In this document: in pieces, positions 1-64,000 of the stretch
Layout of the letters: each line of letters begins with the position of its first letter
Numbering within the stretch: the first letter of the stretch is position 1
From: a virus
Direction: 5' to 3' (one strand)
Virus record (IMG/VR): IMGVR_UViG_3300029787_000023
Coordinates: 1 to 64,000 of that record
Length of the DNA stretch: 64,000 nt
The notes under the pieces: model-generated
Told to the model about the DNA's origin: nothing
Databases searched by the model: none
Seen by the model: only the letters and a program-made list of their open reading frames with translations
Made by a program: the position numbers and the translations under genes

Positions 1-148
1 ATCGTCCGTGGTACTCACCAGGCTCGATGAGCGCGCGGGGTCCGCACGGCTCGCCTTGTATGTCCGTGAAAGCTTTAGCCCCGTTGACCTTCCGAGAAAG
101 GGATGCGAGGGCGATGGCTTGAATAGGGGTCACAAGTTTGTTTGACAT
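1..148 (-). CDS. Partial small protein of unknown function
   Basis: Leftward reading frame beginning at the ATG at 148 and open to the window edge (49 codons visible). The visible protein begins MSNKLVTPIQAIALASLSRK and includes EPCGPRALIEPGEYHGR. A GGAG ribosome binding site lies about 8 bases upstream, which supports the start. I do not recognise the family. The rest of the gene lies outside the window. It faces away from the palindrome-rich region to its right, so its promoter is probably there. Confidence 0.6.
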   Translation of the reverse strand, partial: MSNKLVTPIQAIALASLSRKVNGAKAFTDIQGEPCGPRALIEPGEYHGR

Positions 149-400
149 TGGTTTATCTCCATTGTCAGGGTTTTGGTTTATCGCTTGTTTCGACTGGCCG
201 CCGTTGCCGCACTGTCGAGACCTCAACCTCATTCTGAGTCGTCACCCCTTGAACCTCCAATATTCCAAGGGACTGCCTTATGAGAGGGAGCGTCTATTGA
301 GATTTCAAAGAACTGTCGTTGGGGTGTTCCCCCCTCGACATCTATAGTTTATGACATCCTGGAAATAATGCAACTATTATTTTAAAATAAATCGATACAG

Positions 401-413
401 TAGGTTCGACCTA
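401..413. repeat. Perfect palindrome TAGGT-TCG-ACCTA
   Basis: Five-base arms around a three-base centre, next to the AT-rich island. It is a possible protein-binding site in the control region. No other copy was noticed. Confidence 0.4.
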
Positions 414-467
414 TGTTTTCGTCGACCCCTTGTTTCCTCTATATAAAGGAACCACCACATAGAAGTA

Positions 468-480
468 TTGACAAGTCAAG
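468..480. promoter_or_regulatory. Operator-like palindrome TTGAC-AA-GTCAA(G)
   Basis: Five-base inverted repeat made of the TTGAC/GTCAA half-sites that recur at 556-569, 675-714, 44381-44408 and 61512-61527. It is plausibly bound by the phage HTH repressor, which is an inference. Confidence 0.4.
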
Positions 481-555
481 ACTGAGCTTCCTTGTTTCCT
501 ATATCGCATAGTCAATCTACCAGTGAGTAGAATCTACTTGTCTCGGGCTCCCCTC

Positions 556-569
556 CTTGACGTGTCAAG
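556..569. promoter_or_regulatory. Operator-like palindrome CTTGAC-GT-GTCAAG
   Basis: Perfect inverted repeat with six-base arms and a two-base centre. It uses the same half-site as the operator overlapping the repressor promoter at 44381-44396, but with shorter spacing. Confidence 0.45.
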
Positions 570-674
570 TCCAACCCTGATCCTCCGCGTGAGGGGCGCG
601 GTCCGACCTCCGATGATAGCGGCGACGATCTGCGAACCCGATTCCCTCAGGTAGTTTCGAGGGGTGCTGTTGTT

Positions 675-714
675 TTGTCAAGAAGCGAAAGACCCCACCA
701 CCCCCGCTTGACAA
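675..714. repeat. Inverted repeat TTGTCAAG ... CTTGACAA
   Basis: Eight-base perfect inverted repeat (675-682 and 707-714) flanking a C-rich stretch. The right arm contains a consensus -35 box, TTGACA (708-713), pointing at the gene that starts at 823. No good -10 box follows at the right spacing. Confidence 0.35.
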
Positions 715-822
715 TACTCAGGATTCCTTCGTAGGGCCGTTTCATTCGACGTGTGTAGTTTTCAAACTCCATACCAGCTTGTCAAAGGACACGTCGGTTG
801 TTATGCTGTCTGTGGAGGTATC

Positions 823-1368
823 ATGGATATTACGCTTACCCTGGATGACGTCGTTCTCGAGCGTCTAAACGCTGCGATCGAAGAGATGAAGCAGACACCT
901 ACAGTCATGGAGCTGGGAGTGCAGGTCACTCACGAGATGGTGGCTCGGGCTGCGCTGATGCGCGGGCTCAAGACATTCAAGTGTCAGTCTCTCGAGTCTC
1001 CCGCGGATACCGCACCTGCGGAGGGACCCAAGCCCAAAGCCGCGAAAAAACCTGAGCCGCCGCCGAAACCCGATACCAAGGTGGAAACCAACGCCTCGGG
1101 GGAAGTCGTGCCGCCGTCAGGTTGGCAGAAGTGGAGCGAGAACGAGCGTGTGCCTTCGGGTCAGGAAGACTGCCACGACTACTACAAGCGCCACGGCTGG
1201 AAGCGCTGGTGGGGAGACGCTACGGGTGAGACCATCTCATTTTACTGGAGCCCTGACGTGCAGCTACAGGAGCTCGAGCCCTTTCCCGGCGCGAGCCCGG
1301 TCGGTAAGAAGGTCGCAGTGCAGAAAACCCCGTGGGGGCCAGGGCATATCATCCCCCACGGGTGGTAG
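823..1368 (+). CDS. Putative ribbon-helix-helix-like regulator, 181 aa
   Basis: Start chosen at the ATG at 823 because a GGAGG site lies at 814-818. A longer frame back to 751 lacks such a site. The first 55 or so residues (MDITLTLDDVVLERLNAAIEE, then a helix ending ARAALMRGLKTF) alternate a short strand with two helices, as in ribbon-helix-helix DNA-binding proteins. A Pro/Lys/Glu-rich linker (about residues 60-95) leads to an unrecognised C-terminal domain rich in Trp and Tyr. It sits just downstream of the palindrome-rich region, as expected of an early regulator. It ends two bases before the end of a convergent gene. The function is inferred from fold resemblance only. Confidence 0.6.
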   Translation: MDITLTLDDVVLERLNAAIEEMKQTPTVMELGVQVTHEMVARAALMRGLKTFKCQSLESPADTAPAEGPKPKAAKKPEPPPKPDTKVETNASGEVVPPSGWQKWSENERVPSGQEDCHDYYKRHGWKRWWGDATGETISFYWSPDVQLQELEPFPGASPVGKKVAVQKTPWGPGHIIPHGW

Positions 1369-1370
1369 TT

Positions 1371-1613
1371 TCAGGGCTGTAGATCGAGCCACTTCTCTGC
1401 GACGCGTGCTGCGTCTTCTGCGCTGACTCCGTTGATGAGGATCTCACCACCAGAGAAGCCGACAGCTACGGTGGACCTTGCGACCCGAATCGAGTACGCG
1501 TACTTCAAGTTGATGTACTGCGTCGTCAGGTTGTTCGTGCCTTCTTGGAGCGTCTCGAAGACCACGACTGGGTTCTTCGCAGACTCTGGAAATACTACTT
1601 CTGTGCTTTTCAT
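1371..1613 (-). CDS. Hypothetical 80-aa protein
   Basis: Last gene of the leftward head operon. Its ATG overlaps the stop of the scaffold-like gene (ATGA), which indicates translational coupling. The protein looks beta-rich, with a stretch reading VGFSGGEILINGVSAEDAAR, and could be a small virion or regulatory protein. I do not recognise the family. No membrane segment or cysteine is present. It converges tightly on the 823-1368 gene with no terminator visible between them. Confidence 0.65.
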   Translation of the reverse strand: MKSTEVVFPESAKNPVVVFETLQEGTNNLTTQYINLKYAYSIRVARSTVAVGFSGGEILINGVSAEDAARVAEKWLDLQP

Positions 1614-2533
1614 TTGAGTGTCTGTGCCTCACGCCGTAAGGCGTCCATGATTTCGTTGAAACCTCGAGCTTCGCCCTGAGATGTGCCGCCTGCCTGACCT
1701 GTACCCAGGTTCATCAGACTCATCGACTGAGGAACGGGCTCGGGTTCAGGGGCAGCAGGTACGGGCTCGGGCATCTTGTATTTACCGCGGACCATAGCCA
1801 ACGCGTCGCTTCGTTCAATTCCGCCTGTGCATAGAACACAGAGGCTGTAGAACGCTTCGTCATTGGCGTATACGTCTTCGGCAGTTTCTTTGATCCAGGT
1901 CTCGAACTCGTCAACCGCCGAGGTGATCTCCGCTTCTTCACGAGCCTTGACCTGGCTCTCGAACTCTTGGATTCGGCCTATAGCGTCATCACGTTCCTTC
2001 ATCAGAGCTTCCAGCTCCTCAGTTCTCCCGCTTGATGCTTGACCTACACTCTTCTCGTGCTCTTCTTTGAGCGCCGACAAGCGCTCTTCGTGAGACTTCT
2101 TTAGCGTAGCGATCTCTGTCTTGAGATCTGCAATCGGATCCTTCTCTCCGTACAACCACTTGCTGACGCGTGTTTCCTGATTCTTGATGACCGCTTCGCG
2201 ATCCTCGAGTGCCTTACGGCGAGCAGCATTGTCTTCGAATGCCTTGGTATACCCGCGCTGCCAGTTCTTGTACTTCGTCTCCATGCCTTGAAGTAGAGCC
2301 TGTCGCGTACCTTCTTCGAACTTGTTGAACCATTCAGCATCTTTCATGCTGCTAACTTCACCATTCCAGTCAATGACTGCAGATGTGTCAGAGTCGGCGG
2401 ACGCCTCTACGGGCGCCGCCTCTTCTGCTGGTTCACTTGCTTCGATAGAATCTGTAGCATCGACAGGTTCAGTAGCTTCTACGGCTTCACTGCTATCCTG
2501 AGGTTCGACTACCTCTCCTTCAATCTCACTCAT
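1610..2533 (-). CDS. Putative capsid scaffolding protein, 307 aa
   Basis: The N-terminal 55 residues are extremely acidic and repetitive (Glu/Ala/Ser/Asp). A long charged helical region with predicted coiled coil follows (about residues 75-215), then a Pro-rich spacer (PEPVPAAPEPEPVPQ) and a short basic C-terminus ending RREAQTLK. Acidic coiled-coil proteins with a basic C-terminal end, encoded with portal and terminase, are typical of phage scaffolds, where the basic tail binds the coat protein. The major capsid gene itself lies on the opposite strand at 10535. The role rests on composition and location rather than on a recognised domain. Confidence 0.6.
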   Translation of the reverse strand: MSEIEGEVVEPQDSSEAVEATEPVDATDSIEASEPAEEAAPVEASADSDTSAVIDWNGEVSSMKDAEWFNKFEEGTRQALLQGMETKYKNWQRGYTKAFEDNAARRKALEDREAVIKNQETRVSKWLYGEKDPIADLKTEIATLKKSHEERLSALKEEHEKSVGQASSGRTEELEALMKERDDAIGRIQEFESQVKAREEAEITSAVDEFETWIKETAEDVYANDEAFYSLCVLCTGGIERSDALAMVRGKYKMPEPVPAAPEPEPVPQSMSLMNLGTGQAGGTSQGEARGFNEIMDALRREAQTLK

Positions 2534-2534
2534 C

Positions 2535-3107
2535 TTACATCATCCCCTCTGGAGGCATCCCGCCGCCTGGTCCCATAGGAGGTGCCATAGGAGCGCCCAT
2601 CGGAGGTCCGCCGGCCATGGCGGGGTCCATCATCGGGTCCATTGGAGGCGGCGCGCCTGCTTCGGCCTTCTGTGCTGCGAGTTCAAGAAGACGCATACGG
2701 AGTTGGAAGTCGTCGCGAATTCGATCAGCAAGCTCCTGCGGCGAGAGCCCTTCAGTCTCGGCCATCTCTTGTGCGGCGTCGTAGACAGCCTGGGCCTGAA
2801 CTTCGTCAGCGCCAAGAACTTCCATGAGTGGTCCCAGTTCCATGTCGTCCTCAGGCATATCGCCCTCGGGTCCTGCGCCTGCGGCCATGGGGTCCATAGT
2901 CGGCTCGACCGGGGGTGCCCCCATGTCGCCTGCCATTTCGTCTTCGAGTGCCATCGTTCCTTCCTTTTGCCCTTGTAGGGTCGTGTAAAGCTTCATATTG
3001 ATAAGATCAATAAGGGGTCGAATGTCTCTATCGAAAGAGACGGGTTTCTTGTTTTGTAGTATGTCCTGCGCGTTGCTCAGGATTTGCTCTTCGCTTAACT
3101 CAGCCAT
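2535..3107 (-). CDS. Met/Pro/Gly-rich virion-operon protein, 190 aa
   Basis: The frame extends back to 3164, but the ATG at 3107 overlaps the stop of the upstream gene and is the likelier start (MAELSEEQILSNAQDIL). The middle holds a helical segment (about residues 95-150). The C-terminus is a low-complexity tail of Pro, Met and Gly ending GMPPEGMM. The function is unknown. Its place between portal and scaffold-like genes suggests a head-assembly or minor capsid role. Confidence 0.6.
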   Translation of the reverse strand: MAELSEEQILSNAQDILQNKKPVSFDRDIRPLIDLINMKLYTTLQGQKEGTMALEDEMAGDMGAPPVEPTMDPMAAGAGPEGDMPEDDMELGPLMEVLGADEVQAQAVYDAAQEMAETEGLSPQELADRIRDDFQLRMRLLELAAQKAEAGAPPPMDPMMDPAMAGGPPMGAPMAPPMGPGGGMPPEGMM

Positions 3108-3591
3108 TGCTCTGCCCCGCTTGAGTGATCTTGGTTCCCGCACTACTAACGTGAACCTTCTCACCTTTCTTGAGTGTTTTCTTGACTGCCTTGGCCTCGG
3201 CTTTCATCTCAGCCACCATCTTGTTGTTGAGCCCCTTCTCTTTCCGATGCGCCCACTGACGATGACGAGCTTCGTCGGCTCGAGTCCGTTTGTCTGTGGC
3301 GCTGTCACTCTCGACAAGGATCTGCTTGCCGGGGAAGCGGGACTGGATGGCGCCCATGGCTCTGTCGTATTGCTCTTGGGTCTCGCAGACGCCGAAAGCA
3401 CCTAAATCGACTTTCTTGAAGCTCTTGAGTCCGCCGCCTTTGACCCCAGGAAATTTACCGTGACCCCAATTAACAGAACGAGACCCACCGCAATCTGGAC
3501 ACGCAGGGGGACCGTCCGACCTTCTGTAAAAGACATGGTCCTCCCTGTAGTCGCATGAACTGCACTTCAATCCGTGGGCAACAAAAGACAT
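3100..3591 (-). CDS. Zinc-ribbon protein with Lys-rich C-terminus, 163 aa
   Basis: Two CxxC pairs (CSSC near residue 10 and CPDC near 32) form an N-terminal zinc ribbon of the FmdB or rubredoxin-like type. A conserved-looking core (VDLGAFGVCETQEQYDRAMG) follows, then a highly basic helical C-terminus (KAEAKAVKKTLKKGEK). It is encoded in the head operon. Small zinc-ribbon proteins of this design are common in phages, but I know of no assigned function. The final codons overlap the next gene by eight bases. Confidence 0.6.
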   Translation of the reverse strand: MSFVAHGLKCSSCDYREDHVFYRRSDGPPACPDCGGSRSVNWGHGKFPGVKGGGLKSFKKVDLGAFGVCETQEQYDRAMGAIQSRFPGKQILVESDSATDKRTRADEARHRQWAHRKEKGLNNKMVAEMKAEAKAVKKTLKKGEKVHVSSAGTKITQAGQSNG

Positions 3592-3593
3592 AC

Positions 3594-3698
3594 TCAGTAG
3601 GACCCTTTAGACTTTCCGTTGCCGGTTCCGCCTGCTTTGGCTTTCATTTCTTTGAGCTTCTTTTTAGCCGGGTCTTCTTTCTTCTTTTTTCCGTACAT
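3594..3698 (-). CDS. 34-aa very basic protein
   Basis: Small frame fitting exactly between two larger genes of the same strand. It begins MYGKKKKEDPAKKKLKEMKA and ends GNGKSKGSY. An AGAGGT site precedes the ATG. About a third of the residues are lysine. It is one of several Lys-rich mini-proteins in this operon, which are candidates for DNA-neutralising capsid components. Evidence is gene packing, ribosome binding site and composition. Confidence 0.55.
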   Translation of the reverse strand: MYGKKKKEDPAKKKLKEMKAKAGGTGNGKSKGSY

Positions 3699-3708
3699 AT
3701 CAACCTCT

Positions 3709-3996
3709 TTATGTGAATGGGGTTCCGCGACCGCCAGAACTGGCGAGTAGCTTCTCGAATCTAGCTTCATAGTTCGGTGGTGCTTGCACGTCTGCCACGG
3801 GCTTCTTTGCTTCCATTTCTACAGGTTCGGGTGCTGCTGCGGCTCCCTGCGCCCTTGTGTCAGGTCGTGTCTGTCCCATGATCATGGCGGCACGCTCGTC
3901 GCGGCTTGCGCCCGACCAGGCAGACACTTCGATTCCCATACCGGCTGGCGGGAACTGAGCGTCGAGAACTGCGTCGGTGGGTTGTACCATTGCCAT
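3709..3996 (-). CDS. Hypothetical 95-aa protein
   Basis: Begins MAMVQPTDAVLDAQFPPAG with two in-frame ATGs three bases apart. Composition is Ala/Pro/Glu-rich with a disordered middle and an end reading LLASSGGRGTPFT. It starts one base after the stop of the upstream gene. No domain was recognised. By location it is a head-operon accessory protein. Confidence 0.55.
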   Translation of the reverse strand: MAMVQPTDAVLDAQFPPAGMGIEVSAWSGASRDERAAMIMGQTRPDTRAQGAAAAPEPVEMEAKKPVADVQAPPNYEARFEKLLASSGGRGTPFT

Positions 3997-3997
3997 G

Positions 3998-4345
3998 CTA
4001 CTTACCCTTCGTCGCTTTGTAGTGCGATTTACCGACTTGGTGCTCGCTCTGCCTTACGGGTCTGCTCGCGGGCTCCTTACTCGCCTTCTTTACCTGACGC
4101 TTAAAAGCCTGATCTTGCACTTTTGCCTTCATAGCGTCGAGGATGTCTCGTGGGTTGGGGGTGGACCGGCTGAGCTGTTTTGCTTTTCGGGATCGAACCT
4201 TCTCGACCTTCTTCTCGCCCTTCTCCAGAATCTTCTTCGCCTGCCCCTCTTGCTTGATGTTCTTAGCGGCGGTCTTCACGTCTTTGACATCTTGCTTCAC
4301 TTTCTGGCGAGCTTCTTGTTTTGGATTGAGTTCTTTGTCTGCCAT
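3998..4345 (-). CDS. Lys-rich helical protein, 115 aa
   Basis: Start set at the ATG at 4345 (MADKELNPKQEARQKVKQDV) because a GGAGA site lies eight bases upstream. The frame extends further to 4366 without such support. The protein is almost entirely charged helix, with many KxxK and KxxxK repeats and strong positive charge, so it may be a coiled coil or bind nucleic acid. It lies directly downstream of the YkuD-like gene. The function is unknown. Confidence 0.6.
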   Translation of the reverse strand: MADKELNPKQEARQKVKQDVKDVKTAAKNIKQEGQAKKILEKGEKKVEKVRSRKAKQLSRSTPNPRDILDAMKAKVQDQAFKRQVKKASKEPASRPVRQSEHQVGKSHYKATKGK

Positions 4346-4347
4346 GA

Positions 4348-5001
4348 TTATTCTCCGAAGGGCCACTGAAGAAGGATATAACTGAACTTGTCTCCGTACG
4401 ACCTGGCTGATTTACGGCACAGATCGAGGAAGGCGACAAAATGCGCCGGGTCTTGTATCACCTGGCAGCCTGCCGAGTATAATCCAACCTTCGACACAAG
4501 TCGATGAGCTGACCCACGATGGCAGTTGATCCCGAAGTAACCCCAGTGCTTCTCGCCTTCAGCGTCTACCTGGTCGTCTTTGTCATTGTCGCGATAGACG
4601 GCTACCTGACCGCTGTGCTGCACTAACGCGGGGTACTGCCCTCGGTGCATTCCAAGTTGCCAGCAACTCTTGAACTGAATGTTCTCGCAGAGCACCGCAG
4701 TTCCACCACGAGAGGGGTTCCCTTTCTCGAGCCAGGTGGTGCCTGGGTCTGTGGTTGCGGGGTATAGGTCCATCTGCAGCGTGCCTTCATCGTCATGGTA
4801 TAAAGCGCCGACCCAATCATCCCACATGTCTGACTGCGTGTCATCATTCCTGATACCGAAGAGAGTCAGGTTGTACGGTCCTTTGAAGACGCGCCCACCG
4901 ACTGCGCGGATCTGGTCCGCTACTTTTTCTGGGCTTAGGCCCAGGGGGCCAGGCAGAGCCTTCGACAAGTCTTGATTACATACTGGACACTTCTCAGTCA
5001 C
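4348..5001 (-). CDS. YkuD-like (L,D-transpeptidase-fold) protein, lysin candidate, 217 aa
   Basis: Start set at the GTG at 5001, with AGGAGG six bases upstream and the GTG overlapping the previous stop. The frame back to 5046 would overlap the upstream gene by 49 bases. A CPVC pair opens the protein. The C-terminal half carries a motif like the YkuD active site: H161, 14 residues, then S176-A-G-C179. It is preceded by a conserved-looking core with TTDPG (84-87) and MHRGQY (118-123). This family is common in phages and I recall it mostly as hypothetical. YkuD enzymes act on peptidoglycan cross-links. No other lysin was found in the window, so this is the best candidate for a cell-wall enzyme. 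Confidence 0.6.
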   Translation of the reverse strand: MTEKCPVCNQDLSKALPGPLGLSPEKVADQIRAVGGRVFKGPYNLTLFGIRNDDTQSDMWDDWVGALYHDDEGTLQMDLYPATTDPGTTWLEKGNPSRGGTAVLCENIQFKSCWQLGMHRGQYPALVQHSGQVAVYRDNDKDDQVDAEGEKHWGYFGINCHRGSAHRLVSKVGLYSAGCQVIQDPAHFVAFLDLCRKSARSYGDKFSYILLQWPFGE

Positions 5002-5417
5002 GCGCCACCTCCTGCCCAGACAATACAGACTCTTGCCGAGGCGCATTTGAAATCAAGGGCTTGGCAATAACCAAGGTCTCCTGCATCGATGGCTTGCTCG
5101 GGGTCAGCCTCATCTCCGATACCAGTTGCAATGCAGGTAAGTGTTTGGTCTGTCGTGTCGAAGAAGCTGCAGTTAGCGCAACGCATCGTCATCACGTTCT
5201 CGACCGTGTCATTGAATCGTTCTGCGTACTTCTGCCAGAACTCGTCGTTACCGCCTTCATCGTCGAGACCTGGGTTCGCCGGCCCGTACTCTTTGTCGTC
5301 GAGTGCGTCTTGACGGTTCTTGAGGTTGAGCTCAAGGTTCACAGTGGGCTCAGGGCAGGCCGCTTCGGTCTGGGCGTCTTGCCGTAGGGTTCCGATCATT
5401 TCGTCGTATTCAGCCAT
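4998..5417 (-). CDS. Cys-rich conserved phage protein, 139 aa
   Basis: The acidic N-terminus (about 75 residues) is followed by a cysteine cluster: CANC, then single cysteines in LTCIATG, GYCQAL, FKCASA and RVCIVW. The spacing resembles small phage proteins thought to bind a metal or an iron-sulfur cluster (HiPIP-like), but I cannot assign the cofactor from sequence alone. It sits in the head operon immediately before the YkuD-like gene, whose GTG start overlaps its stop. The function is unknown. Confidence 0.55.
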   Translation of the reverse strand: MAEYDEMIGTLRQDAQTEAACPEPTVNLELNLKNRQDALDDKEYGPANPGLDDEGGNDEFWQKYAERFNDTVENVMTMRCANCSFFDTTDQTLTCIATGIGDEADPEQAIDAGDLGYCQALDFKCASARVCIVWAGGGA

Positions 5418-5418
5418 C

Positions 5419-5685
5419 TCAACCTCTGCTGTACTTCTTGCGTTTCTTTTCTTTCAGCTCGTAGTAGTCGTCGCCCTTCTTTCGATTGGTGGCACGGGCG
5501 ACGATTCTTACGTTCTCGAGATTCTTACTACCGCCTTTCGACAAAGGCTTCTTATGGTCGGCTTCTCGAGGATCACCCTTCTTGAGCCCTACCTCACGAC
5601 GTGCTTTGTTTCGCGCAGCCCGGTTCTTCTTCTGCTCGGGCATCTTGTGGTACTCGTCGTACTCTTTGCGGTAGTTGCGTGCCAT
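5419..5685 (-). CDS. HNH endonuclease-like protein, 88 aa
   Basis: A very basic small protein with the HNH core. DHKKPLSKGGSKNLENVRIV carries the His of the first strand and the Asn of the loop, and ATNRKKG follows. Short HNH proteins next to terminase and portal genes often assist DNA packaging. This one lies in the same operon as both. The last His is not obvious, so the motif may be an HNN/HNR variant. The start at 5685 overlaps the stop of the upstream gene. Confidence 0.7.
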   Translation of the reverse strand: MARNYRKEYDEYHKMPEQKKNRAARNKARREVGLKKGDPREADHKKPLSKGGSKNLENVRIVARATNRKKGDDYYELKEKKRKKYSRG

Positions 5686-5918
5686 TATGCTACCGCGCTT
5701 TTTTCGCGTCGCTTGGACTCCGCGTTCATTTCGGCTTTGGTAAGCGTACCTTCCTTGTACTGCTTGGATGCACTAGCTTGCGCCTTCGCTTCCTTCTCTT
5801 CGTTCTTTGCCCCTCTTACGTATTTAGCGGGGCGTTCCTCTCCTCCGCGCGTGACGTAAGGTTGCTTTCGTCTGCCTTGTACGGCTTTGCGCATCATCTT
5901 TCTTTTCTTGTCAGCCAT
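5685..5918 (-). CDS. Basic 77-aa protein
   Basis: Start set at the ATG at 5918, with GAGGT upstream. The longer frame to 5987 has no ribosome site and would overlap the upstream gene. The protein is rich in Lys and Arg (MADKKRKMMRKAVQGRRKQP) with a helical, Ala/Lys/Glu-rich C-terminal half. No domain was recognised. It belongs to the run of highly charged small proteins in the head operon. Confidence 0.55.
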   Translation of the reverse strand: MADKKRKMMRKAVQGRRKQPYVTRGGEERPAKYVRGAKNEEKEAKAQASASKQYKEGTLTKAEMNAESKRREKSAVA

Positions 5919-5920
5919 GA

Positions 5921-6211
5921 CTACCTCAAATCCGTATCGTGTTTCTTGCTGCCTTTGAGGAAGCTGTTGACCCGACCCATGGCCCACTGATGGGCGGACA
6001 CGCCAGGACGGGAGCCTGATGAGAAGAATGCGCCCAGACCTCGCTTGTAGACTTTAATCAGAGTAGCCAGGCTCACACCTTCTTTCTCTGCGGCTTTCTT
6101 GCGAAGAGTCTCTCTGGTCTTCTCACTGACCTTCTTACCCTCGCCGCTAGCCTCGTCTTTCTTGCCTTGCTTGCGCTTTTCGTACTCGCTCTTGCCTTTC
6201 TTCTTAGCCAT
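5921..6211 (-). CDS. DUF5824-like protein, 96 aa
   Basis: Start set at the ATG at 6211, since AGGAG lies eight bases upstream. A second ATG at 6217 is too close to that site. After a Lys-rich leader comes a helix (VSEKTRETLRKKAAEKEGVS), then TLIKVYKRGLGAFFSSGSRP, then HQWAMGRVNSFLKG and the terminal KHDTDL. I recall this order from the DUF5824 phage family, which is of unknown function. No database search was possible. Confidence 0.65.
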   Translation of the reverse strand: MAKKKGKSEYEKRKQGKKDEASGEGKKVSEKTRETLRKKAAEKEGVSLATLIKVYKRGLGAFFSSGSRPGVSAHQWAMGRVNSFLKGSKKHDTDLR

Positions 6212-6519
6212 TACCATTTCTCCTTGTTGGCCCAGTATGCCGCGCTCATCTTGCCCTTCTTGATGTTCTTAGCGTGGCGGGCTTTGAAGCTGGCCCTCTT
6301 CTTCTTCATCTTTTCGGTTTCACCCTCTTTGGGCTTACCAGCGGTCTTTGCGCCTTGCTCACCGAAGCGTATGATCTTGAACTTACCCCCTTCGCAGGCC
6401 AGCACGATGTGACTCTTCTTCGGGTGGCTGGGTGTACGCTTCGGCTTATTGCAACCTTCGAGGCCATGTTCGGCCAAGATCTTCTTCTTGCGTACAGCGG
6501 TGTAGTAGTCGTCAGCCAT
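6211..6519 (-). CDS. Conserved basic phage protein, 102 aa (DUF6321-like)
   Basis: The core FKIIRFGEQGAKTAGKPKEG is followed by KKKRASFKARHAKN and ends SAAYWANKEKW. This layout (IRFG, then a basic RASF/RARH stretch, then a terminal YW) resembles small proteins of marine phages grouped, as I recall, under DUF6321. The function is unknown. It sits directly downstream of portal with touching start and stop codons, so a head or neck role is plausible. Confidence 0.55.
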   Translation of the reverse strand: MADDYYTAVRKKKILAEHGLEGCNKPKRTPSHPKKSHIVLACEGGKFKIIRFGEQGAKTAGKPKEGETEKMKKKRASFKARHAKNIKKGKMSAAYWANKEKW

Positions 6520-8234
6520 TATTGCTCTCTGATTGGAGCGCCCCCGCCTGCGGCGAGTGCTTGGTCAGGTGAGACGCCGGCTTCTTGAGCCAAGGCCGCC
6601 ATAAGTTCAGGCGGGAGACCTCCTCCACCTTCTTGTGGTGGTGCTTGCTCTTGTGCCTTGACTGCGGCCCCTCCCAGTGCCATCTGCTGCTGGGCTTGAG
6701 CCTGGGCTTGAGCTTCTTCGGCGACCTGTTCTTCGGGCTTGAGCAACTTGACCGGTAGTCCCATGCTCCGTACGATCTCTTCGATAAGACCGCGGGCATT
6801 GATGTTCGGGTCTGCCTGCAACAGCGGGATCATCTGAATCAGAGTCTCGATCTGCACCGAAGGGTTCTGCCTGATTGGATTGTAGCTGACCATCTCGAAG
6901 TCAACCTCGATGTCTTGGATGAGTCCAAGATCGACAGCAGACCAATCATTGCTGCCTGTGATGCGCACCATCTTCTCACCCTTCATGTATTTACGGGTGA
7001 GGTAGAACGCTTTTGCCGCGGCATCTTCGAGCGCGGCGTTGATATGACCCTCTCGAGTTGCCAGACGCGTCCGCATCTGTGCGTCGATGATTGCCATCTC
7101 CGTTGCGGTGCGGGCTCCTGTGACTTGACCGCGGGCGGCTTCAGCCAGCGCGCTAATGAATGCCGCGTCACCTTCCATACGAGCGATGAACTCTTGCACA
7201 CCTACAGGATTCTGCGGCATAGGCATCTCGTAGAACAGAGTGTTGAGAGCTCGCAAGGCTTCAGCGTTCTGTGGTGCGATACCTACAAAACTACCGACAG
7301 ATGCCGTGACTGCCTTGTTGAGATCCTCTTCGCTGATCCGACCGGCATCGTACAGAATCCTCGGAATCTGCAGATATGTGATTCGCTTGAGGTGAGTCAG
7401 CAAGTCGTTGATCGTTTCCTGCTGGTTCAGTACGAGCTGAACCTCAGACAGCCCCAGGCAATCTACTCCTGACTGGTTCAGACTGAACATGGAGTAGGGG
7501 ATGTAGTCGATCTCGTCTTCGAATACGACTTGCTCGCCTTGCTCCAAGTAGTGCTTTACTTGGTTGGTCTCTCGATCGTAGTACTCATAGATCGTGACCC
7601 ACTCGAAAGCATCTCGTACGGAGTTTGCTTCTCTGCCCTGCTTGTCACCAAGCAACCACTTCGGGTAGCGATCAGGAGTGACTTCACTCATCTTGACGTT
7701 GTACAGTCCTGAGTTCACACGACGCTTGAACTCGTGAAACGGTACAACGGTAGCCTCAAGCCAATATCGAATGTCGTCAGGGTCGCGCACTGTCAGGTCG
7801 AAGAATACCGTAGAGGGGTCGCAGACCTTGACTACCGGTCGGTCTTCTACGACGTCCCAGCCTGTCTTGAAGATACCGCGCTTGCACAGCACCGCGTCGA
7901 TAAGAGCCGTAGCCGCACGCCGACGCATGTTGTTTGCGCTGAAGATGTACTCCATCAACCCGTTGACGGCAGGCGCCGCATCTTGGCTGTGCCTGTTTCG
8001 AGGGTTAGCTGACACCTGCGGGTTGGGTCCGAGAAGCGCGCTGACGGCTGTGTCTGCAATCGAGTAGATAAGATTCTTACTGCACAGGTGCAGCTGCGTC
8101 GACTTCTGCAAATCAGCAGACTTGTTCGAGTAGAAGTCACCACGATAATAACGACGAGCTTTGTCGAACTGCTTCTTCTCGTTGTTCTCGTAGAACTTCT
8201 TGTGCCGCTCTATGAGCGTGGACAACTTAGGCAT
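6519..8234 (-). CDS. Portal protein, 571 aa
   Basis: The portal dodecamer forms the DNA channel at one capsid vertex and docks the terminase. The order of features fits podovirus-type portals: an N-terminal helix with FYENNEKKQFDKARRYYRG, a conserved patch around SKNLIYSIADTAVSALLGPN, a beta-rich wing with VFFDLTVRDPDDIRYW, a stem with LNQQETINDLLTHLKRI, and a Gln/Ala-rich C-terminal tail. The start at 8234 is chosen over 8243 because the AGAAGG site abuts the latter and lies nine bases from the former. It lies between the 44-aa gene and a DUF6321-like gene, just downstream of TerL. Confidence 0.85.
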   Translation of the reverse strand: MPKLSTLIERHKKFYENNEKKQFDKARRYYRGDFYSNKSADLQKSTQLHLCSKNLIYSIADTAVSALLGPNPQVSANPRNRHSQDAAPAVNGLMEYIFSANNMRRRAATALIDAVLCKRGIFKTGWDVVEDRPVVKVCDPSTVFFDLTVRDPDDIRYWLEATVVPFHEFKRRVNSGLYNVKMSEVTPDRYPKWLLGDKQGREANSVRDAFEWVTIYEYYDRETNQVKHYLEQGEQVVFEDEIDYIPYSMFSLNQSGVDCLGLSEVQLVLNQQETINDLLTHLKRITYLQIPRILYDAGRISEEDLNKAVTASVGSFVGIAPQNAEALRALNTLFYEMPMPQNPVGVQEFIARMEGDAAFISALAEAARGQVTGARTATEMAIIDAQMRTRLATREGHINAALEDAAAKAFYLTRKYMKGEKMVRITGSNDWSAVDLGLIQDIEVDFEMVSYNPIRQNPSVQIETLIQMIPLLQADPNINARGLIEEIVRSMGLPVKLLKPEEQVAEEAQAQAQAQQQMALGGAAVKAQEQAPPQEGGGGLPPELMAALAQEAGVSPDQALAAGGGAPIREQ

Positions 8235-8361
8235 TAGAGTCATCCTTCTCTTTCTTAGGCGCTGCTTTTGCCTTGCCGCGATTCTTGATTGCGCGCTTGT
8301 AGATCTCTTGACGTGTGGTCACAGATTGGGGTCGGTATACTTTTTGTTGCTTCTTTGCCAT
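8227..8361 (-). CDS. 44-aa basic protein between TerL and portal
   Basis: Small frame starting two bases after the TerL stop and overlapping the portal start by eight bases. It begins MAKKQQKVYRPQSVTTRQEI and ends KKEKDDSNA. It is strongly basic with an acidic tip. No ribosome site is clear, so it may rely on coupling with TerL. The exact fit between two genes is the main support. Confidence 0.5.
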   Translation of the reverse strand: MAKKQQKVYRPQSVTTRQEIYKRAIKNRGKAKAAPKKEKDDSNA

Positions 8362-8362
8362 G

Positions 8363-10012
8363 TTACAACCAGTCTCGAGGTGGGGGAGCAAAAGGGTTCA
8401 GCGCATCGTCTCGACGACGCTTCTTATGTCTGTCCAAGTCAGATATGCTTAACTGACCCGGTAGTCGGGGTCTCTGTACGTCCCCGATATTAGCTTGTGT
8501 GAAGTGTCGGCGCGAGAGGATATCCGCGGCCATAATAGCAGTTCGGGCTCTATCGAAGTGATGAGTTGTACCGTCGAGCCCTTTTACGCGCTTCTTTCGA
8601 CTACCATCGTAGTTGATGAGCTGGTGCAAAAGACCACGTGAGCGAATGGTGATGTCGTTCTGTCTTAGCATCTGCACGAGTCGCGCCTCTGCTTCTTGGA
8701 TTCGTTTTTCAGTAGCGTACCAACCTGGGTGGTTCCTGCTTGTCCACAACAGGTTCTTGCAGTTCTTGTCTTTAAGCACAGCAATACATGCCGTGGCGTT
8801 GGACTCGACTGCAAGCAGGGCGCCGTTGTAGTAGCCCTGCAGACGCATCAAGCGATAGGCAAAGCGGCCGGGGTCTTCTCGATCCTCCCAGAAAGCGACT
8901 TCACGCCGCTCAAGTGCGTCCCATACAGTCAAGGCGCTCTTATCGCCTGAGCCACCAAACCCGGCGGGGTCAGCCGTAATGATGTACTGACTGTTGACGC
9001 GGGGCTTGTCAAGCACACAACAACCGACAGTCGCCAAAGGCGGATCGGGTACAGCTCGTGCCAGTGCGGGCTTCAACACATCGGCAGGCATGATCGGGGC
9101 CATCGAGCCCAACCAACCGTCGTACGGGTCTGACGGATACTTGGAGCTGAACAATCGAGCATCACCGACAAACTCTGTATTGAGCGCAGAGCGTCTGAAC
9201 GCAAGGTTCTCCGATGTCATGCCCTCATGATGCTGCAGATACGTGAGCTCTTCTTCGGTAGGTTGAAAGTCGGGGTCGTCGATCTGACAGCTGTCGTCGT
9301 CCCACCAGTCTAAGAACAGAGGACTGAATCGGCTCTTGTCTTCGAGGGCTGACCGCCACATCTGTTCATGGTGCGAGCCTGCGCGACCTGGCGTTGACTC
9401 AAGAATGACTCGAGCATTCTTACGCTTGTTAACTGTAGGGAAGATATTGATGGCCGCTTTCTTCTGCCATTGCGCTTCACCAAACTCGGTGATGACCAAG
9501 CGGTCAATAGAACGACCGATCGCGGGCGACCGCCCGCCCGCAGTCAGGACCTTGATCCCTCCACCATGACAAAAGTGCATCTGAGTCGTTCCTGCCTTCC
9601 GACCTTTGGCCATCGGCATCCTGACATCAGCAGGTAGGCGGTTGTACGAGAACAGGATTCGCTCGAAGATATCCTCTGCTGTGTCTTGGCGCTCAGCGAT
9701 GAGAAGTCCCTTGACGCCCTCGAGATACATGCAATCGCGCAACAAGAGCATGACCGAGATGGTTGTAATCTTCGCCTGACGAAACTTATTTACGATGACC
9801 CAGCGATTGTCGTGTACGGCTTGTAGAAGCTTGCGCTGAGTCTTGGTCGGTTCGAGGTATCCGATGCTCTCGTTCTCTCGTACGATCTGACACATCGATA
9901 CGAATGCGTCGGGCGTAGAGAACATGGCGTGAACCTTACTCTGGTTCAAGTCTGGGTGATACGCCAGCTTGGCGCCACCGGCTAAGAGCTTAGGAGGCTT
10001 ACGCTTGTTCAT
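8363..10012 (-). CDS. terL: Terminase large subunit, 549 aa
   Basis: ATP-driven DNA packaging motor with a headful or site-cutting nuclease. The N-terminal ATPase has the deviant Walker A KFRQAKITT (residues 76-84), seen in terminases where the P-loop lysine lies upstream, and a Walker B-like DRLVITEFGE (170-179). The C-terminal RNase H-fold nuclease begins at IITADPAGFGGSGDKSA (D347), with a second acidic site at AVESN (E403) and a third near HFDRARTAIMAAD. Length is normal for the family. No small terminase was recognised. One of the basic small genes in the operon, or a gene outside the window, could encode it. Confidence 0.9.
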   Translation of the reverse strand: MNKRKPPKLLAGGAKLAYHPDLNQSKVHAMFSTPDAFVSMCQIVRENESIGYLEPTKTQRKLLQAVHDNRWVIVNKFRQAKITTISVMLLLRDCMYLEGVKGLLIAERQDTAEDIFERILFSYNRLPADVRMPMAKGRKAGTTQMHFCHGGGIKVLTAGGRSPAIGRSIDRLVITEFGEAQWQKKAAINIFPTVNKRKNARVILESTPGRAGSHHEQMWRSALEDKSRFSPLFLDWWDDDSCQIDDPDFQPTEEELTYLQHHEGMTSENLAFRRSALNTEFVGDARLFSSKYPSDPYDGWLGSMAPIMPADVLKPALARAVPDPPLATVGCCVLDKPRVNSQYIITADPAGFGGSGDKSALTVWDALERREVAFWEDREDPGRFAYRLMRLQGYYNGALLAVESNATACIAVLKDKNCKNLLWTSRNHPGWYATEKRIQEAEARLVQMLRQNDITIRSRGLLHQLINYDGSRKKRVKGLDGTTHHFDRARTAIMAADILSRRHFTQANIGDVQRPRLPGQLSISDLDRHKKRRRDDALNPFAPPPRDWL

Positions 10013-10167
10013 CCTTTTGCAGATCCCTTGTACCCATTGGCGTACATTGCAGCCATCTGACGCTTCGCTTTCTCTTTGGCGCCTTTGCCCTTGTACACTT
10101 TGCCACGCTTTCCGAACTTCCAGCCGGTAACCTTACCGTCTTTGTTTCTGATTGCTATAAGTGGCAT
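10009..10167 (-). CDS. 52-aa basic protein, first gene of the head operon
   Basis: Start set at the ATG at 10167, because AGGAGG lies five bases upstream. A longer frame to 10209 lacks such a site. The protein begins MPLIAIRNKDGKVTGWKFGK and is rich in Lys and Gly. It overlaps the TerL start by four bases (ATGA), so the two are probably coupled. It could be a small DNA-binding protein. No domain was recognised. Confidence 0.6.
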   Translation of the reverse strand: MPLIAIRNKDGKVTGWKFGKRGKVYKGKGAKEKAKRQMAAMYANGYKGSAKG

Positions 10168-10220
10168 GGGATCCTCCTCGCGAGATATGATAACATTCCG
10201 AGTAGTCATGGAGAAGCACG
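10168..10220. promoter_or_regulatory. Divergent promoter region between head operons
   Basis: Fifty-three bases separate the leftward packaging operon (starts at 10167) from the rightward capsid operon (starts at 10221). It contains the symmetric AT-rich block ATATGATAACAT, which could serve as a -10 box in both directions. No matching -35 boxes stand out. Confidence 0.35.
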
Positions 10221-10391
10221 ATGGCCGCTGACGTTAAAGCAACGACGCAAAAAGAAATCAAACCGGCGGCCGAGAAACTCACACCGGCGCAGGCAAAGGG
10301 CCGCCGTAGGCTGATTAGGAAGATGGTCGGTAAGGGTAGCGCTTTTCGAGTTGCGTCGGGCGCGGAAAACAATCCCCGCGGACTATACTAA
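10221..10391 (+). CDS. 56-aa basic protein
   Basis: Begins MAADVKATTQKEIKPAAEKL and ends SGAENNPRGLY. A GGAGA site lies seven bases before the ATG. The middle is rich in Arg and Lys (KGRRRLIRKMVGKGS). It is the first rightward gene, opposite the leftward packaging operon, and adds to the set of basic mini-proteins around the head genes. No family was recognised. Confidence 0.55.
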   Translation: MAADVKATTQKEIKPAAEKLTPAQAKGRRRLIRKMVGKGSAFRVASGAENNPRGLY

Positions 10392-10534
10392 AAATGTAAT
10401 TCGACTTGCTTTGTCAAGCTCGATGATGTAAGCATTGAGTTGAACCCGTCTTTGTCGGTAGCCTACGGGTCCGTCAGCGAAACGAGCCGGGCAGTCAAGC
10501 AACGCAATATTTCTTTCTCTTTATTGAGGCTACA
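10392..10534 (+). promoter_or_regulatory. Leader of the major capsid gene
   Basis: A 143-base untranslated stretch before the capsid ATG. It contains an imperfect palindrome of the recurring half-site (CTTGC-TTT-GTCAAG, about 10404-10418) and GC-rich segments able to fold. The promoter could not be fixed. A TTGACA lies on the opposite strand (10412-10417) without a good -10 box. Confidence 0.3.
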
Positions 10535-11620
10535 ATGGCTATTTCAAACGAAGTACTGAATACGACCTTCGAGGATCTACGTGGTCCCCTGGTCAATTCT
10601 TTCGTTCGAAGCAATGAGCTGTTCGAGGCGCTGTCTGACAAGGCACGGATGCCCATGGAAGGAGGTTCTCTCATTGAGCGAACCTTCACCGGTGGTGCTC
10701 CTGCTCGTGGTGTTGGCGTCTACGTCGGTGATGAGCTTTTGAACATGACTCGGCGTCAACAGATTAAAAAGTTCCAAGTGGAACCGCATCGTCTGGTTGT
10801 CGCTATTAACATTCCGAAGCGTGAGCTTCTGATGAACAGCGGCAAGCTTGCTGTCATCCGACTCATCGAGGAATACCCTCAGACCGTAATGGAAGGTGTG
10901 AAGGCAGACATCAACAAGTACTTGCTCACTGGTGTGAGTCGAGGCTTGGTCTTCCAGACTGCCGAACTTCGCGGTCTTATGACTCTGAACGGTGAGAAGA
11001 CTTCTGGAATCGGAACTGGTGTGACCCACGGTCTCATCGACTTCGCGGCTCCATCGGCTCAGACTCAGGAAGTTCAGGGTGTCGACAAGGCTGAATCGTA
11101 CTTCCACTTCAACCAGTTCGTTCAATCGTCTGGCTGGAGCGCGAATGGTATGCTGAAGCTTCGCGAAACCTACCGTAAGTGCGCTCATTACGCTGGCGGT
11201 GTCGGAAAGGGACCAGATCTCATCATCATGGATGATGCGACTTATGGAAACTTCGAAGATACTCGACGTAGTAATGTCCGTGTCAGTGTTGTTCAAGATC
11301 CAGATGATAAGAAGGGCGCTAATCTGCTCGGCCTCGAACTCGGTGCCGCTCAGGTTTACAGTTCTCTTGATCTGGATACGACCGACTTCACTGAAGATTC
11401 GGGATCCGAAGCTGACCCGACCGAGGGAATCTCTTACTTCCTGAACACCGATTATCTGGAGTTTCCAATGCACGAAGCTCCCACGATCGGCAAGTTCGAG
11501 GAGCGAGTTGGTGACCAAGATGTCGTGACAGCACTCTTCTCAATGCAGGGCAATCTTATCTGCACTAAGCTTCCCGCACAGGGTGCTTGTGTTGGTACGT
11601 CCGGCGTAACGATCGCTTAA
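10535..11620 (+). CDS. Major capsid protein, 361 aa
   Basis: The gene is long and codon-regular, with GAGG eight bases before the start. A highly translated decoration-like gene follows, preceded by a perfect AGGAGG. The sequence suits an HK97-fold coat: a helical N-terminus (MAISNEVLNTTFEDLRGPLV), an E-loop-like stretch rich in Gly and Arg (GGAPARGVGVYVGDELL), a long spine-like helix near PQTVMEGVKADINKYLL, and a P-domain and A-domain with DLIIMDDATYGNFED. No prohead protease was recognised. The assignment rests on size, position and overall pattern rather than on a signature motif. Confidence 0.8.
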   Translation: MAISNEVLNTTFEDLRGPLVNSFVRSNELFEALSDKARMPMEGGSLIERTFTGGAPARGVGVYVGDELLNMTRRQQIKKFQVEPHRLVVAINIPKRELLMNSGKLAVIRLIEEYPQTVMEGVKADINKYLLTGVSRGLVFQTAELRGLMTLNGEKTSGIGTGVTHGLIDFAAPSAQTQEVQGVDKAESYFHFNQFVQSSGWSANGMLKLRETYRKCAHYAGGVGKGPDLIIMDDATYGNFEDTRRSNVRVSVVQDPDDKKGANLLGLELGAAQVYSSLDLDTTDFTEDSGSEADPTEGISYFLNTDYLEFPMHEAPTIGKFEERVGDQDVVTALFSMQGNLICTKLPAQGACVGTSGVTIA

Positions 11621-11631
11621 AGGAGGTCATT

Positions 11632-12108
11632 ATGGGAACTGTAAAGACTGATTCTTTTAGTACGACCTACTCTACGGAGCAGTATGCTCTGGGTAGTCTC
11701 CGCACTCAACCCGCTGATGAAGTTACGGCTGCAGATGCGTCTCTTAAGGGAGATCGTGTCTGGATGTTTGTGAAGGCATCCAGCTCCGGTGTTGCCGTGA
11801 ATGACCTGCTGGAGCGTGACTCCACCAGTGACCCATTCCAGGCCAAGACCTCTTCGGCTACCGCCAGTATTAGGCGTGCGCTTTTGGTCGGCGTTGCTGA
11901 TCACGCGATTGCAGCCAGCCAGTACGGTTGGGTTATTGTTCGCGGAGCTTGCGTCATTAAGAGTAGCGGCGTTAGCGCGGGGGCTACTGTAGCGTCTAAG
12001 ACTACTGCCGGGACAGTTGAAGGGTCTTCAGCTGCAGGAGCTGTGATTGGTTATGCGACCAGCGCGACTTCCGGTGGTGTGTGCGATCTGTACCTTGATC
12101 TGCAGTAA
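11632..12108 (+). CDS. Putative capsid decoration or head-stabilising protein, 158 aa
   Basis: Start set at the ATG at 11632, with a perfect AGGAGG at 11621-11626. An earlier in-frame ATG at 11587 lies inside the capsid gene. The protein is Ala/Ser/Thr/Gly-rich and beta-like, ending in a repeat-like run (GWVIVRGACVIKSSGVSAGA, then VIGYATSATSGGVCDLYLDL). Such proteins placed right after the coat gene commonly trim the capsid surface. An intrinsic terminator follows directly. Confidence 0.6.
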   Translation: MGTVKTDSFSTTYSTEQYALGSLRTQPADEVTAADASLKGDRVWMFVKASSSGVAVNDLLERDSTSDPFQAKTSSATASIRRALLVGVADHAIAASQYGWVIVRGACVIKSSGVSAGATVASKTTAGTVEGSSAAGAVIGYATSATSGGVCDLYLDLQ

Positions 12109-12130
12109 CTCGCTGTAACGTGATACATTA

Positions 12131-12165
12131 GGGTCGGGGCTCAAAAGGCCCCGGCCCTTTCTTTT
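12131..12165 (+). terminator. Intrinsic terminator after the capsid genes
   Basis: GGGTCGGGGC pairs with GCCCCGGCCC (one G-T pair) around a short A-rich loop, followed by TTTCTTTT. It lies between the decoration-like gene and the neck gene. It probably lets capsid and decoration transcripts accumulate above the downstream tail genes. Confidence 0.85.
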
Positions 12166-12174
12166 GGAGAGACA

Positions 12175-13710
12175 ATGGACGCGTCACTCGGAGCTCTACG
12201 CAATCGACTACTCGAGATGCGAGCATGGGACAGTTCGGGCACTACGTTCGACAATCGGGTTCGTGAGGCGCTCAACACTGCCTTGGACCGAATGTCAGGA
12301 GACGTGCCTGAGGCTTTGATCCCCGCGCAAGAGACTATTGTACTTCTGCCCGATACTGACAGTAGTGCTCATAACTTGAAGATCAACGCGACTTCTGAGA
12401 AGCGTGTGCTCAAGCTGACTGATACCGCAGGAGTGATCCTCGGTAATACGGTCTCGGCTGATGCCACAGCACGGTCTTGGTACACAGGTACATACAAATC
12501 AGACGGTACATGGGATGGTTTGATGCATCTCGAGATTACCGACTCAAGCGGAATCATTCACCGCAGACAGGCCCGAGAGTGGTTTGTCACGGGCGACACA
12601 GCACACGTCACGATTGACCGACCTTGGCCGAACACTTCAGATACTTTGATGGCTTTTCGCATCTACCAGCCTGAGTTCTTCGTTCATGACGACGTGATGG
12701 AAGTTCTCGAGCCTGCTCGTGTGTATGACAGCGGGCGTCAGCAAGTGTGGGCTATCGATACTGCTGGAGCTTATCGACAGGACATGGTCGACTTTCAGGC
12801 TAACTCGACGGGTGTACCTTATCGCATGTGGCGCGGAAGGCACTTTCAGCTACCCGCACCGCGACAGACGCCGCTGGCAGAGCCCCGGTCTACGGCTGCG
12901 TCGGATACTTCGATTCCGCCCAACCCTTGGGCTGGTCCTGAGCAGGAAGGTAGCTTCCGCTTCTGCTTTACTTATGTCTGGGGTAAGCGAGATGACAGCG
13001 TCAGCGTAGCGCCAGGCACCTTCAGAGACCCGCTCTTCGAGAGTGCGCCGTCTCCGGTCAGTGAAGTGTTCGATCACACACAGAATACAAACTGTTCGAT
13101 CTTGGTTCAGACGACCAACATCGACGCGATGCAAGACTTCGGAGACAGCACGACGACGCGCTACGGTAAGTCCGGTCTTCGTATCCGCATCTACGTAGCG
13201 CGCGACTCTGTTCGTACGGCTGGCCTGGGATCGTACAACCGTGTTGAGTCTGCCGGTATCTTCTATCTGTTGACCGAGATCGAACCTACCAATGCGGCTG
13301 TGACCGGTAAAGAGGCCAGCTTCGTTTGGACAGGCAGCGTCACACCAGACTACCATCGGCCGCTCAAGCACTCGACCGGGTATTACTCCTACAGTGTGTT
13401 TCCGCACCAAGACGCTCGGTACGAACTGGACTTCCGCGTCTTGAAACTTCCAATGAAGTTCGACAATGATCAGGACACGGCTCCGATTCAGCGAGATGCG
13501 GTACCTGCGCTGCTTGAGCTCGCCCTGTATTACATGTCTTTGATCGACGGTGTCGATCAGCAAGGAGCCCAGCTCCACATGGAACGATATAATCAACTCG
13601 TAATGCGCTACCGATTGAACTATGCTAACCCAGGACGGGTGGTTGAGCCTGTTCCTATCGGTGGTCACTACAAGCGATCACAGTTCGGTACGTTCTCGAA
13701 CACCGACTAA
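12175..13710 (+). CDS. Putative neck/adaptor protein, 511 aa
   Basis: The N-terminal 45 residues (SLGALRNRLLEMRAWDSSGT onwards) and the C-terminal helical segment (AVPALLELALYYMSLIDGVD, then YNQLVMRYRLNYANPGR) resemble the helical parts of T7-type tail adaptor proteins, which join portal and nozzle. A large beta-rich insertion of about 380 residues lies between them. The insertion makes it much longer than the roughly 200-residue adaptors, so it may carry a collar or fibre-anchoring domain. Position between capsid and nozzle genes fits. The start has GGAGAG upstream, just past the terminator. Confidence 0.55.
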   Translation: MDASLGALRNRLLEMRAWDSSGTTFDNRVREALNTALDRMSGDVPEALIPAQETIVLLPDTDSSAHNLKINATSEKRVLKLTDTAGVILGNTVSADATARSWYTGTYKSDGTWDGLMHLEITDSSGIIHRRQAREWFVTGDTAHVTIDRPWPNTSDTLMAFRIYQPEFFVHDDVMEVLEPARVYDSGRQQVWAIDTAGAYRQDMVDFQANSTGVPYRMWRGRHFQLPAPRQTPLAEPRSTAASDTSIPPNPWAGPEQEGSFRFCFTYVWGKRDDSVSVAPGTFRDPLFESAPSPVSEVFDHTQNTNCSILVQTTNIDAMQDFGDSTTTRYGKSGLRIRIYVARDSVRTAGLGSYNRVESAGIFYLLTEIEPTNAAVTGKEASFVWTGSVTPDYHRPLKHSTGYYSYSVFPHQDARYELDFRVLKLPMKFDNDQDTAPIQRDAVPALLELALYYMSLIDGVDQQGAQLHMERYNQLVMRYRLNYANPGRVVEPVPIGGHYKRSQFGTFSNTD

Positions 13711-13729
13711 CACAATTACAGAGGTGAAA

Positions 13730-14188
13730 ATGTCCCTGAAGTCTTTCGCACTACCTCGCCCTCAGCTGGGCGACAAGATGTACAAGTTTACTCTGACGAA
13801 GCAAGTCGAAGAGTGTCTTGTCGTTAGCATCATCGGTCCTCCTGATAACCCTGAGTACTGGTCCGCTACGCTACTCACCAAGAATGGTGTTGAGTTCGTC
13901 GGATCTGATCGTGAATACCGCGGTCGCCACGACTGGGTACCCATCACATGGATGTTCGACGAGGAGCGCAAGGTGTGGGTCGCACCCCTCGACGACGGTG
14001 CGTCGAAGGACGCAGACAAGGTCGACTGGAACGTACCGGCTCCCAAGGCTGGTGAGAAGTACATGAGCTGGCGTGCTCGCGTGTTCCGTGAGATTCCTGC
14101 GCTCAAGAAAGACGCTCAGGCAACTGAGATTCTATCTGACGTTTGGAAGAGCAAGTCGTCTGATTCGGTCGAAGCTGCAGAGGCATAG
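13730..14188 (+). CDS. Hypothetical 152-aa virion-region protein
   Basis: Start set at the ATG at 13730 (MSLKSFALPRPQLGDKMYKF), with GAGGTGA upstream. The frame extends back to 13622 inside the previous gene without support. A beta-rich first part with PDNPEYWSATLLTKNGVEF leads to a helical C-terminus (WRARVFREIPALKKDAQATE). I recall similar small proteins between neck and nozzle genes of marine podoviruses, but have no function for them. Confidence 0.55.
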   Translation: MSLKSFALPRPQLGDKMYKFTLTKQVEECLVVSIIGPPDNPEYWSATLLTKNGVEFVGSDREYRGRHDWVPITWMFDEERKVWVAPLDDGASKDADKVDWNVPAPKAGEKYMSWRARVFREIPALKKDAQATEILSDVWKSKSSDSVEAAEA

Positions 14189-14206
14189 TCGCTTCGGGGT
14201 TGAGTC

Positions 14207-16345
14207 ATGGCAGGTCCAAGTAACCAACAACCGATCGACATGATCATCCCTGCGGGGGAAGCTCAAGTTCTTTTCGCGGCGACTAACCTCGCTCATGAAA
14301 TCCTGAACTTCGAGCGCACCCCCGAGGGGACGTTGAAGTCAGTCGTCGGCCCTACTGTCTACGAACCCAAGCGACTCCTCGAGGTTCCAGGCGGTCACTT
14401 CGAAGAAGAAGAATATCGAGCGATCGTCGAATCGGAGGGGTCGTCTGTTGGTTTAGGCGAGGAAGGCTACGGCATTTTTCATGCCGGATTGTCAGGTGGC
14501 GTAGCCGACACTCTGGTTGTCCGTGCGGGCGACAAGCTGCGTCGGCACCATGGCTGGTCTCGTTCTTTCGATGAACTGACCATACCAGACACGCTTACCA
14601 AAGAGTCGCGTGCTCGGTATCCCGATCAGTTCTTGGCAATGAATGACAAGATCATCTGGACAAACGGTATTGACCGTGCGTTGAGTATCAGCCCCGACGG
14701 TATGGTCATACCGCTCGGATTCGCCAATGTACCGGGATCACCTGTTGTAGATGGACCACAGCAACCGGCTCCTGAAGGCAGAGACTCTTACTACCCTAAT
14801 GCTTTGGGCTACTCGTGGGGCGGAGGCATCGGAACCTATGGAGACTTGCTTGACGGCTTTACAGGCTGTATCCGGGCAGGCGCCTGGTTCTACTACACTC
14901 AGTGGGAGGACATCCACGGCAACCTGTCTCAGCCGTCTGCTGCCAGTAATATCGTAACGATTGAAACGATCCAAGCTGACCCACTTGAGACGATGGGGGC
15001 TGACTCGGGCGAAGAACTCGAGACTGGCGCAGAACTAACTGACCTGGCTCGACAGTTTATGGTCCGTGTCGCAGGCTCAGCTCCCGACCATTGCACGGCG
15101 GTCAGGATTTATAGGACTAAGGATACGAAGAACGTCGACCCGTCTCCATACTTGGTGGTGCGCATACCAGGCAAGTCTCAGGTGTTCTTCTCAGACAGTA
15201 AAGCTGACGGACTACTTGGCGCTGCTATGACAAGGACCGTGGCCGTACCGGTGTTTCGAATGATGTGTACGCATCAAGGCTGCCTGGTTGTAGCCAACAC
15301 ACCAGACGATCCGGGCATCGTTCGTAGGTCTCAAGTCGGGTTTTCCGGTACTTTTAATGCGAGTGACTTTATCTACCCAGACTCGGGCGGGGCTGAAGTC
15401 ACAGGTATCGCGTCTCACGGCGGGCAACTCATCGCGTTTACTCGTACGAGCACCTATGTACTGCAAGACTTCGTAAACCCTGTTCCGCTGGCTCAAGGTA
15501 TCGGATGTATTGCGCCACGGTCGATCAAGGCACTGGCCGACGGTTCTTTGATCTGGCTCAGCGAAGATGGGTTCTACATGCTCAAGGGAGACAGCATCAT
15601 CCCTGCCAGCTTAGCTATCGCACGCTCGTTGAGACATGGAATCAACAAGCCTCGAGCATCAATGGCGGTCGCTGCGATTGATCCCGTCAGCAAAGAGTAC
15701 CGATGCGCGCTTACCCCCGCCGGCGCAACAGCAAACACTCTCATTCTGACTTTCGACGGTCAGAACTGGAAGCGGCAACAACTCGGTATTGAAATAGCTG
15801 ATATGTGTCAGACAGACGACTACCGCAAGTATCTATTAGCCGTAGGTAAAGACGAGGCCACTGACCGGTACGACGTCTTTGTGCTGGGACGAGAGACTAT
15901 AGCGTACCGCCCCAACCCTCGAGATGTGGTGTACCGCTCGGCCTGGATGAAGGGTAACGAGACGGGCTTGGCTGTGCTGAACATCAGAAGCATGTACATT
16001 GGTATGCTCGACGCCTTTGACGGCGAGTTTGAAGTGCGCTTCTACCGCAACGGATCATTCAAGTCAGTCATTTCGATGACTGATGTAAAGCCCATCGGAA
16101 CTGATGACGACAGCGGCGTTGTAGTTGACTTGGCTGGTAAGGCGGTCATTGGTACGTCGAAAGCGCATGATCCGAGATTGTTTTACCGGCAGGTGCCTGT
16201 GGGACTCGAGAACGTCACGTCTTGGGCTTTTGAGATCAGGGCATCCTACCCCACCCGACTACACCTGGCTGCGTTTGGCTTTGATGTCAGCGTCGCTACA
16301 TCAGGTAATGTGCGCGGCCGTATCCCCCATCGATCTGATGTTTGA
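14207..16345 (+). CDS. Putative tail nozzle (beta-propeller) protein, 712 aa
   Basis: Repeating beta-sheet blocks are visible, for example GIASHGGQLIAFTRTSTYVL, CIAPRSIKALADGSLIWLSE and MCTHQGCLVVANTPDDPG. These are typical of propeller domains in T7 gp12-like or P22 gp10-like nozzle proteins that extend the portal channel. It follows the adaptor-like gene, as in many podoviruses. The N-terminus (MAGPSNQQPIDMIIPAGEAQ) has no signal. Length is near that of T7 gp12. The final TGA is close to the TTG start of the next gene. Confidence 0.55.
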   Translation: MAGPSNQQPIDMIIPAGEAQVLFAATNLAHEILNFERTPEGTLKSVVGPTVYEPKRLLEVPGGHFEEEEYRAIVESEGSSVGLGEEGYGIFHAGLSGGVADTLVVRAGDKLRRHHGWSRSFDELTIPDTLTKESRARYPDQFLAMNDKIIWTNGIDRALSISPDGMVIPLGFANVPGSPVVDGPQQPAPEGRDSYYPNALGYSWGGGIGTYGDLLDGFTGCIRAGAWFYYTQWEDIHGNLSQPSAASNIVTIETIQADPLETMGADSGEELETGAELTDLARQFMVRVAGSAPDHCTAVRIYRTKDTKNVDPSPYLVVRIPGKSQVFFSDSKADGLLGAAMTRTVAVPVFRMMCTHQGCLVVANTPDDPGIVRRSQVGFSGTFNASDFIYPDSGGAEVTGIASHGGQLIAFTRTSTYVLQDFVNPVPLAQGIGCIAPRSIKALADGSLIWLSEDGFYMLKGDSIIPASLAIARSLRHGINKPRASMAVAAIDPVSKEYRCALTPAGATANTLILTFDGQNWKRQQLGIEIADMCQTDDYRKYLLAVGKDEATDRYDVFVLGRETIAYRPNPRDVVYRSAWMKGNETGLAVLNIRSMYIGMLDAFDGEFEVRFYRNGSFKSVISMTDVKPIGTDDDSGVVVDLAGKAVIGTSKAHDPRLFYRQVPVGLENVTSWAFEIRASYPTRLHLAAFGFDVSVATSGNVRGRIPHRSDV

Positions 16346-16353
16346 GGTGAGCC

Positions 16354-18111
16354 TTGCCTTATATCTTCCCTAAAAGAAAGCTGAGAGACTCCGACATACT
16401 TGATGTTGTCGAGCTCAATGAAGACTTCATTCCTGCGGCTGAAGTGTGTGCGGGTAATCTCAACGCCCACAATATCCAAGAAAACGTCACTCCCGACTTC
16501 AGACGCAACAACACTGATGAGACGGCCTACTACAAGTACGCGTTCAATGTTGTAGACGGAGACCCCAAATTAGGTTCTGCAAGTTCGACGAGTTCGGCGG
16601 CATACACATTCCCCCGTTTGTCGAGTTTTACAGGTGAGCACCAAGTTCGAAACGACAACTCTTGGGATGTCGTCGATTCAAGTAGTCTTCGAGTCTCGGC
16701 TTTCAGCACTGGTGTCTCGACTCTCTGGATTACAGCTTACGCGCAGTACTTCTGGATGGGATTCGTTGCCGCGACAAAGGTCCGCCTCTCGGGAAGTGAC
16801 GTACCTAAAGCGGCTCAACGCACTCATCACCTGTGGGCTTCCGAGGGCAACGGAAACTGCCGACTGCAGTTTGCGATTCGAGTCAATGGTCGTATCATCG
16901 AGTCAACGATTACCGGTAAGCAATACGCTTTCGAGAACTCGGTCGAGCCTATCCGGTCTAAATATCAACGGGGTGGAGGTATTGGGTTCGGAAGTAGCCG
17001 TAGGAAGGGAGACTACAAGTTTCCTGGCCCGCACGGTACATGGACTGAAGGTGCCACAGCCTTAGGCCCGGTAGCGATTCCTGTACGTCTGGGGTGTCAC
17101 CATCCGGTTCAACCCGGCAAGCACATCATCGATCTCGTTGTTCGAAGGCTACCGCGAATCGACGGAGATGACGATAAGCAAGACTTAGAAGACACGACTA
17201 TAGATGACGACATTGTCTTGGTCGGATCACGAAAGTTGTTTGTCGTAGAGCTTAAAAGGCATCCGACGGCTACTTCAACTTTGACTTCTACTTCCGTACC
17301 TGCCTTCGAGACCGAAGACACGATAACGAGCGCTGAACTGCAGACAAGTCGCACAGACACGATTCGTACGGCGCTCAACACAGTCAAGAGAGGTGCCCTG
17401 GCTCGTGGCGCACTCAACCACTATCATCTCAAGTCACCTGTAATCGCAGCCAATCAGATCACACGTAATGACTCGACTGCGTCTTTTACAGCGCGTTACC
17501 CAGGTCACGGTTCATGGAAGAGCACGGTCCACACAAACAAGTTTACGACCAGCTCGTCAGGTATCGGATTCTATAACCTCGAGACGTCTTCGGGTAAGTT
17601 TCAAGTTGGTCCGGCAACAGGTACGTCGTTTAGCTTGACTGAGCCATCTATCTTTATTGTGACGGGGAGTGTACAGCTGCACGGAATCAAGAACGACACG
17701 GCATACGGCGGCTTTGGCTCAGGTACATCAGCGACAAATGTCGGTATCGCTACAATGGCTAACTTCGCTGCGATTGCTCTGGGAATCACTACAGCCAGTT
17801 CAAGTATAGAAACCATGTTGGCCAGCTGCATCTCGTACGTCAACTCGTTCAACGCGATCACGCACAATCACAATACGAGCTCAGACCCGCCGACAGACTT
17901 TAGCGATCACGACAAAAGTTTCGATGAAGAGGTCAATGTACCGATCTTTCACGTATTCACGTCAACTGAGCTATCGTCGCTATCGAGCGGTGAAGACATC
18001 GCAACCTTCAATATCTATGGTTCAGCGCTTTCGGCAGCCGATGGCGGAGTCGTCCCGGTCAAGGTGTTTTACCAGAGATGCAACCTATCCGTGATTCAGC
18101 TGTTCATTTGA
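16354..18111 (+). CDS. Putative tail fibre or spike protein, 585 aa
   Basis: Starts with TTG at 16354, with GAGG six bases upstream. No ATG fits. The N-terminal region (MPYIFPKRKLRDSDILDVVE) is followed by long Ser/Thr-rich beta stretches, and the protein ends in a hydrophobic strand, RCNLSVIQLFI. The next gene has a parallel design: a similar leader about asparagine-rich residues (NINSG/NLNAHNIQ) and a similar closing strand. I infer a pair of related receptor-binding or fibre proteins. No enzymatic motif was seen. Confidence 0.5.
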   Translation: MPYIFPKRKLRDSDILDVVELNEDFIPAAEVCAGNLNAHNIQENVTPDFRRNNTDETAYYKYAFNVVDGDPKLGSASSTSSAAYTFPRLSSFTGEHQVRNDNSWDVVDSSSLRVSAFSTGVSTLWITAYAQYFWMGFVAATKVRLSGSDVPKAAQRTHHLWASEGNGNCRLQFAIRVNGRIIESTITGKQYAFENSVEPIRSKYQRGGGIGFGSSRRKGDYKFPGPHGTWTEGATALGPVAIPVRLGCHHPVQPGKHIIDLVVRRLPRIDGDDDKQDLEDTTIDDDIVLVGSRKLFVVELKRHPTATSTLTSTSVPAFETEDTITSAELQTSRTDTIRTALNTVKRGALARGALNHYHLKSPVIAANQITRNDSTASFTARYPGHGSWKSTVHTNKFTTSSSGIGFYNLETSSGKFQVGPATGTSFSLTEPSIFIVTGSVQLHGIKNDTAYGGFGSGTSATNVGIATMANFAAIALGITTASSSIETMLASCISYVNSFNAITHNHNTSSDPPTDFSDHDKSFDEEVNVPIFHVFTSTELSSLSSGEDIATFNIYGSALSAADGGVVPVKVFYQRCNLSVIQLFI

Positions 18112-18119
18112 GGTGATCT

Positions 18120-18944
18120 GTGACCGTATCAACTCCCTATACTTATGTAGACGGACTCGTCCTCGCACCGGCTGAGCACAACAAGAACATCTACAGCCCC
18201 GACTCAGGGGTTGGTCTGATGTCTGAGATCAACGGAGGGCTCAACACAACAAACTTCGACTCTTCGTTCAAGGTCAGTGATGAACACGTGTGGCCGGGCG
18301 AAGTTATGCGGGGCACTCAAGAGTCTCTGGTCGAAACGACGGACTATTTCAGTGATGCGTTCTCAGACATTCCTGAGAGCAGCACATCTACATCGGGGTC
18401 GTATCGACCGATCATTGGTTGCTCGGCTCGAATCTATGTACCTTACGCAGTGTCGGTCGCTCTCTGGGAGTGGTCTTTCTTCTTCTCACCCTTCAAGATT
18501 TTCACGGAGAGTAACATTGCAGCGTTGGCTGAACGCCAGTTTGATCTGTCAATCAAGGCTCGATTGGATGGTACGGCTCTACCGCATACACAGCGAGCAA
18601 TACCTCACTCTGTGCTTCTCGGTATCAAAGACGCCTCAGGCAGCCGCAAGGTAAAGGATCGAACGCCAGGTGACCGCACTTTTGATACCCTGAGGCGCGA
18701 GCCTTCTGTGTCGATGCAATGGGACATGAATCACATGGAGACGGGGGTTGCCGCAGGGTGGCACAGCTTAGATCTTATGATCTATATGTCGCCTGTCTTG
18801 GATCGGTCTCAAGATGAAAACGAGGGGATCTTGACGGCTGAAGTCGACCGTAAAGTTGGTACTCGAAACGCTGAGTTTGATCACAAGTTTTATCAGCGGT
18901 TGACTTTTGGTGTTCGCAATGCGCGAGTCTTAACCATTCTTTAG
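18120..18944 (+). CDS. Putative tail fibre-related protein, 274 aa
   Basis: Begins with GTG at 18120 after GAGGTGA. It opens MTVSTPYTYVDGLVLAPAEH and soon contains MSEINGGLNTTNF, a pattern often found at the base of phage fibres. It ends in GVRNARVLTIL, echoing the end of the preceding protein. It looks like a shorter sister of the 585-residue gene. The function is inferred from these parallels only. A phage late-type promoter sits directly after it. Confidence 0.5.
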   Translation: MTVSTPYTYVDGLVLAPAEHNKNIYSPDSGVGLMSEINGGLNTTNFDSSFKVSDEHVWPGEVMRGTQESLVETTDYFSDAFSDIPESSTSTSGSYRPIIGCSARIYVPYAVSVALWEWSFFFSPFKIFTESNIAALAERQFDLSIKARLDGTALPHTQRAIPHSVLLGIKDASGSRKVKDRTPGDRTFDTLRREPSVSMQWDMNHMETGVAAGWHSLDLMIYMSPVLDRSQDENEGILTAEVDRKVGTRNAEFDHKFYQRLTFGVRNARVLTIL

Positions 18945-18960
18945 AGAAACACGATATACT
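18939..18960 (+). promoter_or_regulatory. Putative late promoter CTTTAG-N10-TATACT
   Basis: CTTTAG at 18939-18944, ten bases, then TATACT at 18955-18960, upstream of the inner-virion operon. The same pair with the same spacing occurs at 37891-37912. The first element sits closer than a normal -35 box, so it may be read with a phage-encoded factor. Confidence 0.5.
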
Positions 18961-18983
18961 TGGTTCGAGTTTAGGAGGTAGAT

Positions 18984-19766
18984 ATGGCCGCACCGGCAGC
19001 ACCATTGATCACGAAAGCGGCCGCACCTGTGGCTGGCGGTATTATGAGTCAGTCGACCGCTCCTGCCTTGGGGGATGTGTATGCTAAGCAGGCCGGGGGA
19101 AGTATCGTACCGACGGCTAGTTCGGGCTCTGGTAATACAAGTCCTTTAAGTTATTTAGCTAAGCAAGCAATGGGCGGGGTTGCCGGAAAAGTACCCCAAA
19201 TTGCTGTAAACGCGGCTCTGTACGGTCTCGGAAAGGGTATACACCGCTTGACTGCTGCGGGAAAGGCTGACGCTTTACAGAGGAAGCGAGACCAGGCCAA
19301 GGCAAGGCAACACGGAACGTCCGAGAAAGCAAGGGCTGCCGCCGCGATCGAGTCTGACAAAGCCCTTCAGGGCGTAGCTGCCGAAAAGCGTGCCATGGTC
19401 GACGAGATGATACGCTCCCAGAGAGCCGCGGGAGGATTTCAAAGCGGTATCATTGAAGGAGCTGTAGGCGCCGCAACAGATGTCTCAGACGAAGCTGCAG
19501 CGTTGCACGCCGCGGGTCAGGCAGCGGCAGAGCAGGCAGACGCAACCGAGGTCGCTGACGCACAGCAACGAAACGCCGAGAGGTCGGCTCAGCTACAGTC
19601 GGACATTATGGGTATCATGGGTGTGGGTCAGGAGATGACGCCCCAACAACAGGCCATCGCGCAGCAAACTGTGCCCGGCTATACCGCGGATCCTCGGCGA
19701 GAAGCTTACGATGAACTTCGGCGCCTGTCGGCGGCAATGGAAGCTCGAGAGAGGGCAACAACATGA
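18984..19766 (+). CDS. Putative inner-virion protein, 260 aa, Ala-rich
   Basis: AGGAGG precedes the ATG. The first 70 residues are Ala/Pro/Ser-rich and include a hydrophobic stretch near VPQIAVNAALYGLG. The rest is a highly helical, Ala/Glu/Gln-rich domain (AAALHAAGQAAAEQADATEV). T7-like phages place such a small ejection protein (gp14) first among inner-core proteins, before much larger ones, and the same order is seen here. Its stop overlaps the next start (ATGA), which suggests coupling. The role is inferred by position. Confidence 0.5.
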   Translation: MAAPAAPLITKAAAPVAGGIMSQSTAPALGDVYAKQAGGSIVPTASSGSGNTSPLSYLAKQAMGGVAGKVPQIAVNAALYGLGKGIHRLTAAGKADALQRKRDQAKARQHGTSEKARAAAAIESDKALQGVAAEKRAMVDEMIRSQRAAGGFQSGIIEGAVGAATDVSDEAAALHAAGQAAAEQADATEVADAQQRNAERSAQLQSDIMGIMGVGQEMTPQQQAIAQQTVPGYTADPRREAYDELRRLSAAMEARERATT

Positions 19767-22700
19767 CATTCGGTATAAACGCAGATACCCAAAGCATGGC
19801 TTTAGCGAGCGCAGGCGTGGACCCGCGTGTTGAGTACACGACAGATCAAACGCGTCATCACGAAATACTTGTCGATGTGTTGACTCTCGCCATGGGAGCC
19901 ACGATAAGACTCGATGAGAGCATGCTCGAAGGCGAGCAGCGGTTCGAGTTAGAGCGCTTCAACGTTCAGGCCGAGGCGCTCATCCACAACGATGAGATGA
20001 TTAATGATCTCTTAGAGATGGAAGGTAACTTCACGCAGCAGAGGTACGAAACTTTGCAGCGCGCCTGGGCAGACGCGGCCGAGCTCGAACAAGATCTCGA
20101 CGCAGACCGTTCAAGGTATTCAGCGTCGGTTGTGGGTTCAGCGGCTCGGACAGGACGAACAAACGTCTCGGCGGGTATTCAGGAACTTATGCGGGTGTAT
20201 GATCCGGCAACGTCGCCTCTCGATCGCGTGGGCCGTCTACATAAGCCTCACTCCATACGAATGTGGCTTAGGGACTCGAATGTCGGCGCGGACGGAAGTC
20301 ACGGGACCGCCTTGCTGCGTGCGATTGACGCCGCGGGTACGATCGAAGGCGGTGACACCGCAACGCTGATAAGTCAGGCCAACGTAGCGATTACCGGTTT
20401 GTTAGGCGGCCCAGGAGCATCAGCAGACTTAGTACGTCAGTTTCAGAGTGACGTCGCTGATGCTATCGCAGTTCAGCGTGAGATCGCAACCTTTCGCCGT
20501 AGCCGCCTCGACCTCGCAGATACTGTCGGCAGTAATCCTGAGGAGTTCTTCTCTAACAGAGACAATATCATAGCTCTGAGAGACGAGTTTACAGAGAGAC
20601 GGCGCGGGGTACTGGAAAACTACGGCGCCGAGATCCGAACCGTAGGCTCAGCTGAACGCACAGCACAAGAATACGAAGACTTCCAGAATGATGTCGCTCA
20701 CTACAACTACTACAGAGACATCACTGACTCGATCTTGCCCACAGTTCTTGAACTTACGAGGGGCTCTGAGTCACTGGCGGCCCCTGACCCGTCTACCTTT
20801 GCTCCGCTTCTTCGTTCGTTGGTCGATGGCGGGGACCAGTCTTGGGCGGCTCAACATGGTTACGACCCCAACCAGTTGATCCAAGAAATCGACGGTGAGT
20901 TTTACACTGGCGCAGCTGCCATGAATGCTCTGACCGAGTTCTATCGCGAGCTGAACAGCGGCAATGTTCCGAGAGCCAGTCTGCGTCCAGTACAAGACCG
21001 TCGTGTACTGGGTCGACGTTTCGGTCCCCTGGGTATCATAGATCGACCCCAAACAGTCGGTGTGACCACTCTCAACTTGAACTTGTCCCAAGACGGCAGC
21101 CGCGGGTCTCAGCAGACAGAAGACTTGCTTGACCTGTATACGCTGCCTACGCAGATGAGGCAGCTACCTGAGCTCAGCGGTCAAGAAGGCTTGTTTGCTG
21201 TGATCAACACAGGCGACACTCCTTATCTGGCGTCTCCGCAAGAAGTGTTGCAGATCTTAGCCGCTGACGGACCCCAAGTGTCTCAGCTGGTACGAAACGA
21301 CAGCACCGAGTCTATTTATAGTTTTGCCGGTAAGCTGGTCGGCACTGAAGACTTCACGCTGAGCATAGACATGTCCCGCGGAGTTCATGTCCGTGTTGGT
21401 GACGAAGTTATCGATTTGTCCAGCGTCACCGCGCGTAATCGGTTTGCCGAGGCCGATCTACTTCGTAGCGCTGTCCTCCAGACTACAGAAGACAACCTCA
21501 TACCGTACTCTGTCCGAGATGAGCGAACCGATGAGTTGCTTCGATGGGCGACAGTCGACGACTTGAATCAGATGCCTGAAGGTACTGTAATAGCGTTAAA
21601 CAGTCACGCTACCCGGTCAGGCGCGGACGGCCGTATAAGCCTGGCGCACGTCCGTCGACTATACGAGTCTGATGATCCGCGATACCGTGAAATGATTCAT
21701 CCGAATCTTCGTAACCTTGCTGGCGACCTTACACTTGTAGGAAGAGACGAGATACCCCCATCAGCTCAGCTATATGCCTCGATGGGTCGGACACACTCTT
21801 CTAACGTCGCCGATGACACGGTCACGCTCCACACAGCGCACGGTATCATAGAGCTAGACCGAAGCTTGGTTGGAGAGCACGAGGTCATTGGTGACAGCAG
21901 CCGTGACAACACAGGTCAGGTACGGAACGCGTTGCGCTTCTCTCGTACCTATCGTCGGGCTACCGAAGGTCTACCCGTAACAGGCGCCGGCGCACCTCGA
22001 GCCGACGTGATCGGGGAGTCTCCTCGGTCTCGAGGACGCGGCGGTATCGAGATTGTAGACAGCCGCGGAAATCGCCCTGGCAGATTTAGGCAGAGTGGTG
22101 TGTTCCAGTTCCTCATGCGCGACCCCGTGGTTAGCGCAAAACAATATGTCGAGGCAGTAGCCGATGCCACGCCACCCAATCCTGAGGCTCAGGCAACGGC
22201 AGAGAGTCTTGCAGAGGGAGTTGTAGAAGGTGATGCCAATATAGAAGACGTCGCAAACACGCTAAGCGAGGCCGAGGGCGATGCGGCAGAGCAAGGCCAA
22301 GACGTCTCGGCAGAGGAGTCTGCCGATCTGTCAGTCACGCCTGAGGGAGCCGCTTTTGAGTTTACCGAAACTCCTCGAACTTTACCCTCGGGCGAACTGG
22401 TCATTGACTGGAACGATGCTGACGGAAACGTGTATCGGTACAACACCGATACAGGGGAGTATTCTTACCAAGCAGGCGGAGAAGGCGATTTCGCTGTTCA
22501 ACGAAACGCGGGCGGCGTCGAAGCCGTTAAAGGAACCTTCTTAGGTGATACTAAACCGTGGGACGAAGACCCGGCGGTCACTGAGCCAGATCCCTTCACT
22601 GGAACAGAGGTAGATCTCGCAGAGTTAGATCAAGAAGCCGCACCCACACCCGCACCGGGAACAAGTGATCGCTCTACGACCCCGCAACCTACACCTGAAG

Positions 22701-23497
22701 CTGAGGACGAGGAGGAGGACAATACGCCTCTGGGTAGGCGGTTCAGAGACTTCATGGCTAACTTCCGTAGAGCTGAACAAATCGCGGAGCAACCCGAAAC
22801 TGAAGGGCGTAGGCGAGAAGGTGCTCCGGGCAGTTCCGAAAGACCCGATGTTATGTTTGACCTTAGCGATCTTCCTGAAGGCGAACCCACGGCCGAGGAG
22901 GCTGTGGCCGCAGCAGGTTTGCCTGACAAGGCTGGAAGGACTCAGCGTATAGATAGAGTGCGGTTCCAAGAAGCGATGCGCAGCCTACTGGCTGAGCCTA
23001 ACATCATGCCGTACCCGACGAGTGTTGGTACTCGAGAGACTCTGCAGCATGACATATTAGATAGTCCGATTGAAGACATTGAAGAGCGCTACAGCCTGGC
23101 CTATGACGCGCCAAGTTCCGAGGTTTGGAACAATTCAGCAGACCGAGCCCGAATCGTCAAGCTACTAAAGCAACACCCGCGATACGAAGAGCTAATGCGG
23201 GCGCCTCAAGTCCAGCAAGCTTCGGGCGGCGCTTCTTTAGACGACATGGTTGAACGGGGCTCGAACTCTCGAGAGATGTTCCGCGTACTCCAAGCAATGG
23301 AGAGCGCGAGACAGACCATTCCGCCCGCGTCGCCGACGCCGTCGTCTCAACCTGAGGCGGCTGTAGTGCCGGGTCAGTCGGGGTTACCTGACATACCGAC
23401 AGAACTAAACCCGGTGATGGCTGGAGTAATGTCACGCAGAAGCGACTCTCAGGCAGACCCCCTAACAGGTAGTCGATTAGGAGAGCTTTCACCATGA
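19763..23497 (+). CDS. Large putative inner-virion protein, 1244 aa
   Basis: Second of four co-oriented inner-virion candidates. The first 370 residues look helical and charged. Beta-like segments follow (about 430-700), then an acidic, Pro/Thr-rich linker (about 830-1010, with TPAPGTSDRS and EAEDEEEDNT) and a helical C-terminal region. No enzymatic motif was recognised. Size and position match the ejected core proteins of podoviruses, for example T7 gp15 or gp16, without detectable sequence resemblance by eye. Both ends overlap neighbours by four bases, so the genes are probably coupled. Confidence 0.5.
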   Translation: MTFGINADTQSMALASAGVDPRVEYTTDQTRHHEILVDVLTLAMGATIRLDESMLEGEQRFELERFNVQAEALIHNDEMINDLLEMEGNFTQQRYETLQRAWADAAELEQDLDADRSRYSASVVGSAARTGRTNVSAGIQELMRVYDPATSPLDRVGRLHKPHSIRMWLRDSNVGADGSHGTALLRAIDAAGTIEGGDTATLISQANVAITGLLGGPGASADLVRQFQSDVADAIAVQREIATFRRSRLDLADTVGSNPEEFFSNRDNIIALRDEFTERRRGVLENYGAEIRTVGSAERTAQEYEDFQNDVAHYNYYRDITDSILPTVLELTRGSESLAAPDPSTFAPLLRSLVDGGDQSWAAQHGYDPNQLIQEIDGEFYTGAAAMNALTEFYRELNSGNVPRASLRPVQDRRVLGRRFGPLGIIDRPQTVGVTTLNLNLSQDGSRGSQQTEDLLDLYTLPTQMRQLPELSGQEGLFAVINTGDTPYLASPQEVLQILAADGPQVSQLVRNDSTESIYSFAGKLVGTEDFTLSIDMSRGVHVRVGDEVIDLSSVTARNRFAEADLLRSAVLQTTEDNLIPYSVRDERTDELLRWATVDDLNQMPEGTVIALNSHATRSGADGRISLAHVRRLYESDDPRYREMIHPNLRNLAGDLTLVGRDEIPPSAQLYASMGRTHSSNVADDTVTLHTAHGIIELDRSLVGEHEVIGDSSRDNTGQVRNALRFSRTYRRATEGLPVTGAGAPRADVIGESPRSRGRGGIEIVDSRGNRPGRFRQSGVFQFLMRDPVVSAKQYVEAVADATPPNPEAQATAESLAEGVVEGDANIEDVANTLSEAEGDAAEQGQDVSAEESADLSVTPEGAAFEFTETPRTLPSGELVIDWNDADGNVYRYNTDTGEYSYQAGGEGDFAVQRNAGGVEAVKGTFLGDTKPWDEDPAVTEPDPFTGTEVDLAELDQEAAPTPAPGTSDRSTTPQPTPEAEDEEEDNTPLGRRFRDFMANFRRAEQIAEQPETEGRRREGAPGSSERPDVMFDLSDLPEGEPTAEEAVAAAGLPDKAGRTQRIDRVRFQEAMRSLLAEPNIMPYPTSVGTRETLQHDILDSPIEDIEERYSLAYDAPSSEVWNNSADRARIVKLLKQHPRYEELMRAPQVQQASGGASLDDMVERGSNSREMFRVLQAMESARQTIPPASPTPSSQPEAAVVPGQSGLPDIPTELNPVMAGVMSRRSDSQADPLTGSRLGELSP

Positions 23498-26400
23498 GCG
23501 AGCCGGCCCCGATAGAGCAGCCGTCTACTACGGCACCACCTATGCCCCCGAGGGTACCTGCGTCTCAGAGGGTCAACACACAAGGGGCAATCATCGAGGA
23601 GGCCAGCGGCAGTGATGCGTTGTTCGATCCATTCGCTGAACCTTTGCCTGAGATTGTCGAAGCAGCACCAGAACCTGTTCAAGTTACGACTCAACCTGAA
23701 GTTACGACTCAACCTACGCCTACGCTTACACCTGATCCTGATCCTGATCCCGTACCTGCGCCTGGGCCAGACCTAACTCAAGAGTTAGAGCGACCGGCTC
23801 AAACTACGACTACAACTACGCGTACGACTACGCCTACGACTACAACCCTTACCTCCGCACCTACAGAGACGGCTGAACCCGAACCTGAGGAAGAAGAAAG
23901 CCGCTACGGTGCTTACGCCGGCGAAGACGGTAATATTGATTACAGTCAAATCGAGAGTATGCAGGCCGTCCAAGATCTGGCACTGGGGCTCGGCTCAGAC
24001 ACGTTTGACGAGGCTGGAATCGAGCAGGGTCAAAACGTCGTTCGAGACATGGACTTTAGGCAACTTATGGGTCAGCTCCCCGAGGAAGAGCAGGAGGCCG
24101 TTGTAAACGCTCGCCCGATGCGCGTGCTCGAGGTACGCGACTTTTTGGCTGCGCAGGCCGGTGGTGGTGGTGTCCCTGTACCGTTTGACTATGGAACTCT
24201 TTCAGACTTTGAAACATATGATCCTACAACCGGGGAGCTTATAAACAAAGAACTCACCCAGGCAATGGTGAATGAACTTATTGAGTCTGGAGGTTGGCGC
24301 GGCGACCGGGCGCAGACTGGGTTTTGGGTATCGTCTCAAGAAGCTGTTGATGACTTCGATCGTGCTCGCGAGGCACTTAGTGGCTTTCAGGGGCTGCGAG
24401 ACATCAACCGACTACTAAGCGAGACGAACCCTTTAGACTCTGAAGCCGAGATGCGTGGTTGGCGCACAGACGACAATGCGCCCACAACCGACGGGTTTAT
24501 GTGGGGGTCTCGAGGTTTTAACGACCCCGCCCCCGGTGACGTCGAGGCTAATCCAGTCAGTGACGCGACTGCGGCTGGAGGTGGTGGTTGGCGCGCAACC
24601 AACGGTATGTATGTTGTTCGTCAGACACAAGATCCCGGAACAACGATTTTCCCCACGATCAGGGGCGAGACTATTCAGCGTACGTCCCCCGGTCTTGGGC
24701 GATCACCTAATCCATACATATACGAGAACGACGAAGCGCGACTGCTTGAACAAGAAGAGTACACTCTTTGGGAGAATCAACTCCAGCACTACGGCCAGCA
24801 CCAGCAAGGCCGACTGACCCCCGATGAGCGGGCTGCGATACGTCGTGAGGCCGCATCGTCTAATGCCGTCATCCATATGCACCATAATTTAGAGTCGAGA
24901 AATGTTGATTTGGACACGCAGTTTTATAATTTAAGTGGCCCCGCCCGCGCAAACCTCATGTTTCACCAAGGCGTGTTTCTCGGCCAACAGTTAGCGCCGC
25001 TGGGTAATGCGCGTGACGGGACAGATCAAAACGCGGGTTACTGGACGATTCCAGCTCGACGCGCTGCTTTGGAGACCCTTAGGGCAAAAGAAACCGCAAC
25101 TGCGCGGCAACTGCGCGGAAATCTACACCGCAGCGTGCGCCGAATGTATCAGGCAGCGGCCATGCTGCACCAGTTTCCTTATGAGCGCATCAATGCGATG
25201 TTGCCTGCGAACCTACAATCGTCTGAGCTCGGTATCGACACACCAGAAGGTGGTCGAGTTGGGGCTTACGGGCAGATGCGTCAAGGCGTGCCCGAAGCCG
25301 CGCAGCGAGAATATGATCGAATGATCTATGGCCAACTCACAGCTGACGACTTGGACGATCTGACTGCGGGCCTTTCTGAGCATCGTCGGCTTTACGCGGA
25401 AAACCGACAACCACCCGACTGGATGATGATCATCGAGGATGCTCCTGGGAGAGCTCGTGGTGGCGCGACTTATGAGCGTCTGCATGAGATTATTAAGAGT
25501 CAACTTGTATTGCGCGGGGGAACAACGGGCGGCGACATGCAGCCGCTACATGCGGCGTTCTACACAGAGCGTGACCAGGCCGCGGCGAGGGCTGAGATGC
25601 GTCGCTTGAACTCACAGCGCGTAGCACTCAACCAAGCGACTCTTGTTGCTTATCGATCTGGTGATCCTGAAGCCACAGCGATGGGTGACGCGTTGGCGGT
25701 GTTAGACCAGCGTATCGCCCGACAGCAGATAGAGACCGACCCGCGGGAAGTGGTCTCGAGCACGACAGCAACAGTGCAGAATGCGCCTGACGGCTCAGCG
25801 GGAGCCGTCATTCTCGCAATGGCAGGTGAAGCTCCTGACCCTACAAGCGCCACCCCCGGCGCCACCTTACCTGGACCTCGTCTGACCTACCCGGCGCGTA
25901 TTACCCGAGAGTCGAATCCGGCACGGCGAGCCGAACTCGAAAGCGAGTACTTGGCCGATCTGCTTACTACTAACTTGACCCGTACTATGAGTGTGCAGCT
26001 TCAGATAAGGCAGAACTTAGCCGTCGTACAGGACACTACGGACAAGATAGAAGCGACTGATACAGGTCTGATGAGAGGGCTCGCGTTACCCTCTGGCAGC
26101 GGCGCCGACACAGGGGCTCTGGGAATCACACAAGCGACCAGCCCTAACCTGCTAAGAGTCATTACTGAGAATGGCGGACTGTCACACAACGACCCGAATA
26201 ACGACCCTATCGCGCAGGCTCGTGCAAGGCTCCAACGAGAGTTTAGTTTAATTCGAGACCGTAATCCTCAAGTAGACGCCGACGACTACGGCTCTATGGT
26301 CGACTACTTTTTGACGGCTATGGTACAAAACGAAAACGTCTATATGAGGCCTGCTGTCCCTTACCGTCAAAGACGTACGGTTGAAGTTGATGACGGTCAA

Positions 26401-26874
26401 GGCGGGACAAATACTAGACCCTACCATTATCGTGTTGTACGTCAGGGGTCCGAGGAATCTGACTCAGTCTACCAAGGCCGCATAATCGAGGCAGCAAACA
26501 GAGGTGACGTGTTCTCCGCCGCCTACCACTTTCAGAACACCGGTCCGTACGGCGTAACTTTCACCTACCCCGGCGACGCCTTCAATGATCTCGCTCCAAC
26601 TGATCAAGCCATACTTATGGAAGCTGCGAAGAGGTACGACGAGGCTATCGCGCGCCGGCAACCTTACTGGGCAGCCGCTAACGCTGACACGAGGGCTCAG
26701 TCGGAAATCTCAGCCAGACCAAGGCAGGCGCTATACGGAACTCGCCGCGGTAGAATCCGGGGCGGTGATCTAACCCGATATGACGCATCTTCCCTTTATG
26801 GTCAGCTGGCTGTGTTAAACTTCGCTTATGCACGCCTGCTCACAGGTACAGGTGACGCGCCCGAGACGGATTAA
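23494..26874 (+). CDS. Large putative inner-virion protein with Thr/Pro repeats, 1126 aa
   Basis: The N-terminal 130 residues are low-complexity. VTTQPEVTTQPTPTLTPDPD is followed by a run of Thr, Arg and Pro (TTTTTTRTTTPTTTTL) and an acidic stretch (PEPEEEE). The rest is mainly helical with Gln, Arg and Ala, including QYGQ-like clusters. No catalytic motif was seen. The disordered head followed by a long helical body suggests a protein threaded through the tail during ejection. It is the third member of the inner-virion operon and ends three bases before the giant gene. Confidence 0.5.
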   Translation: MSEPAPIEQPSTTAPPMPPRVPASQRVNTQGAIIEEASGSDALFDPFAEPLPEIVEAAPEPVQVTTQPEVTTQPTPTLTPDPDPDPVPAPGPDLTQELERPAQTTTTTTRTTTPTTTTLTSAPTETAEPEPEEEESRYGAYAGEDGNIDYSQIESMQAVQDLALGLGSDTFDEAGIEQGQNVVRDMDFRQLMGQLPEEEQEAVVNARPMRVLEVRDFLAAQAGGGGVPVPFDYGTLSDFETYDPTTGELINKELTQAMVNELIESGGWRGDRAQTGFWVSSQEAVDDFDRAREALSGFQGLRDINRLLSETNPLDSEAEMRGWRTDDNAPTTDGFMWGSRGFNDPAPGDVEANPVSDATAAGGGGWRATNGMYVVRQTQDPGTTIFPTIRGETIQRTSPGLGRSPNPYIYENDEARLLEQEEYTLWENQLQHYGQHQQGRLTPDERAAIRREAASSNAVIHMHHNLESRNVDLDTQFYNLSGPARANLMFHQGVFLGQQLAPLGNARDGTDQNAGYWTIPARRAALETLRAKETATARQLRGNLHRSVRRMYQAAAMLHQFPYERINAMLPANLQSSELGIDTPEGGRVGAYGQMRQGVPEAAQREYDRMIYGQLTADDLDDLTAGLSEHRRLYAENRQPPDWMMIIEDAPGRARGGATYERLHEIIKSQLVLRGGTTGGDMQPLHAAFYTERDQAAARAEMRRLNSQRVALNQATLVAYRSGDPEATAMGDALAVLDQRIARQQIETDPREVVSSTTATVQNAPDGSAGAVILAMAGEAPDPTSATPGATLPGPRLTYPARITRESNPARRAELESEYLADLLTTNLTRTMSVQLQIRQNLAVVQDTTDKIEATDTGLMRGLALPSGSGADTGALGITQATSPNLLRVITENGGLSHNDPNNDPIAQARARLQREFSLIRDRNPQVDADDYGSMVDYFLTAMVQNENVYMRPAVPYRQRRTVEVDDGQGGTNTRPYHYRVVRQGSEESDSVYQGRIIEAANRGDVFSAAYHFQNTGPYGVTFTYPGDAFNDLAPTDQAILMEAAKRYDEAIARRQPYWAAANADTRAQSEISARPRQALYGTRRGRIRGGDLTRYDASSLYGQLAVLNFAYARLLTGTGDAPETD
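23684..23860 (+). repeat. Degenerate short repeats encoding Thr/Pro-rich linker
   Basis: An 18-base unit (GTTACGACTCAACCT plus three bases) occurs twice in a row. Runs based on ACGACTAC/ACGCCTACG follow. They encode the disordered Thr/Pro segment of the 1126-aa protein and probably vary in copy number between relatives. Confidence 0.6.
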
Positions 26875-26877
26875 ACC

Positions 26878-29800
26878 ATGCCAGAACCGGTTACTGAAAG
26901 CACACCTACACTTGAAGAGTTGCAACGTCAGGGTCAAATGATCGACCCCGCAGTAGATGGCGGGCTTCGACCGATGACAGAGGATGAGCTTGCAGCTCGA
27001 CCCTCATATATCACGCAACCTACTGAAAGTGACGAGCCTGAGCTAACGACGGACTTGTCTGATTTGCGAAGGGCGTTGCCTAGTGAGGGGCCTGGTAGTC
27101 TGAACTACTACATAGAAAATATTAGACGGGCGCGCCCTGAGTTTACCAGCGATCAAGTCGAAGAGCGTGCGGCAGCCGCAGCTGCAGCTTACATGCGCCA
27201 GACGCCTGACCCAGACAGGGAGCGCTTTTCGCGAGAGATGAGTCTGCTCGAGTCAGCAGAAGCCATTAACTTGACTGAATACGCTCGGCGCGTGGGTTCA
27301 CTTTCGAGTGATGTGCCCGTACAGCAGATCTTGAGCGACATGGCAGAAGAAGCCGGTATGTCACCCGACCAGTACATCGCTATTGGTCAGCAAGCGGGGT
27401 ACAACTTCGAAGGCATGGCTCGAGACATTCGAGAGCGGGGGATGAACCCCAACGCGGTTGTCCGTCTATCTTCTGTTCGTGGTGAGCCCGGTTACGCCGT
27501 AAACGCCGAGGTAGCGGCCCGCCGAACCGAAGGTGCTCGACGAGTCAGAGAGACGCGTGAAGCGATAGAATCAGGCGATATCGAATCCTTGATGGAGATA
27601 GACGACCCTCGAATAGAGATTGTCGGTAGCTCAAGCAGAACGGCTCGATCTGTCTCTGCAGGATCCCCCGCATTCGATGAATTAGACCGGTACGTTACTC
27701 AGTTGCTGGTCAATCCTGAGATGAACTTGGTTTACCAGAACGCGTCGTTTTTGACAAGCTCAAACGCGATGCAGCGCTACGCTGACGACGCGGTTGAAGT
27801 TTACCTCAACCGATTTGGTCTGAGTCCTGACGACCGACTGTATGGACAAGCCCGCGCATACTTCTACAAGCGAGCCGTAGATGACGTGGCCGCTATTGTA
27901 GCTGTCGGACGCTGGCCTGGAAGTACCATACTTACCGACGATTTGATGAATCGTATACTCGGTACAGCAGACGATGTTCAGCTCGGAGACTCAGGTCTGT
28001 TCATTCCCGGTGAAGTTCGAGGTCTGGTACCCGAGGCATTAGGCGGATCGTCTTCCCGCATGCAAGTTGTCGGTATGTCTGCTGACGGATTCCCGTTGAT
28101 GGCACCTGTCGAGAACTACATCGCGTTCGGTGAAATGGTCGACAAGCCAGGTAGTTACTTTGCAGGTATTGCTCGAGGGGCGCTCGAAGGCGACATCACA
28201 GATCTCGCTTCGTTCTCAGAGGCGGGTCTTCGTGGTATGGGAAGTTCCGACACTGGGATGAACGTCGGGCTGGACTATATCGGCGACAACCCAAATCTGA
28301 GCACGACGGAGCAAGCGGCGATCTACCTTGCAGGTACCGGAGCTTATGTCCTGTCGCCCGACACGCTTACATTTGTTGGCGGTCTCTTAGGCAAGGGAGT
28401 CAAAGCCGCCTATCGAGGCGTAAGACTCAGACCCGTCAGAGAAGTCAACAGACTCACTGAGCAAGCAGCGCGAGCTCGCCTCTCAGGTAACTTTGAAGAA
28501 GCGACACGTATCGAGTCTGAACTTAGGCGTGTATCGGGTCGAGGGACTGAAGCGAACTTGGCAGGTCAGATTGACGCGGACGACGCTCGACTCGCGCAGC
28601 GCTTCAGTCAACGTGGTGTCGAAGGCGCCGAAGACATCATGGGTCCGGGGGCCGACGAGTTAGACGAGATTCTTATGATGGATGATCCTGTGCATCGGCA
28701 CGCATCCGCACGACGTCAGGCGCTTACAGATTCAGAGACCGGTGAGATGCGCGGTGGATTTGAGGGGCTGCTTAACCCCAAAAGGGCGTTGGACGCGCTC
28801 GACGAACTGGAACTTAAATATGAGAAAGGTCTACTGACTCCAGAGGGAGCACGCGCATTACGCGCCGTCGAAGAGGACATCGCAAACTTGGCGGTCGACT
28901 TAGAGAAGCTGGGCATCACGGACCCATACCAGCAAAGACTCGTAGAAGACCTACTGCGCAAGCAACTGAGCCGTAACCCAAGCAATGTAGACGGGATCGT
29001 TAATTCTGTTGATGACTTGGTCCGAGGATTCCCCGAGACAGCAGACGACGCAGTCGAAGGTCTCGCTGAGTGGGCTCGTGGTATTGCCCAAAAAGGCTCT
29101 GACGCGACTGAAGGTGCGCCATCCTTGGATCAAGTACTCGGGGCGATCGAACGCGCAAGGACGGCTGTTCGAACGAACAACGAGATCCGCGCTGTGGCTA
29201 TGGGATACCACACTGACTACACCAATAGTCTGCTGGGTAACAAGAGAACTGGTATTGATCTGGCCGCGGCAGGTGCCCGTGAGGCACCCGAGGTCCATCC
29301 TCTGCGACCTATGACGCCTCAAGCTATCGATTTCTTTGATCGACTCAGAATGGCGGGCGTCGTAGAAGAGACGGCACTCGACAATGCGCGTGTTCTGGAC
29401 GAGCTGGTACGCACGCTTGCCAGTCGGCAGGGTAGAGACGCGAACGGTCTTTGGGAGTTACTTGGCGGTATAGAAGTTCGCCGGCTCGCGGGCATGGCCG
29501 ATGAGACCGAGGTTGCAGCGGTGGTACGTGCTGTTGAGGACGCACCCACTCCATCTGCTGCAAGACCAACTCCTGAACCCGCGGCTCGACCTACAGGGCG
29601 TCGGTATATTGGAGGTAGGGGGCCGCTGTCAGCTGAAGCCAGCGCAAAATTAGACGACCTGAGAGCCCGTCAAGCGAACGCTACAGGACCAAAAGCGGAA
29701 CGAATCCAGGCTGAAATCGATGAACTTATCGGCGAGGCTCCCGTCCGCCCGACACCACCGGCACCGGCACCGGCGGCGAGGCCGGCACGTCCAGCACGCC

Positions 29801-32800
29801 CAGCACGCTTAGGGGATATTGACCCCGGACCACGCCCGGCCCGACCTTTAGTTTCGCCCGAGACGCCTGCAGCTGCTCCCTTCGGCGTTCCGCAGCGAAT
29901 CGCACTTGAGCCAGAAGGTCAGGTAAGCAGAGTTTTAGCTAACCTTAGAACTCAACAGGCAAGCGTTGTAGAAGAGTCTCGTCAGATTATACCGGCCAGC
30001 GGCGCACGTCAGTCGATTCGAGAAGCCGGGGTGCCGCCTCGCAGTGACGTAGAGAAGCTATCGCCTGAATTACGCAGAAGCGCATTTGGGACAGACGATG
30101 TTGACGAGGCGCTCGAGAGAGCCCAGACATTCGTAGATCTCGACAGAGGTGCGAAAGAGCTTCAAGCAACTATGGATGAGGTGGCGAGGCTCGGGGACCA
30201 GCCTGTGCCTGGTATCGGTGCGATGCCAAGCACTGCAGATGAGGCGCAACAAGAGATATCGTCACTGGTTGATGAGTTCATGCGGCTTGAAGGACCTCAA
30301 GGCCGTCGCATGGAGGCATCCACTCGAAATGCCCGGTTAGAACTGATTCGAGACCGCGTACGGAAAATCGAAGACGAGGTGTTGGCTGTAGCTGACGAGA
30401 TGCAGCCTATGCGGGGGGCGCTCCCAGAACCAAAACCTTCAGGTATACCAGGGCTAACTGTCGAAGAGTTCACGGAGATCATTGAAGGATTTGAGGATGG
30501 GCGCGCTGCAGCGAGATATCTCGCAGGCTCAGCCGATAGTCCTGCCGCCCGACTGGTCGCCGCAAGGATCGAACCTCACTTAGATAATGTTCAAATCAGG
30601 GTGCTCAAGCCAGGTGACCCCATACCCGTGAACTACGGGAATGAAACACTCGGCGCAATTCTTAGGCCGGGTCAATTTTCGGCGGTCAAGCAAGCTTACG
30701 GTGTAAGTGACGAAGTAGAACTAATCTTACTGACATCTGCTCAAGCAAACGCGAGGTACGCAGGAACTAATGTAGAGACGCTCCTACACGAGTTAGTTCA
30801 CTCGGCTACGGTAAATCGACTTGTAGAAGGTATCACCACAGCAGACTCAAGATTTAATAAAGTCCGGCAACTAAATAGAGTCCGAAATGTCGATCAAACC
30901 CGACCACTGCGTAAGTCTCCTTTGCCCAGAGCCCGTATGCTGGGCGACGACGTATCTGACTTATCTCGGGCTGCAATCGAACTTGAAGATCTGGCAACTG
31001 GTCCTGTGGCCACAGCACTGCGGGAATACCACTTAGCTTTAGAGCCTGGAGGACTCAGGCTGGGTCAAGACCCCTGGAATGTCTATGAGTTAGTCTCATA
31101 CGCTTTGACCAACAAGCCGTTTCAAGACTTCCTGGCAGGAATCAAGATAGCGGGAACAGACGAGACGATTCTCAGTCGATTTACCCAAATCGTTATGCGG
31201 CTTCTCGGTTTTTCCCCTAATGAGAGGACCGCTCTCAGCGAAGTCATACGACTCACGGATAATCTACTTAATGCAGAGTCAAAGGCCCTAACAGGCAGAA
31301 CAGCGGCGGACACTCTCATATTTGCTAAGGGAGCAGATGATGCCGCGCCGGCTGCGTCCGAGACGTTTAGAGCGCAGGCGCAACAAATAGTCGAGGCTCA
31401 GGGGGTCAATGTTGACGACTTTTTCAGGATGTTCGAAGACCTCGTTACTCGTGGTCAAGCAGATGCAGACAGCGCTGTAAAAACAACACTTGAGACTTTA
31501 GGTGCTACCACTGAGACAGCGGGAAAACCTGTCGATGATCTTGTCGATTTGGCTAAGATTGAGGTTCAAAGATTAAACGACACAAGAGTCGCGCCGGCTG
31601 CGGTAGACGAAGTTGCTGCGGTTGCAGCTCCTGTACTTTCTCCGACTCAAGTGCAGAATCGTGTCCATCTGGCGCTTCAGCGTAACGTAGAAGTTCTCGA
31701 GGCCCGTCTCGCGTCAACGACTCAGGCCGTGCATAAAGAGCAGGCGGCACTTGAAGCGCTGGTCCCGCAGAAGCCCGTCCGCGCTTCGATACTTAATCAG
31801 GCCACGCAAGGCATTGATCCGTCAGACATGCGAGTCACGTCACGTGCGAGCGATGACGGCCGAGTGTTGACTGAGAGAACCTTGACCGAACCCGAACTTG
31901 AACTTGCTGGTAGGGCTCAAGCCCACGTCAGCAACAAGCGACAGATTAGTGACCTGAGACAAGGTATAGACGAAGAGCGCGAAGTCATTGCCGCCTTGCA
32001 GCGCACCGTGTCGCCGCAAAGAGCCGAGGTCGCGGAAGAACTGGGTGAAGAGCTCGCACAAGAAGCTGCCGATCTACAAGCTGTCGTGAAACGTCGGGAT
32101 GCGGTACAGCGACGGATGGCTGCCGATGAAGCAGAACTACCGGGCAGCGCAACAGACCTTGACCGGGAACTTCTAAGCAGTTTGAATCGAGACATCGACG
32201 TTATTCGGTCCGGTCAGATGAGCGACCGGGAACTTGATCAACTCAAGAGGTACCGTGACTTGCTGCAGAAGCAGGTCGATGACGGGGTCGAAGGAGCAGA
32301 CGAGGCTGAAGTGGCTATCTTGTCGCAGCTAATCGACCGGGTTGAAGGTCGGGCTGTGCGCCGAGCGCAGGCTGAGCCGCTGCCCCGAACAGAGTTGCAG
32401 CAAGCCCGGTCAGAGTATGCTGAATCTGCAGACGCTCTGACGGCAGCGAAGAACGCTGAAAGGGAAATTGACGACGCGATTCACGTCTTGGGCGATGAGA
32501 TCGGTGCTGCCCGCGCCAGAGTCACACCTGAGCCTCTGCCGCCTGCAGTGCAAGCGCGAGTCGACGAACTCGACGACTTAATCAATAAGATGGAAGAGAC
32601 CATGGATCTCGGGCAGGAAGTCTCGCCCGACGGCACCATCTTCACGCCACGATTCCCTGGACGTCAATACGGTCCAACACGTGCCCGAGAGACGACAAGG
32701 CTGCCGGATGATCCTGACTACGGGTTTGAAGCCTGGACTGATCACCAGCGACTTAGATACGCAAGACTGCAGCAAGAGCGCGCCGACTTAATAAGACCTC

Positions 32801-35800
32801 GAAACCTGGCCACGGACTCGGCTCAAGCAAAGCAACAGGCGGCTTTTGCAACCACGATGCGGGTACAGCTCGGTCAGGCAACAGATCTCGCACTGGCTGG
32901 AGAGGACTTTCGGGCACAGGTGCTGAGATTAAGAGTCGTTCTTCCCGCGTACCACCCAGACTATACAGCGTACAGAGGTGTTGTCCAGACCTTGCTGAAG
33001 CGCGTAGATGACGGTCAAATCACCAACATAGACGAACTTCGACAGTCCTGGGCGAGAGCCAGAAGTCAGTTCGTCGACAACCACCCCGAAGGCCCTGCTG
33101 TCGCCGTGAGGGAGATTCAGGAGGGCGAAGCAAGAGCGGCCGGCGCCATCATTAGGAATAGAAACCAGGCGGCCGATTTAGCCCGAACATTAGACGACCC
33201 TCTTGAGCGTCTCAACAGACACGGAGTCGACGCACCAGAGCACCCCCAACACGCGGAGTTCGCCAGCTTTGTCGAATCCAAGAGAAAGGCAGCGACGCGA
33301 ACCGACGAGGCTTTCCTCCGATTCGACGCGGCTGAAGAATCTCTCGATACAGCCAGAAAAAATGTGATGGACTACGCCGCGCGAGCCACTGAGCCCGCTG
33401 AGATCGAAGAAGCCGCTGTTGTATTGCGTCCTGGGCCGCCACGTCCAAGCAGCATGAACGCCACTAACCTTCAATTCTACGAAGACGGCAAAGCGATTCT
33501 GTATCTCTTCGTGACTGAGGGTGACCCCGGCAGACTTGTCGAGGAGCTGGGTAAGATCGTAACTCGGATGCTTGGTCCTGAAGACATGGATCAGGTCGTT
33601 GCCTGGCTGGGTAAGCGAGGCGTCAATATCACGCACCGGAATGGTCGATTCATCGGAGATGCGGCCACTGTCGCCAGGGCAGAAGATTACTTTGGAGAGG
33701 CATTAGAGAGATACATCCGAACAGGCGAGAACACAGATTCTCGCATGACCCGTATCTTCACTACGACTCGAGACGCCATCGGCAATGTGTATAGAGCCGT
33801 TACTCGAAGTGGTATCAAGCCTACCCCTGAGATTGACGACTTCTTCTCAAAGGTACTGCCCAAGGTTGCGGGATCAGATGGAATTGCTCCGGTTACACGC
33901 AACGCAGTACTCAAGCAAGTCTTCGACGAAGACCAAGAGATGGGTCAAGTCAGTGCAATAGGGCTAATCGAAGCCGAGGCTCGGAGACTCGGGATGCCTT
34001 TCGACAAAGAGGCGACGCTCCGTAATATGGACGACTTGTTTAAGGGCGCGACGGCAGACAATCCGATCGGGCAAAACATCGTAGTCACCCTTGCGGAGCC
34101 GATTCGATTCCCAGAACTCGCCGTGCTGAACCCGAAGTTTGCTCAACCCAGAACCACGTTTACGTTGCAGGAAATCGCGCAGTTAGACCAGGCACTCAAG
34201 ACCAACCGCATGGCACTTCAGCATAGCCGAAACATGGCCGTGTCTTTTCGCGGGCGCAAGGCTCTAATCGAAGGAAGCGCGCTGACACCTGACCAGATGA
34301 TCGACGAGATATTCTCTCGTTACGGTGAGATGGGCGTGGGGCAGAGAGTCCTATTCGGTGGACCTTTTGGTAGAGTCTCCAAGGCAGTAGCCATCGGCGG
34401 TGATGTTGACCGGCACATGCGTTCACTGACCCCTTATGCGCGCGGTCTGGTTCGAGCCGGCGACCGTAGCATCAAGCAGATGATGGGTGATCTTGGACGA
34501 ATCATCTACGAAGGTTCGAGAACTAACCAAAGAGGTCAGATTTACGCTTTCTTGGGCGGCGAGCCTATGGCGTTTACTCGTGGTGGACGGCAAGCTTTGT
34601 CCAGCGGCGAAGACTTCATGGACGCCACTCGAGACAACATTCGCATGGTATTCGAGGCTATCGATCCTAAGATCAAGTCAACTCTCACACGATACCTCGA
34701 AGATACTCGAAGGGCTTATGACGAAGGTGGTTTAGGTGCTGTAGGTGAAATGTTTGCGGGTCGCGGGCCTTACGCGCTGAACCGAGCTCAAGCAGACGAC
34801 GCAAGAAGACTCATAAGCCAGCTGACCGCGAGAGAGGGGTTTCAGTCGACCAACATGATGTCGATGTTTCGTAATGCTCTTGAGATCGCGGAGCAGCCTG
34901 TCAAGGGTAAAACGGGACGCGCAATTTTGAACGACCCCAATAAGATGGCGTTGTTCTTAGAGTCGGTCGCCTATGCAGGAGGTCAGACTCGACGCGGACC
35001 AATAAAAACAGCAACCGCCTTTGCAGGGTCCTCCGCTGAACGTGCCCAGACTTTGATCGAAGACTTTCGAAACGTGCTCTTTCTCGGGGCCGACCCTGCG
35101 AAGATACCGACTGAAATTTCTCAGCTCTATGAAGTCGCGACAAACTCGTTTGCTACAGTTGTAGGTACCGTAGGAGCAGGCAGAAACGTCAAGCTCAGGT
35201 GGGTCGGTCAAGGTATTGCAGTACCTGTCGACGCGTACGATGGGCTGCGCCGTATGATGATGGGGCTGCCGGTAGATCCCAATCAGCATGCCGGACTATT
35301 CGCTATGTCGCGGCGACTCGGAACAAACATCGAAATGCTGAAAGACGACTTTGTGCAGGGGCGAGTAACGATAAAGACAGAAGACGGAGTTAGTCAACTT
35401 CGAATGCAAGACACAGGTTTTGTGCTTCCCGCAGTGGCCCGACAAAGACTCGCGGCTGCGATGAAGATCGCAACACCTGATCCTGAAAGACTGATAAACC
35501 CCACATTCTTTGGCGGGTCTCAGGCACACCCAGGCGGTGTCGAAGATGTCTTTGCGTTTGTACATAACCAGTACAAGATCCAGCTAATCCGTGGTCGAGG
35601 TATGCTGAAGCAAGGCTACTTCACCATGAACACGATGGACAACGTAGTTCAAACCGCTGCAGTCACAAACAAACAGGGCTTCCGGTTAGCTATAGCGAAT
35701 CTACCTCGAGTATTCCTACAGAATGTCATGTCCGTACCTGGCGCACTACCACTCTTCGGGTTTGCTGAGACTACGGCTCTCTTTACCGCCGCTACAGGTA

Positions 35801-37887
35801 CTTTTGCGATCGAAAAAGCGTCAGCTGCGGCAGCCCGTTTTGGTGTCGGACCAGGACGCATCAAAGCTGCGGAGAGGCTACGCGAGCTGTTGTCGGGCGC
35901 CGGTGACGTCGTGGGCGAACGCTTGGCTAAAATCGCGCGCATCGGAGCGGCTGACATACGAGTGAGTGACGTCATGACCTTAAAGCGACCTTATGTAAGA
36001 ATCGGTGACACAGTGTACGAGACCTCGTCCATCAGGCGCGACGCAGTCGAAGCCGGTGTCATGGCTTCATTTGACACACGTCAGCTGAGTACAGGACTCA
36101 AGAACTCGGGTCGAATGCTACGTAGATCCTTGCAGCGCCAAGCAGATGCAGCCACAGAGGCAGGCGATATACGTCGACTCAATGCGATTCACGTCACGAT
36201 GGACACTTTCGCGGACTACTTCAGGCATCTCGATGATGCGGCAGAGGCTTGGTCTGAGCGAGAGCGTCTCGGTCTGATGATCACAATGATGGGTGCGGGT
36301 TTCGATTCAAAGACGGCAGCAAGAATGACAGTCGACGCTCTGTTTGACTACGCAGGTTCGATGACAGCATTCGAGCAGAATATATTGATTAACGCTGCCG
36401 TGCCTTTCTGGGCTTACGTCAAGAATGCAAACCGGCGTGTTCTTAACCTACTTTGTTCAGCTCGCGGTGCGTACAAGCTGGGCGTGCTTCGTAGAGGGTT
36501 GGACGCGGGACCAGAAAGCATACAGTGGCTGCTTTATGAAGGCTTGGTTGACCCTTATGGGATGGACGTCGATTCTATGACAGTCGACGAGCAAGAGGCT
36601 TACTTCTCATTCATTAGTATGCTTGAGAATGGCATGTTTGCGAACCCCGCTGAGATCGACGCCCTTGATGCAAACCAGAGGTCTCAAGTCGAGCGTTTGA
36701 TCTTTACAGACGAAGAGCGGCTGGGTGACCCCGAGAACAACATCGCGCCTAAGACGTTTGACGATCTGACCGATGAGCAGATTGACCGGCTACTCAATGG
36801 ATACAATGGCCTACCTCCTCGAACCGTACGCGAACAAGTACGTCAGATGTTCCTGGGCAACCCGACTCTCTACCTTGAGCAAGGCAAGGCGTACACGCGT
36901 AGTGAGATGATCGACTTAGCCGCACAGTCGCAGCTGTATCACCCAAATACCTTGATGTATGAGGTTGTAGACACAAGTCGCGCAGTTCCGAGACCCAATC
37001 CCGCGGCTTACGGCAGATACACTCGGGGCTTGCCTGGATTTACATTCACGATGCCTATGGTCGATGAGATGTCTCGATACATCGAAACTGTCCAAAGAAG
37101 CGACCAGGGCAAAGAAGGCATCTCAATCGCAGGTAACGAAGCGCCCTTCCTTCACGTAGTTGCGCCGCCCGACCTGATTCAAGGCGCGTACACACACTTT
37201 TTGGCTCAAGCGGCGTCGTCTTTCTTGCTCGCAGAAGCCGTCGTCAGCACAGGGCAGTCGCTTGTTCGTGGCGGACCTGACCTCAGTGACGAGGTAACTG
37301 ACTACGATCCTGAAGGTACGACAGCTGAGTACCAGTTCTTTGTCGGCGGTGAGCAGTACACCGTATCAAGGACCGGTAGCGCCCTAATCGAACAACTGGA
37401 GCCCATCGTAGACTTAGGGAGGATGCCGACCGTCGAACTCGTCCGCAGCTCGTTCGAAGATCCCGACCGGCCATCCACGGCTCCTGTTCGAGTCTCACGC
37501 GCTATGCACTTAGGGATGCAAGACATGGGTCTCTTGAGCGGCTTGACATACGAAGTCTCTACAGGTCAAGTAGACCCGTATGACGGTACAGTTATCGAGC
37601 ACCCACGTTATTACGTGAGCCCCGGTACACCCAAGCTTATCTATCGACTCACGCCTATTCTGGCTGACTACAATCGACACACACTTAGATCTGAGTTGTC
37701 TGAGATCGAAGGTGCGCTGGAGCAATCTGAAGACGAAAGAGTCCAGAGTAGACTGATGTATCTCGAGCTGCTAAGGTTTGCAGGCTTCAGAGTCGTCCAA
37801 GAAATCGGGTCTAAGTCTGCGTACCAGATGGGCTTCGACACAGAGGCGCGCTCGCTTGAAGCACAGTCGCGCCAAATCAATCGCTGA
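26878..37887 (+). CDS. Giant putative ejected polyvalent protein with zincin domain, 3669 aa
   Basis: About one sixth of the window. Visible parts: a helical N-terminal third; a Pro/Ala/Arg linker near residues 960-1000; a metallopeptidase-like domain with HELVH (1304-1308) and a later ELVSYALTN that could supply the third zinc ligand; long coiled-coil stretches (about 1620-1900); a second peptidase-like region where VEELGK (2221-2226) replaces the expected HExxH, although the downstream FGEALERYIRTG is kept; and a C-terminal region with a hydrophobic segment (about 2940-2990) and FDYAGSMTAFEQN (3156 on). I recall such domains from large 'polyvalent' phage proteins delivered into the host with DNA. 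No RNA polymerase motifs were seen. It is last in the inner-virion operon. Confidence 0.65.
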   Translation: MPEPVTESTPTLEELQRQGQMIDPAVDGGLRPMTEDELAARPSYITQPTESDEPELTTDLSDLRRALPSEGPGSLNYYIENIRRARPEFTSDQVEERAAAAAAAYMRQTPDPDRERFSREMSLLESAEAINLTEYARRVGSLSSDVPVQQILSDMAEEAGMSPDQYIAIGQQAGYNFEGMARDIRERGMNPNAVVRLSSVRGEPGYAVNAEVAARRTEGARRVRETREAIESGDIESLMEIDDPRIEIVGSSSRTARSVSAGSPAFDELDRYVTQLLVNPEMNLVYQNASFLTSSNAMQRYADDAVEVYLNRFGLSPDDRLYGQARAYFYKRAVDDVAAIVAVGRWPGSTILTDDLMNRILGTADDVQLGDSGLFIPGEVRGLVPEALGGSSSRMQVVGMSADGFPLMAPVENYIAFGEMVDKPGSYFAGIARGALEGDITDLASFSEAGLRGMGSSDTGMNVGLDYIGDNPNLSTTEQAAIYLAGTGAYVLSPDTLTFVGGLLGKGVKAAYRGVRLRPVREVNRLTEQAARARLSGNFEEATRIESELRRVSGRGTEANLAGQIDADDARLAQRFSQRGVEGAEDIMGPGADELDEILMMDDPVHRHASARRQALTDSETGEMRGGFEGLLNPKRALDALDELELKYEKGLLTPEGARALRAVEEDIANLAVDLEKLGITDPYQQRLVEDLLRKQLSRNPSNVDGIVNSVDDLVRGFPETADDAVEGLAEWARGIAQKGSDATEGAPSLDQVLGAIERARTAVRTNNEIRAVAMGYHTDYTNSLLGNKRTGIDLAAAGAREAPEVHPLRPMTPQAIDFFDRLRMAGVVEETALDNARVLDELVRTLASRQGRDANGLWELLGGIEVRRLAGMADETEVAAVVRAVEDAPTPSAARPTPEPAARPTGRRYIGGRGPLSAEASAKLDDLRARQANATGPKAERIQAEIDELIGEAPVRPTPPAPAPAARPARPARPARLGDIDPGPRPARPLVSPETPAAAPFGVPQRIALEPEGQVSRVLANLRTQQASVVEESRQIIPASGARQSIREAGVPPRSDVEKLSPELRRSAFGTDDVDEALERAQTFVDLDRGAKELQATMDEVARLGDQPVPGIGAMPSTADEAQQEISSLVDEFMRLEGPQGRRMEASTRNARLELIRDRVRKIEDEVLAVADEMQPMRGALPEPKPSGIPGLTVEEFTEIIEGFEDGRAAARYLAGSADSPAARLVAARIEPHLDNVQIRVLKPGDPIPVNYGNETLGAILRPGQFSAVKQAYGVSDEVELILLTSAQANARYAGTNVETLLHELVHSATVNRLVEGITTADSRFNKVRQLNRVRNVDQTRPLRKSPLPRARMLGDDVSDLSRAAIELEDLATGPVATALREYHLALEPGGLRLGQDPWNVYELVSYALTNKPFQDFLAGIKIAGTDETILSRFTQIVMRLLGFSPNERTALSEVIRLTDNLLNAESKALTGRTAADTLIFAKGADDAAPAASETFRAQAQQIVEAQGVNVDDFFRMFEDLVTRGQADADSAVKTTLETLGATTETAGKPVDDLVDLAKIEVQRLNDTRVAPAAVDEVAAVAAPVLSPTQVQNRVHLALQRNVEVLEARLASTTQAVHKEQAALEALVPQKPVRASILNQATQGIDPSDMRVTSRASDDGRVLTERTLTEPELELAGRAQAHVSNKRQISDLRQGIDEEREVIAALQRTVSPQRAEVAEELGEELAQEAADLQAVVKRRDAVQRRMAADEAELPGSATDLDRELLSSLNRDIDVIRSGQMSDRELDQLKRYRDLLQKQVDDGVEGADEAEVAILSQLIDRVEGRAVRRAQAEPLPRTELQQARSEYAESADALTAAKNAEREIDDAIHVLGDEIGAARARVTPEPLPPAVQARVDELDDLINKMEETMDLGQEVSPDGTIFTPRFPGRQYGPTRARETTRLPDDPDYGFEAWTDHQRLRYARLQQERADLIRPRNLATDSAQAKQQAAFATTMRVQLGQATDLALAGEDFRAQVLRLRVVLPAYHPDYTAYRGVVQTLLKRVDDGQITNIDELRQSWARARSQFVDNHPEGPAVAVREIQEGEARAAGAIIRNRNQAADLARTLDDPLERLNRHGVDAPEHPQHAEFASFVESKRKAATRTDEAFLRFDAAEESLDTARKNVMDYAARATEPAEIEEAAVVLRPGPPRPSSMNATNLQFYEDGKAILYLFVTEGDPGRLVEELGKIVTRMLGPEDMDQVVAWLGKRGVNITHRNGRFIGDAATVARAEDYFGEALERYIRTGENTDSRMTRIFTTTRDAIGNVYRAVTRSGIKPTPEIDDFFSKVLPKVAGSDGIAPVTRNAVLKQVFDEDQEMGQVSAIGLIEAEARRLGMPFDKEATLRNMDDLFKGATADNPIGQNIVVTLAEPIRFPELAVLNPKFAQPRTTFTLQEIAQLDQALKTNRMALQHSRNMAVSFRGRKALIEGSALTPDQMIDEIFSRYGEMGVGQRVLFGGPFGRVSKAVAIGGDVDRHMRSLTPYARGLVRAGDRSIKQMMGDLGRIIYEGSRTNQRGQIYAFLGGEPMAFTRGGRQALSSGEDFMDATRDNIRMVFEAIDPKIKSTLTRYLEDTRRAYDEGGLGAVGEMFAGRGPYALNRAQADDARRLISQLTAREGFQSTNMMSMFRNALEIAEQPVKGKTGRAILNDPNKMALFLESVAYAGGQTRRGPIKTATAFAGSSAERAQTLIEDFRNVLFLGADPAKIPTEISQLYEVATNSFATVVGTVGAGRNVKLRWVGQGIAVPVDAYDGLRRMMMGLPVDPNQHAGLFAMSRRLGTNIEMLKDDFVQGRVTIKTEDGVSQLRMQDTGFVLPAVARQRLAAAMKIATPDPERLINPTFFGGSQAHPGGVEDVFAFVHNQYKIQLIRGRGMLKQGYFTMNTMDNVVQTAAVTNKQGFRLAIANLPRVFLQNVMSVPGALPLFGFAETTALFTAATGTFAIEKASAAAARFGVGPGRIKAAERLRELLSGAGDVVGERLAKIARIGAADIRVSDVMTLKRPYVRIGDTVYETSSIRRDAVEAGVMASFDTRQLSTGLKNSGRMLRRSLQRQADAATEAGDIRRLNAIHVTMDTFADYFRHLDDAAEAWSERERLGLMITMMGAGFDSKTAARMTVDALFDYAGSMTAFEQNILINAAVPFWAYVKNANRRVLNLLCSARGAYKLGVLRRGLDAGPESIQWLLYEGLVDPYGMDVDSMTVDEQEAYFSFISMLENGMFANPAEIDALDANQRSQVERLIFTDEERLGDPENNIAPKTFDDLTDEQIDRLLNGYNGLPPRTVREQVRQMFLGNPTLYLEQGKAYTRSEMIDLAAQSQLYHPNTLMYEVVDTSRAVPRPNPAAYGRYTRGLPGFTFTMPMVDEMSRYIETVQRSDQGKEGISIAGNEAPFLHVVAPPDLIQGAYTHFLAQAASSFLLAEAVVSTGQSLVRGGPDLSDEVTDYDPEGTTAEYQFFVGGEQYTVSRTGSALIEQLEPIVDLGRMPTVELVRSSFEDPDRPSTAPVRVSRAMHLGMQDMGLLSGLTYEVSTGQVDPYDGTVIEHPRYYVSPGTPKLIYRLTPILADYNRHTLRSELSEIEGALEQSEDERVQSRLMYLELLRFAGFRVVQEIGSKSAYQMGFDTEARSLEAQSRQINR

Positions 37888-37890
37888 TTA

Positions 37891-37912
37891 CTTTAGTCAA
37901 ATAGGATATACT
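37891..37912 (+). promoter_or_regulatory. Putative late promoter CTTTAG-N10-TATACT
   Basis: CTTTAG at 37891-37896 and TATACT at 37907-37912, separated by ten bases exactly as at 18939-18960. It lies between the giant gene and the fibre operon and probably drives the fibre genes. Confidence 0.5.
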
Positions 37913-37928
37913 CGCCTCGGAGATCAAA

Positions 37929-38360
37929 ATGTCAAATTACAACGGCTGGCGTAGACTGGGACATACCGCTGACAGCGGCGTGAGTCTCAGTAACACTTTT
38001 GCGGTCACAGCCCTGACAGGTAGTGATGCCACACTGGGCGGATCAGACATCCCCACTGTCGGTAACCTGCAGAACATCGAGTTCGAGCTCACATCCATCA
38101 GCACTGCCGCCTCGGTCACTATGTATCTGGCTCGAGACTCTGTCGGTGACTACCCGATTACACCATCTGTTGGATCTGGCGCAACGCAGAATATCAACAC
38201 GGGCATCACAAGTGGTAAGGGCTCGGTTATCTTTACGATCGAGTACGACTACAAGCACTTTGCTGCTGTCAGTAACTCGACCGCCGGCACTATCTATCTC
38301 GTAGCTAAAGTCAATGCTGGGTCGGCTACCGCCCAAGTACGGCTCAACTGGAGGTCATAA
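37929..38360 (+). CDS. Small structural protein, 143 aa
   Basis: Beta-rich, Ser/Thr/Gly-rich protein beginning MSNYNGWRRLGHTADSGVSL and ending AQVRLNWRS. GGAG lies seven bases upstream. It is the first gene after the late-type promoter. The single-domain, strand-rich pattern with SVTMYLARD and SVIFTIEYDY resembles small fibre-base or head-decoration proteins. Its stop overlaps the fibre start (TAATG). No family was recognised. Confidence 0.55.
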   Translation: MSNYNGWRRLGHTADSGVSLSNTFAVTALTGSDATLGGSDIPTVGNLQNIEFELTSISTAASVTMYLARDSVGDYPITPSVGSGATQNINTGITSGKGSVIFTIEYDYKHFAAVSNSTAGTIYLVAKVNAGSATAQVRLNWRS

Positions 38361-40147
38361 TGGCAGGTTCGGTTTACCACAAAGGTACGGTATTCTCGCG
38401 CCAGCTGGACATTGACGCGGATGGAAACGCGACAGTCTCTGGTGACCTGACCATTAGCGGTGACACGACCACGATCTCCACGACCAACATGGTCGTCAAA
38501 GATAAATTTGTAGAGCTGGGCAACGGTGTTACCGGTACTCCTTCTGGTGACGCGGGTATCGTCGTCGAACGGGGCTCAAGCACGAACGCAGGACTTATCT
38601 GGGACGAGAGCGCCGATACTTGGAAAGCTTGCACTACTTCTGCCACAGGCGCGAGCTCGGGTAACCTAACCCTTACAGATGCGGCTTTAGCTGCGGCGGC
38701 GATCACTGCTTCAGGAAACATTACGACTACCGGCGATCTTATTCTCGACGACGGTGGATCTCTGAAGGAAGCAGGCGGCACTGCTGCGATCACCTTCGAC
38801 GGCTCTGGACATGTGACCAAGATCGGCCAAGACTCGATGTCGTCTGGCGATGTGCTGACCTGGGATGGATCGAAGTTCGTAGGTGAGGCTCCTACTGTCG
38901 GTGACATCACAGGCGTGACGGCGGGCGTTGGACTCTCTGGAGGAGGTGCCTCGGGAGCCGTCACTCTCACGCTGGACCTGTCTGAGCTTAGCGATGTTAC
39001 TCCTGTAAATGGAGACAAGCTCGCTACTCTTGATTCAGATGGATCTACTGAGCAGCTTACTACTGTGGCCTCACTCGCCACCCTTTTCGCAGGTACAGGA
39101 CTCACAGCGTCCAGTTCTGTAATCGGAGTAGATGCTTCCCAGACGCAGATCACTGCTGTTGGAACCATTGCTACAGGAGTCTGGCAAGGTACAGCTATCG
39201 CTTCTGCCTACATCGCGGCCGATGCGATTACTGGGGCCAAGATCGCAGACGATGCGATTAACTCCGAGCACTACACCGACGGCTCCATTGATACTGCCCA
39301 TATCGCCGATGACCAAGTAACCCTGGCGAAGATGGCCGGTCTTGCTCGAGGTAAGATTATTGTCGGCGATTCTTCGGGCAACCCCTCGGCCTTGGCTGCA
39401 GGTTCGAACGGCAAGATCCTCGTAGCCGACGCAAACGGCGACCCTTCTTGGACGACGCTAAGTGGAGACGCTTCTTTAAGTGCCGGTGCTCTGACGATTG
39501 CTACGGGGGCAGTTGAACACGCGATGTTGGCGGGCGATGCCGTCGACGGTGACAACATTGCCGACGACTCAATCAACTCTGAGCATTATGTGGACGGCTC
39601 CATCGACACGGCTCATATTGCAGACGACCAAGTCACTCTGGCTAAAATGGCTGGACTGGCTCGGGGTAAGATCATCGTCGGTGATTCCAGCGGAAACCCA
39701 TCAGCCCTGGCCTCAGGGGCCAATGGTAAGATTCTCGTCGCTGACGCGAATGGTGATCCCTCTTGGACAACTTTGAGCGGTGACGCCACATTGAGCGCAG
39801 GCGCCTTGACCATTGCTACTGGTGCGGTCGAGCACGCTATGCTTGCTGGCGATGCGGTAGATGGCGATAACATCGCAGATGACTCAGTTAACTCTGAGCA
39901 CTATGTAGATGGGTCGATCGATACTGCCCACATCGCTGACAATCAGGTGACCCTCGCAAAGATGGCGGGCCTCACTCGGGGGAGCCTCATCCTTGGAAAC
40001 GCCAGCGGAGATCCATCAGCTTTGGGGATTGGGTCTAACACCTATGTCCTCACTTCAGACGGGACAGACGCTGCCTGGGCAGCAGCTTCCGGGGGCGCTG
40101 CCGCTGACGACCACAATACCGTTCTTCATATGCAAGTTTTCTCGTAG
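38360..40147 (+). CDS. Tail fibre protein with 105-residue tandem repeat, 595 aa
   Basis: The N-terminus (MAGSVYHKGTVFSRQLDIDA) and the early motif TNMVVKDKFVELGNG are typical of phage fibre attachment regions. From about residue 290 the motif SEHYxDGSIDTAHIAD, common in marine phage fibres, recurs three times. Two full 105-residue repeat units (GKIIVGDSSGNPSAL and so on) follow one another with only six differences. The end (AAADDHNTVLHMQVFS) is short, so the receptor tip may be supplied by the small proteins that follow. GGAGG precedes the start. Confidence 0.75.
   Translation: MAGSVYHKGTVFSRQLDIDADGNATVSGDLTISGDTTTISTTNMVVKDKFVELGNGVTGTPSGDAGIVVERGSSTNAGLIWDESADTWKACTTSATGASSGNLTLTDAALAAAAITASGNITTTGDLILDDGGSLKEAGGTAAITFDGSGHVTKIGQDSMSSGDVLTWDGSKFVGEAPTVGDITGVTAGVGLSGGGASGAVTLTLDLSELSDVTPVNGDKLATLDSDGSTEQLTTVASLATLFAGTGLTASSSVIGVDASQTQITAVGTIATGVWQGTAIASAYIAADAITGAKIADDAINSEHYTDGSIDTAHIADDQVTLAKMAGLARGKIIVGDSSGNPSALAAGSNGKILVADANGDPSWTTLSGDASLSAGALTIATGAVEHAMLAGDAVDGDNIADDSINSEHYVDGSIDTAHIADDQVTLAKMAGLARGKIIVGDSSGNPSALASGANGKILVADANGDPSWTTLSGDATLSAGALTIATGAVEHAMLAGDAVDGDNIADDSVNSEHYVDGSIDTAHIADNQVTLAKMAGLTRGSLILGNASGDPSALGIGSNTYVLTSDGTDAAWAAASGGAAADDHNTVLHMQVFS
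39350..39979 (+). repeat. Tandem protein repeat, two 315-base copies
   Basis: Copies at 39350-39664 and 39665-39979 encode 105 residues each, 99 of them identical. The DNA differs at many third codon positions: in one nine-codon stretch, seven codons differ but encode the same residues. A partial third copy precedes them (about 39268-39349). Confidence 0.85.
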
Positions 40148-40156
40148 GATTTAACG

Positions 40157-40516
40157 ATGGCTACTATTTCAAAAATCTGCCTTTCCGGGTCTACTGATGG
40201 CCGTCCCGTTATTGTTGCGGCGGACGCTTCAACAGGCACTACGATCCATACCGGAGCTTCGACTGCTGCCGACTACCATGAGATTTGGATGTGGGCGACG
40301 AACTACAATACATCTACTGAAACTCTGGTTCTCCAATGGGGAAACACCACGGGCTCTGATTCGATGATCACAACGATCAATCCTAATGAGACCGTTCTGG
40401 TTGCCCCCGGCTGGATTATCAAGGGGAACTCTACGCCATTAATCGTGAAAGCCTACAGTACCACAGCAAATAAAATAAATATCGTCGGCTACGTCAACTT
40501 TATTGATGCAGCATAA
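40157..40516 (+). CDS. Small beta-rich structural protein, 119 aa
   Basis: Begins MATISKICLSGSTDGRPVIV and runs as alternating strands to VGYVNFIDAA. Its VLVAPGWIIKGN and TLVLQWGN segments resemble the small jelly-roll-like proteins that many phages place after fibre genes. AGGA lies before the start. The stop overlaps the next ATG. By location it is a candidate fibre-tip or baseplate component, but the function is unproven. Confidence 0.5.
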   Translation: MATISKICLSGSTDGRPVIVAADASTGTTIHTGASTAADYHEIWMWATNYNTSTETLVLQWGNTTGSDSMITTINPNETVLVAPGWIIKGNSTPLIVKAYSTTANKINIVGYVNFIDAA

Positions 40517-41358
40517 TGAGTAGACGTACACGAAAACCAGGTCCGATCAATCTCCAGACGACTATGAAGCAGAGTCGGGAGATTATCGGTCGCAGTGAAT
40601 GGATCTCCATCGACATCAACGATGGGAGCTGGACACAGAACGACCCTAACAGCACGCTGGTCAGCACGTCTACTGCGGCTGCGGGTATGACCATTTCGCT
40701 CGAGTCAGACCGAGACGGTGATGATTGGACCGTCGCGGCTCAAGATTGTGTTCGGTGGTATAAGCCACTCGCTACGCCTGTCGGCAGCTTGATGACTTGG
40801 GACAGCGAGTTTGGAGTCGAGTTCCTTGTTCAACGTATGTCCACTACGGCAAACGACGAGAACTTCCTGGTTGCCTGTCTCTCGGATGATCCAACAGATC
40901 AAACCAACCAGCCCTGGGCGGGGGGCAAAATTGTCAATGATACGAATGGTGATCTACAGCTCCGAATCGGAGGCGACCAAGACCTAAACTTGGCCACAGG
41001 CGATGCATCCGATCTCGGCAGTACACCCAAGTGCTACATTAGCTGCATGCTTCAAATTACCGATGACCGAAGCAGCGACGCGATCGAGCCTATCGGCGTA
41101 GCTGGCATCGTCTTAGATTCAGACAGTGACGCTTTAAGCAACATGCTGATGAATGGTCAGAACATCGGGTGGAACAACTCCAATCATGTTTATCTGGTTA
41201 TTGCTGCTGGCTGGGAAGCTTCAGGAGCAAGCTCAGACTCCAGTGCAGTCTGGAAGGTCTGGTATCGGTTGACCCACAGCTTCTCAAAGATGGATCCGGT
41301 TTATGTTCCTGGCGGCGGAAAGAATCCACGTGGCGGCGTCTACGGTCAGTCGAGATAA
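40516..41358 (+). CDS. Putative fibre-associated protein, 280 aa
   Basis: A basic first segment (MSRRTRKPGPINLQTTMKQS) is followed by a beta-sandwich-like body with ISLESDRDGDDWTVAAQDCV and CYISCMLQITDD, and a Gly-rich end (PGGGKNPRGGVYGQSR). The body suggests a lectin-like binding fold, which is an inference from composition. It is encoded among other fibre-region proteins. The next gene also starts with an Arg-rich head (MSSRRRRGGSS), hinting at a shared attachment motif. Confidence 0.45.
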   Translation: MSRRTRKPGPINLQTTMKQSREIIGRSEWISIDINDGSWTQNDPNSTLVSTSTAAAGMTISLESDRDGDDWTVAAQDCVRWYKPLATPVGSLMTWDSEFGVEFLVQRMSTTANDENFLVACLSDDPTDQTNQPWAGGKIVNDTNGDLQLRIGGDQDLNLATGDASDLGSTPKCYISCMLQITDDRSSDAIEPIGVAGIVLDSDSDALSNMLMNGQNIGWNNSNHVYLVIAAGWEASGASSDSSAVWKVWYRLTHSFSKMDPVYVPGGGKNPRGGVYGQSR

Positions 41359-41360
41359 TA

Positions 41361-41717
41361 ATGTCGAGTAGGCGCAGGCGAGGTGGATCTTCTTCGGCTG
41401 ATATCGACGAGCTGAGAAGTAAGATAACCCGCGCCGGTGTACAGCCTGACCGCGCAGTCTCGACTTCCAGTCACGCGCCGTACGGATTCGACGTCAACGG
41501 TAACCTAAGTGTTACGGGCAATGGCACTGTTTCCGGTAACCTCTCAGTAGCCGGCACCGGGCTCACAGTTACGTCCACGACAGGTGCCTTAATCGTACCT
41601 CGAATGACCACGACACAACGCAACGCTTTGACTGCAGCTGTCGGCATGATAATCTACAACACAACAGATTCTAAATTCCAAGGCTACGCAGGTAGTTCCT
41701 GGGTCAATCTTCATTAG
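41361..41717 (+). CDS. Small fibre-like protein, 118 aa
   Basis: Start set at the ATG at 41361, two bases after the previous stop. The frame extends earlier into that gene without support. An Arg-rich head (MSSRRRRGGSSSADIDELRS) leads to strand repeats with NLSVTGNGTVSGNLSVAGTG and ends MTTTQRNALTAAVGMIIYNT, then KFQGYAGSSWVNLH. This last pattern (TTTQRNALTxxxGMIIYNT and GxxWxxL) is very common at the ends of phage and bacteroidetal fibre proteins. It is probably a small distal fibre or its trimerising piece. Confidence 0.6.
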   Translation: MSSRRRRGGSSSADIDELRSKITRAGVQPDRAVSTSSHAPYGFDVNGNLSVTGNGTVSGNLSVAGTGLTVTSTTGALIVPRMTTTQRNALTAAVGMIIYNTTDSKFQGYAGSSWVNLH

Positions 41718-41725
41718 GAATCACC

Positions 41726-42094
41726 ATGGCTTTCTCTGCTAGCCCGGCTGATGGTCGGTATACATATCAAATGTTCAACGACACCGACGTCGACGAGAAC
41801 GTCAAAGTCGACGTGACCGGCGGTGCGGCGACTCTGTACTATCTGGACTGCGTGAGCTCAGACTCGAGCAACGTACTGTACGTGAAGTTCTTCGACGCGG
41901 CTGTTGTCGATCGCGGTACGACTCCTCCGATCTTGGCGGTCGAGATTCCAACCAGTGGCAGTAAGCGGCTGAGTTTTCCTGACGGCATCGAGTTCGCTAC
42001 AGCAGTGTCCTACTCTTGTGATCGATCTGGTGGAACCGCCGCCGGTACTGCTCCCGCCGCAGACAAAATGACCATCCGATTCGTAGTTACCTGA
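41726..42094 (+). CDS. Small structural protein, paralogue A, 122 aa
   Basis: Begins MAFSASPADGRYTYQMFNDT. A central strand pair (VLYVKFFDAA), a SKRLSFPDGIEF motif and a Gly/Thr turn (GGTAAGTAPAAD) line up with the next gene (VYVKLWDN, TKQFCFPDGFAY, AGTAGTTGPTSA). The two therefore appear to be tandem duplicates that have diverged. They are virion or fibre accessory proteins by location. The function is unknown. Confidence 0.55.
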   Translation: MAFSASPADGRYTYQMFNDTDVDENVKVDVTGGAATLYYLDCVSSDSSNVLYVKFFDAAVVDRGTTPPILAVEIPTSGSKRLSFPDGIEFATAVSYSCDRSGGTAAGTAPAADKMTIRFVVT

Positions 42095-42101
42095 GGTTAA
42101 T

Positions 42102-42482
42102 ATGGCTATTTCGTTAGCAGACGAGTACACAACTCCGTTCTTCACGTTCACGGCAGAAGACATCGAAGCAAACGCGACCGATGAGGTTGTCGACTCCACC
42201 TCGGGAACCTTCTATACACTTCACGTCAACAACACAGCGAATGCGAGCACGCAGGTCTACGTGAAGCTGTGGGACAACAACAACGCAAGCAACGTAACCG
42301 TAGGCACCACCGACCCTGACTGGGTCTTTCCTGTTGCCGGGGGCAAGACAAAGCAGTTCTGCTTCCCTGACGGGTTTGCTTATGGCACAGGACTTGTCAT
42401 GGCATGCTTGACCGCTGCAGGTACGGCAGGTACTACAGGACCCACAAGTGCGGTCATCGTCCGTATCGGCCTCACTACTTAG
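42102..42482 (+). CDS. Small structural protein, paralogue B, 126 aa
   Basis: Begins MAISLADEYTTPFFTFTAED. It shares the order of strands and the FPDGF motif with the preceding gene, as described there. It has more Asn and Thr (NNNASNVTVGTTDPD). It may have arisen by duplication and now occupy a different position in the particle. GAGG-like bases precede the start. Confidence 0.55.
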   Translation: MAISLADEYTTPFFTFTAEDIEANATDEVVDSTSGTFYTLHVNNTANASTQVYVKLWDNNNASNVTVGTTDPDWVFPVAGGKTKQFCFPDGFAYGTGLVMACLTAAGTAGTTGPTSAVIVRIGLTT

Positions 42483-42490
42483 GAGTAATC

Positions 42491-42718
42491 ATGGCTTTGA
42501 CCAGACAACAGCGTCGTGAGCGTCGCCGAAACATTATCAAGAAAGCGATTGAGTGCGCCGAAGCGATCTTCCCTGAAGACGAAGAAGCTCGACGCGAATG
42601 GGTTGCTGCGCTAATAGCGTCTCAGCTCGATATCCCCGGTCTCGGAGAGGCGGCTGAGAGGCGCCTGTTTTCCGTTATGATCGATCTAATCATGGATATC
42701 GTGGACGGAGACGAGTGA
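42491..42718 (+). CDS. Hypothetical 75-aa protein at start of lysis-type cluster
   Basis: AGGAG lies six bases before the ATG at 42491. An Arg-rich head (MALTRQQRRERRRNIIKKAI) is followed by an acidic helical body ending MIDLIMDIVDGDE. Its stop overlaps the next start (TGATG), which ties it to the membrane proteins downstream. It has no membrane segment of its own. It could be a partner of the holin or a regulator of lysis timing. No family was recognised. Confidence 0.5.
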   Translation: MALTRQQRRERRRNIIKKAIECAEAIFPEDEEARREWVAALIASQLDIPGLGEAAERRLFSVMIDLIMDIVDGDE

Positions 42719-43038
42719 TGGACGAAGCATTGAAGAAGAAACTTATCGGAGCCGCTACGGCCGGTGTCGCTGCGTTCATGTTTGGCGGAAGTCAGATCGT
42801 AGATCTGGAGAATCGACTCTCGGCTCTCGAAGAGATCCACCCTGAATTGAAGCAAGCCGAACTCGACGCAATCGCCGAGGAGCTTGAAAGCGAAGAGCCG
42901 GTAGAGGCTTCAGCTGAACCCGAAACGGAGACGCCGTCAATCGAGGGGCACGATCACCTTGAGATCAACGAGAACGACGAATGGGTTCCTGTTGAAGAGA
43001 TTGAAGAACCCGCCGTCAAAGAAACAGAGGAGGACTGA
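42718..43038 (+). CDS. Single-span membrane protein with acidic tail, 106 aa
   Basis: A basic N-terminal tip (MDEALKKKLIG), then one hydrophobic segment (AATAGVAAFMFGGSQI, about residues 11-26), a short coiled-coil start (VDLENRLSALEEI) and a long acidic tail. The layout of membrane helix followed by LENRLxALE recurs in the next gene (LEDRIRAIE). Such small membrane proteins in tandem before a lipoprotein are typical of phage lysis cassettes (holin or inner-membrane spanin). The exact role cannot be told. Confidence 0.5.
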   Translation: MDEALKKKLIGAATAGVAAFMFGGSQIVDLENRLSALEEIHPELKQAELDAIAEELESEEPVEASAEPETETPSIEGHDHLEINENDEWVPVEEIEEPAVKETEED

Positions 43039-43271
43039 TGGAAGCCAAGACCGCAGCTGCAGCAGGTGCCGGGGCGGTTACGCTTCCTATGGCTGCCGTG
43101 TTTGGGTGGTTAACCACTCAGATCGGTGACTTAGAGGATCGGATTCGCGCCATCGAACTCGACATGGCGACGACGCAGCAAGACGTCGAGGCCACAAAAG
43201 AGTCGGCAGACGAAATTCACCAGATATTAGATCGTGCTTTTCCAAGAACCGGAACTAACCCAGGAGGATAA
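43038..43271 (+). CDS. Single-span membrane protein with coiled coil, 77 aa
   Basis: The membrane segment lies at about residues 8-30 (GAGAVTLPMAAVFGWLTTQI), followed by a coiled coil (LEDRIRAIELDMATTQQDVE) and a short Pro/Gly end. It is coupled to its neighbour by a TGATG overlap. A candidate holin or spanin. Size fits class II or III holins, but the extended helical tail favours a spanin-like role. Confidence 0.5.
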   Translation: MEAKTAAAAGAGAVTLPMAAVFGWLTTQIGDLEDRIRAIELDMATTQQDVEATKESADEIHQILDRAFPRTGTNPGG

Positions 43272-43275
43272 CCCA

Positions 43276-43497
43276 ATGTTCGTGCTCTTACTTACTTCAT
43301 GCGCGTCAGTTGCAATTGCCGATCAGCCTGAGTATGAGTACGGTGATTGGGACGCGCTCGCCGAAAGAATCCAAGACTTGGACACTGAAGGCGAACTAAT
43401 TGACGTCGAGCCAATCGTCACACCCCCTGACGAAATAGTCGAGCCTGAAGCACCCATCGAAGAAACAACCCCAGAAGAGGCAGAATCGCCAGAGTAG
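43276..43497 (+). CDS. Putative lipoprotein, 73 aa (outer-membrane spanin candidate)
   Basis: Start set at the ATG at 43276, with AGGAGG upstream. A GTG frame from 43234 would add 14 unhelpful residues. The first residues, MFVLLLTSCASV, form a very short hydrophobic leader and a lipobox-like LTSC, with Cys9 as the likely lipid-bearing residue. The leader lacks the usual Lys or Arg, which is odd. The mature part is acidic and Pro-rich, as in outer-membrane spanins such as Rz1, and it sits among membrane coiled-coil genes. This supports a Gram-negative host. Confidence 0.45.
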   Translation: MFVLLLTSCASVAIADQPEYEYGDWDALAERIQDLDTEGELIDVEPIVTPPDEIVEPEAPIEETTPEEAESPE

Positions 43498-43505
43498 AGG
43501 ACACA

Positions 43506-43838
43506 GTGGACATAGAGTTAATCAATGCTCTTGAAACACTAGGACTCGTACCTATGCTCGCTTATATCTGGTGGACGGGGAACAAACATCAAGAACAGCT
43601 CGAAGAGCGGATGGACCGTCATCGCGCCGAAGACAGAGAGCGTCATGATGCAATGGTGCGTGGTTGGCAGAGACAACTCGAAGAACTGGAGCAGCGCAGT
43701 GACGATCGCGTCGAGGCAGTCAGAGAGCGTTATGACGCCGTTGTAGAGCGCTATAACAATGAAAGAGACAAGCTTTTTCAGGAGATCGACCGTAAACTCG
43801 ACGACGTTATCCGCTTTTCCGGTCCGAGAAACGGATGA
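43506..43838 (+). CDS. Membrane-anchored coiled-coil protein, 110 aa
   Basis: GTG start with AGAGGA upstream. A short N-terminal membrane segment (LVPMLAYIWWTG, about residues 14-25) precedes a very long charged coiled coil (about 28-100) with EERMDRHRAEDRERHD and DRVEAVRERYDAVV. This is the design of an inner-membrane spanin, or of BhlA-type holin-like proteins. Its stop overlaps the next tiny gene (ATGA). Confidence 0.5.
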   Translation: MDIELINALETLGLVPMLAYIWWTGNKHQEQLEERMDRHRAEDRERHDAMVRGWQRQLEELEQRSDDRVEAVRERYDAVVERYNNERDKLFQEIDRKLDDVIRFSGPRNG

Positions 43839-43918
43839 AGAAGATGGACGAAGCCGACAAGGTTCAACTTGTCCTCTGCATACTCATCGCACTTGTCGTG
43901 TGGTGGGCCATGTTCTAA
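43835..43918 (+). CDS. 27-aa single-span membrane peptide
   Basis: A complete frame, MKKMDEADKVQLVLC then a hydrophobic run ending VVWWAMF, that overlaps the stop of the preceding gene. Nearly the whole peptide after residue 10 is one membrane helix. Tiny proteins like this can act as pinholins or antiholins. Evidence is the coupling, the hydrophobicity and the basic start, so the call is tentative. Confidence 0.4.
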   Translation: MKKMDEADKVQLVLCILIALVVWWAMF

Positions 43919-44058
43919 CGGCCTCGGCTCGAGCACGGCTCGCTGTACCGTAGACACCAACCCACCTCCCTGCCTGACACCAGACATGGAACCCGCAGAG
44001 AATCATCCCGTGCGGTGTGTGCCACGCGCCCAACCAGACAAGAGGCGAGTCGTACATT

Positions 44059-44349
44059 CTAAGCCCCTTTTAGACTTCGATCCGCGTAACGCTGCTCTCG
44101 ACTACTCTGACCCAAATCTACCAGCACACTAATCCATTCGCCGTAGTTCTCAGGCTCTTCATGCGTCGTGCTCGACGAGGAGAAGGCTTCAGCTAACCCG
44201 CGCACATGGCGCAGCGTCGGTGTCCGAGCTCCAGTCTCGAGACGGCTTACTTCGGGCTGCGTCAGGTCTGCCCTGCGCGCAAGCTCGGCAAGACTCCAAT
44301 TGCGGTTCTTTCTGTGTTCACGGACAAACTGACTAAATCCACTTTCCAT
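44059..44349 (-). CDS. HTH (XRE/Cro-type) repressor, 96 aa
   Basis: DNA-binding helix-turn-helix at residues about 17-55: SLAELARRADLTQPEVSRLE, then TGARTPTLRHVRGLAEAF. It matches the Cro/CI/XRE family, with the recognition helix at QPEVSRLE. A short C-terminal tail follows, so it has no cleavable or dimerising domain like CI. AGGAGG lies seven bases before the start. Its own promoter overlaps an operator-like palindrome (44381-44396), so autoregulation is likely. A near copy of that operator lies at the Mom-like gene promoter, which suggests control of the modification block as well. Confidence 0.85.
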   Translation of the reverse strand: MESGFSQFVREHRKNRNWSLAELARRADLTQPEVSRLETGARTPTLRHVRGLAEAFSSSSTTHEEPENYGEWISVLVDLGQSSREQRYADRSLKGA

Positions 44350-44366
44350 TGTGACCTCCTCATTCG

Positions 44367-44396
44367 ATCTTAGCTTTATGTTGACGTCCCGTCAAG
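44367..44396 (-). promoter_or_regulatory. Repressor promoter with operator over the -35 box
   Basis: On the minus strand, TTGACG (44390-44395) is 17 bases from TAAGAT (44367-44372). The 16-base element TTGACGTCCCGTCAAG (44381-44396) covers the -35 box. A 14-of-16 match covers the -35 box of the Mom-like gene promoter in the same register. Confidence 0.65.
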
Positions 44397-44430
44397 TTTT
44401 AACTTGACACGCTGGTTGGTGCCTTATAGT
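44391..44430 (+). promoter_or_regulatory. Rightward promoter and second operator before the helicase gene
   Basis: GTCAAGTT-TT-AACTTGAC (44391-44408) is a perfect eight-base inverted repeat of the same half-site. TTGACA (44404-44409) and TATAGT (44425-44430) are 15 bases apart, which is short for a sigma70 promoter but usable. The repressor probably acts on both strands here. Confidence 0.5.
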
Positions 44431-44450
44431 CTCAGTTCAAAGAGGACACC

Positions 44451-46382
44451 ATGTGGGACCAACCCCGACTTGAATATCAAGTCTTCAACTCTGCCGATGT
44501 ACTACATCAACTTGAGGCGCTCGTGCCGGGTTGCTTGGTGTACCTCAGAGTTCGTCGAGGCGCACGGAGCTGGAAAGTGAGGCTGGCTAAGCTGGACCTG
44601 ACATCCCCTGAGTTGGAAGGGTGCGAGGCTGAGTCTTACGAGGTCATCGTACCGCTTCACGGGGGCTGGCTTGTCGAAGGTCACCTGCAGAGATCGGGTG
44701 TGCACTACACGGGTTTACCGAAAGACGTCGCTGACATTACTGCTTGGGACGACAGCGAAAGACAAGAGTTGATTGATGTCGGCGAGAAGTTTCTGAAGCT
44801 TCGTATTGACCGCGGAGAAGTCAAAGAGTTCGTCGCTGAGACGGCGACGCCGTACCAGAAGATGAATATCGCTTGGGCGATCAACCGACCCTATGTCATG
44901 AACGTCTGGGCTTGCGGCTCAGGCAAGACTCTTGGGTCTCTGCTGGCGTCTCTGCGCTGGCCGTTGAGTCCGATTCTTGTGATCTGTCCTGCCAAGGCAC
45001 GGCATGTCTGGTGGAGTCAAGTTCAAGAGTATACGAACATCAAGCCTTTTCGCGTCAAGCCTTCTTCCGATATGAGGAAGAAAGACCAGACTCTGCAAGA
45101 CTACATGAAAGAGTCTTACCGATTTAACCGACGCCCCTTTGTAATTATCGGCGCCGAGTCGTTAGCCGATAACTCACAGGTTCTTGACATACTACAACCG
45201 CACGTGTTGATCTTCGACGAGATTCACATGCACGGAAGCCAAAAGCGCTGGGTCGCCATTCAAGAAGAAGACGGCAGCGTCAGCTTCGAAAAGAAGAGAA
45301 CGACAGCCAGTGGAAGAAAGGGATCGAAAGTAGACCGAGTCAACCGAGCCGTCGCAATCATGGAAGCCAGCAGGCACCCATGTGTGAAGCTACGCATCGG
45401 TCTAACAGCAACACCTCTCGATGATGGCCGGCCTCGGAGGCTATGGTCGCAGCTGGATCTCCTGTCTCCAGGCGGATTCGCCCACAGCTACCGACGATTC
45501 GCTGAGCGCTATTGTGACGCTCGAGACGGGACTTTCGGCGGACTGGATGACACAGGCTCGAGCCACATTAAAGAGCTCAGAGCCCGATGCTCGTTCTTTA
45601 CGCATGAAGTACCCTATTCAGAGTCGCACTCCGAGCTTCCCTCGACCCGCGTGCAGGTCATGTACCTGCCGTCAGAACAACTCAATAGGTCAGAGCGGTG
45701 GAGCGACAAGCAAACATTTAATCAAGCGATCAAGTCGTTTCATAAGCAAGCGACAAATCCATTGGAGAGGGAACGTGTCATTGAAGCCAGATTGGCCGAG
45801 GCATGTAGTAGGAAGCGGAAATACGTCGTCCAAGAGACTATGGAGGGACTCAAGGGCGGCGGCAAAGTCGTCATCTTTACAGCTCGGCGTCGGGAGACTG
45901 AACTGTGGGCGCATCAGATTCGTAAGGCTCTGAAGCGCGGTGATGAGGCTTTGGGTGAGGTCCCGGTTTGGATGGGCCATGGTGGTGTAAGCGAAGTCGA
46001 ACGAGACGACATGGTCGATTCGTTCAGAGGGTCGGAGGGGCCCTGCGTTCTGGTGGGAACAGGACAGGCTTTCGGAACCGCCGTAGATGGTATGCAGACC
46101 GCGGACCTTGCCATTTTCGCTATGCTCCCCTGGAAGCCGGGAGATTTTACACAATGGAAGGGACGCTTTGATAGACTCGGAGGTCGCGCCACGCTGCTCA
46201 AGGTAGTGGTGGCGTCTGGAACATACGACGAGAGGGTGGTTGACATCCTCGTCGAGAAGTTCGGCCCCATCGAAAAGTTCCTCAAAGCAGATGAGCTAAA
46301 AGGGCTGGATCAGAAACTCCTCGGACTCGAGGACAAGGAAGCCATCGTGGATAGCATCATCAGCAAGTTAGGAGCCGCATGA
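44451..46382 (+). CDS. SNF2/DEAD-type helicase, 643 aa
   Basis: Superfamily 2 helicase motifs in order: ACGSGKT (Walker A, residues 154-160), LIFDEIHMHG (Walker B, DEIH at 256-259), GLTATPLDD (motif III), VVIFTARRRETE (motif IV), and VLVGTGQAFGTAVDGMQTAD with WKGRFDRLGG (motifs V and VI). The N-terminal 120 residues are not recognised. It opens the replication and recombination module. Phage SNF2-like helicases beside a Cas4-like nuclease usually serve DNA recombination or replication restart. The stop overlaps the nuclease start (ATGA). Confidence 0.85.
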   Translation: MWDQPRLEYQVFNSADVLHQLEALVPGCLVYLRVRRGARSWKVRLAKLDLTSPELEGCEAESYEVIVPLHGGWLVEGHLQRSGVHYTGLPKDVADITAWDDSERQELIDVGEKFLKLRIDRGEVKEFVAETATPYQKMNIAWAINRPYVMNVWACGSGKTLGSLLASLRWPLSPILVICPAKARHVWWSQVQEYTNIKPFRVKPSSDMRKKDQTLQDYMKESYRFNRRPFVIIGAESLADNSQVLDILQPHVLIFDEIHMHGSQKRWVAIQEEDGSVSFEKKRTTASGRKGSKVDRVNRAVAIMEASRHPCVKLRIGLTATPLDDGRPRRLWSQLDLLSPGGFAHSYRRFAERYCDARDGTFGGLDDTGSSHIKELRARCSFFTHEVPYSESHSELPSTRVQVMYLPSEQLNRSERWSDKQTFNQAIKSFHKQATNPLERERVIEARLAEACSRKRKYVVQETMEGLKGGGKVVIFTARRRETELWAHQIRKALKRGDEALGEVPVWMGHGGVSEVERDDMVDSFRGSEGPCVLVGTGQAFGTAVDGMQTADLAIFAMLPWKPGDFTQWKGRFDRLGGRATLLKVVVASGTYDERVVDILVEKFGPIEKFLKADELKGLDQKLLGLEDKEAIVDSIISKLGAA

Positions 46383-47338
46383 AACTGATCGACGCAGGAC
46401 GAAGCGCAAGAGGGTGGTCAAGGATCGGCCAGTTTATGAAGTGTCCCCAGCTCTTTGCCTACACCAACCGTATGAACATCGACCTCATTCCAGCGAGCGC
46501 GCTGACTCGAGGATCGATCGGCCACATTCTACAGGCACACCAACACGCAATCTGGGGCGCTCAGCAAGGTGGTTGCTGGGTCGATGAGGACTGGGTCACT
46601 GACGCGTCTCAGCTAATGGATCCCGAAGACGCAGCTCACGCCTACTGCGACAAAGAAGGTCAGGGGCATGAGCACCTGGACCGTATGATCGAATGTTATC
46701 GAAGATACATGGCTCGATTTCCCGAACCACCAGGTAGAATCTGGGGTGTCGAGTGTCCGGTCACGGCGACTCTCGGAAACAAAAACGGTCAGTGGGGCCT
46801 GTGGGTTCAGACAGAAGGGACAGAGATTGAGCCGACGCCGCTCGACTGTCCCGGTCATCCTGACCACGGTAAGCCGCTCACACTCAGCAGGCGCCTCGAC
46901 CTGGCCATCATAGACCGCGCGGGTAAGTACTGGGTGTGGGATCACAAGCATCAAGCCCGCGTCGTCGCTTCGAGGAGTGTCGACGCCTATGCCATCGACG
47001 GAGGCTTCGCTGCCTTCCGCATCATGGGCAAGCAGATATGGGGACGCGACTTCGGTGGCGTAGCCCTCAATCTTATCGAGACACAGGCTCCATGGAAGGT
47101 CGCACGACCTACCGTACCTTCAACACCACACAGAGACACACACTTCGCCGAAATGCTGTGGCAAGCAGAGCACAACCTGGCTCGACTCGACTTGCGCGGC
47201 GGCCACTGGAGCTGGCCAAAGGCGCAACACGAAACTACCTGCTATGGCCGATACGGTGCTTGCGGTGGAATTCGGATGTGCTTTTACGGAGAATCGTCTC
47301 TTCCTGCTGGACAAAGAAAACCGACCTCGATAAGTTAA
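46379..47338 (+). CDS. Cas4/RecB-family nuclease with iron-sulfur cysteines, 319 aa
   Basis: The PD-(D/E)XK core is RRLDLAIIDRAGKYWVWDHK, supplying the acidic pair and lysine, preceded by GVECPVTATL (Glu). One cysteine early (KCPQLFAY) and three at the end (TTCYGRYGACGGIRMCFYG) follow the Cas4/AddB pattern for a 4Fe-4S cluster. It probably degrades or trims DNA ends for recombination, working with the upstream helicase. Length is close to that of phage Cas4-like exonucleases. The start is coupled to the helicase stop. Confidence 0.85.
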   Translation: MKLIDAGRSARGWSRIGQFMKCPQLFAYTNRMNIDLIPASALTRGSIGHILQAHQHAIWGAQQGGCWVDEDWVTDASQLMDPEDAAHAYCDKEGQGHEHLDRMIECYRRYMARFPEPPGRIWGVECPVTATLGNKNGQWGLWVQTEGTEIEPTPLDCPGHPDHGKPLTLSRRLDLAIIDRAGKYWVWDHKHQARVVASRSVDAYAIDGGFAAFRIMGKQIWGRDFGGVALNLIETQAPWKVARPTVPSTPHRDTHFAEMLWQAEHNLARLDLRGGHWSWPKAQHETTCYGRYGACGGIRMCFYGESSLPAGQRKPTSIS

Positions 47339-47375
47339 CCGAACCCTGAGTAAAAACCCCCATAAAGGAGATGTC

Positions 47376-48362
47376 ATGCACAATGGCACAGCTACGCATC
47401 CGTCTGTCATGATCGCGTCTTACGGTAAGCCGAAGAAGCGTAAAACGTCAGATATGCTCGCCGCATTCCCCAAGGCTCTGTTCCTTGGTGTTCCCAGTGC
47501 AATCGCACTTGTCGCGCAGAATGAGCTCGGCTTTACGCCGGCCGTTCACCCCAACCCACCGAAGACTCTACCCGAACTCGTTAGTCTTCTTGAGCAGCTG
47601 GCTGCAAGTGACATTGCGTCTCAGTACGGTGCGGTTGTAATCGACGACGCCAGCCACATCTGTAAGCACTCGATGCTGGTCTGGGAGTCTGAAGCTCCTG
47701 TAGGTCGAAGCGGTAAGAAAGACCGGTTCTGGACTTACCAGCAGCTAAACCGATATCTACTCGAGATGTCTGGTCTTGCGCGCCACCTGGGCGTTCACCT
47801 GGCCATGACTTTTCATGAGCGTCAGCCCGGCTCCAACGCCGATGGCCGCTTCAGTCCTGGCGGACCTGACGTCCCTTCCCGAAACCAGACGGAGACGATT
47901 CCTTCTTGGTGCGACATCAACGTTCGCGCCATGGTGGATCCCAGCTATCCTGACCCTTGGTTTCCTTCTGTTTATTACTGTGATCCTACCGACAGTGACT
48001 GGGTAACAGGCGACCGGACTGGCGTATGCACCAAGCGTACTCCAGGCAATATCCGAGAGATCCTGCGTGCCAGCGAGTCCGATTATCGACTCGACCGAAT
48101 CGATGGATTAGAGTGGCAGGACGATGTCGCGGAGGCCGTCTCTGAAGACGTTGCCGCTGGCGTCGATCCTCGCATCGTAGTTCAAGAGATTGCAGGCAAG
48201 GTTCAACAGAACCCTCTGCATCTCAGGTGGGCGTGCCAAGATGGTATCGCTCGCGGCGTCTTGCGGTTGACCAAGCAGCGTGGGTTGTTTGATTTTGCCG
48301 TCAATCAGGTCGAGGAACGGAAGAGCAGTGGAGTGCTGCCTCCTCCCCCTCCGACCACTTAA
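47376..48362 (+). CDS. Sak4-like RecA-fold ATPase with altered P-loop, 328 aa
   Basis: Position and order (nuclease, ATPase, SSB-like) match phage Sak4 recombination modules. Walker A is changed: GKPKKRKTS (about residues 17-25) in place of GxxxxGKT, with the glycine before the catalytic lysine replaced by Arg. Walker B is VVIDDAS (87-93). MTFHERQPG and a Gly/Pro-rich C-terminus follow. ATP binding may persist because Lys and Thr are present. The family call is by synteny and core motifs and should be checked by structure. AAAGGAG lies before the start. Confidence 0.65.
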   Translation: MHNGTATHPSVMIASYGKPKKRKTSDMLAAFPKALFLGVPSAIALVAQNELGFTPAVHPNPPKTLPELVSLLEQLAASDIASQYGAVVIDDASHICKHSMLVWESEAPVGRSGKKDRFWTYQQLNRYLLEMSGLARHLGVHLAMTFHERQPGSNADGRFSPGGPDVPSRNQTETIPSWCDINVRAMVDPSYPDPWFPSVYYCDPTDSDWVTGDRTGVCTKRTPGNIREILRASESDYRLDRIDGLEWQDDVAEAVSEDVAAGVDPRIVVQEIAGKVQQNPLHLRWACQDGIARGVLRLTKQRGLFDFAVNQVEERKSSGVLPPPPPTT

Positions 48363-48400
48363 CCGGGGCTCAAACCCCATCCTCAAGGAGAAAAAAGCTC

Positions 48401-49039
48401 ATGACTACATTCATGATTCCTGGCAGTGCATTCAATGGCGTTACCGCTCTCGGTACCGCTCCACCCAAAGCTGGCTACTACGAAGTCAGCATCGTCGAGA
48501 TCGAGAACAAGTCCAGCGACAAGTTCGGATCGCGTCGCTTCCACGTTCAGTTTCCCAACGGGTTCAAGATGTTCGACTTCGTTCATCTTCCATGGGACAC
48601 GGACAACAATGGTCAGGCCGTTCAGGTTCCTGGTCTGTCTGAGAAGCAGGTTCGTGGGCGCACTGCTGCTCTTATCACCATCCTCCAGTCTCTGGGCTAC
48701 TCCTATCAGGAGATTACCGCAGCTCAGGGCATTCACGATGACTGGTTCCTCACCAGCAAGACCCAGCGAAAGGGATATGTTGAGTTCATTCCTGGTCAGC
48801 GTGGCGTGCAGGGCTCCTACAGTAACGTCAAGTCATGGGTATCTAAGGCTACCTACGACCAGCTGAAAGATACTGAGGTAGCCCAGCCTGCCGCTGCTGC
48901 TCCAGCAACGAACAACAACCTCAACCTGCCGCCGGCTACAGCTACGATGGCTCCCATGCCCGCCAACGGAGCTGGAGCTCCCTCGGTTGGCGCTGCTCTG
49001 CCACCTCCCCCATCGGCAGCTCAGCAGATCGTCAGCTGA
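48401..49039 (+). CDS. Single-stranded DNA-binding-like protein, 212 aa
   Basis: Strong GGAGA-type site before the ATG. The first 150 residues are beta-rich with PPKAGYYEVSIVEIENKSSD and RRFHVQFPNGFKMFDFVHLP, an OB-like pattern found in phage proteins next to Sak4-type ATPases. The last 50 residues are Ala/Pro/Gly-rich and flexible, like the tail of SSB. It probably coats single-stranded DNA during replication and annealing. No classical SSB tail (DDDIPF) is present. Confidence 0.6.
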   Translation: MTTFMIPGSAFNGVTALGTAPPKAGYYEVSIVEIENKSSDKFGSRRFHVQFPNGFKMFDFVHLPWDTDNNGQAVQVPGLSEKQVRGRTAALITILQSLGYSYQEITAAQGIHDDWFLTSKTQRKGYVEFIPGQRGVQGSYSNVKSWVSKATYDQLKDTEVAQPAAAAPATNNNLNLPPATATMAPMPANGAGAPSVGAALPPPPSAAQQIVS

Positions 49040-49096
49040 TCTTGAGGAGGCGCAGGGAGGCATGGCCTACAGATGCCTCACCCCCTTAGGAGTGTA

Positions 49097-51856
49097 ATGT
49101 TGCAACCTCTTGAAAAGCGATACGACCCACAAAGTTGTGGCGCTCGATGCGACATTTGCCCTCTCAGGAAGAATGGTGAACTATCGGATGACGAATGGTC
49201 ACCAGTCCCTCCTGAGATACACAACGGAGCCACGACACTTGCTGTGACGGAAGCTCCCGGTCTTGAGGAGGTCGGAAGAGGCCGACCCCTCATAGGCCGT
49301 TCTGGTAGAGAGTGGGGCAATGCTCTACTCGCTATCGCTAAGAAGCGGCCAGACATCGATCTAACAAACGTCATTCTCTGCAGACCCCCAGGTCAACCAT
49401 CTGGTGCGTGGACTCGCATGGAGAAGAAGCTTGATCAAATCAACAGACGGAGAAGCAAGGAGGGTAAAGACCCTCTACCTCACCCGGCTACATGCTGCCG
49501 ACCTCGTCTGCTGAACACAGCGTCCAGGTACCGTCACATCATCACTTTAGGTAAGACAGCGACACAAGCCCTGACAGGCACAAGCGCATCGATTCATGCG
49601 TCTCGAGGCGGCCCTGTATGGGTAGACGAGGAGTGGCGTATGGTGCCCAACAGAGGCGCCCACATGATCATGCCTACGCTGCATCCATCATTTGTCGTGC
49701 GCTCTCCCAGCTGGAGAAGCGTTCTTCATTCAGACTTAGCGAAGGGGTTTCGTTGGTTTGAGAATCGGCTGCGGTGGACTGACCCCGACATCTTATGGAG
49801 ACCTACCCCTGATGAGCTTGTAGCGTGGTTGAGCCAAGCCGCGCCCTTTTGGTCATACGACGTCGAGACCGACGGCAAAGATGCTCTGGCCTGCCGATTA
49901 CGCACCATAGCCATCGCCACACCTGACCTCGACAAGATGGGCAAGGCAGCACGGGCAGAGATCTCAACAGTCTCCCAAGCAGTAGGCATCAGCATCCTGT
50001 CGGCAGATGGCGGAACAAAGTTCTACTCGCAAGAAGACGAAGACGCGATCAAGCAGATACTCATGACTGCAATGACCGATGGTCGCGTATGGGTTGGACA
50101 CAATGCCGGGTTCTTCGACCGCTTAGTCATAGAGCGTTGGCTTGGTATTGCTCCAGCTCCTTTGGTAGACACACTCTTCCCCACACGCTTTCGCGCACCA
50201 GACCTGCCCAAAGGACTGAAGACGATCGGCTCCATCCTCACAGATGTAGAGCGCTGGGAGACGTCAGAGAAGGGCGTCAAGATCGCAACAGGTGCAACAG
50301 ATGACGATGAGCTGTTGCGCTACAACATCGTCGACGCAGTGGTCAATGCTCGAATCGTTGTACCGCTCATTGATGCGTCATCGAATGCAGGCGCCTTCCG
50401 ACCTCTCAACCAAGAGTTCAAGCCGCGAGGATGGGGCGAGGGTAAGCCTTGGAATCTGTTCGAGGTAGACCACAAGACTCAAGAGATGTGCCTTGAGATG
50501 CACCGCAACGGTGTGTGGGTGGATCAAAAGATTCGTATGGGTCTCGAAGTCGAATACACCGTCAGTATCGACAAGAGACGAAAGAAGCTGGACGAGATGG
50601 CTCGAAGCATCGGGCTGAAGAAGCTGGACATGAAGTCAGTCAACGATGACGGCTTCAACCCAGGATCTGCAGATCAGATACGCAATCTCTTCTACAACAA
50701 GTGGAAGCTGTCGATTCCACCACACATGGAGTCTCGCGACTTCTTCACCGAGTCAGGACTACCCGGCACCGGCGATGCGGTACTTCGAGGTCATCTGTCC
50801 AACCCTGGTCTGTCGGCCGCGCAGAAAGCGTTTATCTACGAGCTGAGACTATACCGTCGAGAGAAGAACAAGATACTCGGTACAGTCCTTCTGCCTATGC
50901 AGAGAAGAGACGTCGACCCCAAGAAAGGTCTTGTATGGCAAGACGGTCGTGTTCGAAGCAACTGGAACGCACACACCACCAGTGTCGGACGCCTGAGCTC
51001 AAGCGGCCCCAACCTACAGAACATCGGTAACCGTAAGGGACAAGGCAGACTCAAGAGCATCTTCGCTGCACCACCAGGCCGCGCCTACATCGGGGCTGAC
51101 CTCGATCAAGCCCATCTTCGAATCACCGCAAGCTTCTGGCAGATCCCTCGTCTACTTGAGTGCTTCGTAGAGAACAAGGACCCACACAACCTGCTGGCCT
51201 ATGACATCTTCGGCAGCAAGTTCAAGCATGCCGATGGTTGGGGGCCTGATGGGTTCAGCCTTCTCAAGAAGCCGATAGGCGGGCAGGCCAAAGCCATGCG
51301 AGACGTCATGAAGACGTTCCGCTATGCATCTATCTACTGGGCCGACCCCAGTACAGTTTGGCAGGTCCTAACGTCAACAGAGACAAACGACGGCAAGCTG
51401 CCCTACTTGGACATCGAGCCCAGAGAAGTCAGGCACTTTCACCAGCAGTGGTTGGAAGCTGAGCCTGAGTGGATGGACGCTTGGGGTCGAATGCTCGAGA
51501 TTTACCGCGAACAAGGCTATATGGAAGAACCTGTCCTGGGTCGGCGATCCGGGAATTTGTCTGATGGAAAGAAAAATGAAGTCGTCAACTTCCCTGTGCT
51601 GGCCGCTGAAAGTTCACTCATGCGGCTGGCAGAACAAGAAATTATCTCTGCGTTCCCTTTCGGGTTCGCTGGCCCAGGAACAGGTCTTATCCACCAGTGT
51701 CACGACAGCGTCTGCATCGAAGTCCCTGATGAGGGGGAAGAGCAGCTGGAGAAGTGGAGACAGCAAGTTGAAGAGTGTATGACCCTGACCATACCTGGCT
51801 GGGAAGTTGTACTCACATCAGAAGCCGATATAGGCAAAAACTTAAAGGAGGTCTAA
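49097..51856 (+). CDS. Uracil-DNA glycosylase fused to DNA polymerase I, 919 aa
   Basis: Start chosen at 49097 because AGGAG lies four bases upstream. The frame extends to 49073. Residues 1-225 form a family-4-like uracil glycosylase: cluster cysteines C14, C18, C21, then C95 and C133/C134; TEAPGLEE (51-58), RPLIGRSG, and LHPSFV (195-200). A 3'-5' exonuclease follows with DVET (255-258), HNAGFFD (335-341) and D413. The polymerase has TSVGRLSSSGPNLQNI (628-643), motif A GADLDQAHLRI (D668), motif B around RDVMKTFRYASIYW, and motif C HDS (869-871), where most family A enzymes have HDE. It is the phage replicase. The fusion could couple uracil surveillance to synthesis. Confidence 0.9.
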   Translation: MLQPLEKRYDPQSCGARCDICPLRKNGELSDDEWSPVPPEIHNGATTLAVTEAPGLEEVGRGRPLIGRSGREWGNALLAIAKKRPDIDLTNVILCRPPGQPSGAWTRMEKKLDQINRRRSKEGKDPLPHPATCCRPRLLNTASRYRHIITLGKTATQALTGTSASIHASRGGPVWVDEEWRMVPNRGAHMIMPTLHPSFVVRSPSWRSVLHSDLAKGFRWFENRLRWTDPDILWRPTPDELVAWLSQAAPFWSYDVETDGKDALACRLRTIAIATPDLDKMGKAARAEISTVSQAVGISILSADGGTKFYSQEDEDAIKQILMTAMTDGRVWVGHNAGFFDRLVIERWLGIAPAPLVDTLFPTRFRAPDLPKGLKTIGSILTDVERWETSEKGVKIATGATDDDELLRYNIVDAVVNARIVVPLIDASSNAGAFRPLNQEFKPRGWGEGKPWNLFEVDHKTQEMCLEMHRNGVWVDQKIRMGLEVEYTVSIDKRRKKLDEMARSIGLKKLDMKSVNDDGFNPGSADQIRNLFYNKWKLSIPPHMESRDFFTESGLPGTGDAVLRGHLSNPGLSAAQKAFIYELRLYRREKNKILGTVLLPMQRRDVDPKKGLVWQDGRVRSNWNAHTTSVGRLSSSGPNLQNIGNRKGQGRLKSIFAAPPGRAYIGADLDQAHLRITASFWQIPRLLECFVENKDPHNLLAYDIFGSKFKHADGWGPDGFSLLKKPIGGQAKAMRDVMKTFRYASIYWADPSTVWQVLTSTETNDGKLPYLDIEPREVRHFHQQWLEAEPEWMDAWGRMLEIYREQGYMEEPVLGRRSGNLSDGKKNEVVNFPVLAAESSLMRLAEQEIISAFPFGFAGPGTGLIHQCHDSVCIEVPDEGEEQLEKWRQQVEECMTLTIPGWEVVLTSEADIGKNLKEV

Positions 51857-52281
51857 TGCAGGCCGCGAAATGGTTCTTGGCGCATAGCCGACAAGATGAC
51901 GTGTCTGACATCGCTGAATGGTCACAGACTTTACTGGGTCAGCTAAACCTACCTGACTGGAGTGTGGAAGTCATACCCGGCAGAGACGACTTTCAGTCTC
52001 GTGCTTCAGCTCTTGGAGGCTGGAAAGCATGGTGCAATGACGTACCTCACGGTTGCAACTATGATGGCTCACCTATGTTTCATGGCGTAGTGGTGCCTTT
52101 AGACATCGAAGCTGAGACGCCGGTTGTAGGTCGCGCCACCGCGTCGATCATACAAGGATTCCTTGAAGAGCATAAACATGTGTTTGCTTGGTGCCCTGGT
52201 ACACACCGGTTTAAACAAATCACTGCGCTGGAAGACACCAACGTTGACAACTGGAAAGGCTGGTCGGCGGTCATTTTTTGA
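51856..52281 (+). CDS. Hypothetical 141-aa replication-module protein
   Basis: Start at 51856, with AAAGGAGG upstream. The ATG overlaps the polymerase stop. It begins MQAAKWFLAHSRQDDVSDIA and carries WCNDVPHGCNYDGSPMFHGV, with two Cys and His residues that could bind metal. It ends WKGWSAVIF. No family was recognised. Coupling to the polymerase gene suggests a replication accessory role. A sigma70-type promoter follows directly. Confidence 0.55.
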   Translation: MQAAKWFLAHSRQDDVSDIAEWSQTLLGQLNLPDWSVEVIPGRDDFQSRASALGGWKAWCNDVPHGCNYDGSPMFHGVVVPLDIEAETPVVGRATASIIQGFLEEHKHVFAWCPGTHRFKQITALEDTNVDNWKGWSAVIF

Positions 52282-52283
52282 CC

Positions 52284-52312
52284 TTGACCGCTAAATGTAG
52301 GGTAGTTATTAT
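52284..52312 (+). promoter_or_regulatory. Sigma70-type promoter
   Basis: TTGACC (52284-52289), 17 bases, TATTAT (52307-52312). Each box has one mismatch to consensus, at ideal spacing. It lies in the 66-base gap before the SMC-like gene and probably drives it. Confidence 0.75.
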
Positions 52313-52347
52313 ACCGCCACGGAAACCCTGAACCCGTAGGAGAAACC

Positions 52348-54105
52348 ATGAAACAGGAAAAGCCCTGGATTAAAAAGATCGAGAGCAACGTCAAGAGTCC
52401 GACCGGCGACATATGGAATGTCGAGATCGGCAAGCACACGCTTCTCGTTGGATCAAACACATCACACAAGAGCGCTGTCACTCAGTCTCTTGAGCTCGCA
52501 CTAAGTGCGGCTGCAGACGACATCGTTAATCGCAACGAAGTCAAGGACGGTGCGCTTCTCATGAGCCTGTCGCCCAGCGACTATCTTGAGTGTACGGCCG
52601 TCATCAACGACGGTACCGAGGCGTACTACCGACTCGAGTCAGAGAAGGGCAAGGTCGGCCGCCCCAAGCATGACACTGAAGTTGACTGCAGTATGTCTCT
52701 GCCTCTACGTCTCGTACGCAAAGCGCTTGCTGGTAGCTCAACTACTGCACGCAAGTCCTTTGTTCTGTGGGCCGCACAGAACGCAGACCGAGAGGATGTG
52801 CTTGCGCAGATACCTGCTAACTATCATGCACGCTATGAAGATCTGGCCGAGCACATCGGGCGCAACCTGTCTGAGATCGAGACCTTGATCGCGGTCACCG
52901 ACTACACAAGCAAGTCTCAAAGAGACAGCGCCAAAGAGGTCAAGGGTGCCGAAGCTGTCTTCGACAAGCTGCGCGGCGATCTGGACGAGCGCCCCTCCGA
53001 CACTGAGATGTACCACTTCTCCGAGGAGGTCAAGCGTCTGCAAGCGTTACTGGTCGCGTCCGCGGCCGGTCCGACAGACCCCAACCTCAAGCGCATTCAA
53101 GCGAACAAGTACGTGCTGGACTGGGCTGTTGAAGAAGACATGAGCAGCTGCCCCAGCTGCAGTAGCGAAGTCGGGCACAGTCACTTGGTTGCGTGCGCTG
53201 ACTATTACGGTAACGCAGAGCGAGGCACGATCGCACAACTCGAGGCCGAGTCTACGCAGTCGTCTGACATGGAAGCCATCAAGCATCAGCTGAATGTGGC
53301 TGAGTCCAAGCTGTCGATGATGATCGCTGCTGCAGGCAAGTGGGACACAGTCATGCAAGCCAAGGAGACTGCACTGTCCATGAAGCAGCAGGTCGAGAGG
53401 TACAAGGAGATGAAGAAGATCTGCGAAGATGCAGTGGGTCATCTTGTCCGCGTATTCGGTAAGACCTTCTCAGATGGCGTCAGTCGCTTCCTGCCTGATG
53501 GCTGGGACTTCGGTATCGAACTCGAGGATCAAGGCCGTGATGTGTTCCGCATGGGCCTCAGAAGAAACGACAAGCTGTGCTGCGCTTTGTCAGGTGCCGA
53601 GTGGGCTGCAGTCACAACTGCGATTGCTATGCAGATGTCTACGCCAAGTGACGCACCTTCTGTGTTGATCCCTGAGGATCGTGCCTGGGATGGCTCGACC
53701 CTGTCTGCTGTGATGCGGGCATTCTCCAAGTACGACGGTCAGGTTCTCATGGCGAGCACCATTCGCCCCAAGGGTCGCAGCCCGAAGAACTGGACCATCA
53801 TCGACATGGACAAGTGGTTGGAGGAGCAGATCGAGGGAAAGCCTGAAGAGGAAGAGCTGGAGTTGGGGCAAGCTCCGTCTGAGTTCGTTCCGCGCACCAA
53901 CGTGACGAGTACCTACGCGATTCGAGTCTTACACGGACTCGGATATTTGGACGAGCAGATCAATGCGATGCAGGCCGAAGCTGCTGCAAAGATCATTAGC
54001 GGGGGGCATTTAGCCTCTTGCACTGAAATCTTAGCTGACGGAAACTTCCAAGTAATCGAAGCCGGTAACTTGGTGCCGCTTCCAAAGGCTACTCAGTTCA
54101 AATGA
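52348..54105 (+). CDS. SMC/Rad50-like ATPase, 585 aa
   Basis: Walker A-like GSNTSHKSA (residues 35-43) has His in place of the usual Gly before the lysine. A signature-like ALSGAEW and a Walker B-like SVLIPEDRAWDG lie in the C-terminal half. Between them is a charged coiled coil with a CPSC pair (about residues 269-272) that resembles a zinc hook. The order (N-terminal ATPase half, coiled coil with hook, C-terminal half) is that of SbcC/Rad50 proteins in reduced form. It probably acts in DNA end processing with the Cas4-like nuclease. Its stop overlaps the next start. Confidence 0.7.
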   Translation: MKQEKPWIKKIESNVKSPTGDIWNVEIGKHTLLVGSNTSHKSAVTQSLELALSAAADDIVNRNEVKDGALLMSLSPSDYLECTAVINDGTEAYYRLESEKGKVGRPKHDTEVDCSMSLPLRLVRKALAGSSTTARKSFVLWAAQNADREDVLAQIPANYHARYEDLAEHIGRNLSEIETLIAVTDYTSKSQRDSAKEVKGAEAVFDKLRGDLDERPSDTEMYHFSEEVKRLQALLVASAAGPTDPNLKRIQANKYVLDWAVEEDMSSCPSCSSEVGHSHLVACADYYGNAERGTIAQLEAESTQSSDMEAIKHQLNVAESKLSMMIAAAGKWDTVMQAKETALSMKQQVERYKEMKKICEDAVGHLVRVFGKTFSDGVSRFLPDGWDFGIELEDQGRDVFRMGLRRNDKLCCALSGAEWAAVTTAIAMQMSTPSDAPSVLIPEDRAWDGSTLSAVMRAFSKYDGQVLMASTIRPKGRSPKNWTIIDMDKWLEEQIEGKPEEEELELGQAPSEFVPRTNVTSTYAIRVLHGLGYLDEQINAMQAEAAAKIISGGHLASCTEILADGNFQVIEAGNLVPLPKATQFK

Positions 54106-54323
54106 AATGTCCTCGCTGCGACAGCAAGACCCGTGTGACTTCCAGCCGGACGGCGTTTACGCCACAAGGTTGTAAGTCGGCGGGTTTGGCTAAGCGAGCC
54201 GTATCATGGTTTACTGAAGACTGGGTGTCTCGCGTGCGCTGTTGCACCAAATGCAACTGGAGAGACTACACAGTTGAGATATGTATAGACGACTTGAAGT
54301 CAGGCTGGAAGCGCAAAGCTTGA
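54102..54323 (+). CDS. Zinc-ribbon protein, 73 aa
   Basis: CPRC near the N-terminus and CCTKCNWRDYTVEI near residue 48 form a zinc ribbon like the N-terminal part of NrdR or of phage Ogr-type activators. The rest is short and basic (DLKSGWKRKA). It may bind DNA or RNA and regulate later genes. It overlaps the SMC-like stop (ATGA). Confidence 0.6.
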   Translation: MKCPRCDSKTRVTSSRTAFTPQGCKSAGLAKRAVSWFTEDWVSRVRCCTKCNWRDYTVEICIDDLKSGWKRKA

Positions 54324-54349
54324 CACGTACCCTGCAACCTCGATAGATT
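54320..54349 (+). promoter_or_regulatory. Putative sigma70 promoter with consensus -35 box
   Basis: TTGACA (54320-54325) overlaps the stop of the zinc-ribbon gene. A weak -10 box, TAGATT (54344-54349), follows at 18 bases. It stands upstream of a terminator-like hairpin and the DUF927 gene. Confidence 0.4.
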
Positions 54350-54394
54350 GGGTGAAGCCATGCTGCATCTCCTATCGGTTTGGCTCAGGGTTTA

Positions 54395-54430
54395 GGCGTC
54401 GTCCGTCTGCTTAGTCGGGCGGCGTCTTTT
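54395..54430 (+). terminator. Intrinsic terminator or attenuator in the DUF927 leader
   Basis: GGCGTCGTCCG (54395-54405) pairs with CGGGCGGCGTC (54416-54426) through 11 pairs including G-T pairs, followed by TTTT. It lies about 45 bases after a candidate promoter and 44 bases before the next start. It could end upstream transcripts or attenuate the downstream gene. Confidence 0.6.
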
Positions 54431-54473
54431 GCTTACGGGATATGAACAATGCTGACCACATCGGAGATGGACA

Positions 54474-56537
54474 ATGACAGTCATGGGAGTGACACAAGAA
54501 ACTAACGACATTTTGAGCGGCCTCCTTGAAGCGGTGAAGAGTGCGGACAATGATGCCAAGAAGCAAGCATGGGCAGGCGTGCAAGACCCTGACGTGCTCG
54601 ACGCACTGGCAGACGAATGGAAGAAAGACAGTGAGCGTATCAGCACCATGCTGTCTACGATCGAGTCTGTACCGGGCCAAGTAAACAAGGCAAGGAACCT
54701 TCGCTCTGCAATCAAGCGTCTCGCAGACGAGCGCATGCAGAAGATCATCGAGTCTCAAGTGACTATGATGGAGCAGGAGCTCTTGGCTCTCTGTACGATG
54801 AGCGCGGCTCTCGGAGCCAGTTCTCCTCCAGCTACCGTCATCGAGAAGTCGGTGCTCGATATGCTGCGCGTACCGAGAGGCTATGAGATCGACGTCTCTG
54901 GCGTATACAAGCTGAGCGCAGGAATGGACGGAGACATCAGCAGAAGTCGAGTGGCTCCAGCTCCTATCTTTATATCGGGCCGGACCATCGATGTGCTCAC
55001 CGGAGAAGCGAAGCGACAGGTTGTCTGGCGCGGCCCCGCCGGATGGTGCTCCAGAGTGATCGACCGCCGGACGATCTTAGACACCTCGCGGATCATGGCA
55101 CTGGCAGACCTCGAAGCGCCGGTCAGCAGCAACCACATCTCACAGGTTGTCTCCTACCTTGCTGACTTCGAAGCGGAAAACAACCACCGCTTCCCTGCGG
55201 TACAGTCGGCGTCCCGCATGGGGTGGCTACCAGATGGCGGTTTCCTTTTACCGGACAAACACTATACGACAGATCAAAAGCCATCTTCGTTCGCGTTGAC
55301 CGCACCTCCAGGACTGGAGACCATCTCGCAAGGATGGAAGAGCAAGGGTTCTTGGTCCGAGTGGAAAGTCGCGATCGAGAACGTACTCGAGTATCCGTAC
55401 ATGATGATCGCCATCTATGCTTCAGCCGCAGCCCCCATCCTCGAAGTACTGAAGCTACCCGGCTTCGTCGTGGACTTCAGCGGTGAGACTTCGGGCGGTA
55501 AGACTACGGCGCTTCGATTGGCTGCGTCTGTGTGGGGTAAGCCTTCTGACAGCTACCCCACGGCTATGTACAGCTGGGATGCCACCAAGGTCTGGATCGA
55601 GCGTACTACCGGATACCTGCACAGCCTGCCCCTCATCCTCGACGAGACCAAGCGAGTTCGTCACCCCCGGATGATCCGTGACGTCATCTACGACTTCTGC
55701 CAAGGTCAGGGTCGCGGTCGAGGTAACCCGGATGGCACGCGTCGTATCGAGTCTTGGCGCACCGTGCTCATCAGTTCTGGAGAAGGTGCTGCGACCTCGT
55801 TCAGCCAAGACGCAGGTACGCGAGCTCGGGTTCTCAGCCTCAAGGGCAAGCCTTTGGGAGATGATCCCAGAGCAGGCGGCAAGATGAGTGAGAACTTGCA
55901 GGTCGACCTGGCAGGCACCTATGGTCACCTGGGTCGGCGCATCATCGAATACTTGGTCGGCAACCAAAAGAGCCATGACCGCATTCGTGAGATCTTCCGC
56001 AACTCGAGAGATGGTTACGCGGCTATCGCTAAGACTGCTGTGGCTCGACGTCACGCGGCTCACTTGGCTGCACTCGACGTCGCAGCTACTATCGTCCATC
56101 AGATGGGTATACCCAAGCCTGTAGAAGATCCCTTCGCGCACTTGATCGAGAGTGCCTTCGCTGCAGGAGAAGACGCAGACAGGCCACTGTCAGCCATGCA
56201 GGACTTAGTCAGCTGGTGTGCCGCCAACCAAGCACGATTCTATGGTCGACATGATACGTCTTCGATGGGCATCGCTCGGGTACCGCACTCGGGATGGGGT
56301 GGAAGCTGGAGCGGCAAAGACGACTGGGACTACATCGCAGTCACAGCACTGACTATCCGAGAAGTACTCAAGGAGCTGGGCTACCACCCAGAAGAACTCC
56401 TCACTCGATGGGACGAGCGTGAGTGGTTGTACCGTGGCCGCGGTCGAAACAGGACTCGAGTGGTGCGCGTGGATGGTGTATCGATTCGTTGCTACTGCAT
56501 CAAGAGAAGCACTGCAGACCTGGCATTGGAAGACTGA
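54474..56537 (+). CDS. DUF927-type replicative helicase, 687 aa
   Basis: The DUF927 fold is seen in phage and plasmid replication helicases. Walker A is GETSGGKTT (residues 337-345), preceded by a hydrophobic strand (LPGFVVDFS). Walker B is LPLILDET (about 385-391), followed by RVRHPRMIRDVIYDFCQGQG and sensor-like VLISSGEG. The N-terminal 330 residues include a charged coil and a beta-rich domain with SRMGWLPDGGFLLPD, common upstream of the ATPase. There is no separate primase motif. GGAGA lies before the start at 54474. Confidence 0.8.
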   Translation: MTVMGVTQETNDILSGLLEAVKSADNDAKKQAWAGVQDPDVLDALADEWKKDSERISTMLSTIESVPGQVNKARNLRSAIKRLADERMQKIIESQVTMMEQELLALCTMSAALGASSPPATVIEKSVLDMLRVPRGYEIDVSGVYKLSAGMDGDISRSRVAPAPIFISGRTIDVLTGEAKRQVVWRGPAGWCSRVIDRRTILDTSRIMALADLEAPVSSNHISQVVSYLADFEAENNHRFPAVQSASRMGWLPDGGFLLPDKHYTTDQKPSSFALTAPPGLETISQGWKSKGSWSEWKVAIENVLEYPYMMIAIYASAAAPILEVLKLPGFVVDFSGETSGGKTTALRLAASVWGKPSDSYPTAMYSWDATKVWIERTTGYLHSLPLILDETKRVRHPRMIRDVIYDFCQGQGRGRGNPDGTRRIESWRTVLISSGEGAATSFSQDAGTRARVLSLKGKPLGDDPRAGGKMSENLQVDLAGTYGHLGRRIIEYLVGNQKSHDRIREIFRNSRDGYAAIAKTAVARRHAAHLAALDVAATIVHQMGIPKPVEDPFAHLIESAFAAGEDADRPLSAMQDLVSWCAANQARFYGRHDTSSMGIARVPHSGWGGSWSGKDDWDYIAVTALTIREVLKELGYHPEELLTRWDEREWLYRGRGRNRTRVVRVDGVSIRCYCIKRSTADLALED

Positions 56538-56818
56538 TGGCAGACCCCCAGGAGATACTCGAGTGGATCGGTCAGATCGAGTGCGATGCGCTCCGTCTTG
56601 AGCCTGCAGAGTTCTACGATCCATTCATCCTGGGTGTGGCCTATCGATGTCATACAGGACCGCTACTGGTCTATGACATGCCTGCGATACTCGAGGCCCA
56701 TGTCAAAGAAGGCATGACCTACACAGAGGCAGAGGAGTACTTCAACTTCAACACACTGGGCGCATGGGTCGGAGAAGGCACACCTATATTCCTTGACACC
56801 TCACCCGGAGACAGCTGA
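56537..56818 (+). CDS. Conserved 93-aa protein next to modification genes
   Basis: Start at 56537, overlapping the helicase stop (TGATG). The earlier frame lies inside that gene. It begins MADPQEILEWIGQIECDALR. It contains FYDPFILGVAYRCHTGPLLV and EAEEYFNFNTLGAWVGEGTP, which I recall from small phage proteins without known function. Its stop touches the zinc-ribbon gene start. Tight coupling suggests a shared role in replication or modification. Confidence 0.55.
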   Translation: MADPQEILEWIGQIECDALRLEPAEFYDPFILGVAYRCHTGPLLVYDMPAILEAHVKEGMTYTEAEEYFNFNTLGAWVGEGTPIFLDTSPGDS

Positions 56819-57006
56819 TGCCGATCTACGAGTACCAGTGCCCCGTCTGTAAGAAGAAGCGAGAGATGCTTCAACGCATGAGCGACGCAAAGGCTCCTGT
56901 GTGTGAGCCCTGCGCCAAGAAGATGACGCGGCTGATCTCAAGCACCAGCTTCTCTCTGAAGGGCGACGGTTGGTACAAGGACGGCTACGGGCTCAGGAGC
57001 GAATGA
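56818..57006 (+). CDS. FmdB-like zinc-ribbon protein, 62 aa
   Basis: Starts MPIYEYQCPVCKKKREMLQR, the hallmark of FmdB/Zinc_ribbon_8 proteins. CPVC and CEPC supply the zinc ligands. The end reads SFSLKGDGWYKDGYGLR, a C-terminal pattern also seen in FmdB proteins. In phages such proteins often sit beside 7-deazaguanine genes, as here before DpdA. The precise role is unknown. It overlaps the DpdA start by four bases. Confidence 0.75.
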   Translation: MPIYEYQCPVCKKKREMLQRMSDAKAPVCEPCAKKMTRLISSTSFSLKGDGWYKDGYGLRSE

Positions 57007-58271
57007 ACTACACCTACTTCGCAAGCGGGGCAACGATGGCAGTGGATCTACTGGGATTCGCTGACATCGATCACCCGGCAGGCATCACCGTCGACATCAT
57101 GAACGAAGAGTCCCACGCAGCCGTGCTGTCACTGGCAGGTACGGGGCTCAAGATATTCATCGACTCGGGTGCCTTCAGCGAAGTCAAGGTAAATCGAAGA
57201 GGTCAGATCAAAGTCGTCCGTCCTATCGACGAGGCTGAGTGGCGCAGACGCATCGGTGTATATCGAGACCTGGCAAAGAGACTCAAGTCTCAGCTCTACG
57301 TCGTTGCCCCCGATCGTGTGGGCAGTCAGAAGGAAACGATGCAGAGGTTGGTGCGCCACCTTGATGAGCTCAGAGAAGTGAGCGAGGAGGGAGCCAACAT
57401 CTTGGTGCCCCTGCACCTGGGCGAGATGACACAGATAGAGATGCACCATGCCGTATCGAGAATGATGGAAGGTATGAACTGGATGCCTGCACTACCGTGT
57501 AAGAAGGCAGCGACCAGTGCGGAAGAGATCCTCGAGTACTGCGATGTGATGAGGCCGAACCGTGTCCACCTGCTCGGCGCTGGTCCCAAGAGCGAGGTAG
57601 CCTTTCAAGTGCTGGACATCATCTGCACCCAGACCGATGTCTATATGGACAGCTGCTGCCTTCGCTCGAACTCAGGTTTGACGAATGGTAGAGGGGGCGG
57701 TCCTCGAGTGCTGACCATTGCCAAGGCACTGACCGATGCCGCGGGGTATCAGTTCGGAGAAGCGCGCAGACTCTCGATCTCGATGACGTTCCAGCAAGAC
57801 ACCGAGTTGATGTGGCGCTACCAGACGGGTGCTGTGAAGTGCCCTGACGGATCGGTCATAGGCAGTGCGTACTGTGTGCTCGGCTTGTCGAGATACCTTG
57901 CCGTCGCCATAGACGACGCTGAAGCCATTGAAGAGTACTTGGGCGACCCACCGACAGGGAATCTCTACGTAGGGCTCTGGGACTTAGATACGGCTGAGCT
58001 ACTGGGTCTGGCGGAGTTCGACGCTGAACACCCATTCACGCTTCACCTTAGCTGTGATCTCCCTGAAGTCGTCGAGTTCTGGTTTCTGGCCCAGTGCTTC
58101 AGACAAGTTCAGTTCAAGCTACCCCATAGAAGAGTCGCCTTGATCATCGCACCCAGGATAAAGAGCGCGATTAAATACCGGAAGTCTTGTTTGGCCATAG
58201 AACCTTGTGGAGCTGAACCTGCATCCGAGCCAGCACCTTGTCCTGGAGCATCCACTCAGCCAGGTCTTTAG
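57003..58271 (+). CDS. dpdA: DpdA-type DNA transglycosylase with fused partial Mom-like domain, 422 aa
   Basis: Start set at the ATG at 57003, with AGGAG upstream. The frame extends back to 56970. DpdA enzymes exchange guanine in DNA for preQ0. Residues 1-245 show the TGT-like barrel: KIFIDSGAFSE (catalytic Asp), VVAPDRVGSQ, VPLHLGEM, MPALPCKKAATS, VHLLGAGPK and YMDSCCLRSNSG. After a linker, residues about 320-393 read LYVGLWDLDTAELLGLAEF and later EFWFLAQCFRQV, matching the Mom-like protein at 60698-61480 (RVGLWKLDGPELVGVAVF and ETWFLAQCFRVV). The GNAT piece lacks the middle ELNRLVILD stretch and everything after the next strand, so it is probably inactive as an acetyltransferase. The last 34 residues are antisense to QueE. 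Confidence 0.8.
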   Translation: MNYTYFASGATMAVDLLGFADIDHPAGITVDIMNEESHAAVLSLAGTGLKIFIDSGAFSEVKVNRRGQIKVVRPIDEAEWRRRIGVYRDLAKRLKSQLYVVAPDRVGSQKETMQRLVRHLDELREVSEEGANILVPLHLGEMTQIEMHHAVSRMMEGMNWMPALPCKKAATSAEEILEYCDVMRPNRVHLLGAGPKSEVAFQVLDIICTQTDVYMDSCCLRSNSGLTNGRGGGPRVLTIAKALTDAAGYQFGEARRLSISMTFQQDTELMWRYQTGAVKCPDGSVIGSAYCVLGLSRYLAVAIDDAEAIEEYLGDPPTGNLYVGLWDLDTAELLGLAEFDAEHPFTLHLSCDLPEVVEFWFLAQCFRQVQFKLPHRRVALIIAPRIKSAIKYRKSCLAIEPCGAEPASEPAPCPGASTQPGL

Positions 58272-58812
58272 GATCCAGCACGCCCCACACCGGAGACAGC
58301 AGGTAGTTTGCGTTGTGCTTACTCATAACTTCGAGCGCCCAGTCATAGTCCTGCCGGGAGCCGATCACGATCTTGACCTCGTCACCCTCGCCAAGCAGTT
58401 CGATATTCGACCACAAGTTCTTGGCTGATTCGCCTGAGCTCGGTGCCTTCAAGTCCATGATCGTGCTGACACTCAGCGGTACTTCGGCCACGCTGATCGA
58501 GCCCGACGTCTCAAGTAAGACCTCGTAGCCTTCATCGAGGAGCGTCTGCATCAGAGTCATGCACTCCTTCTGAGCCAAGGGTTCACCCCCTGTGACTTGC
58601 ACTAAGGGTATCTCCAGTTCGTCGACCTTCGATATGATCTGCTCGATCGACATCCAGTCCCCGCCGCTGAAGGTGTACTCAGAGTCGCACCACGTGCAGC
58701 GTAGGTTGCAGCCTGTCAGACGCACAAAGGCGCAGAGACGGCCAGCATGAGTGCTCTCTCCCTGCACCGACGCATAGATCTCTGTGACCTTCAGGCGAGG
58801 CAACTGTTGCAC
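58171..58812 (-). CDS. queE: 7-carboxy-7-deazaguanine synthase QueE, 213 aa
   Basis: Radical SAM enzyme that converts 6-carboxytetrahydropterin to carboxydeazaguanine. The cluster-binding motif is GCNLRCTWCDSEYTF (C-x3-C-x2-C). YASVQGEST at the N-terminus and VQVTGGEPL (SAM contact) are typical. Length is slightly short but normal for phage enzymes. The listed start is a GTG at 58812 touching GGGGA. A TTG at 58803, eight bases from the same site, may be the real start. It overlaps the QueC end by 22 bases, and its 3' end overlaps the convergent DpdA gene by 101 bases. Confidence 0.9.
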   Translation of the reverse strand: MQQLPRLKVTEIYASVQGESTHAGRLCAFVRLTGCNLRCTWCDSEYTFSGGDWMSIEQIISKVDELEIPLVQVTGGEPLAQKECMTLMQTLLDEGYEVLLETSGSISVAEVPLSVSTIMDLKAPSSGESAKNLWSNIELLGEGDEVKIVIGSRQDYDWALEVMSKHNANYLLSPVWGVLDPKDLAEWMLQDKVLARMQVQLHKVLWPNKTSGI

Positions 58813-59354
58813 TCCCCGCAGGGCTCACCGTCTCGGGGCTCGTAGCAAGACCACCAACCATCGAGTTCGATACTTGCGGCTTCATCCTTGATCTCTTGCT
58901 TCGTCATGTTGATCAAGGGGGCCTCGACACTGACACCCCAGTCCGACGCCAGCGTGTCCTGTAGGTCGATCCAATCAGGCCGACAGTCTGGGTAGTCTGC
59001 GTTGTCTCCGAGATTGGCTCCGTACCACACAGCCTCGGCCCCGATCGAAGAAGCGACGTTGACACCGAAGGCGATCATCACTTGGTTACGAGCTGCAAGT
59101 ACTCGAGGACCAGGCGTACCTACACCAAGGTTCATTGTGTCTGTGCCCCACAGAGGTAGGCTCATCTCGATGCTTCTGATCGAGTGACCATCCTTGTGCT
59201 TCTGCTGCAACCACTTGCTCACAGCTTCAGACTCTTGGGGCGCTGCGGGATGAGCGTAGCGAAAGAACAGGACAGCCAGCTCCTTACCCTCACGGAGCGC
59301 ACGTTCCGCAAGAAGCATGGAGTCGAGTCCTCCTGAGAAGAGGAGTAAGATCAT
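58791..59354 (-). CDS. queC: 7-cyano-7-deazaguanine synthase QueC, 187 aa
   Basis: ATP-dependent PP-loop enzyme that makes preQ0 from carboxydeazaguanine. The PP-loop is LLLFSGGLDSM at the N-terminus. GPRVLAARNQVMIAFGVNVA and WYGANLGDNADYPDCRPDW are family hallmarks. The zinc ligands CYEPRDGEPCGECNSC end the protein. It is shorter than bacterial QueC (about 230) but keeps all motifs. Its start overlaps the upstream gene stop (ATGA). It supplies the base that DpdA would insert into phage DNA. Confidence 0.92.
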   Translation of the reverse strand: MILLLFSGGLDSMLLAERALREGKELAVLFFRYAHPAAPQESEAVSKWLQQKHKDGHSIRSIEMSLPLWGTDTMNLGVGTPGPRVLAARNQVMIAFGVNVASSIGAEAVWYGANLGDNADYPDCRPDWIDLQDTLASDWGVSVEAPLINMTKQEIKDEAASIELDGWWSCYEPRDGEPCGECNSCLA

Positions 59355-59758
59355 CCGTCGATCAATGCCTCAAGCAGATCGACCGCGCTCTTGCGTGTCT
59401 TGCCTGCCTTCTCAGCCGCCAGCAATGCCGCAGCATAGGCGCTGTAGTCGTTGTCTGCGAGAGCCTTGCGTAGATTGCGCACAGACATATCGAGTAGGTC
59501 CATGACTTCAGCCGGTACCTCGACAGCCGCGGGCTCTTCGACGGGGGGAGACTCGTCTACGACGGTGGCTCCCAGCCTCTCTGTCAACTCCGCAAGGTAG
59601 TGGAACGAGCCATACACGCGAGCGAATCCCTGCCCACTACGCATGCTCTCTGTGATCTCAAGATGCTCGATCTCGATGTACTGACGGATCGGGTTGTAGG
59701 CGCGGTTCCAGCGAGTTCGGGTATCGGGGCCGCTGAACTTGAGACTAATGGAAAGCAT
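59351..59758 (-). CDS. Hypothetical 135-aa protein upstream of queC
   Basis: AAGGAGG lies before the ATG at 59758. The first 60 residues (MLSISLKFSGPDTRTRWNRA, then QYIEIEHLEI) form a beta-alpha pattern. A Pro/Glu/Val-rich linker and a C-terminal helical domain (VRNLRKALADNDYSAYAAAL) follow. It is not QueD: the His-rich zinc site of that enzyme is absent. Coupling to queC suggests a linked but unknown role. Confidence 0.6.
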   Translation of the reverse strand: MLSISLKFSGPDTRTRWNRAYNPIRQYIEIEHLEITESMRSGQGFARVYGSFHYLAELTERLGATVVDESPPVEEPAAVEVPAEVMDLLDMSVRNLRKALADNDYSAYAAALLAAEKAGKTRKSAVDLLEALIDG

Positions 59759-59801
59759 GACTCCTCCTTGGGTTGGTCCTATAACTTGTATGATCGATCA
59801 T
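59745..59801 (-). CDS. Possible 18-aa leader peptide
   Basis: A tiny frame (MIDHTSYRTNPRRSHAFH) with an ideal AAGGAGG site, ending just inside the next gene. It could couple translation to the gene at 59758, or the site could be fortuitous. The only support is the ribosome site and spacing. Confidence 0.3.
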   Translation of the reverse strand: MIDHTSYRTNPRRSHAFH

Positions 59802-59823
59802 CTCAACCTCCTTGTCAATGTTC

Positions 59824-59925
59824 TTAGACATCATCGTTCCCTGTGTACCAGAGAGCGAATCCATCCAGAAGACAAGGCACCCAGATGATCGAGGTAGCGA
59901 CTAAGAAACCTTCCAAGAAAGTCAT
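59824..59925 (-). CDS. 33-aa membrane peptide
   Basis: Complete small frame beginning MTFLEGFLVATSIIWVPCLL and ending LWYTGNDDV. Most of the first 25 residues are hydrophobic. The ATG overlaps the upstream stop (ATGA), and a GGTGGGG-like site precedes it. The function is unknown. It is a possible small inhibitor or membrane partner in the early region. Confidence 0.45.
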   Translation of the reverse strand: MTFLEGFLVATSIIWVPCLLDGFALWYTGNDDV

Positions 59926-60257
59926 GGGATCCCCACCTTGTAGCCAGTACAGGGACAGCCAGGATCGGAACATTGACACCAGTCCTGTTGACCTTCCCAG
60001 ACATCGTAGTGATCTTCCTCTGCGTCTTCCTGGGCACGAGCAAGAGTGTCGAAGACTTCAACTTCCGGCGCCTCGTCCCAAGACACGTACCAGCGAGACT
60101 CGAACTTACCGGCCGGTGCGGAGCGAACCTCGCACCATCGATCATCGTCGATCTCAAGACGGAGCATCACGTCGACTTGGTCTTTGAGCTCATGGTTGAG
60201 TTTGTCGTCCTGCCAGTCGCAGCCCTCGTACTCAGGCGGGTTCGGTAGTCTTCTCAT
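59922..60257 (-). CDS. Acidic protein with Cys cluster, 111 aa
   Basis: AAGGAGG before the ATG. It begins MRRLPNPPEYEGCDWQDDKL and has a strand-rich middle (RWYVSWDEAPEVEVFDTLAR). It ends with WCQCSDPGCPC, four cysteines within ten residues that could bind a metal. It is strongly acidic. No family was recognised. It overlaps the upstream gene by 26 bases and continues the leftward early operon. Confidence 0.55.
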   Translation of the reverse strand: MRRLPNPPEYEGCDWQDDKLNHELKDQVDVMLRLEIDDDRWCEVRSAPAGKFESRWYVSWDEAPEVEVFDTLARAQEDAEEDHYDVWEGQQDWCQCSDPGCPCTGYKVGIP

Positions 60258-60438
60258 CTTCCACCTCCTTCTTCAATCGAACCAAGACAGGCGTACCTTC
60301 CTGGGCGTTGGCGATCCGAATACACACGCCGTGCATGATGTCCTGCACGTTACCGCAGTTAGCCATCTGTCGAACCATCGCCTCGGAGCGAAGCCGCTTG
60401 AAGGCGGCGTCTGATATATGCAGTTCAATCTTCCTCAC
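60232..60438 (-). CDS. Hypothetical 68-aa protein
   Basis: Begins MRKIELHISDAAFKRLRSEA, a strand followed by a helix that could be ribbon-helix-helix-like, and ends in a charged tail (KKEVEDEKTTEPA). It is coupled to the upstream gene by a four-base overlap. Role unknown; a small DNA-binding protein is one possibility. Confidence 0.5.
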   Translation of the reverse strand: MRKIELHISDAAFKRLRSEAMVRQMANCGNVQDIMHGVCIRIANAQEGTPVLVRLKKEVEDEKTTEPA

Positions 60439-60698
60439 GCTTCCTCCCTTACTACCTGCGCCAGCGGGTTCATAGTCATGTGATTGAGACTGCGGTAGAC
60501 ATCGGCAAAGACCTCGTTGAAGGCTTGAGTCGCCTGCTCAGGGTCCATGCCGTTGACGATGCAGAGAGTAGCCAAGCAGAGCATGATCTCGCCTGGGGTG
60601 CGCTCGTCGTCGACGTGACCCTCGACCAGTTCGTACAAGGCACGACGAAACTCGAGTGGTGGGTCGACACGTTGTGCGGCGGGTAGTTTAGCGGACAT
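60435..60698 (-). CDS. Hypothetical 87-aa protein
   Basis: All-helical by appearance: FRRALYELVEGHVDDERTPG and GEIMLCLATLCIVNGMDPEQ, then NEVFADVYRSLNHMT. No domain was recognised. Start and Mom-like stop overlap (TAATG), so it is in the same transcript as the modification gene. Confidence 0.5.
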   Translation of the reverse strand: MSAKLPAAQRVDPPLEFRRALYELVEGHVDDERTPGEIMLCLATLCIVNGMDPEQATQAFNEVFADVYRSLNHMTMNPLAQVVREEA

Positions 60699-61480
60699 TA
60701 TAGTTCTCCCTTTGGGTATGGTAGGTTTGCCTTGAATCGGCGAGTGGTTTGTTTCTTCTGTCTCTTGTTTCCAAGAGCCCAGACGTAGGCATGATTGCCT
60801 GGATGTGATTGCTTTCTCAGTAGGCCCAGGTCGATGACTCGATCGATCCAGTCGGCCGCTTCCTCGCCAGGTTCACGAAGCGGAGCCCCGATGTCGACGA
60901 GCTGACGTTCGACGTAGAACCTGCCGCGCTCTCCGTTGCGGAGTTTGTTGAGCGTGCGTCGGTAGAAGGTCTGACCCTGCGGTCCGATGTAGGTGATCTT
61001 CGATGTGCTCTTACCCACATAGATGCCGTTGTGTGCCTGGTAGATCGTGCCCAGATGACCAGGCATGAAAACCGAACCGTCAGGTCTTTCGCGGGGAATG
61101 GGGTCGCTGAAGGACAGGATGAAGCGTACGTCGGGAAGTCGCTGCTCGACCACTCGGAAGCACTGAGCCAGGAACCACGTCTCCGCATTGGAGGCGACCT
61201 CGTCGAGAATGACGAGCCTGTTCAACTCGACACCTTCATGTTGGTCGGCACCGTCCACGTAGCGGGCGAAGGTCAGCGGGTGGGCAGGCACACCGAAGAC
61301 GGCGACCCCTACTAACTCGGGACCGTCCAGCTTCCACAAGCCGACACGAATCCGCGCAGCAGGGTAGCTGCCACTGTAGTGGTGCTCGGTGATGAACTCC
61401 TTGGCGACCTTGTCAGAGTCGATGGGGATCACCACGTACTTTGACGTGTCAATAACTTTGTCTGGCTTGTGTCTGGACAT
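60698..61480 (-). CDS. Mom-like GNAT DNA-modification protein, 260 aa
   Basis: Mom of phage Mu transfers a modifying group to DNA adenines using an acetyl-CoA-type fold. This protein shows the pattern I recall for phage Mom-family proteins: HHYSGSYPAARIRVGLW (about residues 34-50), ELVGVAVFGVPAHPLTF, VELNRLVILDEVASNAETWF, RFILSFSDPIPR, PGHLGTIYQAHNG and a C-terminal KLRNGERGRFYVERQL. AGGAGA precedes the ATG. The promoter has an operator over its -35 box. It is the first gene of a leftward transcript. Whether its target is adenine or the 7-deazaguanine base cannot be told. Confidence 0.8.
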   Translation of the reverse strand: MSRHKPDKVIDTSKYVVIPIDSDKVAKEFITEHHYSGSYPAARIRVGLWKLDGPELVGVAVFGVPAHPLTFARYVDGADQHEGVELNRLVILDEVASNAETWFLAQCFRVVEQRLPDVRFILSFSDPIPRERPDGSVFMPGHLGTIYQAHNGIYVGKSTSKITYIGPQGQTFYRRTLNKLRNGERGRFYVERQLVDIGAPLREPGEEAADWIDRVIDLGLLRKQSHPGNHAYVWALGNKRQKKQTTRRFKANLPYPKGEL

Positions 61481-61498
61481 TACAGTTCTCCTTCCCTC

Positions 61499-61527
61499 AG
61501 TGTATCAACTCATGACATCCCGTCAAG
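61499..61527 (-). promoter_or_regulatory. Promoter and operator of the Mom-like gene
   Basis: On the minus strand, TTGACG (61521-61526), 16 bases, TACACT (61499-61504). The overlapping element ATGACATCCCGTCAAG (61512-61527) matches 14 of 16 bases of the operator at the HTH repressor promoter, with the -35 box in the same register. Confidence 0.6.
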
Positions 61528-61529
61528 TA

Positions 61530-62039
61530 TTACTTACGACGAGGTAGCTTCAAGTCTGTGCCCCAGGTCTCAGCCAGTGACAGTCGAATCATCTCGACAG
61601 CAGCCGGACCAAGTCTCGGGATCTCCAACAGGTCGTCGACGGTGTGCCGAAGTAGCTGCTCGACAGATCGAATCCCGGCGTTGGTCAACAGGTTCACGAT
61701 GCGCTTCGGGAGTCGTAGAGCTGAGAGCTCCTGTTCTTCCATCTGGCAGATAAACTCCTCCGCCGCTTCTTCCTCCCCGTCCCACTCTGATGTCGTGATC
61801 TCGATCCGATCCTGCTGCCAGTCCGAGTTGGGCTGGTACACGATCAGTGCGTCGCCCTCGACCATCTCCAGCAGAACCCGTGCGGGTAGGTCGGGGATGG
61901 TGCTCGCCAGCTTGAACAGTCTCGCTGCCTGGTTGCGGCTCTCCTGGGTCAGAGACGTGTCGTCGCTGTTGAGCGCCCACTTGACCAGTCCCGTGACCGT
62001 CAGGTAGCTGTTGCTGTGGATTGTATATTGCGCGTTCAT
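61530..62039 (-). CDS. Phage protein with RNA polymerase alpha-CTD-like domain, 169 aa
   Basis: The N-terminal 100 residues are unrecognised, with an acidic, Glu-rich centre (SEWDGEEEAAEEF). Residues about 107-162 read LSALRLPKRIVNLLTNAGIR, then VEQLLRHTVDDLLEIPRLGP and AAVEMIRLSLAETWG. This follows the helix-hairpin-helix layout of the alpha-subunit C-terminal domain (L-x-x-SVRxxNxLKxAGI, then T, DLL, xxGxKSLxEI). Such a domain binds DNA UP-elements and transcription factors, so this protein may redirect host transcription. It lies directly upstream of the Mom-like promoter. Confidence 0.7.
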   Translation of the reverse strand: MNAQYTIHSNSYLTVTGLVKWALNSDDTSLTQESRNQAARLFKLASTIPDLPARVLLEMVEGDALIVYQPNSDWQQDRIEITTSEWDGEEEAAEEFICQMEEQELSALRLPKRIVNLLTNAGIRSVEQLLRHTVDDLLEIPRLGPAAVEMIRLSLAETWGTDLKLPRRK

Positions 62040-62041
62040 GA

Positions 62042-62386
62042 TTATGCCTCCAGCACGTCGAGTGCTTTCTTGATTAGATACTTGGCGTCGGTGTCAAAGA
62101 TGTCGTAGTACATGCCTTCCGCATCGAGGTAGCAGGCATCCTTGCAGTACAGGTCTTGGATGTCCCAGTTGAGTACCTCGACCCACCCGCTCTGTCTTGT
62201 CCAGAACTCGGCGATAGCGTAGCTGCCTGGGCTACCCGAATGGAAGCTACGCAGTCGTATCCGTAGACGACGACTTGTAGCCAAGTTTCCAGTCTGCGAG
62301 TCGTACTTGTTGATCCGTACGATGCGGTCCAGATGACACGCCTGACCTTTGATGTAATAGCTGTTCTGAATGAACTCGGCTTTCAT
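62042..62386 (-). CDS. Hypothetical 114-aa protein
   Basis: Start set at the ATG at 62386, overlapping the upstream stop, with AAGGTGG before it. The frame to 62482 lies inside the upstream gene. It begins MKAEFIQNSYYIKGQACHLD and has a beta-rich body (RRLRIRLRSFHSGSPGSYAI). It ends with helices (KYLIKKALDVLEA). No family was recognised. Confidence 0.5.
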   Translation of the reverse strand: MKAEFIQNSYYIKGQACHLDRIVRINKYDSQTGNLATSRRLRIRLRSFHSGSPGSYAIAEFWTRQSGWVEVLNWDIQDLYCKDACYLDAEGMYYDIFDTDAKYLIKKALDVLEA

Positions 62387-62592
62387 GACCCACCTTCCTT
62401 GGTGTCTTGGGGTTCGGGGTACGCGCGGAGAGTAACGAAGCAGTTGGCCTCGCATCGATGGCACCACTGTGTGGAGCTGCAACTTCCTGAGCCAAACCAG
62501 TCGTCGGACTCACCCGTGTTCGGGTTGACCCACATGGCGACTTGGATGTCCTCTCCACCACACTCTTCGCATACATATACTTCTCTTGCCAT
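62383..62592 (-). CDS. Zinc-ribbon protein, 69 aa
   Basis: VCEECGG near the start and WCHRCEANC later supply four metal-binding cysteines. It begins MAREVYVCEECGGEDIQVAM and ends EPQDTKEGGS, where the GGTGGGT bases double as part of the next ribosome site. The function is unknown. Confidence 0.6.
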   Translation of the reverse strand: MAREVYVCEECGGEDIQVAMWVNPNTGESDDWFGSGSCSSTQWCHRCEANCFVTLRAYPEPQDTKEGGS

Positions 62593-62822
62593 TACTCACC
62601 TCCCGTGAACATAGGATCGTTGTCTGGAATGTCGTCAATCGGATCGAGGATGTCCCACGCATCATCAATACGCGCAGACTCCACCTCCAAAAGCGGAGCA
62701 TGATAACTTTGACCCTTTCTCTGGTGGGAAATACCCGCTTCCGTCAGTTGACTTTCCAACCACGCCAGCTTGGGGTCATTGGTACGCTTAGTGAATCTCA
62801 CGAAGGTTACGGACTCACCCAT
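62592..62822 (-). CDS. Hypothetical 76-aa protein
   Basis: The ATG at 62822 is chosen since GGAGG ends six bases upstream. A GTG at 62825 is closer. It begins MGESVTFVRFTKRTNDPKLA and ends NDPMFTGGE. The last three codons (GGA GGT GAG) also form the ribosome site of the next gene. Function unknown. Confidence 0.5.
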   Translation of the reverse strand: MGESVTFVRFTKRTNDPKLAWLESQLTEAGISHQRKGQSYHAPLLEVESARIDDAWDILDPIDDIPDNDPMFTGGE

Positions 62823-63031
62823 CACTCACCTCCCTTTGCTTGCTCGATTGCTTCTGCTCCGCAGGTGGCACACGTCCAGATGTCTTGCTCGTCTGGAGCG
62901 TGCAGCACTTGGCAGTCGGACTTTGTCGATAGTTCAACGAAGTTACCCTCGCCGTCCACAATCCAGTCTTCGGTTACGTGCGCCGTAACGACGAACTGTT
63001 TGTGGTCTTTGTCCTGTGGGCATACCATCAT
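62822..63031 (-). CDS. Zinc-binding-type protein, 69 aa
   Basis: ATG at 63031, with GGAGG six bases upstream. It begins MMVCPQDKDHKQFVVTAHVT and carries WTCATCGAEA near the end, a CxxC pair with an early cysteine. It ends AKGGE, sharing the SD-coding tail seen in its neighbours. Function unknown. Confidence 0.5.
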   Translation of the reverse strand: MMVCPQDKDHKQFVVTAHVTEDWIVDGEGNFVELSTKSDCQVLHAPDEQDIWTCATCGAEAIEQAKGGE

Positions 63032-63033
63032 CA

Positions 63034-63189
63034 CTATCCTCCGTTGTATACGTGATATCGTCCGTCCAGCTCACACTGGATGAACAGGTTCAGCTTCGTG
63101 TTTCTGTCGCAGAAAGCCATGGCTTCTGCGAGTGTCAGAAACGCCTTGATCGAAACGACTGTGGGCCCGTATGGTGAAGGACTGCCCAT
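63034..63189 (-). CDS. 51-aa protein
   Basis: A complete small frame between two genes of the same strand. It begins MGSPSPYGPTVVSIKAFLTL and ends DGRYHVYNGG, again finishing with Gly codons that overlap the next ribosome site. GGGAGGTGA precedes the ATG. Function unknown. Confidence 0.5.
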   Translation of the reverse strand: MGSPSPYGPTVVSIKAFLTLAEAMAFCDRNTKLNLFIQCELDGRYHVYNGG

Positions 63190-63785
63190 CACTCACCTCC
63201 CTTTCTGTCTGGGTGATGAGGCTCGTCTCGCATCATCTCCTTGGCTTGTTCGAAGGTCGTGTCCTCGATCCATCGAACCGCGTTGGTCCATTCCTCGTCG
63301 TCCTCTGCGAAGACAGCGAGAGTCGGAAGGCCAGAGTCGACGATGCCCTCGGGGTACCAGACCACGCTGTCGCCGTTGCGGTTGACGTATGCCATGACTC
63401 GGATGTCGCCGCCCAGACACCACTCGTTCCAGTGTCGGTCGGGTGAGTCGAGTACGTTTGCTGGATCCTTCTTCAGTGATTGATACAGGGGACGACCATC
63501 GAGATGTTGGTCGTAGCGTGCGGGGCCTTCCGTGATGTGGATGACGGGGCACAGAGTCCACTGCTCGGTCCATCGGCACCAGCACTTGCGGCACGTGTAG
63601 TCGCGGTCCTCTGTGTTCCAGTCGTCTTGGTCGGACTCGAAGGTCAGGTCGGACCAGCCAGCGCCGCACGCGGGGCATGTGCTGCCCTGTCGGTTGGGCA
63701 TGCTGATCGCGACGTCCTCGGACGTGGCGTGCTTGAGTTCGTCTTTCGTCAGTGTCTTCTGCTTGGTCTCTTGTAGGCGGCTCAT
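63189..63785 (-). CDS. Zinc-ribbon protein, 198 aa
   Basis: CPACGAGWSD (about residues 37-46) and CRKCWCRW (65-72) supply zinc ligands. It begins MSRLQETKQKTLTKDELKHA, contains a beta-rich middle with WNEWCLGGDIRVMAYVNRNG, and ends PHHPDRKGGE, whose last codons overlap the next ribosome site. It is the largest protein of the leftward early-type block here. No function was recognised. Confidence 0.55.
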   Translation of the reverse strand: MSRLQETKQKTLTKDELKHATSEDVAISMPNRQGSTCPACGAGWSDLTFESDQDDWNTEDRDYTCRKCWCRWTEQWTLCPVIHITEGPARYDQHLDGRPLYQSLKKDPANVLDSPDRHWNEWCLGGDIRVMAYVNRNGDSVVWYPEGIVDSGLPTLAVFAEDDEEWTNAVRWIEDTTFEQAKEMMRDEPHHPDRKGGE

Positions 63786-63997
63786 ATCACGTTCCTCGTC
63801 GGGTTTAGGATCTCGGCCAGTTCATCCATGATGCTGGTCGTGCGGTCGTAGTTGGAAGAAGTCTCGGGGTCGGAGCAGTCGGAGTACTCGACCTCGATCA
63901 TCGCGGGGTTCGGTGCGTGGCACTTGCGGCAGATGTGCAGGTCATCCCAGAACGTGTCGTAGGCCAGACAGCACTTGGTGCGTAGTTGCTTTTCCAT
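63782..63997 (-). CDS. Hypothetical 71-aa protein with Cys pairs
   Basis: Begins MEKQLRTKCCLAYDTFWDDL, then HICRKCHAPNPAM. The CC and CxxC pairs suggest a small zinc ribbon. The start codon lies at 63997, three bases from the window edge, so the ribosome site is not visible and the real start could be further upstream. It ends LNPTRNVI at 63782, overlapping the next gene by four bases. Confidence 0.5.
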   Translation of the reverse strand: MEKQLRTKCCLAYDTFWDDLHICRKCHAPNPAMIEVEYSDCSDPETSSNYDRTTSIMDELAEILNPTRNVI

Positions 63998-64000
63998 CAG

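Follow-up and report, generated by a model that had tools for sequence, protein, structure and literature searches.

Why should the gene for an enzyme that exchanges bases in DNA end in what appears to be half of a second modification enzyme, Mom? The base that Mom enzymes modify is adenine; for DpdA, the base exchanged is guanine. The question is raised by an open reading frame (ORF) of 422 residues in the window, by which we mean the whole stretch of 64,000 nucleotides analyzed here, taken from a 70,214-base virus record (IMGVR_UViG_3300029787_000023). Based on its sequence, the ORF very probably consists of a DpdA-like core followed by a tail that is a truncated paralog of Mom (Table 1). 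Our most likely reading, to which we give a probability of about 0.5, is that the tail has an accessory role, stabilizing or docking the core.

Layout of the fused gene and its neighbors

The ORF and its translation were confirmed as given in the initial annotation. The alignment to Mom starts at tail residue 292, which pairs with Mom residue 9, and by extrapolation the start methionine of Mom would align with residue 284 of the fused protein. No convincing ribosome site was seen for an internal start at Met270, from which the tail might have been translated independently. Residues 381-422 are probably unstructured, based on the model. About 32 codons at the extreme end (residues 391-422) run antisense to the terminal (3') part of queE, a gene that is convergent with the fused ORF and overlaps its 3' end by 101 nt, and the C-terminal end differs in the relative described below, whose protein has 435 residues versus 422. 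Upstream, the stop codon of the zinc-ribbon gene overlaps the dpdA start (ATGA).

Two genes for preQ0 synthesis, queC and queE, lie next to the fused ORF; folE and queD had no match anywhere in the virus record. The core most likely inserts 7-deazaguanine (preQ0) into DNA, with QueC and QueE presumably helping to make preQ0. The intact Mom (260 residues) is encoded 2.4 kb from the fused ORF and is likely the source paralog of the tail. Close to where the virus record ends on the right, L010 (10517-11158, minus strand) encodes a GP88-family protein (PF17338, 3.5e-30).

Table 1. Coordinates of the fused ORF, its predicted parts and neighboring genes in the window.
Feature	Position	Strand	Basis
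Zinc-ribbon gene, 62 aa	56818..57006	+	PF09723 1.6e-11
Fused ORF, 422 aa	57003-58271	+	ORF and translation
DpdA/TGT-like core, residues 1 to ~283	57003..57851	+	39% identity to L037; invariant columns of 18 relatives; hhalign
Junction, residues 284-291	57852..57875	+	Ends of phage relatives and start of Mom alignment
Probable Mom-derived half-GNAT segment, residues 292-380	57876..58142	+	Match to window Mom, tree, tail model
C-terminal end, residues 381-422 and stop	58143..58271	+	pLDDT mostly <50
queE-like radical SAM gene	58171..58812	-	PHROG 2076 3.4e-34; TIGR04349 278.9 bits, under cut-off of 300
queC	58791..59354	-	PF06508 8.2e-30
Gene for 135-aa protein, beside queC	59351-59758	-	No family match
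Intact Mom	60698-61480	-	PF25680 5.2e-31; Mu Mom 8bv8 E 1.9e-10

The core resembles DpdA and other TGT-type enzymes

Assignment of the core as DpdA/TGT-like is supported by profile comparisons. Although it has no direct sequence match to phage DpdA, a profile of the core family is related to ten phage DpdA proteins (hhalign probability 96.7, E 4.6e-10), and 13 of 18 members of the family matched PHROG 887 (DpdA; best 5e-8), the window sequence itself giving no match. These relatives were gathered by a pattern scan with FIDSGAFS, followed by further scans, in phage, Pseudomonas and other genomes. All 18 share D54-S-G-A-F, P103-D104, H189, L191-G192 and D216; D54, D104 and D216 are invariant, and we take these three to correspond to the TGT catalytic residues. 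The window protein has D54-S-G-A-F, P103-D104, H138 within PLHLGE, H189-L-L-G and D216-S. Its PLHLGE stands where most core relatives have PLQxG; CAjan DpdA has CFHFGE. A conserved histidine at position 196 of DpdA is lost in DpdA2 (PMC6884629), and our guess is that it occupies the same position as the histidine of PLHLGE.

PF01702, the Pfam TGT family, had no match in the virus record; the DpdA proteins of CAjan and Dp-1 likewise lack a Pfam match, and therefore PF01702 does not define phage DpdA. Against Pfam, PHROG and NCBIfam, the window protein gave DUF6610 at 0.009, below the cut-off, plus weak chance matches. Only chance matches were obtained when the core was used in a profile search of the PDB or, with tblastn, as query for 50,697 phage records.

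DpdA-like cores were also seen within very long phage proteins of 1,300 to 2,600 aa (L034, L049, L050, L054, L055 and L057). Other core homologs are stand-alone or LPD1-associated proteins of Pseudomonas and other genomes (L039-L047) and of large plasmids (H32-H61; the plasmid relatives were found with L037 as query), nearly all annotated as hypothetical. The fused ORF adds relatives to this divergent branch of DpdA-like proteins.

The tail is a diverged copy of Mom

The resemblance of the C-terminal part to the Mom-like protein encoded nearby, noted in the initial annotation, is confirmed by comparison of the two sequences. BLASTP aligned tail residues 292-380 with Mom residues 9-122 (58.9 bits, E 2e-14, 39/114 identical), and the shared VGLW, HP and WFLAQCFR matches proved real. 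Comparison with shuffled sequences had been proposed as a test that could refute the relationship: the Smith-Waterman score of the tail against the window Mom was 141, while 1000 shuffles had a mean of 29.2 (sd 4.5) and a maximum of 49 (Z = 25). When 258 open frames of the window (at least 80 aa) were scored against the tail, only Mom stood above background (the next score was 44). Together with the profile match of the core, these results uphold the description of the ORF as DpdA fused to a truncated Mom copy.

Moms of other viruses scored at or near shuffle level against the tail (Z 4.2, 0.4, 0.2 and -0.3), whereas the window Mom scored 103-207 against the same proteins. In a small tree the tail paired with the window Mom (support 100/99), with a branch of 1.8 for the tail versus zero for Mom. 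The simplest reading of these data is that the tail is a fast-diverged duplicate of the phage's own Mom, a lineage-specific paralog; it could instead have been copied from a close relative of the window Mom.

A different origin would make the tail an ancient part of the DpdA family to which the core belongs, merely GNAT- or Mom-like in appearance. Lengths do vary among the DpdA proteins compared (240-376 aa), as such a domain might lead one to expect. However, none of the relatives carries the tail, those from phages end before it (in L037 and L052 the protein finishes around residues 270-283, where it would begin), and its clear match is to the window Mom alone, making this origin highly unlikely.

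Mom motifs are absent from the tail

The window Mom keeps all four of the motifs that can be aligned with Mu Mom (H-Y-S, E-L-N-R, S-F-x-D and Y-Q-A-x-N), reading HYS, ELNR, SFSD and YQAHN, versus none of the four in the tail. There, one deletion covers FITEHH, the region of the HHY motif, and another of about 18 residues reaches into ELNR; the tail reads IIAPR where Mom has SFSDP, ends before YQA and lacks a counterpart to the last 138 residues of Mom (123-260). It was not recognized by the Mom profile PF25680. The initial annotation was thus correct that the ELNR region is missing, but FITEHH is lost as well and the absent C-terminus amounts to 138 of 260 residues, not a third. Nor did it mention that the Mom-like protein is encoded on the minus strand. 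Because the four motifs and these last 138 residues are absent, we expect that acyltransferase activity has almost certainly been lost from the tail.

It is conceivable that the protein is bifunctional, the tail still moving an acyl group onto adenine or onto the exchanged base. The homology of the tail to Mom and the occurrence of GNAT-TGT fusions in BREX-related capture (BRC) systems would fit such an activity, but with the motifs and C-terminal half gone and an intact Mom encoded close by, we consider it very improbable. The proposal that both enzymes act, or once acted, on the same modified base likewise finds no support, given their different target bases and the lack of Mom motifs in the tail.

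A structure prediction had also been suggested as a test of the GNAT fold. The tail model has pLDDT values mostly of 74-91 over residues 293-380 and is disordered from about residue 384. It shows the expected GNAT strand order (b1-a1-b2-b3-b4-a3); the model was built with Mom rows in the alignment and hence is not independent evidence of this fold. Foldseek gave no significant match to the model (best E 0.23 in the PDB and 7e-3 among viral models), although the weak matches include some GNATs. For the full-length protein, AlphaFold run on an alignment of three near-identical rows gave a pLDDT of 33 and that model was set aside; a joint alignment of core and Mom sequences placed the Moms wrongly on the core and was left unfolded.

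The fusion occurs in two distinct viruses

Since the record is derived from a metagenome, an assembly chimera of two genes had to be considered. The same fused ORF is present in IMGVR_UViG_3300030090_005675 (97% protein identity over 422 residues), where the same junction is found but the adjoining queE differs by 25-30%. The two viruses are distinct, based on the fact that about 35% of synonymous sites differ in three upstream genes. With the tail also found in this second, diverged contig, the sequences indicate that the fusion is real; a chimera is extremely improbable. In a third contig, residues 1-272 were matched at 90% before the contig ends.

When the two viruses were compared (window against L001), nucleotide identity was 93-100% in the block between roughly 56.4 and 58.2 kb, which includes the zinc-ribbon gene and dpdA, and 0.70-0.75 inside queE. 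The high identity of this block between diverged flanks suggests that the dpdA block was recently exchanged between viruses.

No Mom tail was found on the core relatives from phages and Pseudomonas genomes, where these were translated. Pattern searches with WFLAQCF (among true relatives) and VGLWDLD returned only the already-known contig, VGLWKLDG gave chance matches only, and so did the tail against phage and plasmid records. In the collections searched, the sequences place the fusion in a single lineage.

Selection and the possible role of the tail

Between the two viruses, the core (residues 1-272) has 20 synonymous changes and one nonsynonymous change, versus three and four, respectively, in the tail (residues 291-380, with 208 nonsynonymous sites). 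Constraint is weaker in the tail than in the core (Fisher p = 0.008, for one sequence pair). The four nonsynonymous tail changes compare with about 25 expected at the synonymous rate of the core (P 2e-7) and about 10 at the tail's own rate (P 0.02), an estimate from a single pair with few changes in which the local synonymous divergence of the tail is low (3 changes). Five differences fall within residues 281-380: one at junction residue 287, two in a loop beside the gap (314 and 315) and the conservative changes I309L and K372R. The changes in the tail spare the predicted core of the fold. This pattern suggests that selection continues to act on the tail, though with less stringency than on the core, and we lean toward it retaining a weak function.

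The main alternative is that the tail is a vestige. Loss of a stop codon, or recombination, would have linked dpdA with a residual piece of Mom, which subsequent trimming shortened on the queE side and which is merely tolerated, with selection acting only against misfolding. The loss of every Mom motif, the antisense C-terminus that differs between relatives and the far weaker constraint on the tail are all consistent with this explanation; however, both contigs that extend into the tail keep an open frame there, and nonsynonymous changes are below the neutral expectation. We give it a substantial, though less than even, chance.

In the accessory reading, which we prefer, the Mom gene would have been duplicated in this phage lineage, and an in-frame fusion would have placed the copy behind a base-exchange gene of the DpdA/TGT type. 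Rapid divergence of the copy, with loss of the catalytic segments and of the C-terminal half, would have left the half-GNAT remnant, which most likely now stabilizes DpdA or docks it to DNA, to intact Mom or to some other partner. Capture of a Mom duplicate as a docking or binding part, as raised in the initial annotation, is thus possible in view of the packing segments that are kept and the signs of selection. A more specific version, in which the tail serves as a tether that holds the guanine-exchange enzyme at the DNA sites of Mom or on intact Mom itself, and thereby couples two hypermodifications of different bases in one machine, is speculative and rather unlikely.

If the tail works, a DNA-modifying enzyme has recruited the dead half of a second, unrelated one from the same genome, and coupling of guanine and adenine hypermodification becomes testable. 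If it is a vestige, the locus clearly captures a moment in the fusion and decay of genes within a cluster of phage modification functions.

Comparison with known systems

Mom-derived, catalytically dead halves fused to DpdA were not found in reports in the open-licence literature searched. The initial annotation knew of no described case, but GNAT domains "occasionally fused with TGT" were reported in 2026 in BRC defense systems (PMC12839542), where they are not described as Mom-derived. What would be new here is that the GNAT part comes from the phage's own Mom, as a half copy that is no longer active; GNAT-TGT fusions and phages with dual modification were already known. Under either reading, the ORF is an example from a phage to set beside the GNAT-TGT associations that were reported recently.

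The phage DpdA proteins of CAjan and 9g (PMC6884629) are TGT-type enzymes that share with the window core the FxDSGAFS, aspartate-G, HxGE and DS motifs as well as adjacent queC and queE genes. Unlike the window protein, CAjan DpdA ends at 306 aa and has no GNAT tail. Homologs of the core from plasmids and Pseudomonas, some annotated as LPD1-domain proteins, belong to the same core family, and those translated have no Mom tail. The intact window Mom, paralog of the tail, matches Mu Mom (8bv8) and PF25680, whereas the tail has neither the motifs nor the profile match. Mom proteins of jumbo phages are typically fused to nucleases, and the jumbo phage PA5oct has five Mom enzymes along with a deazaguanine system (PMC7824862), thereby having, like the window phage, both modification types within one phage. 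BRC systems resemble the fused ORF in having a GNAT and a TGT/DpdA-like enzyme in a single polypeptide or locus, but they are cellular defense loci for which Mom is unmentioned and no dead half copy of a paralog is described (PMC12839542).
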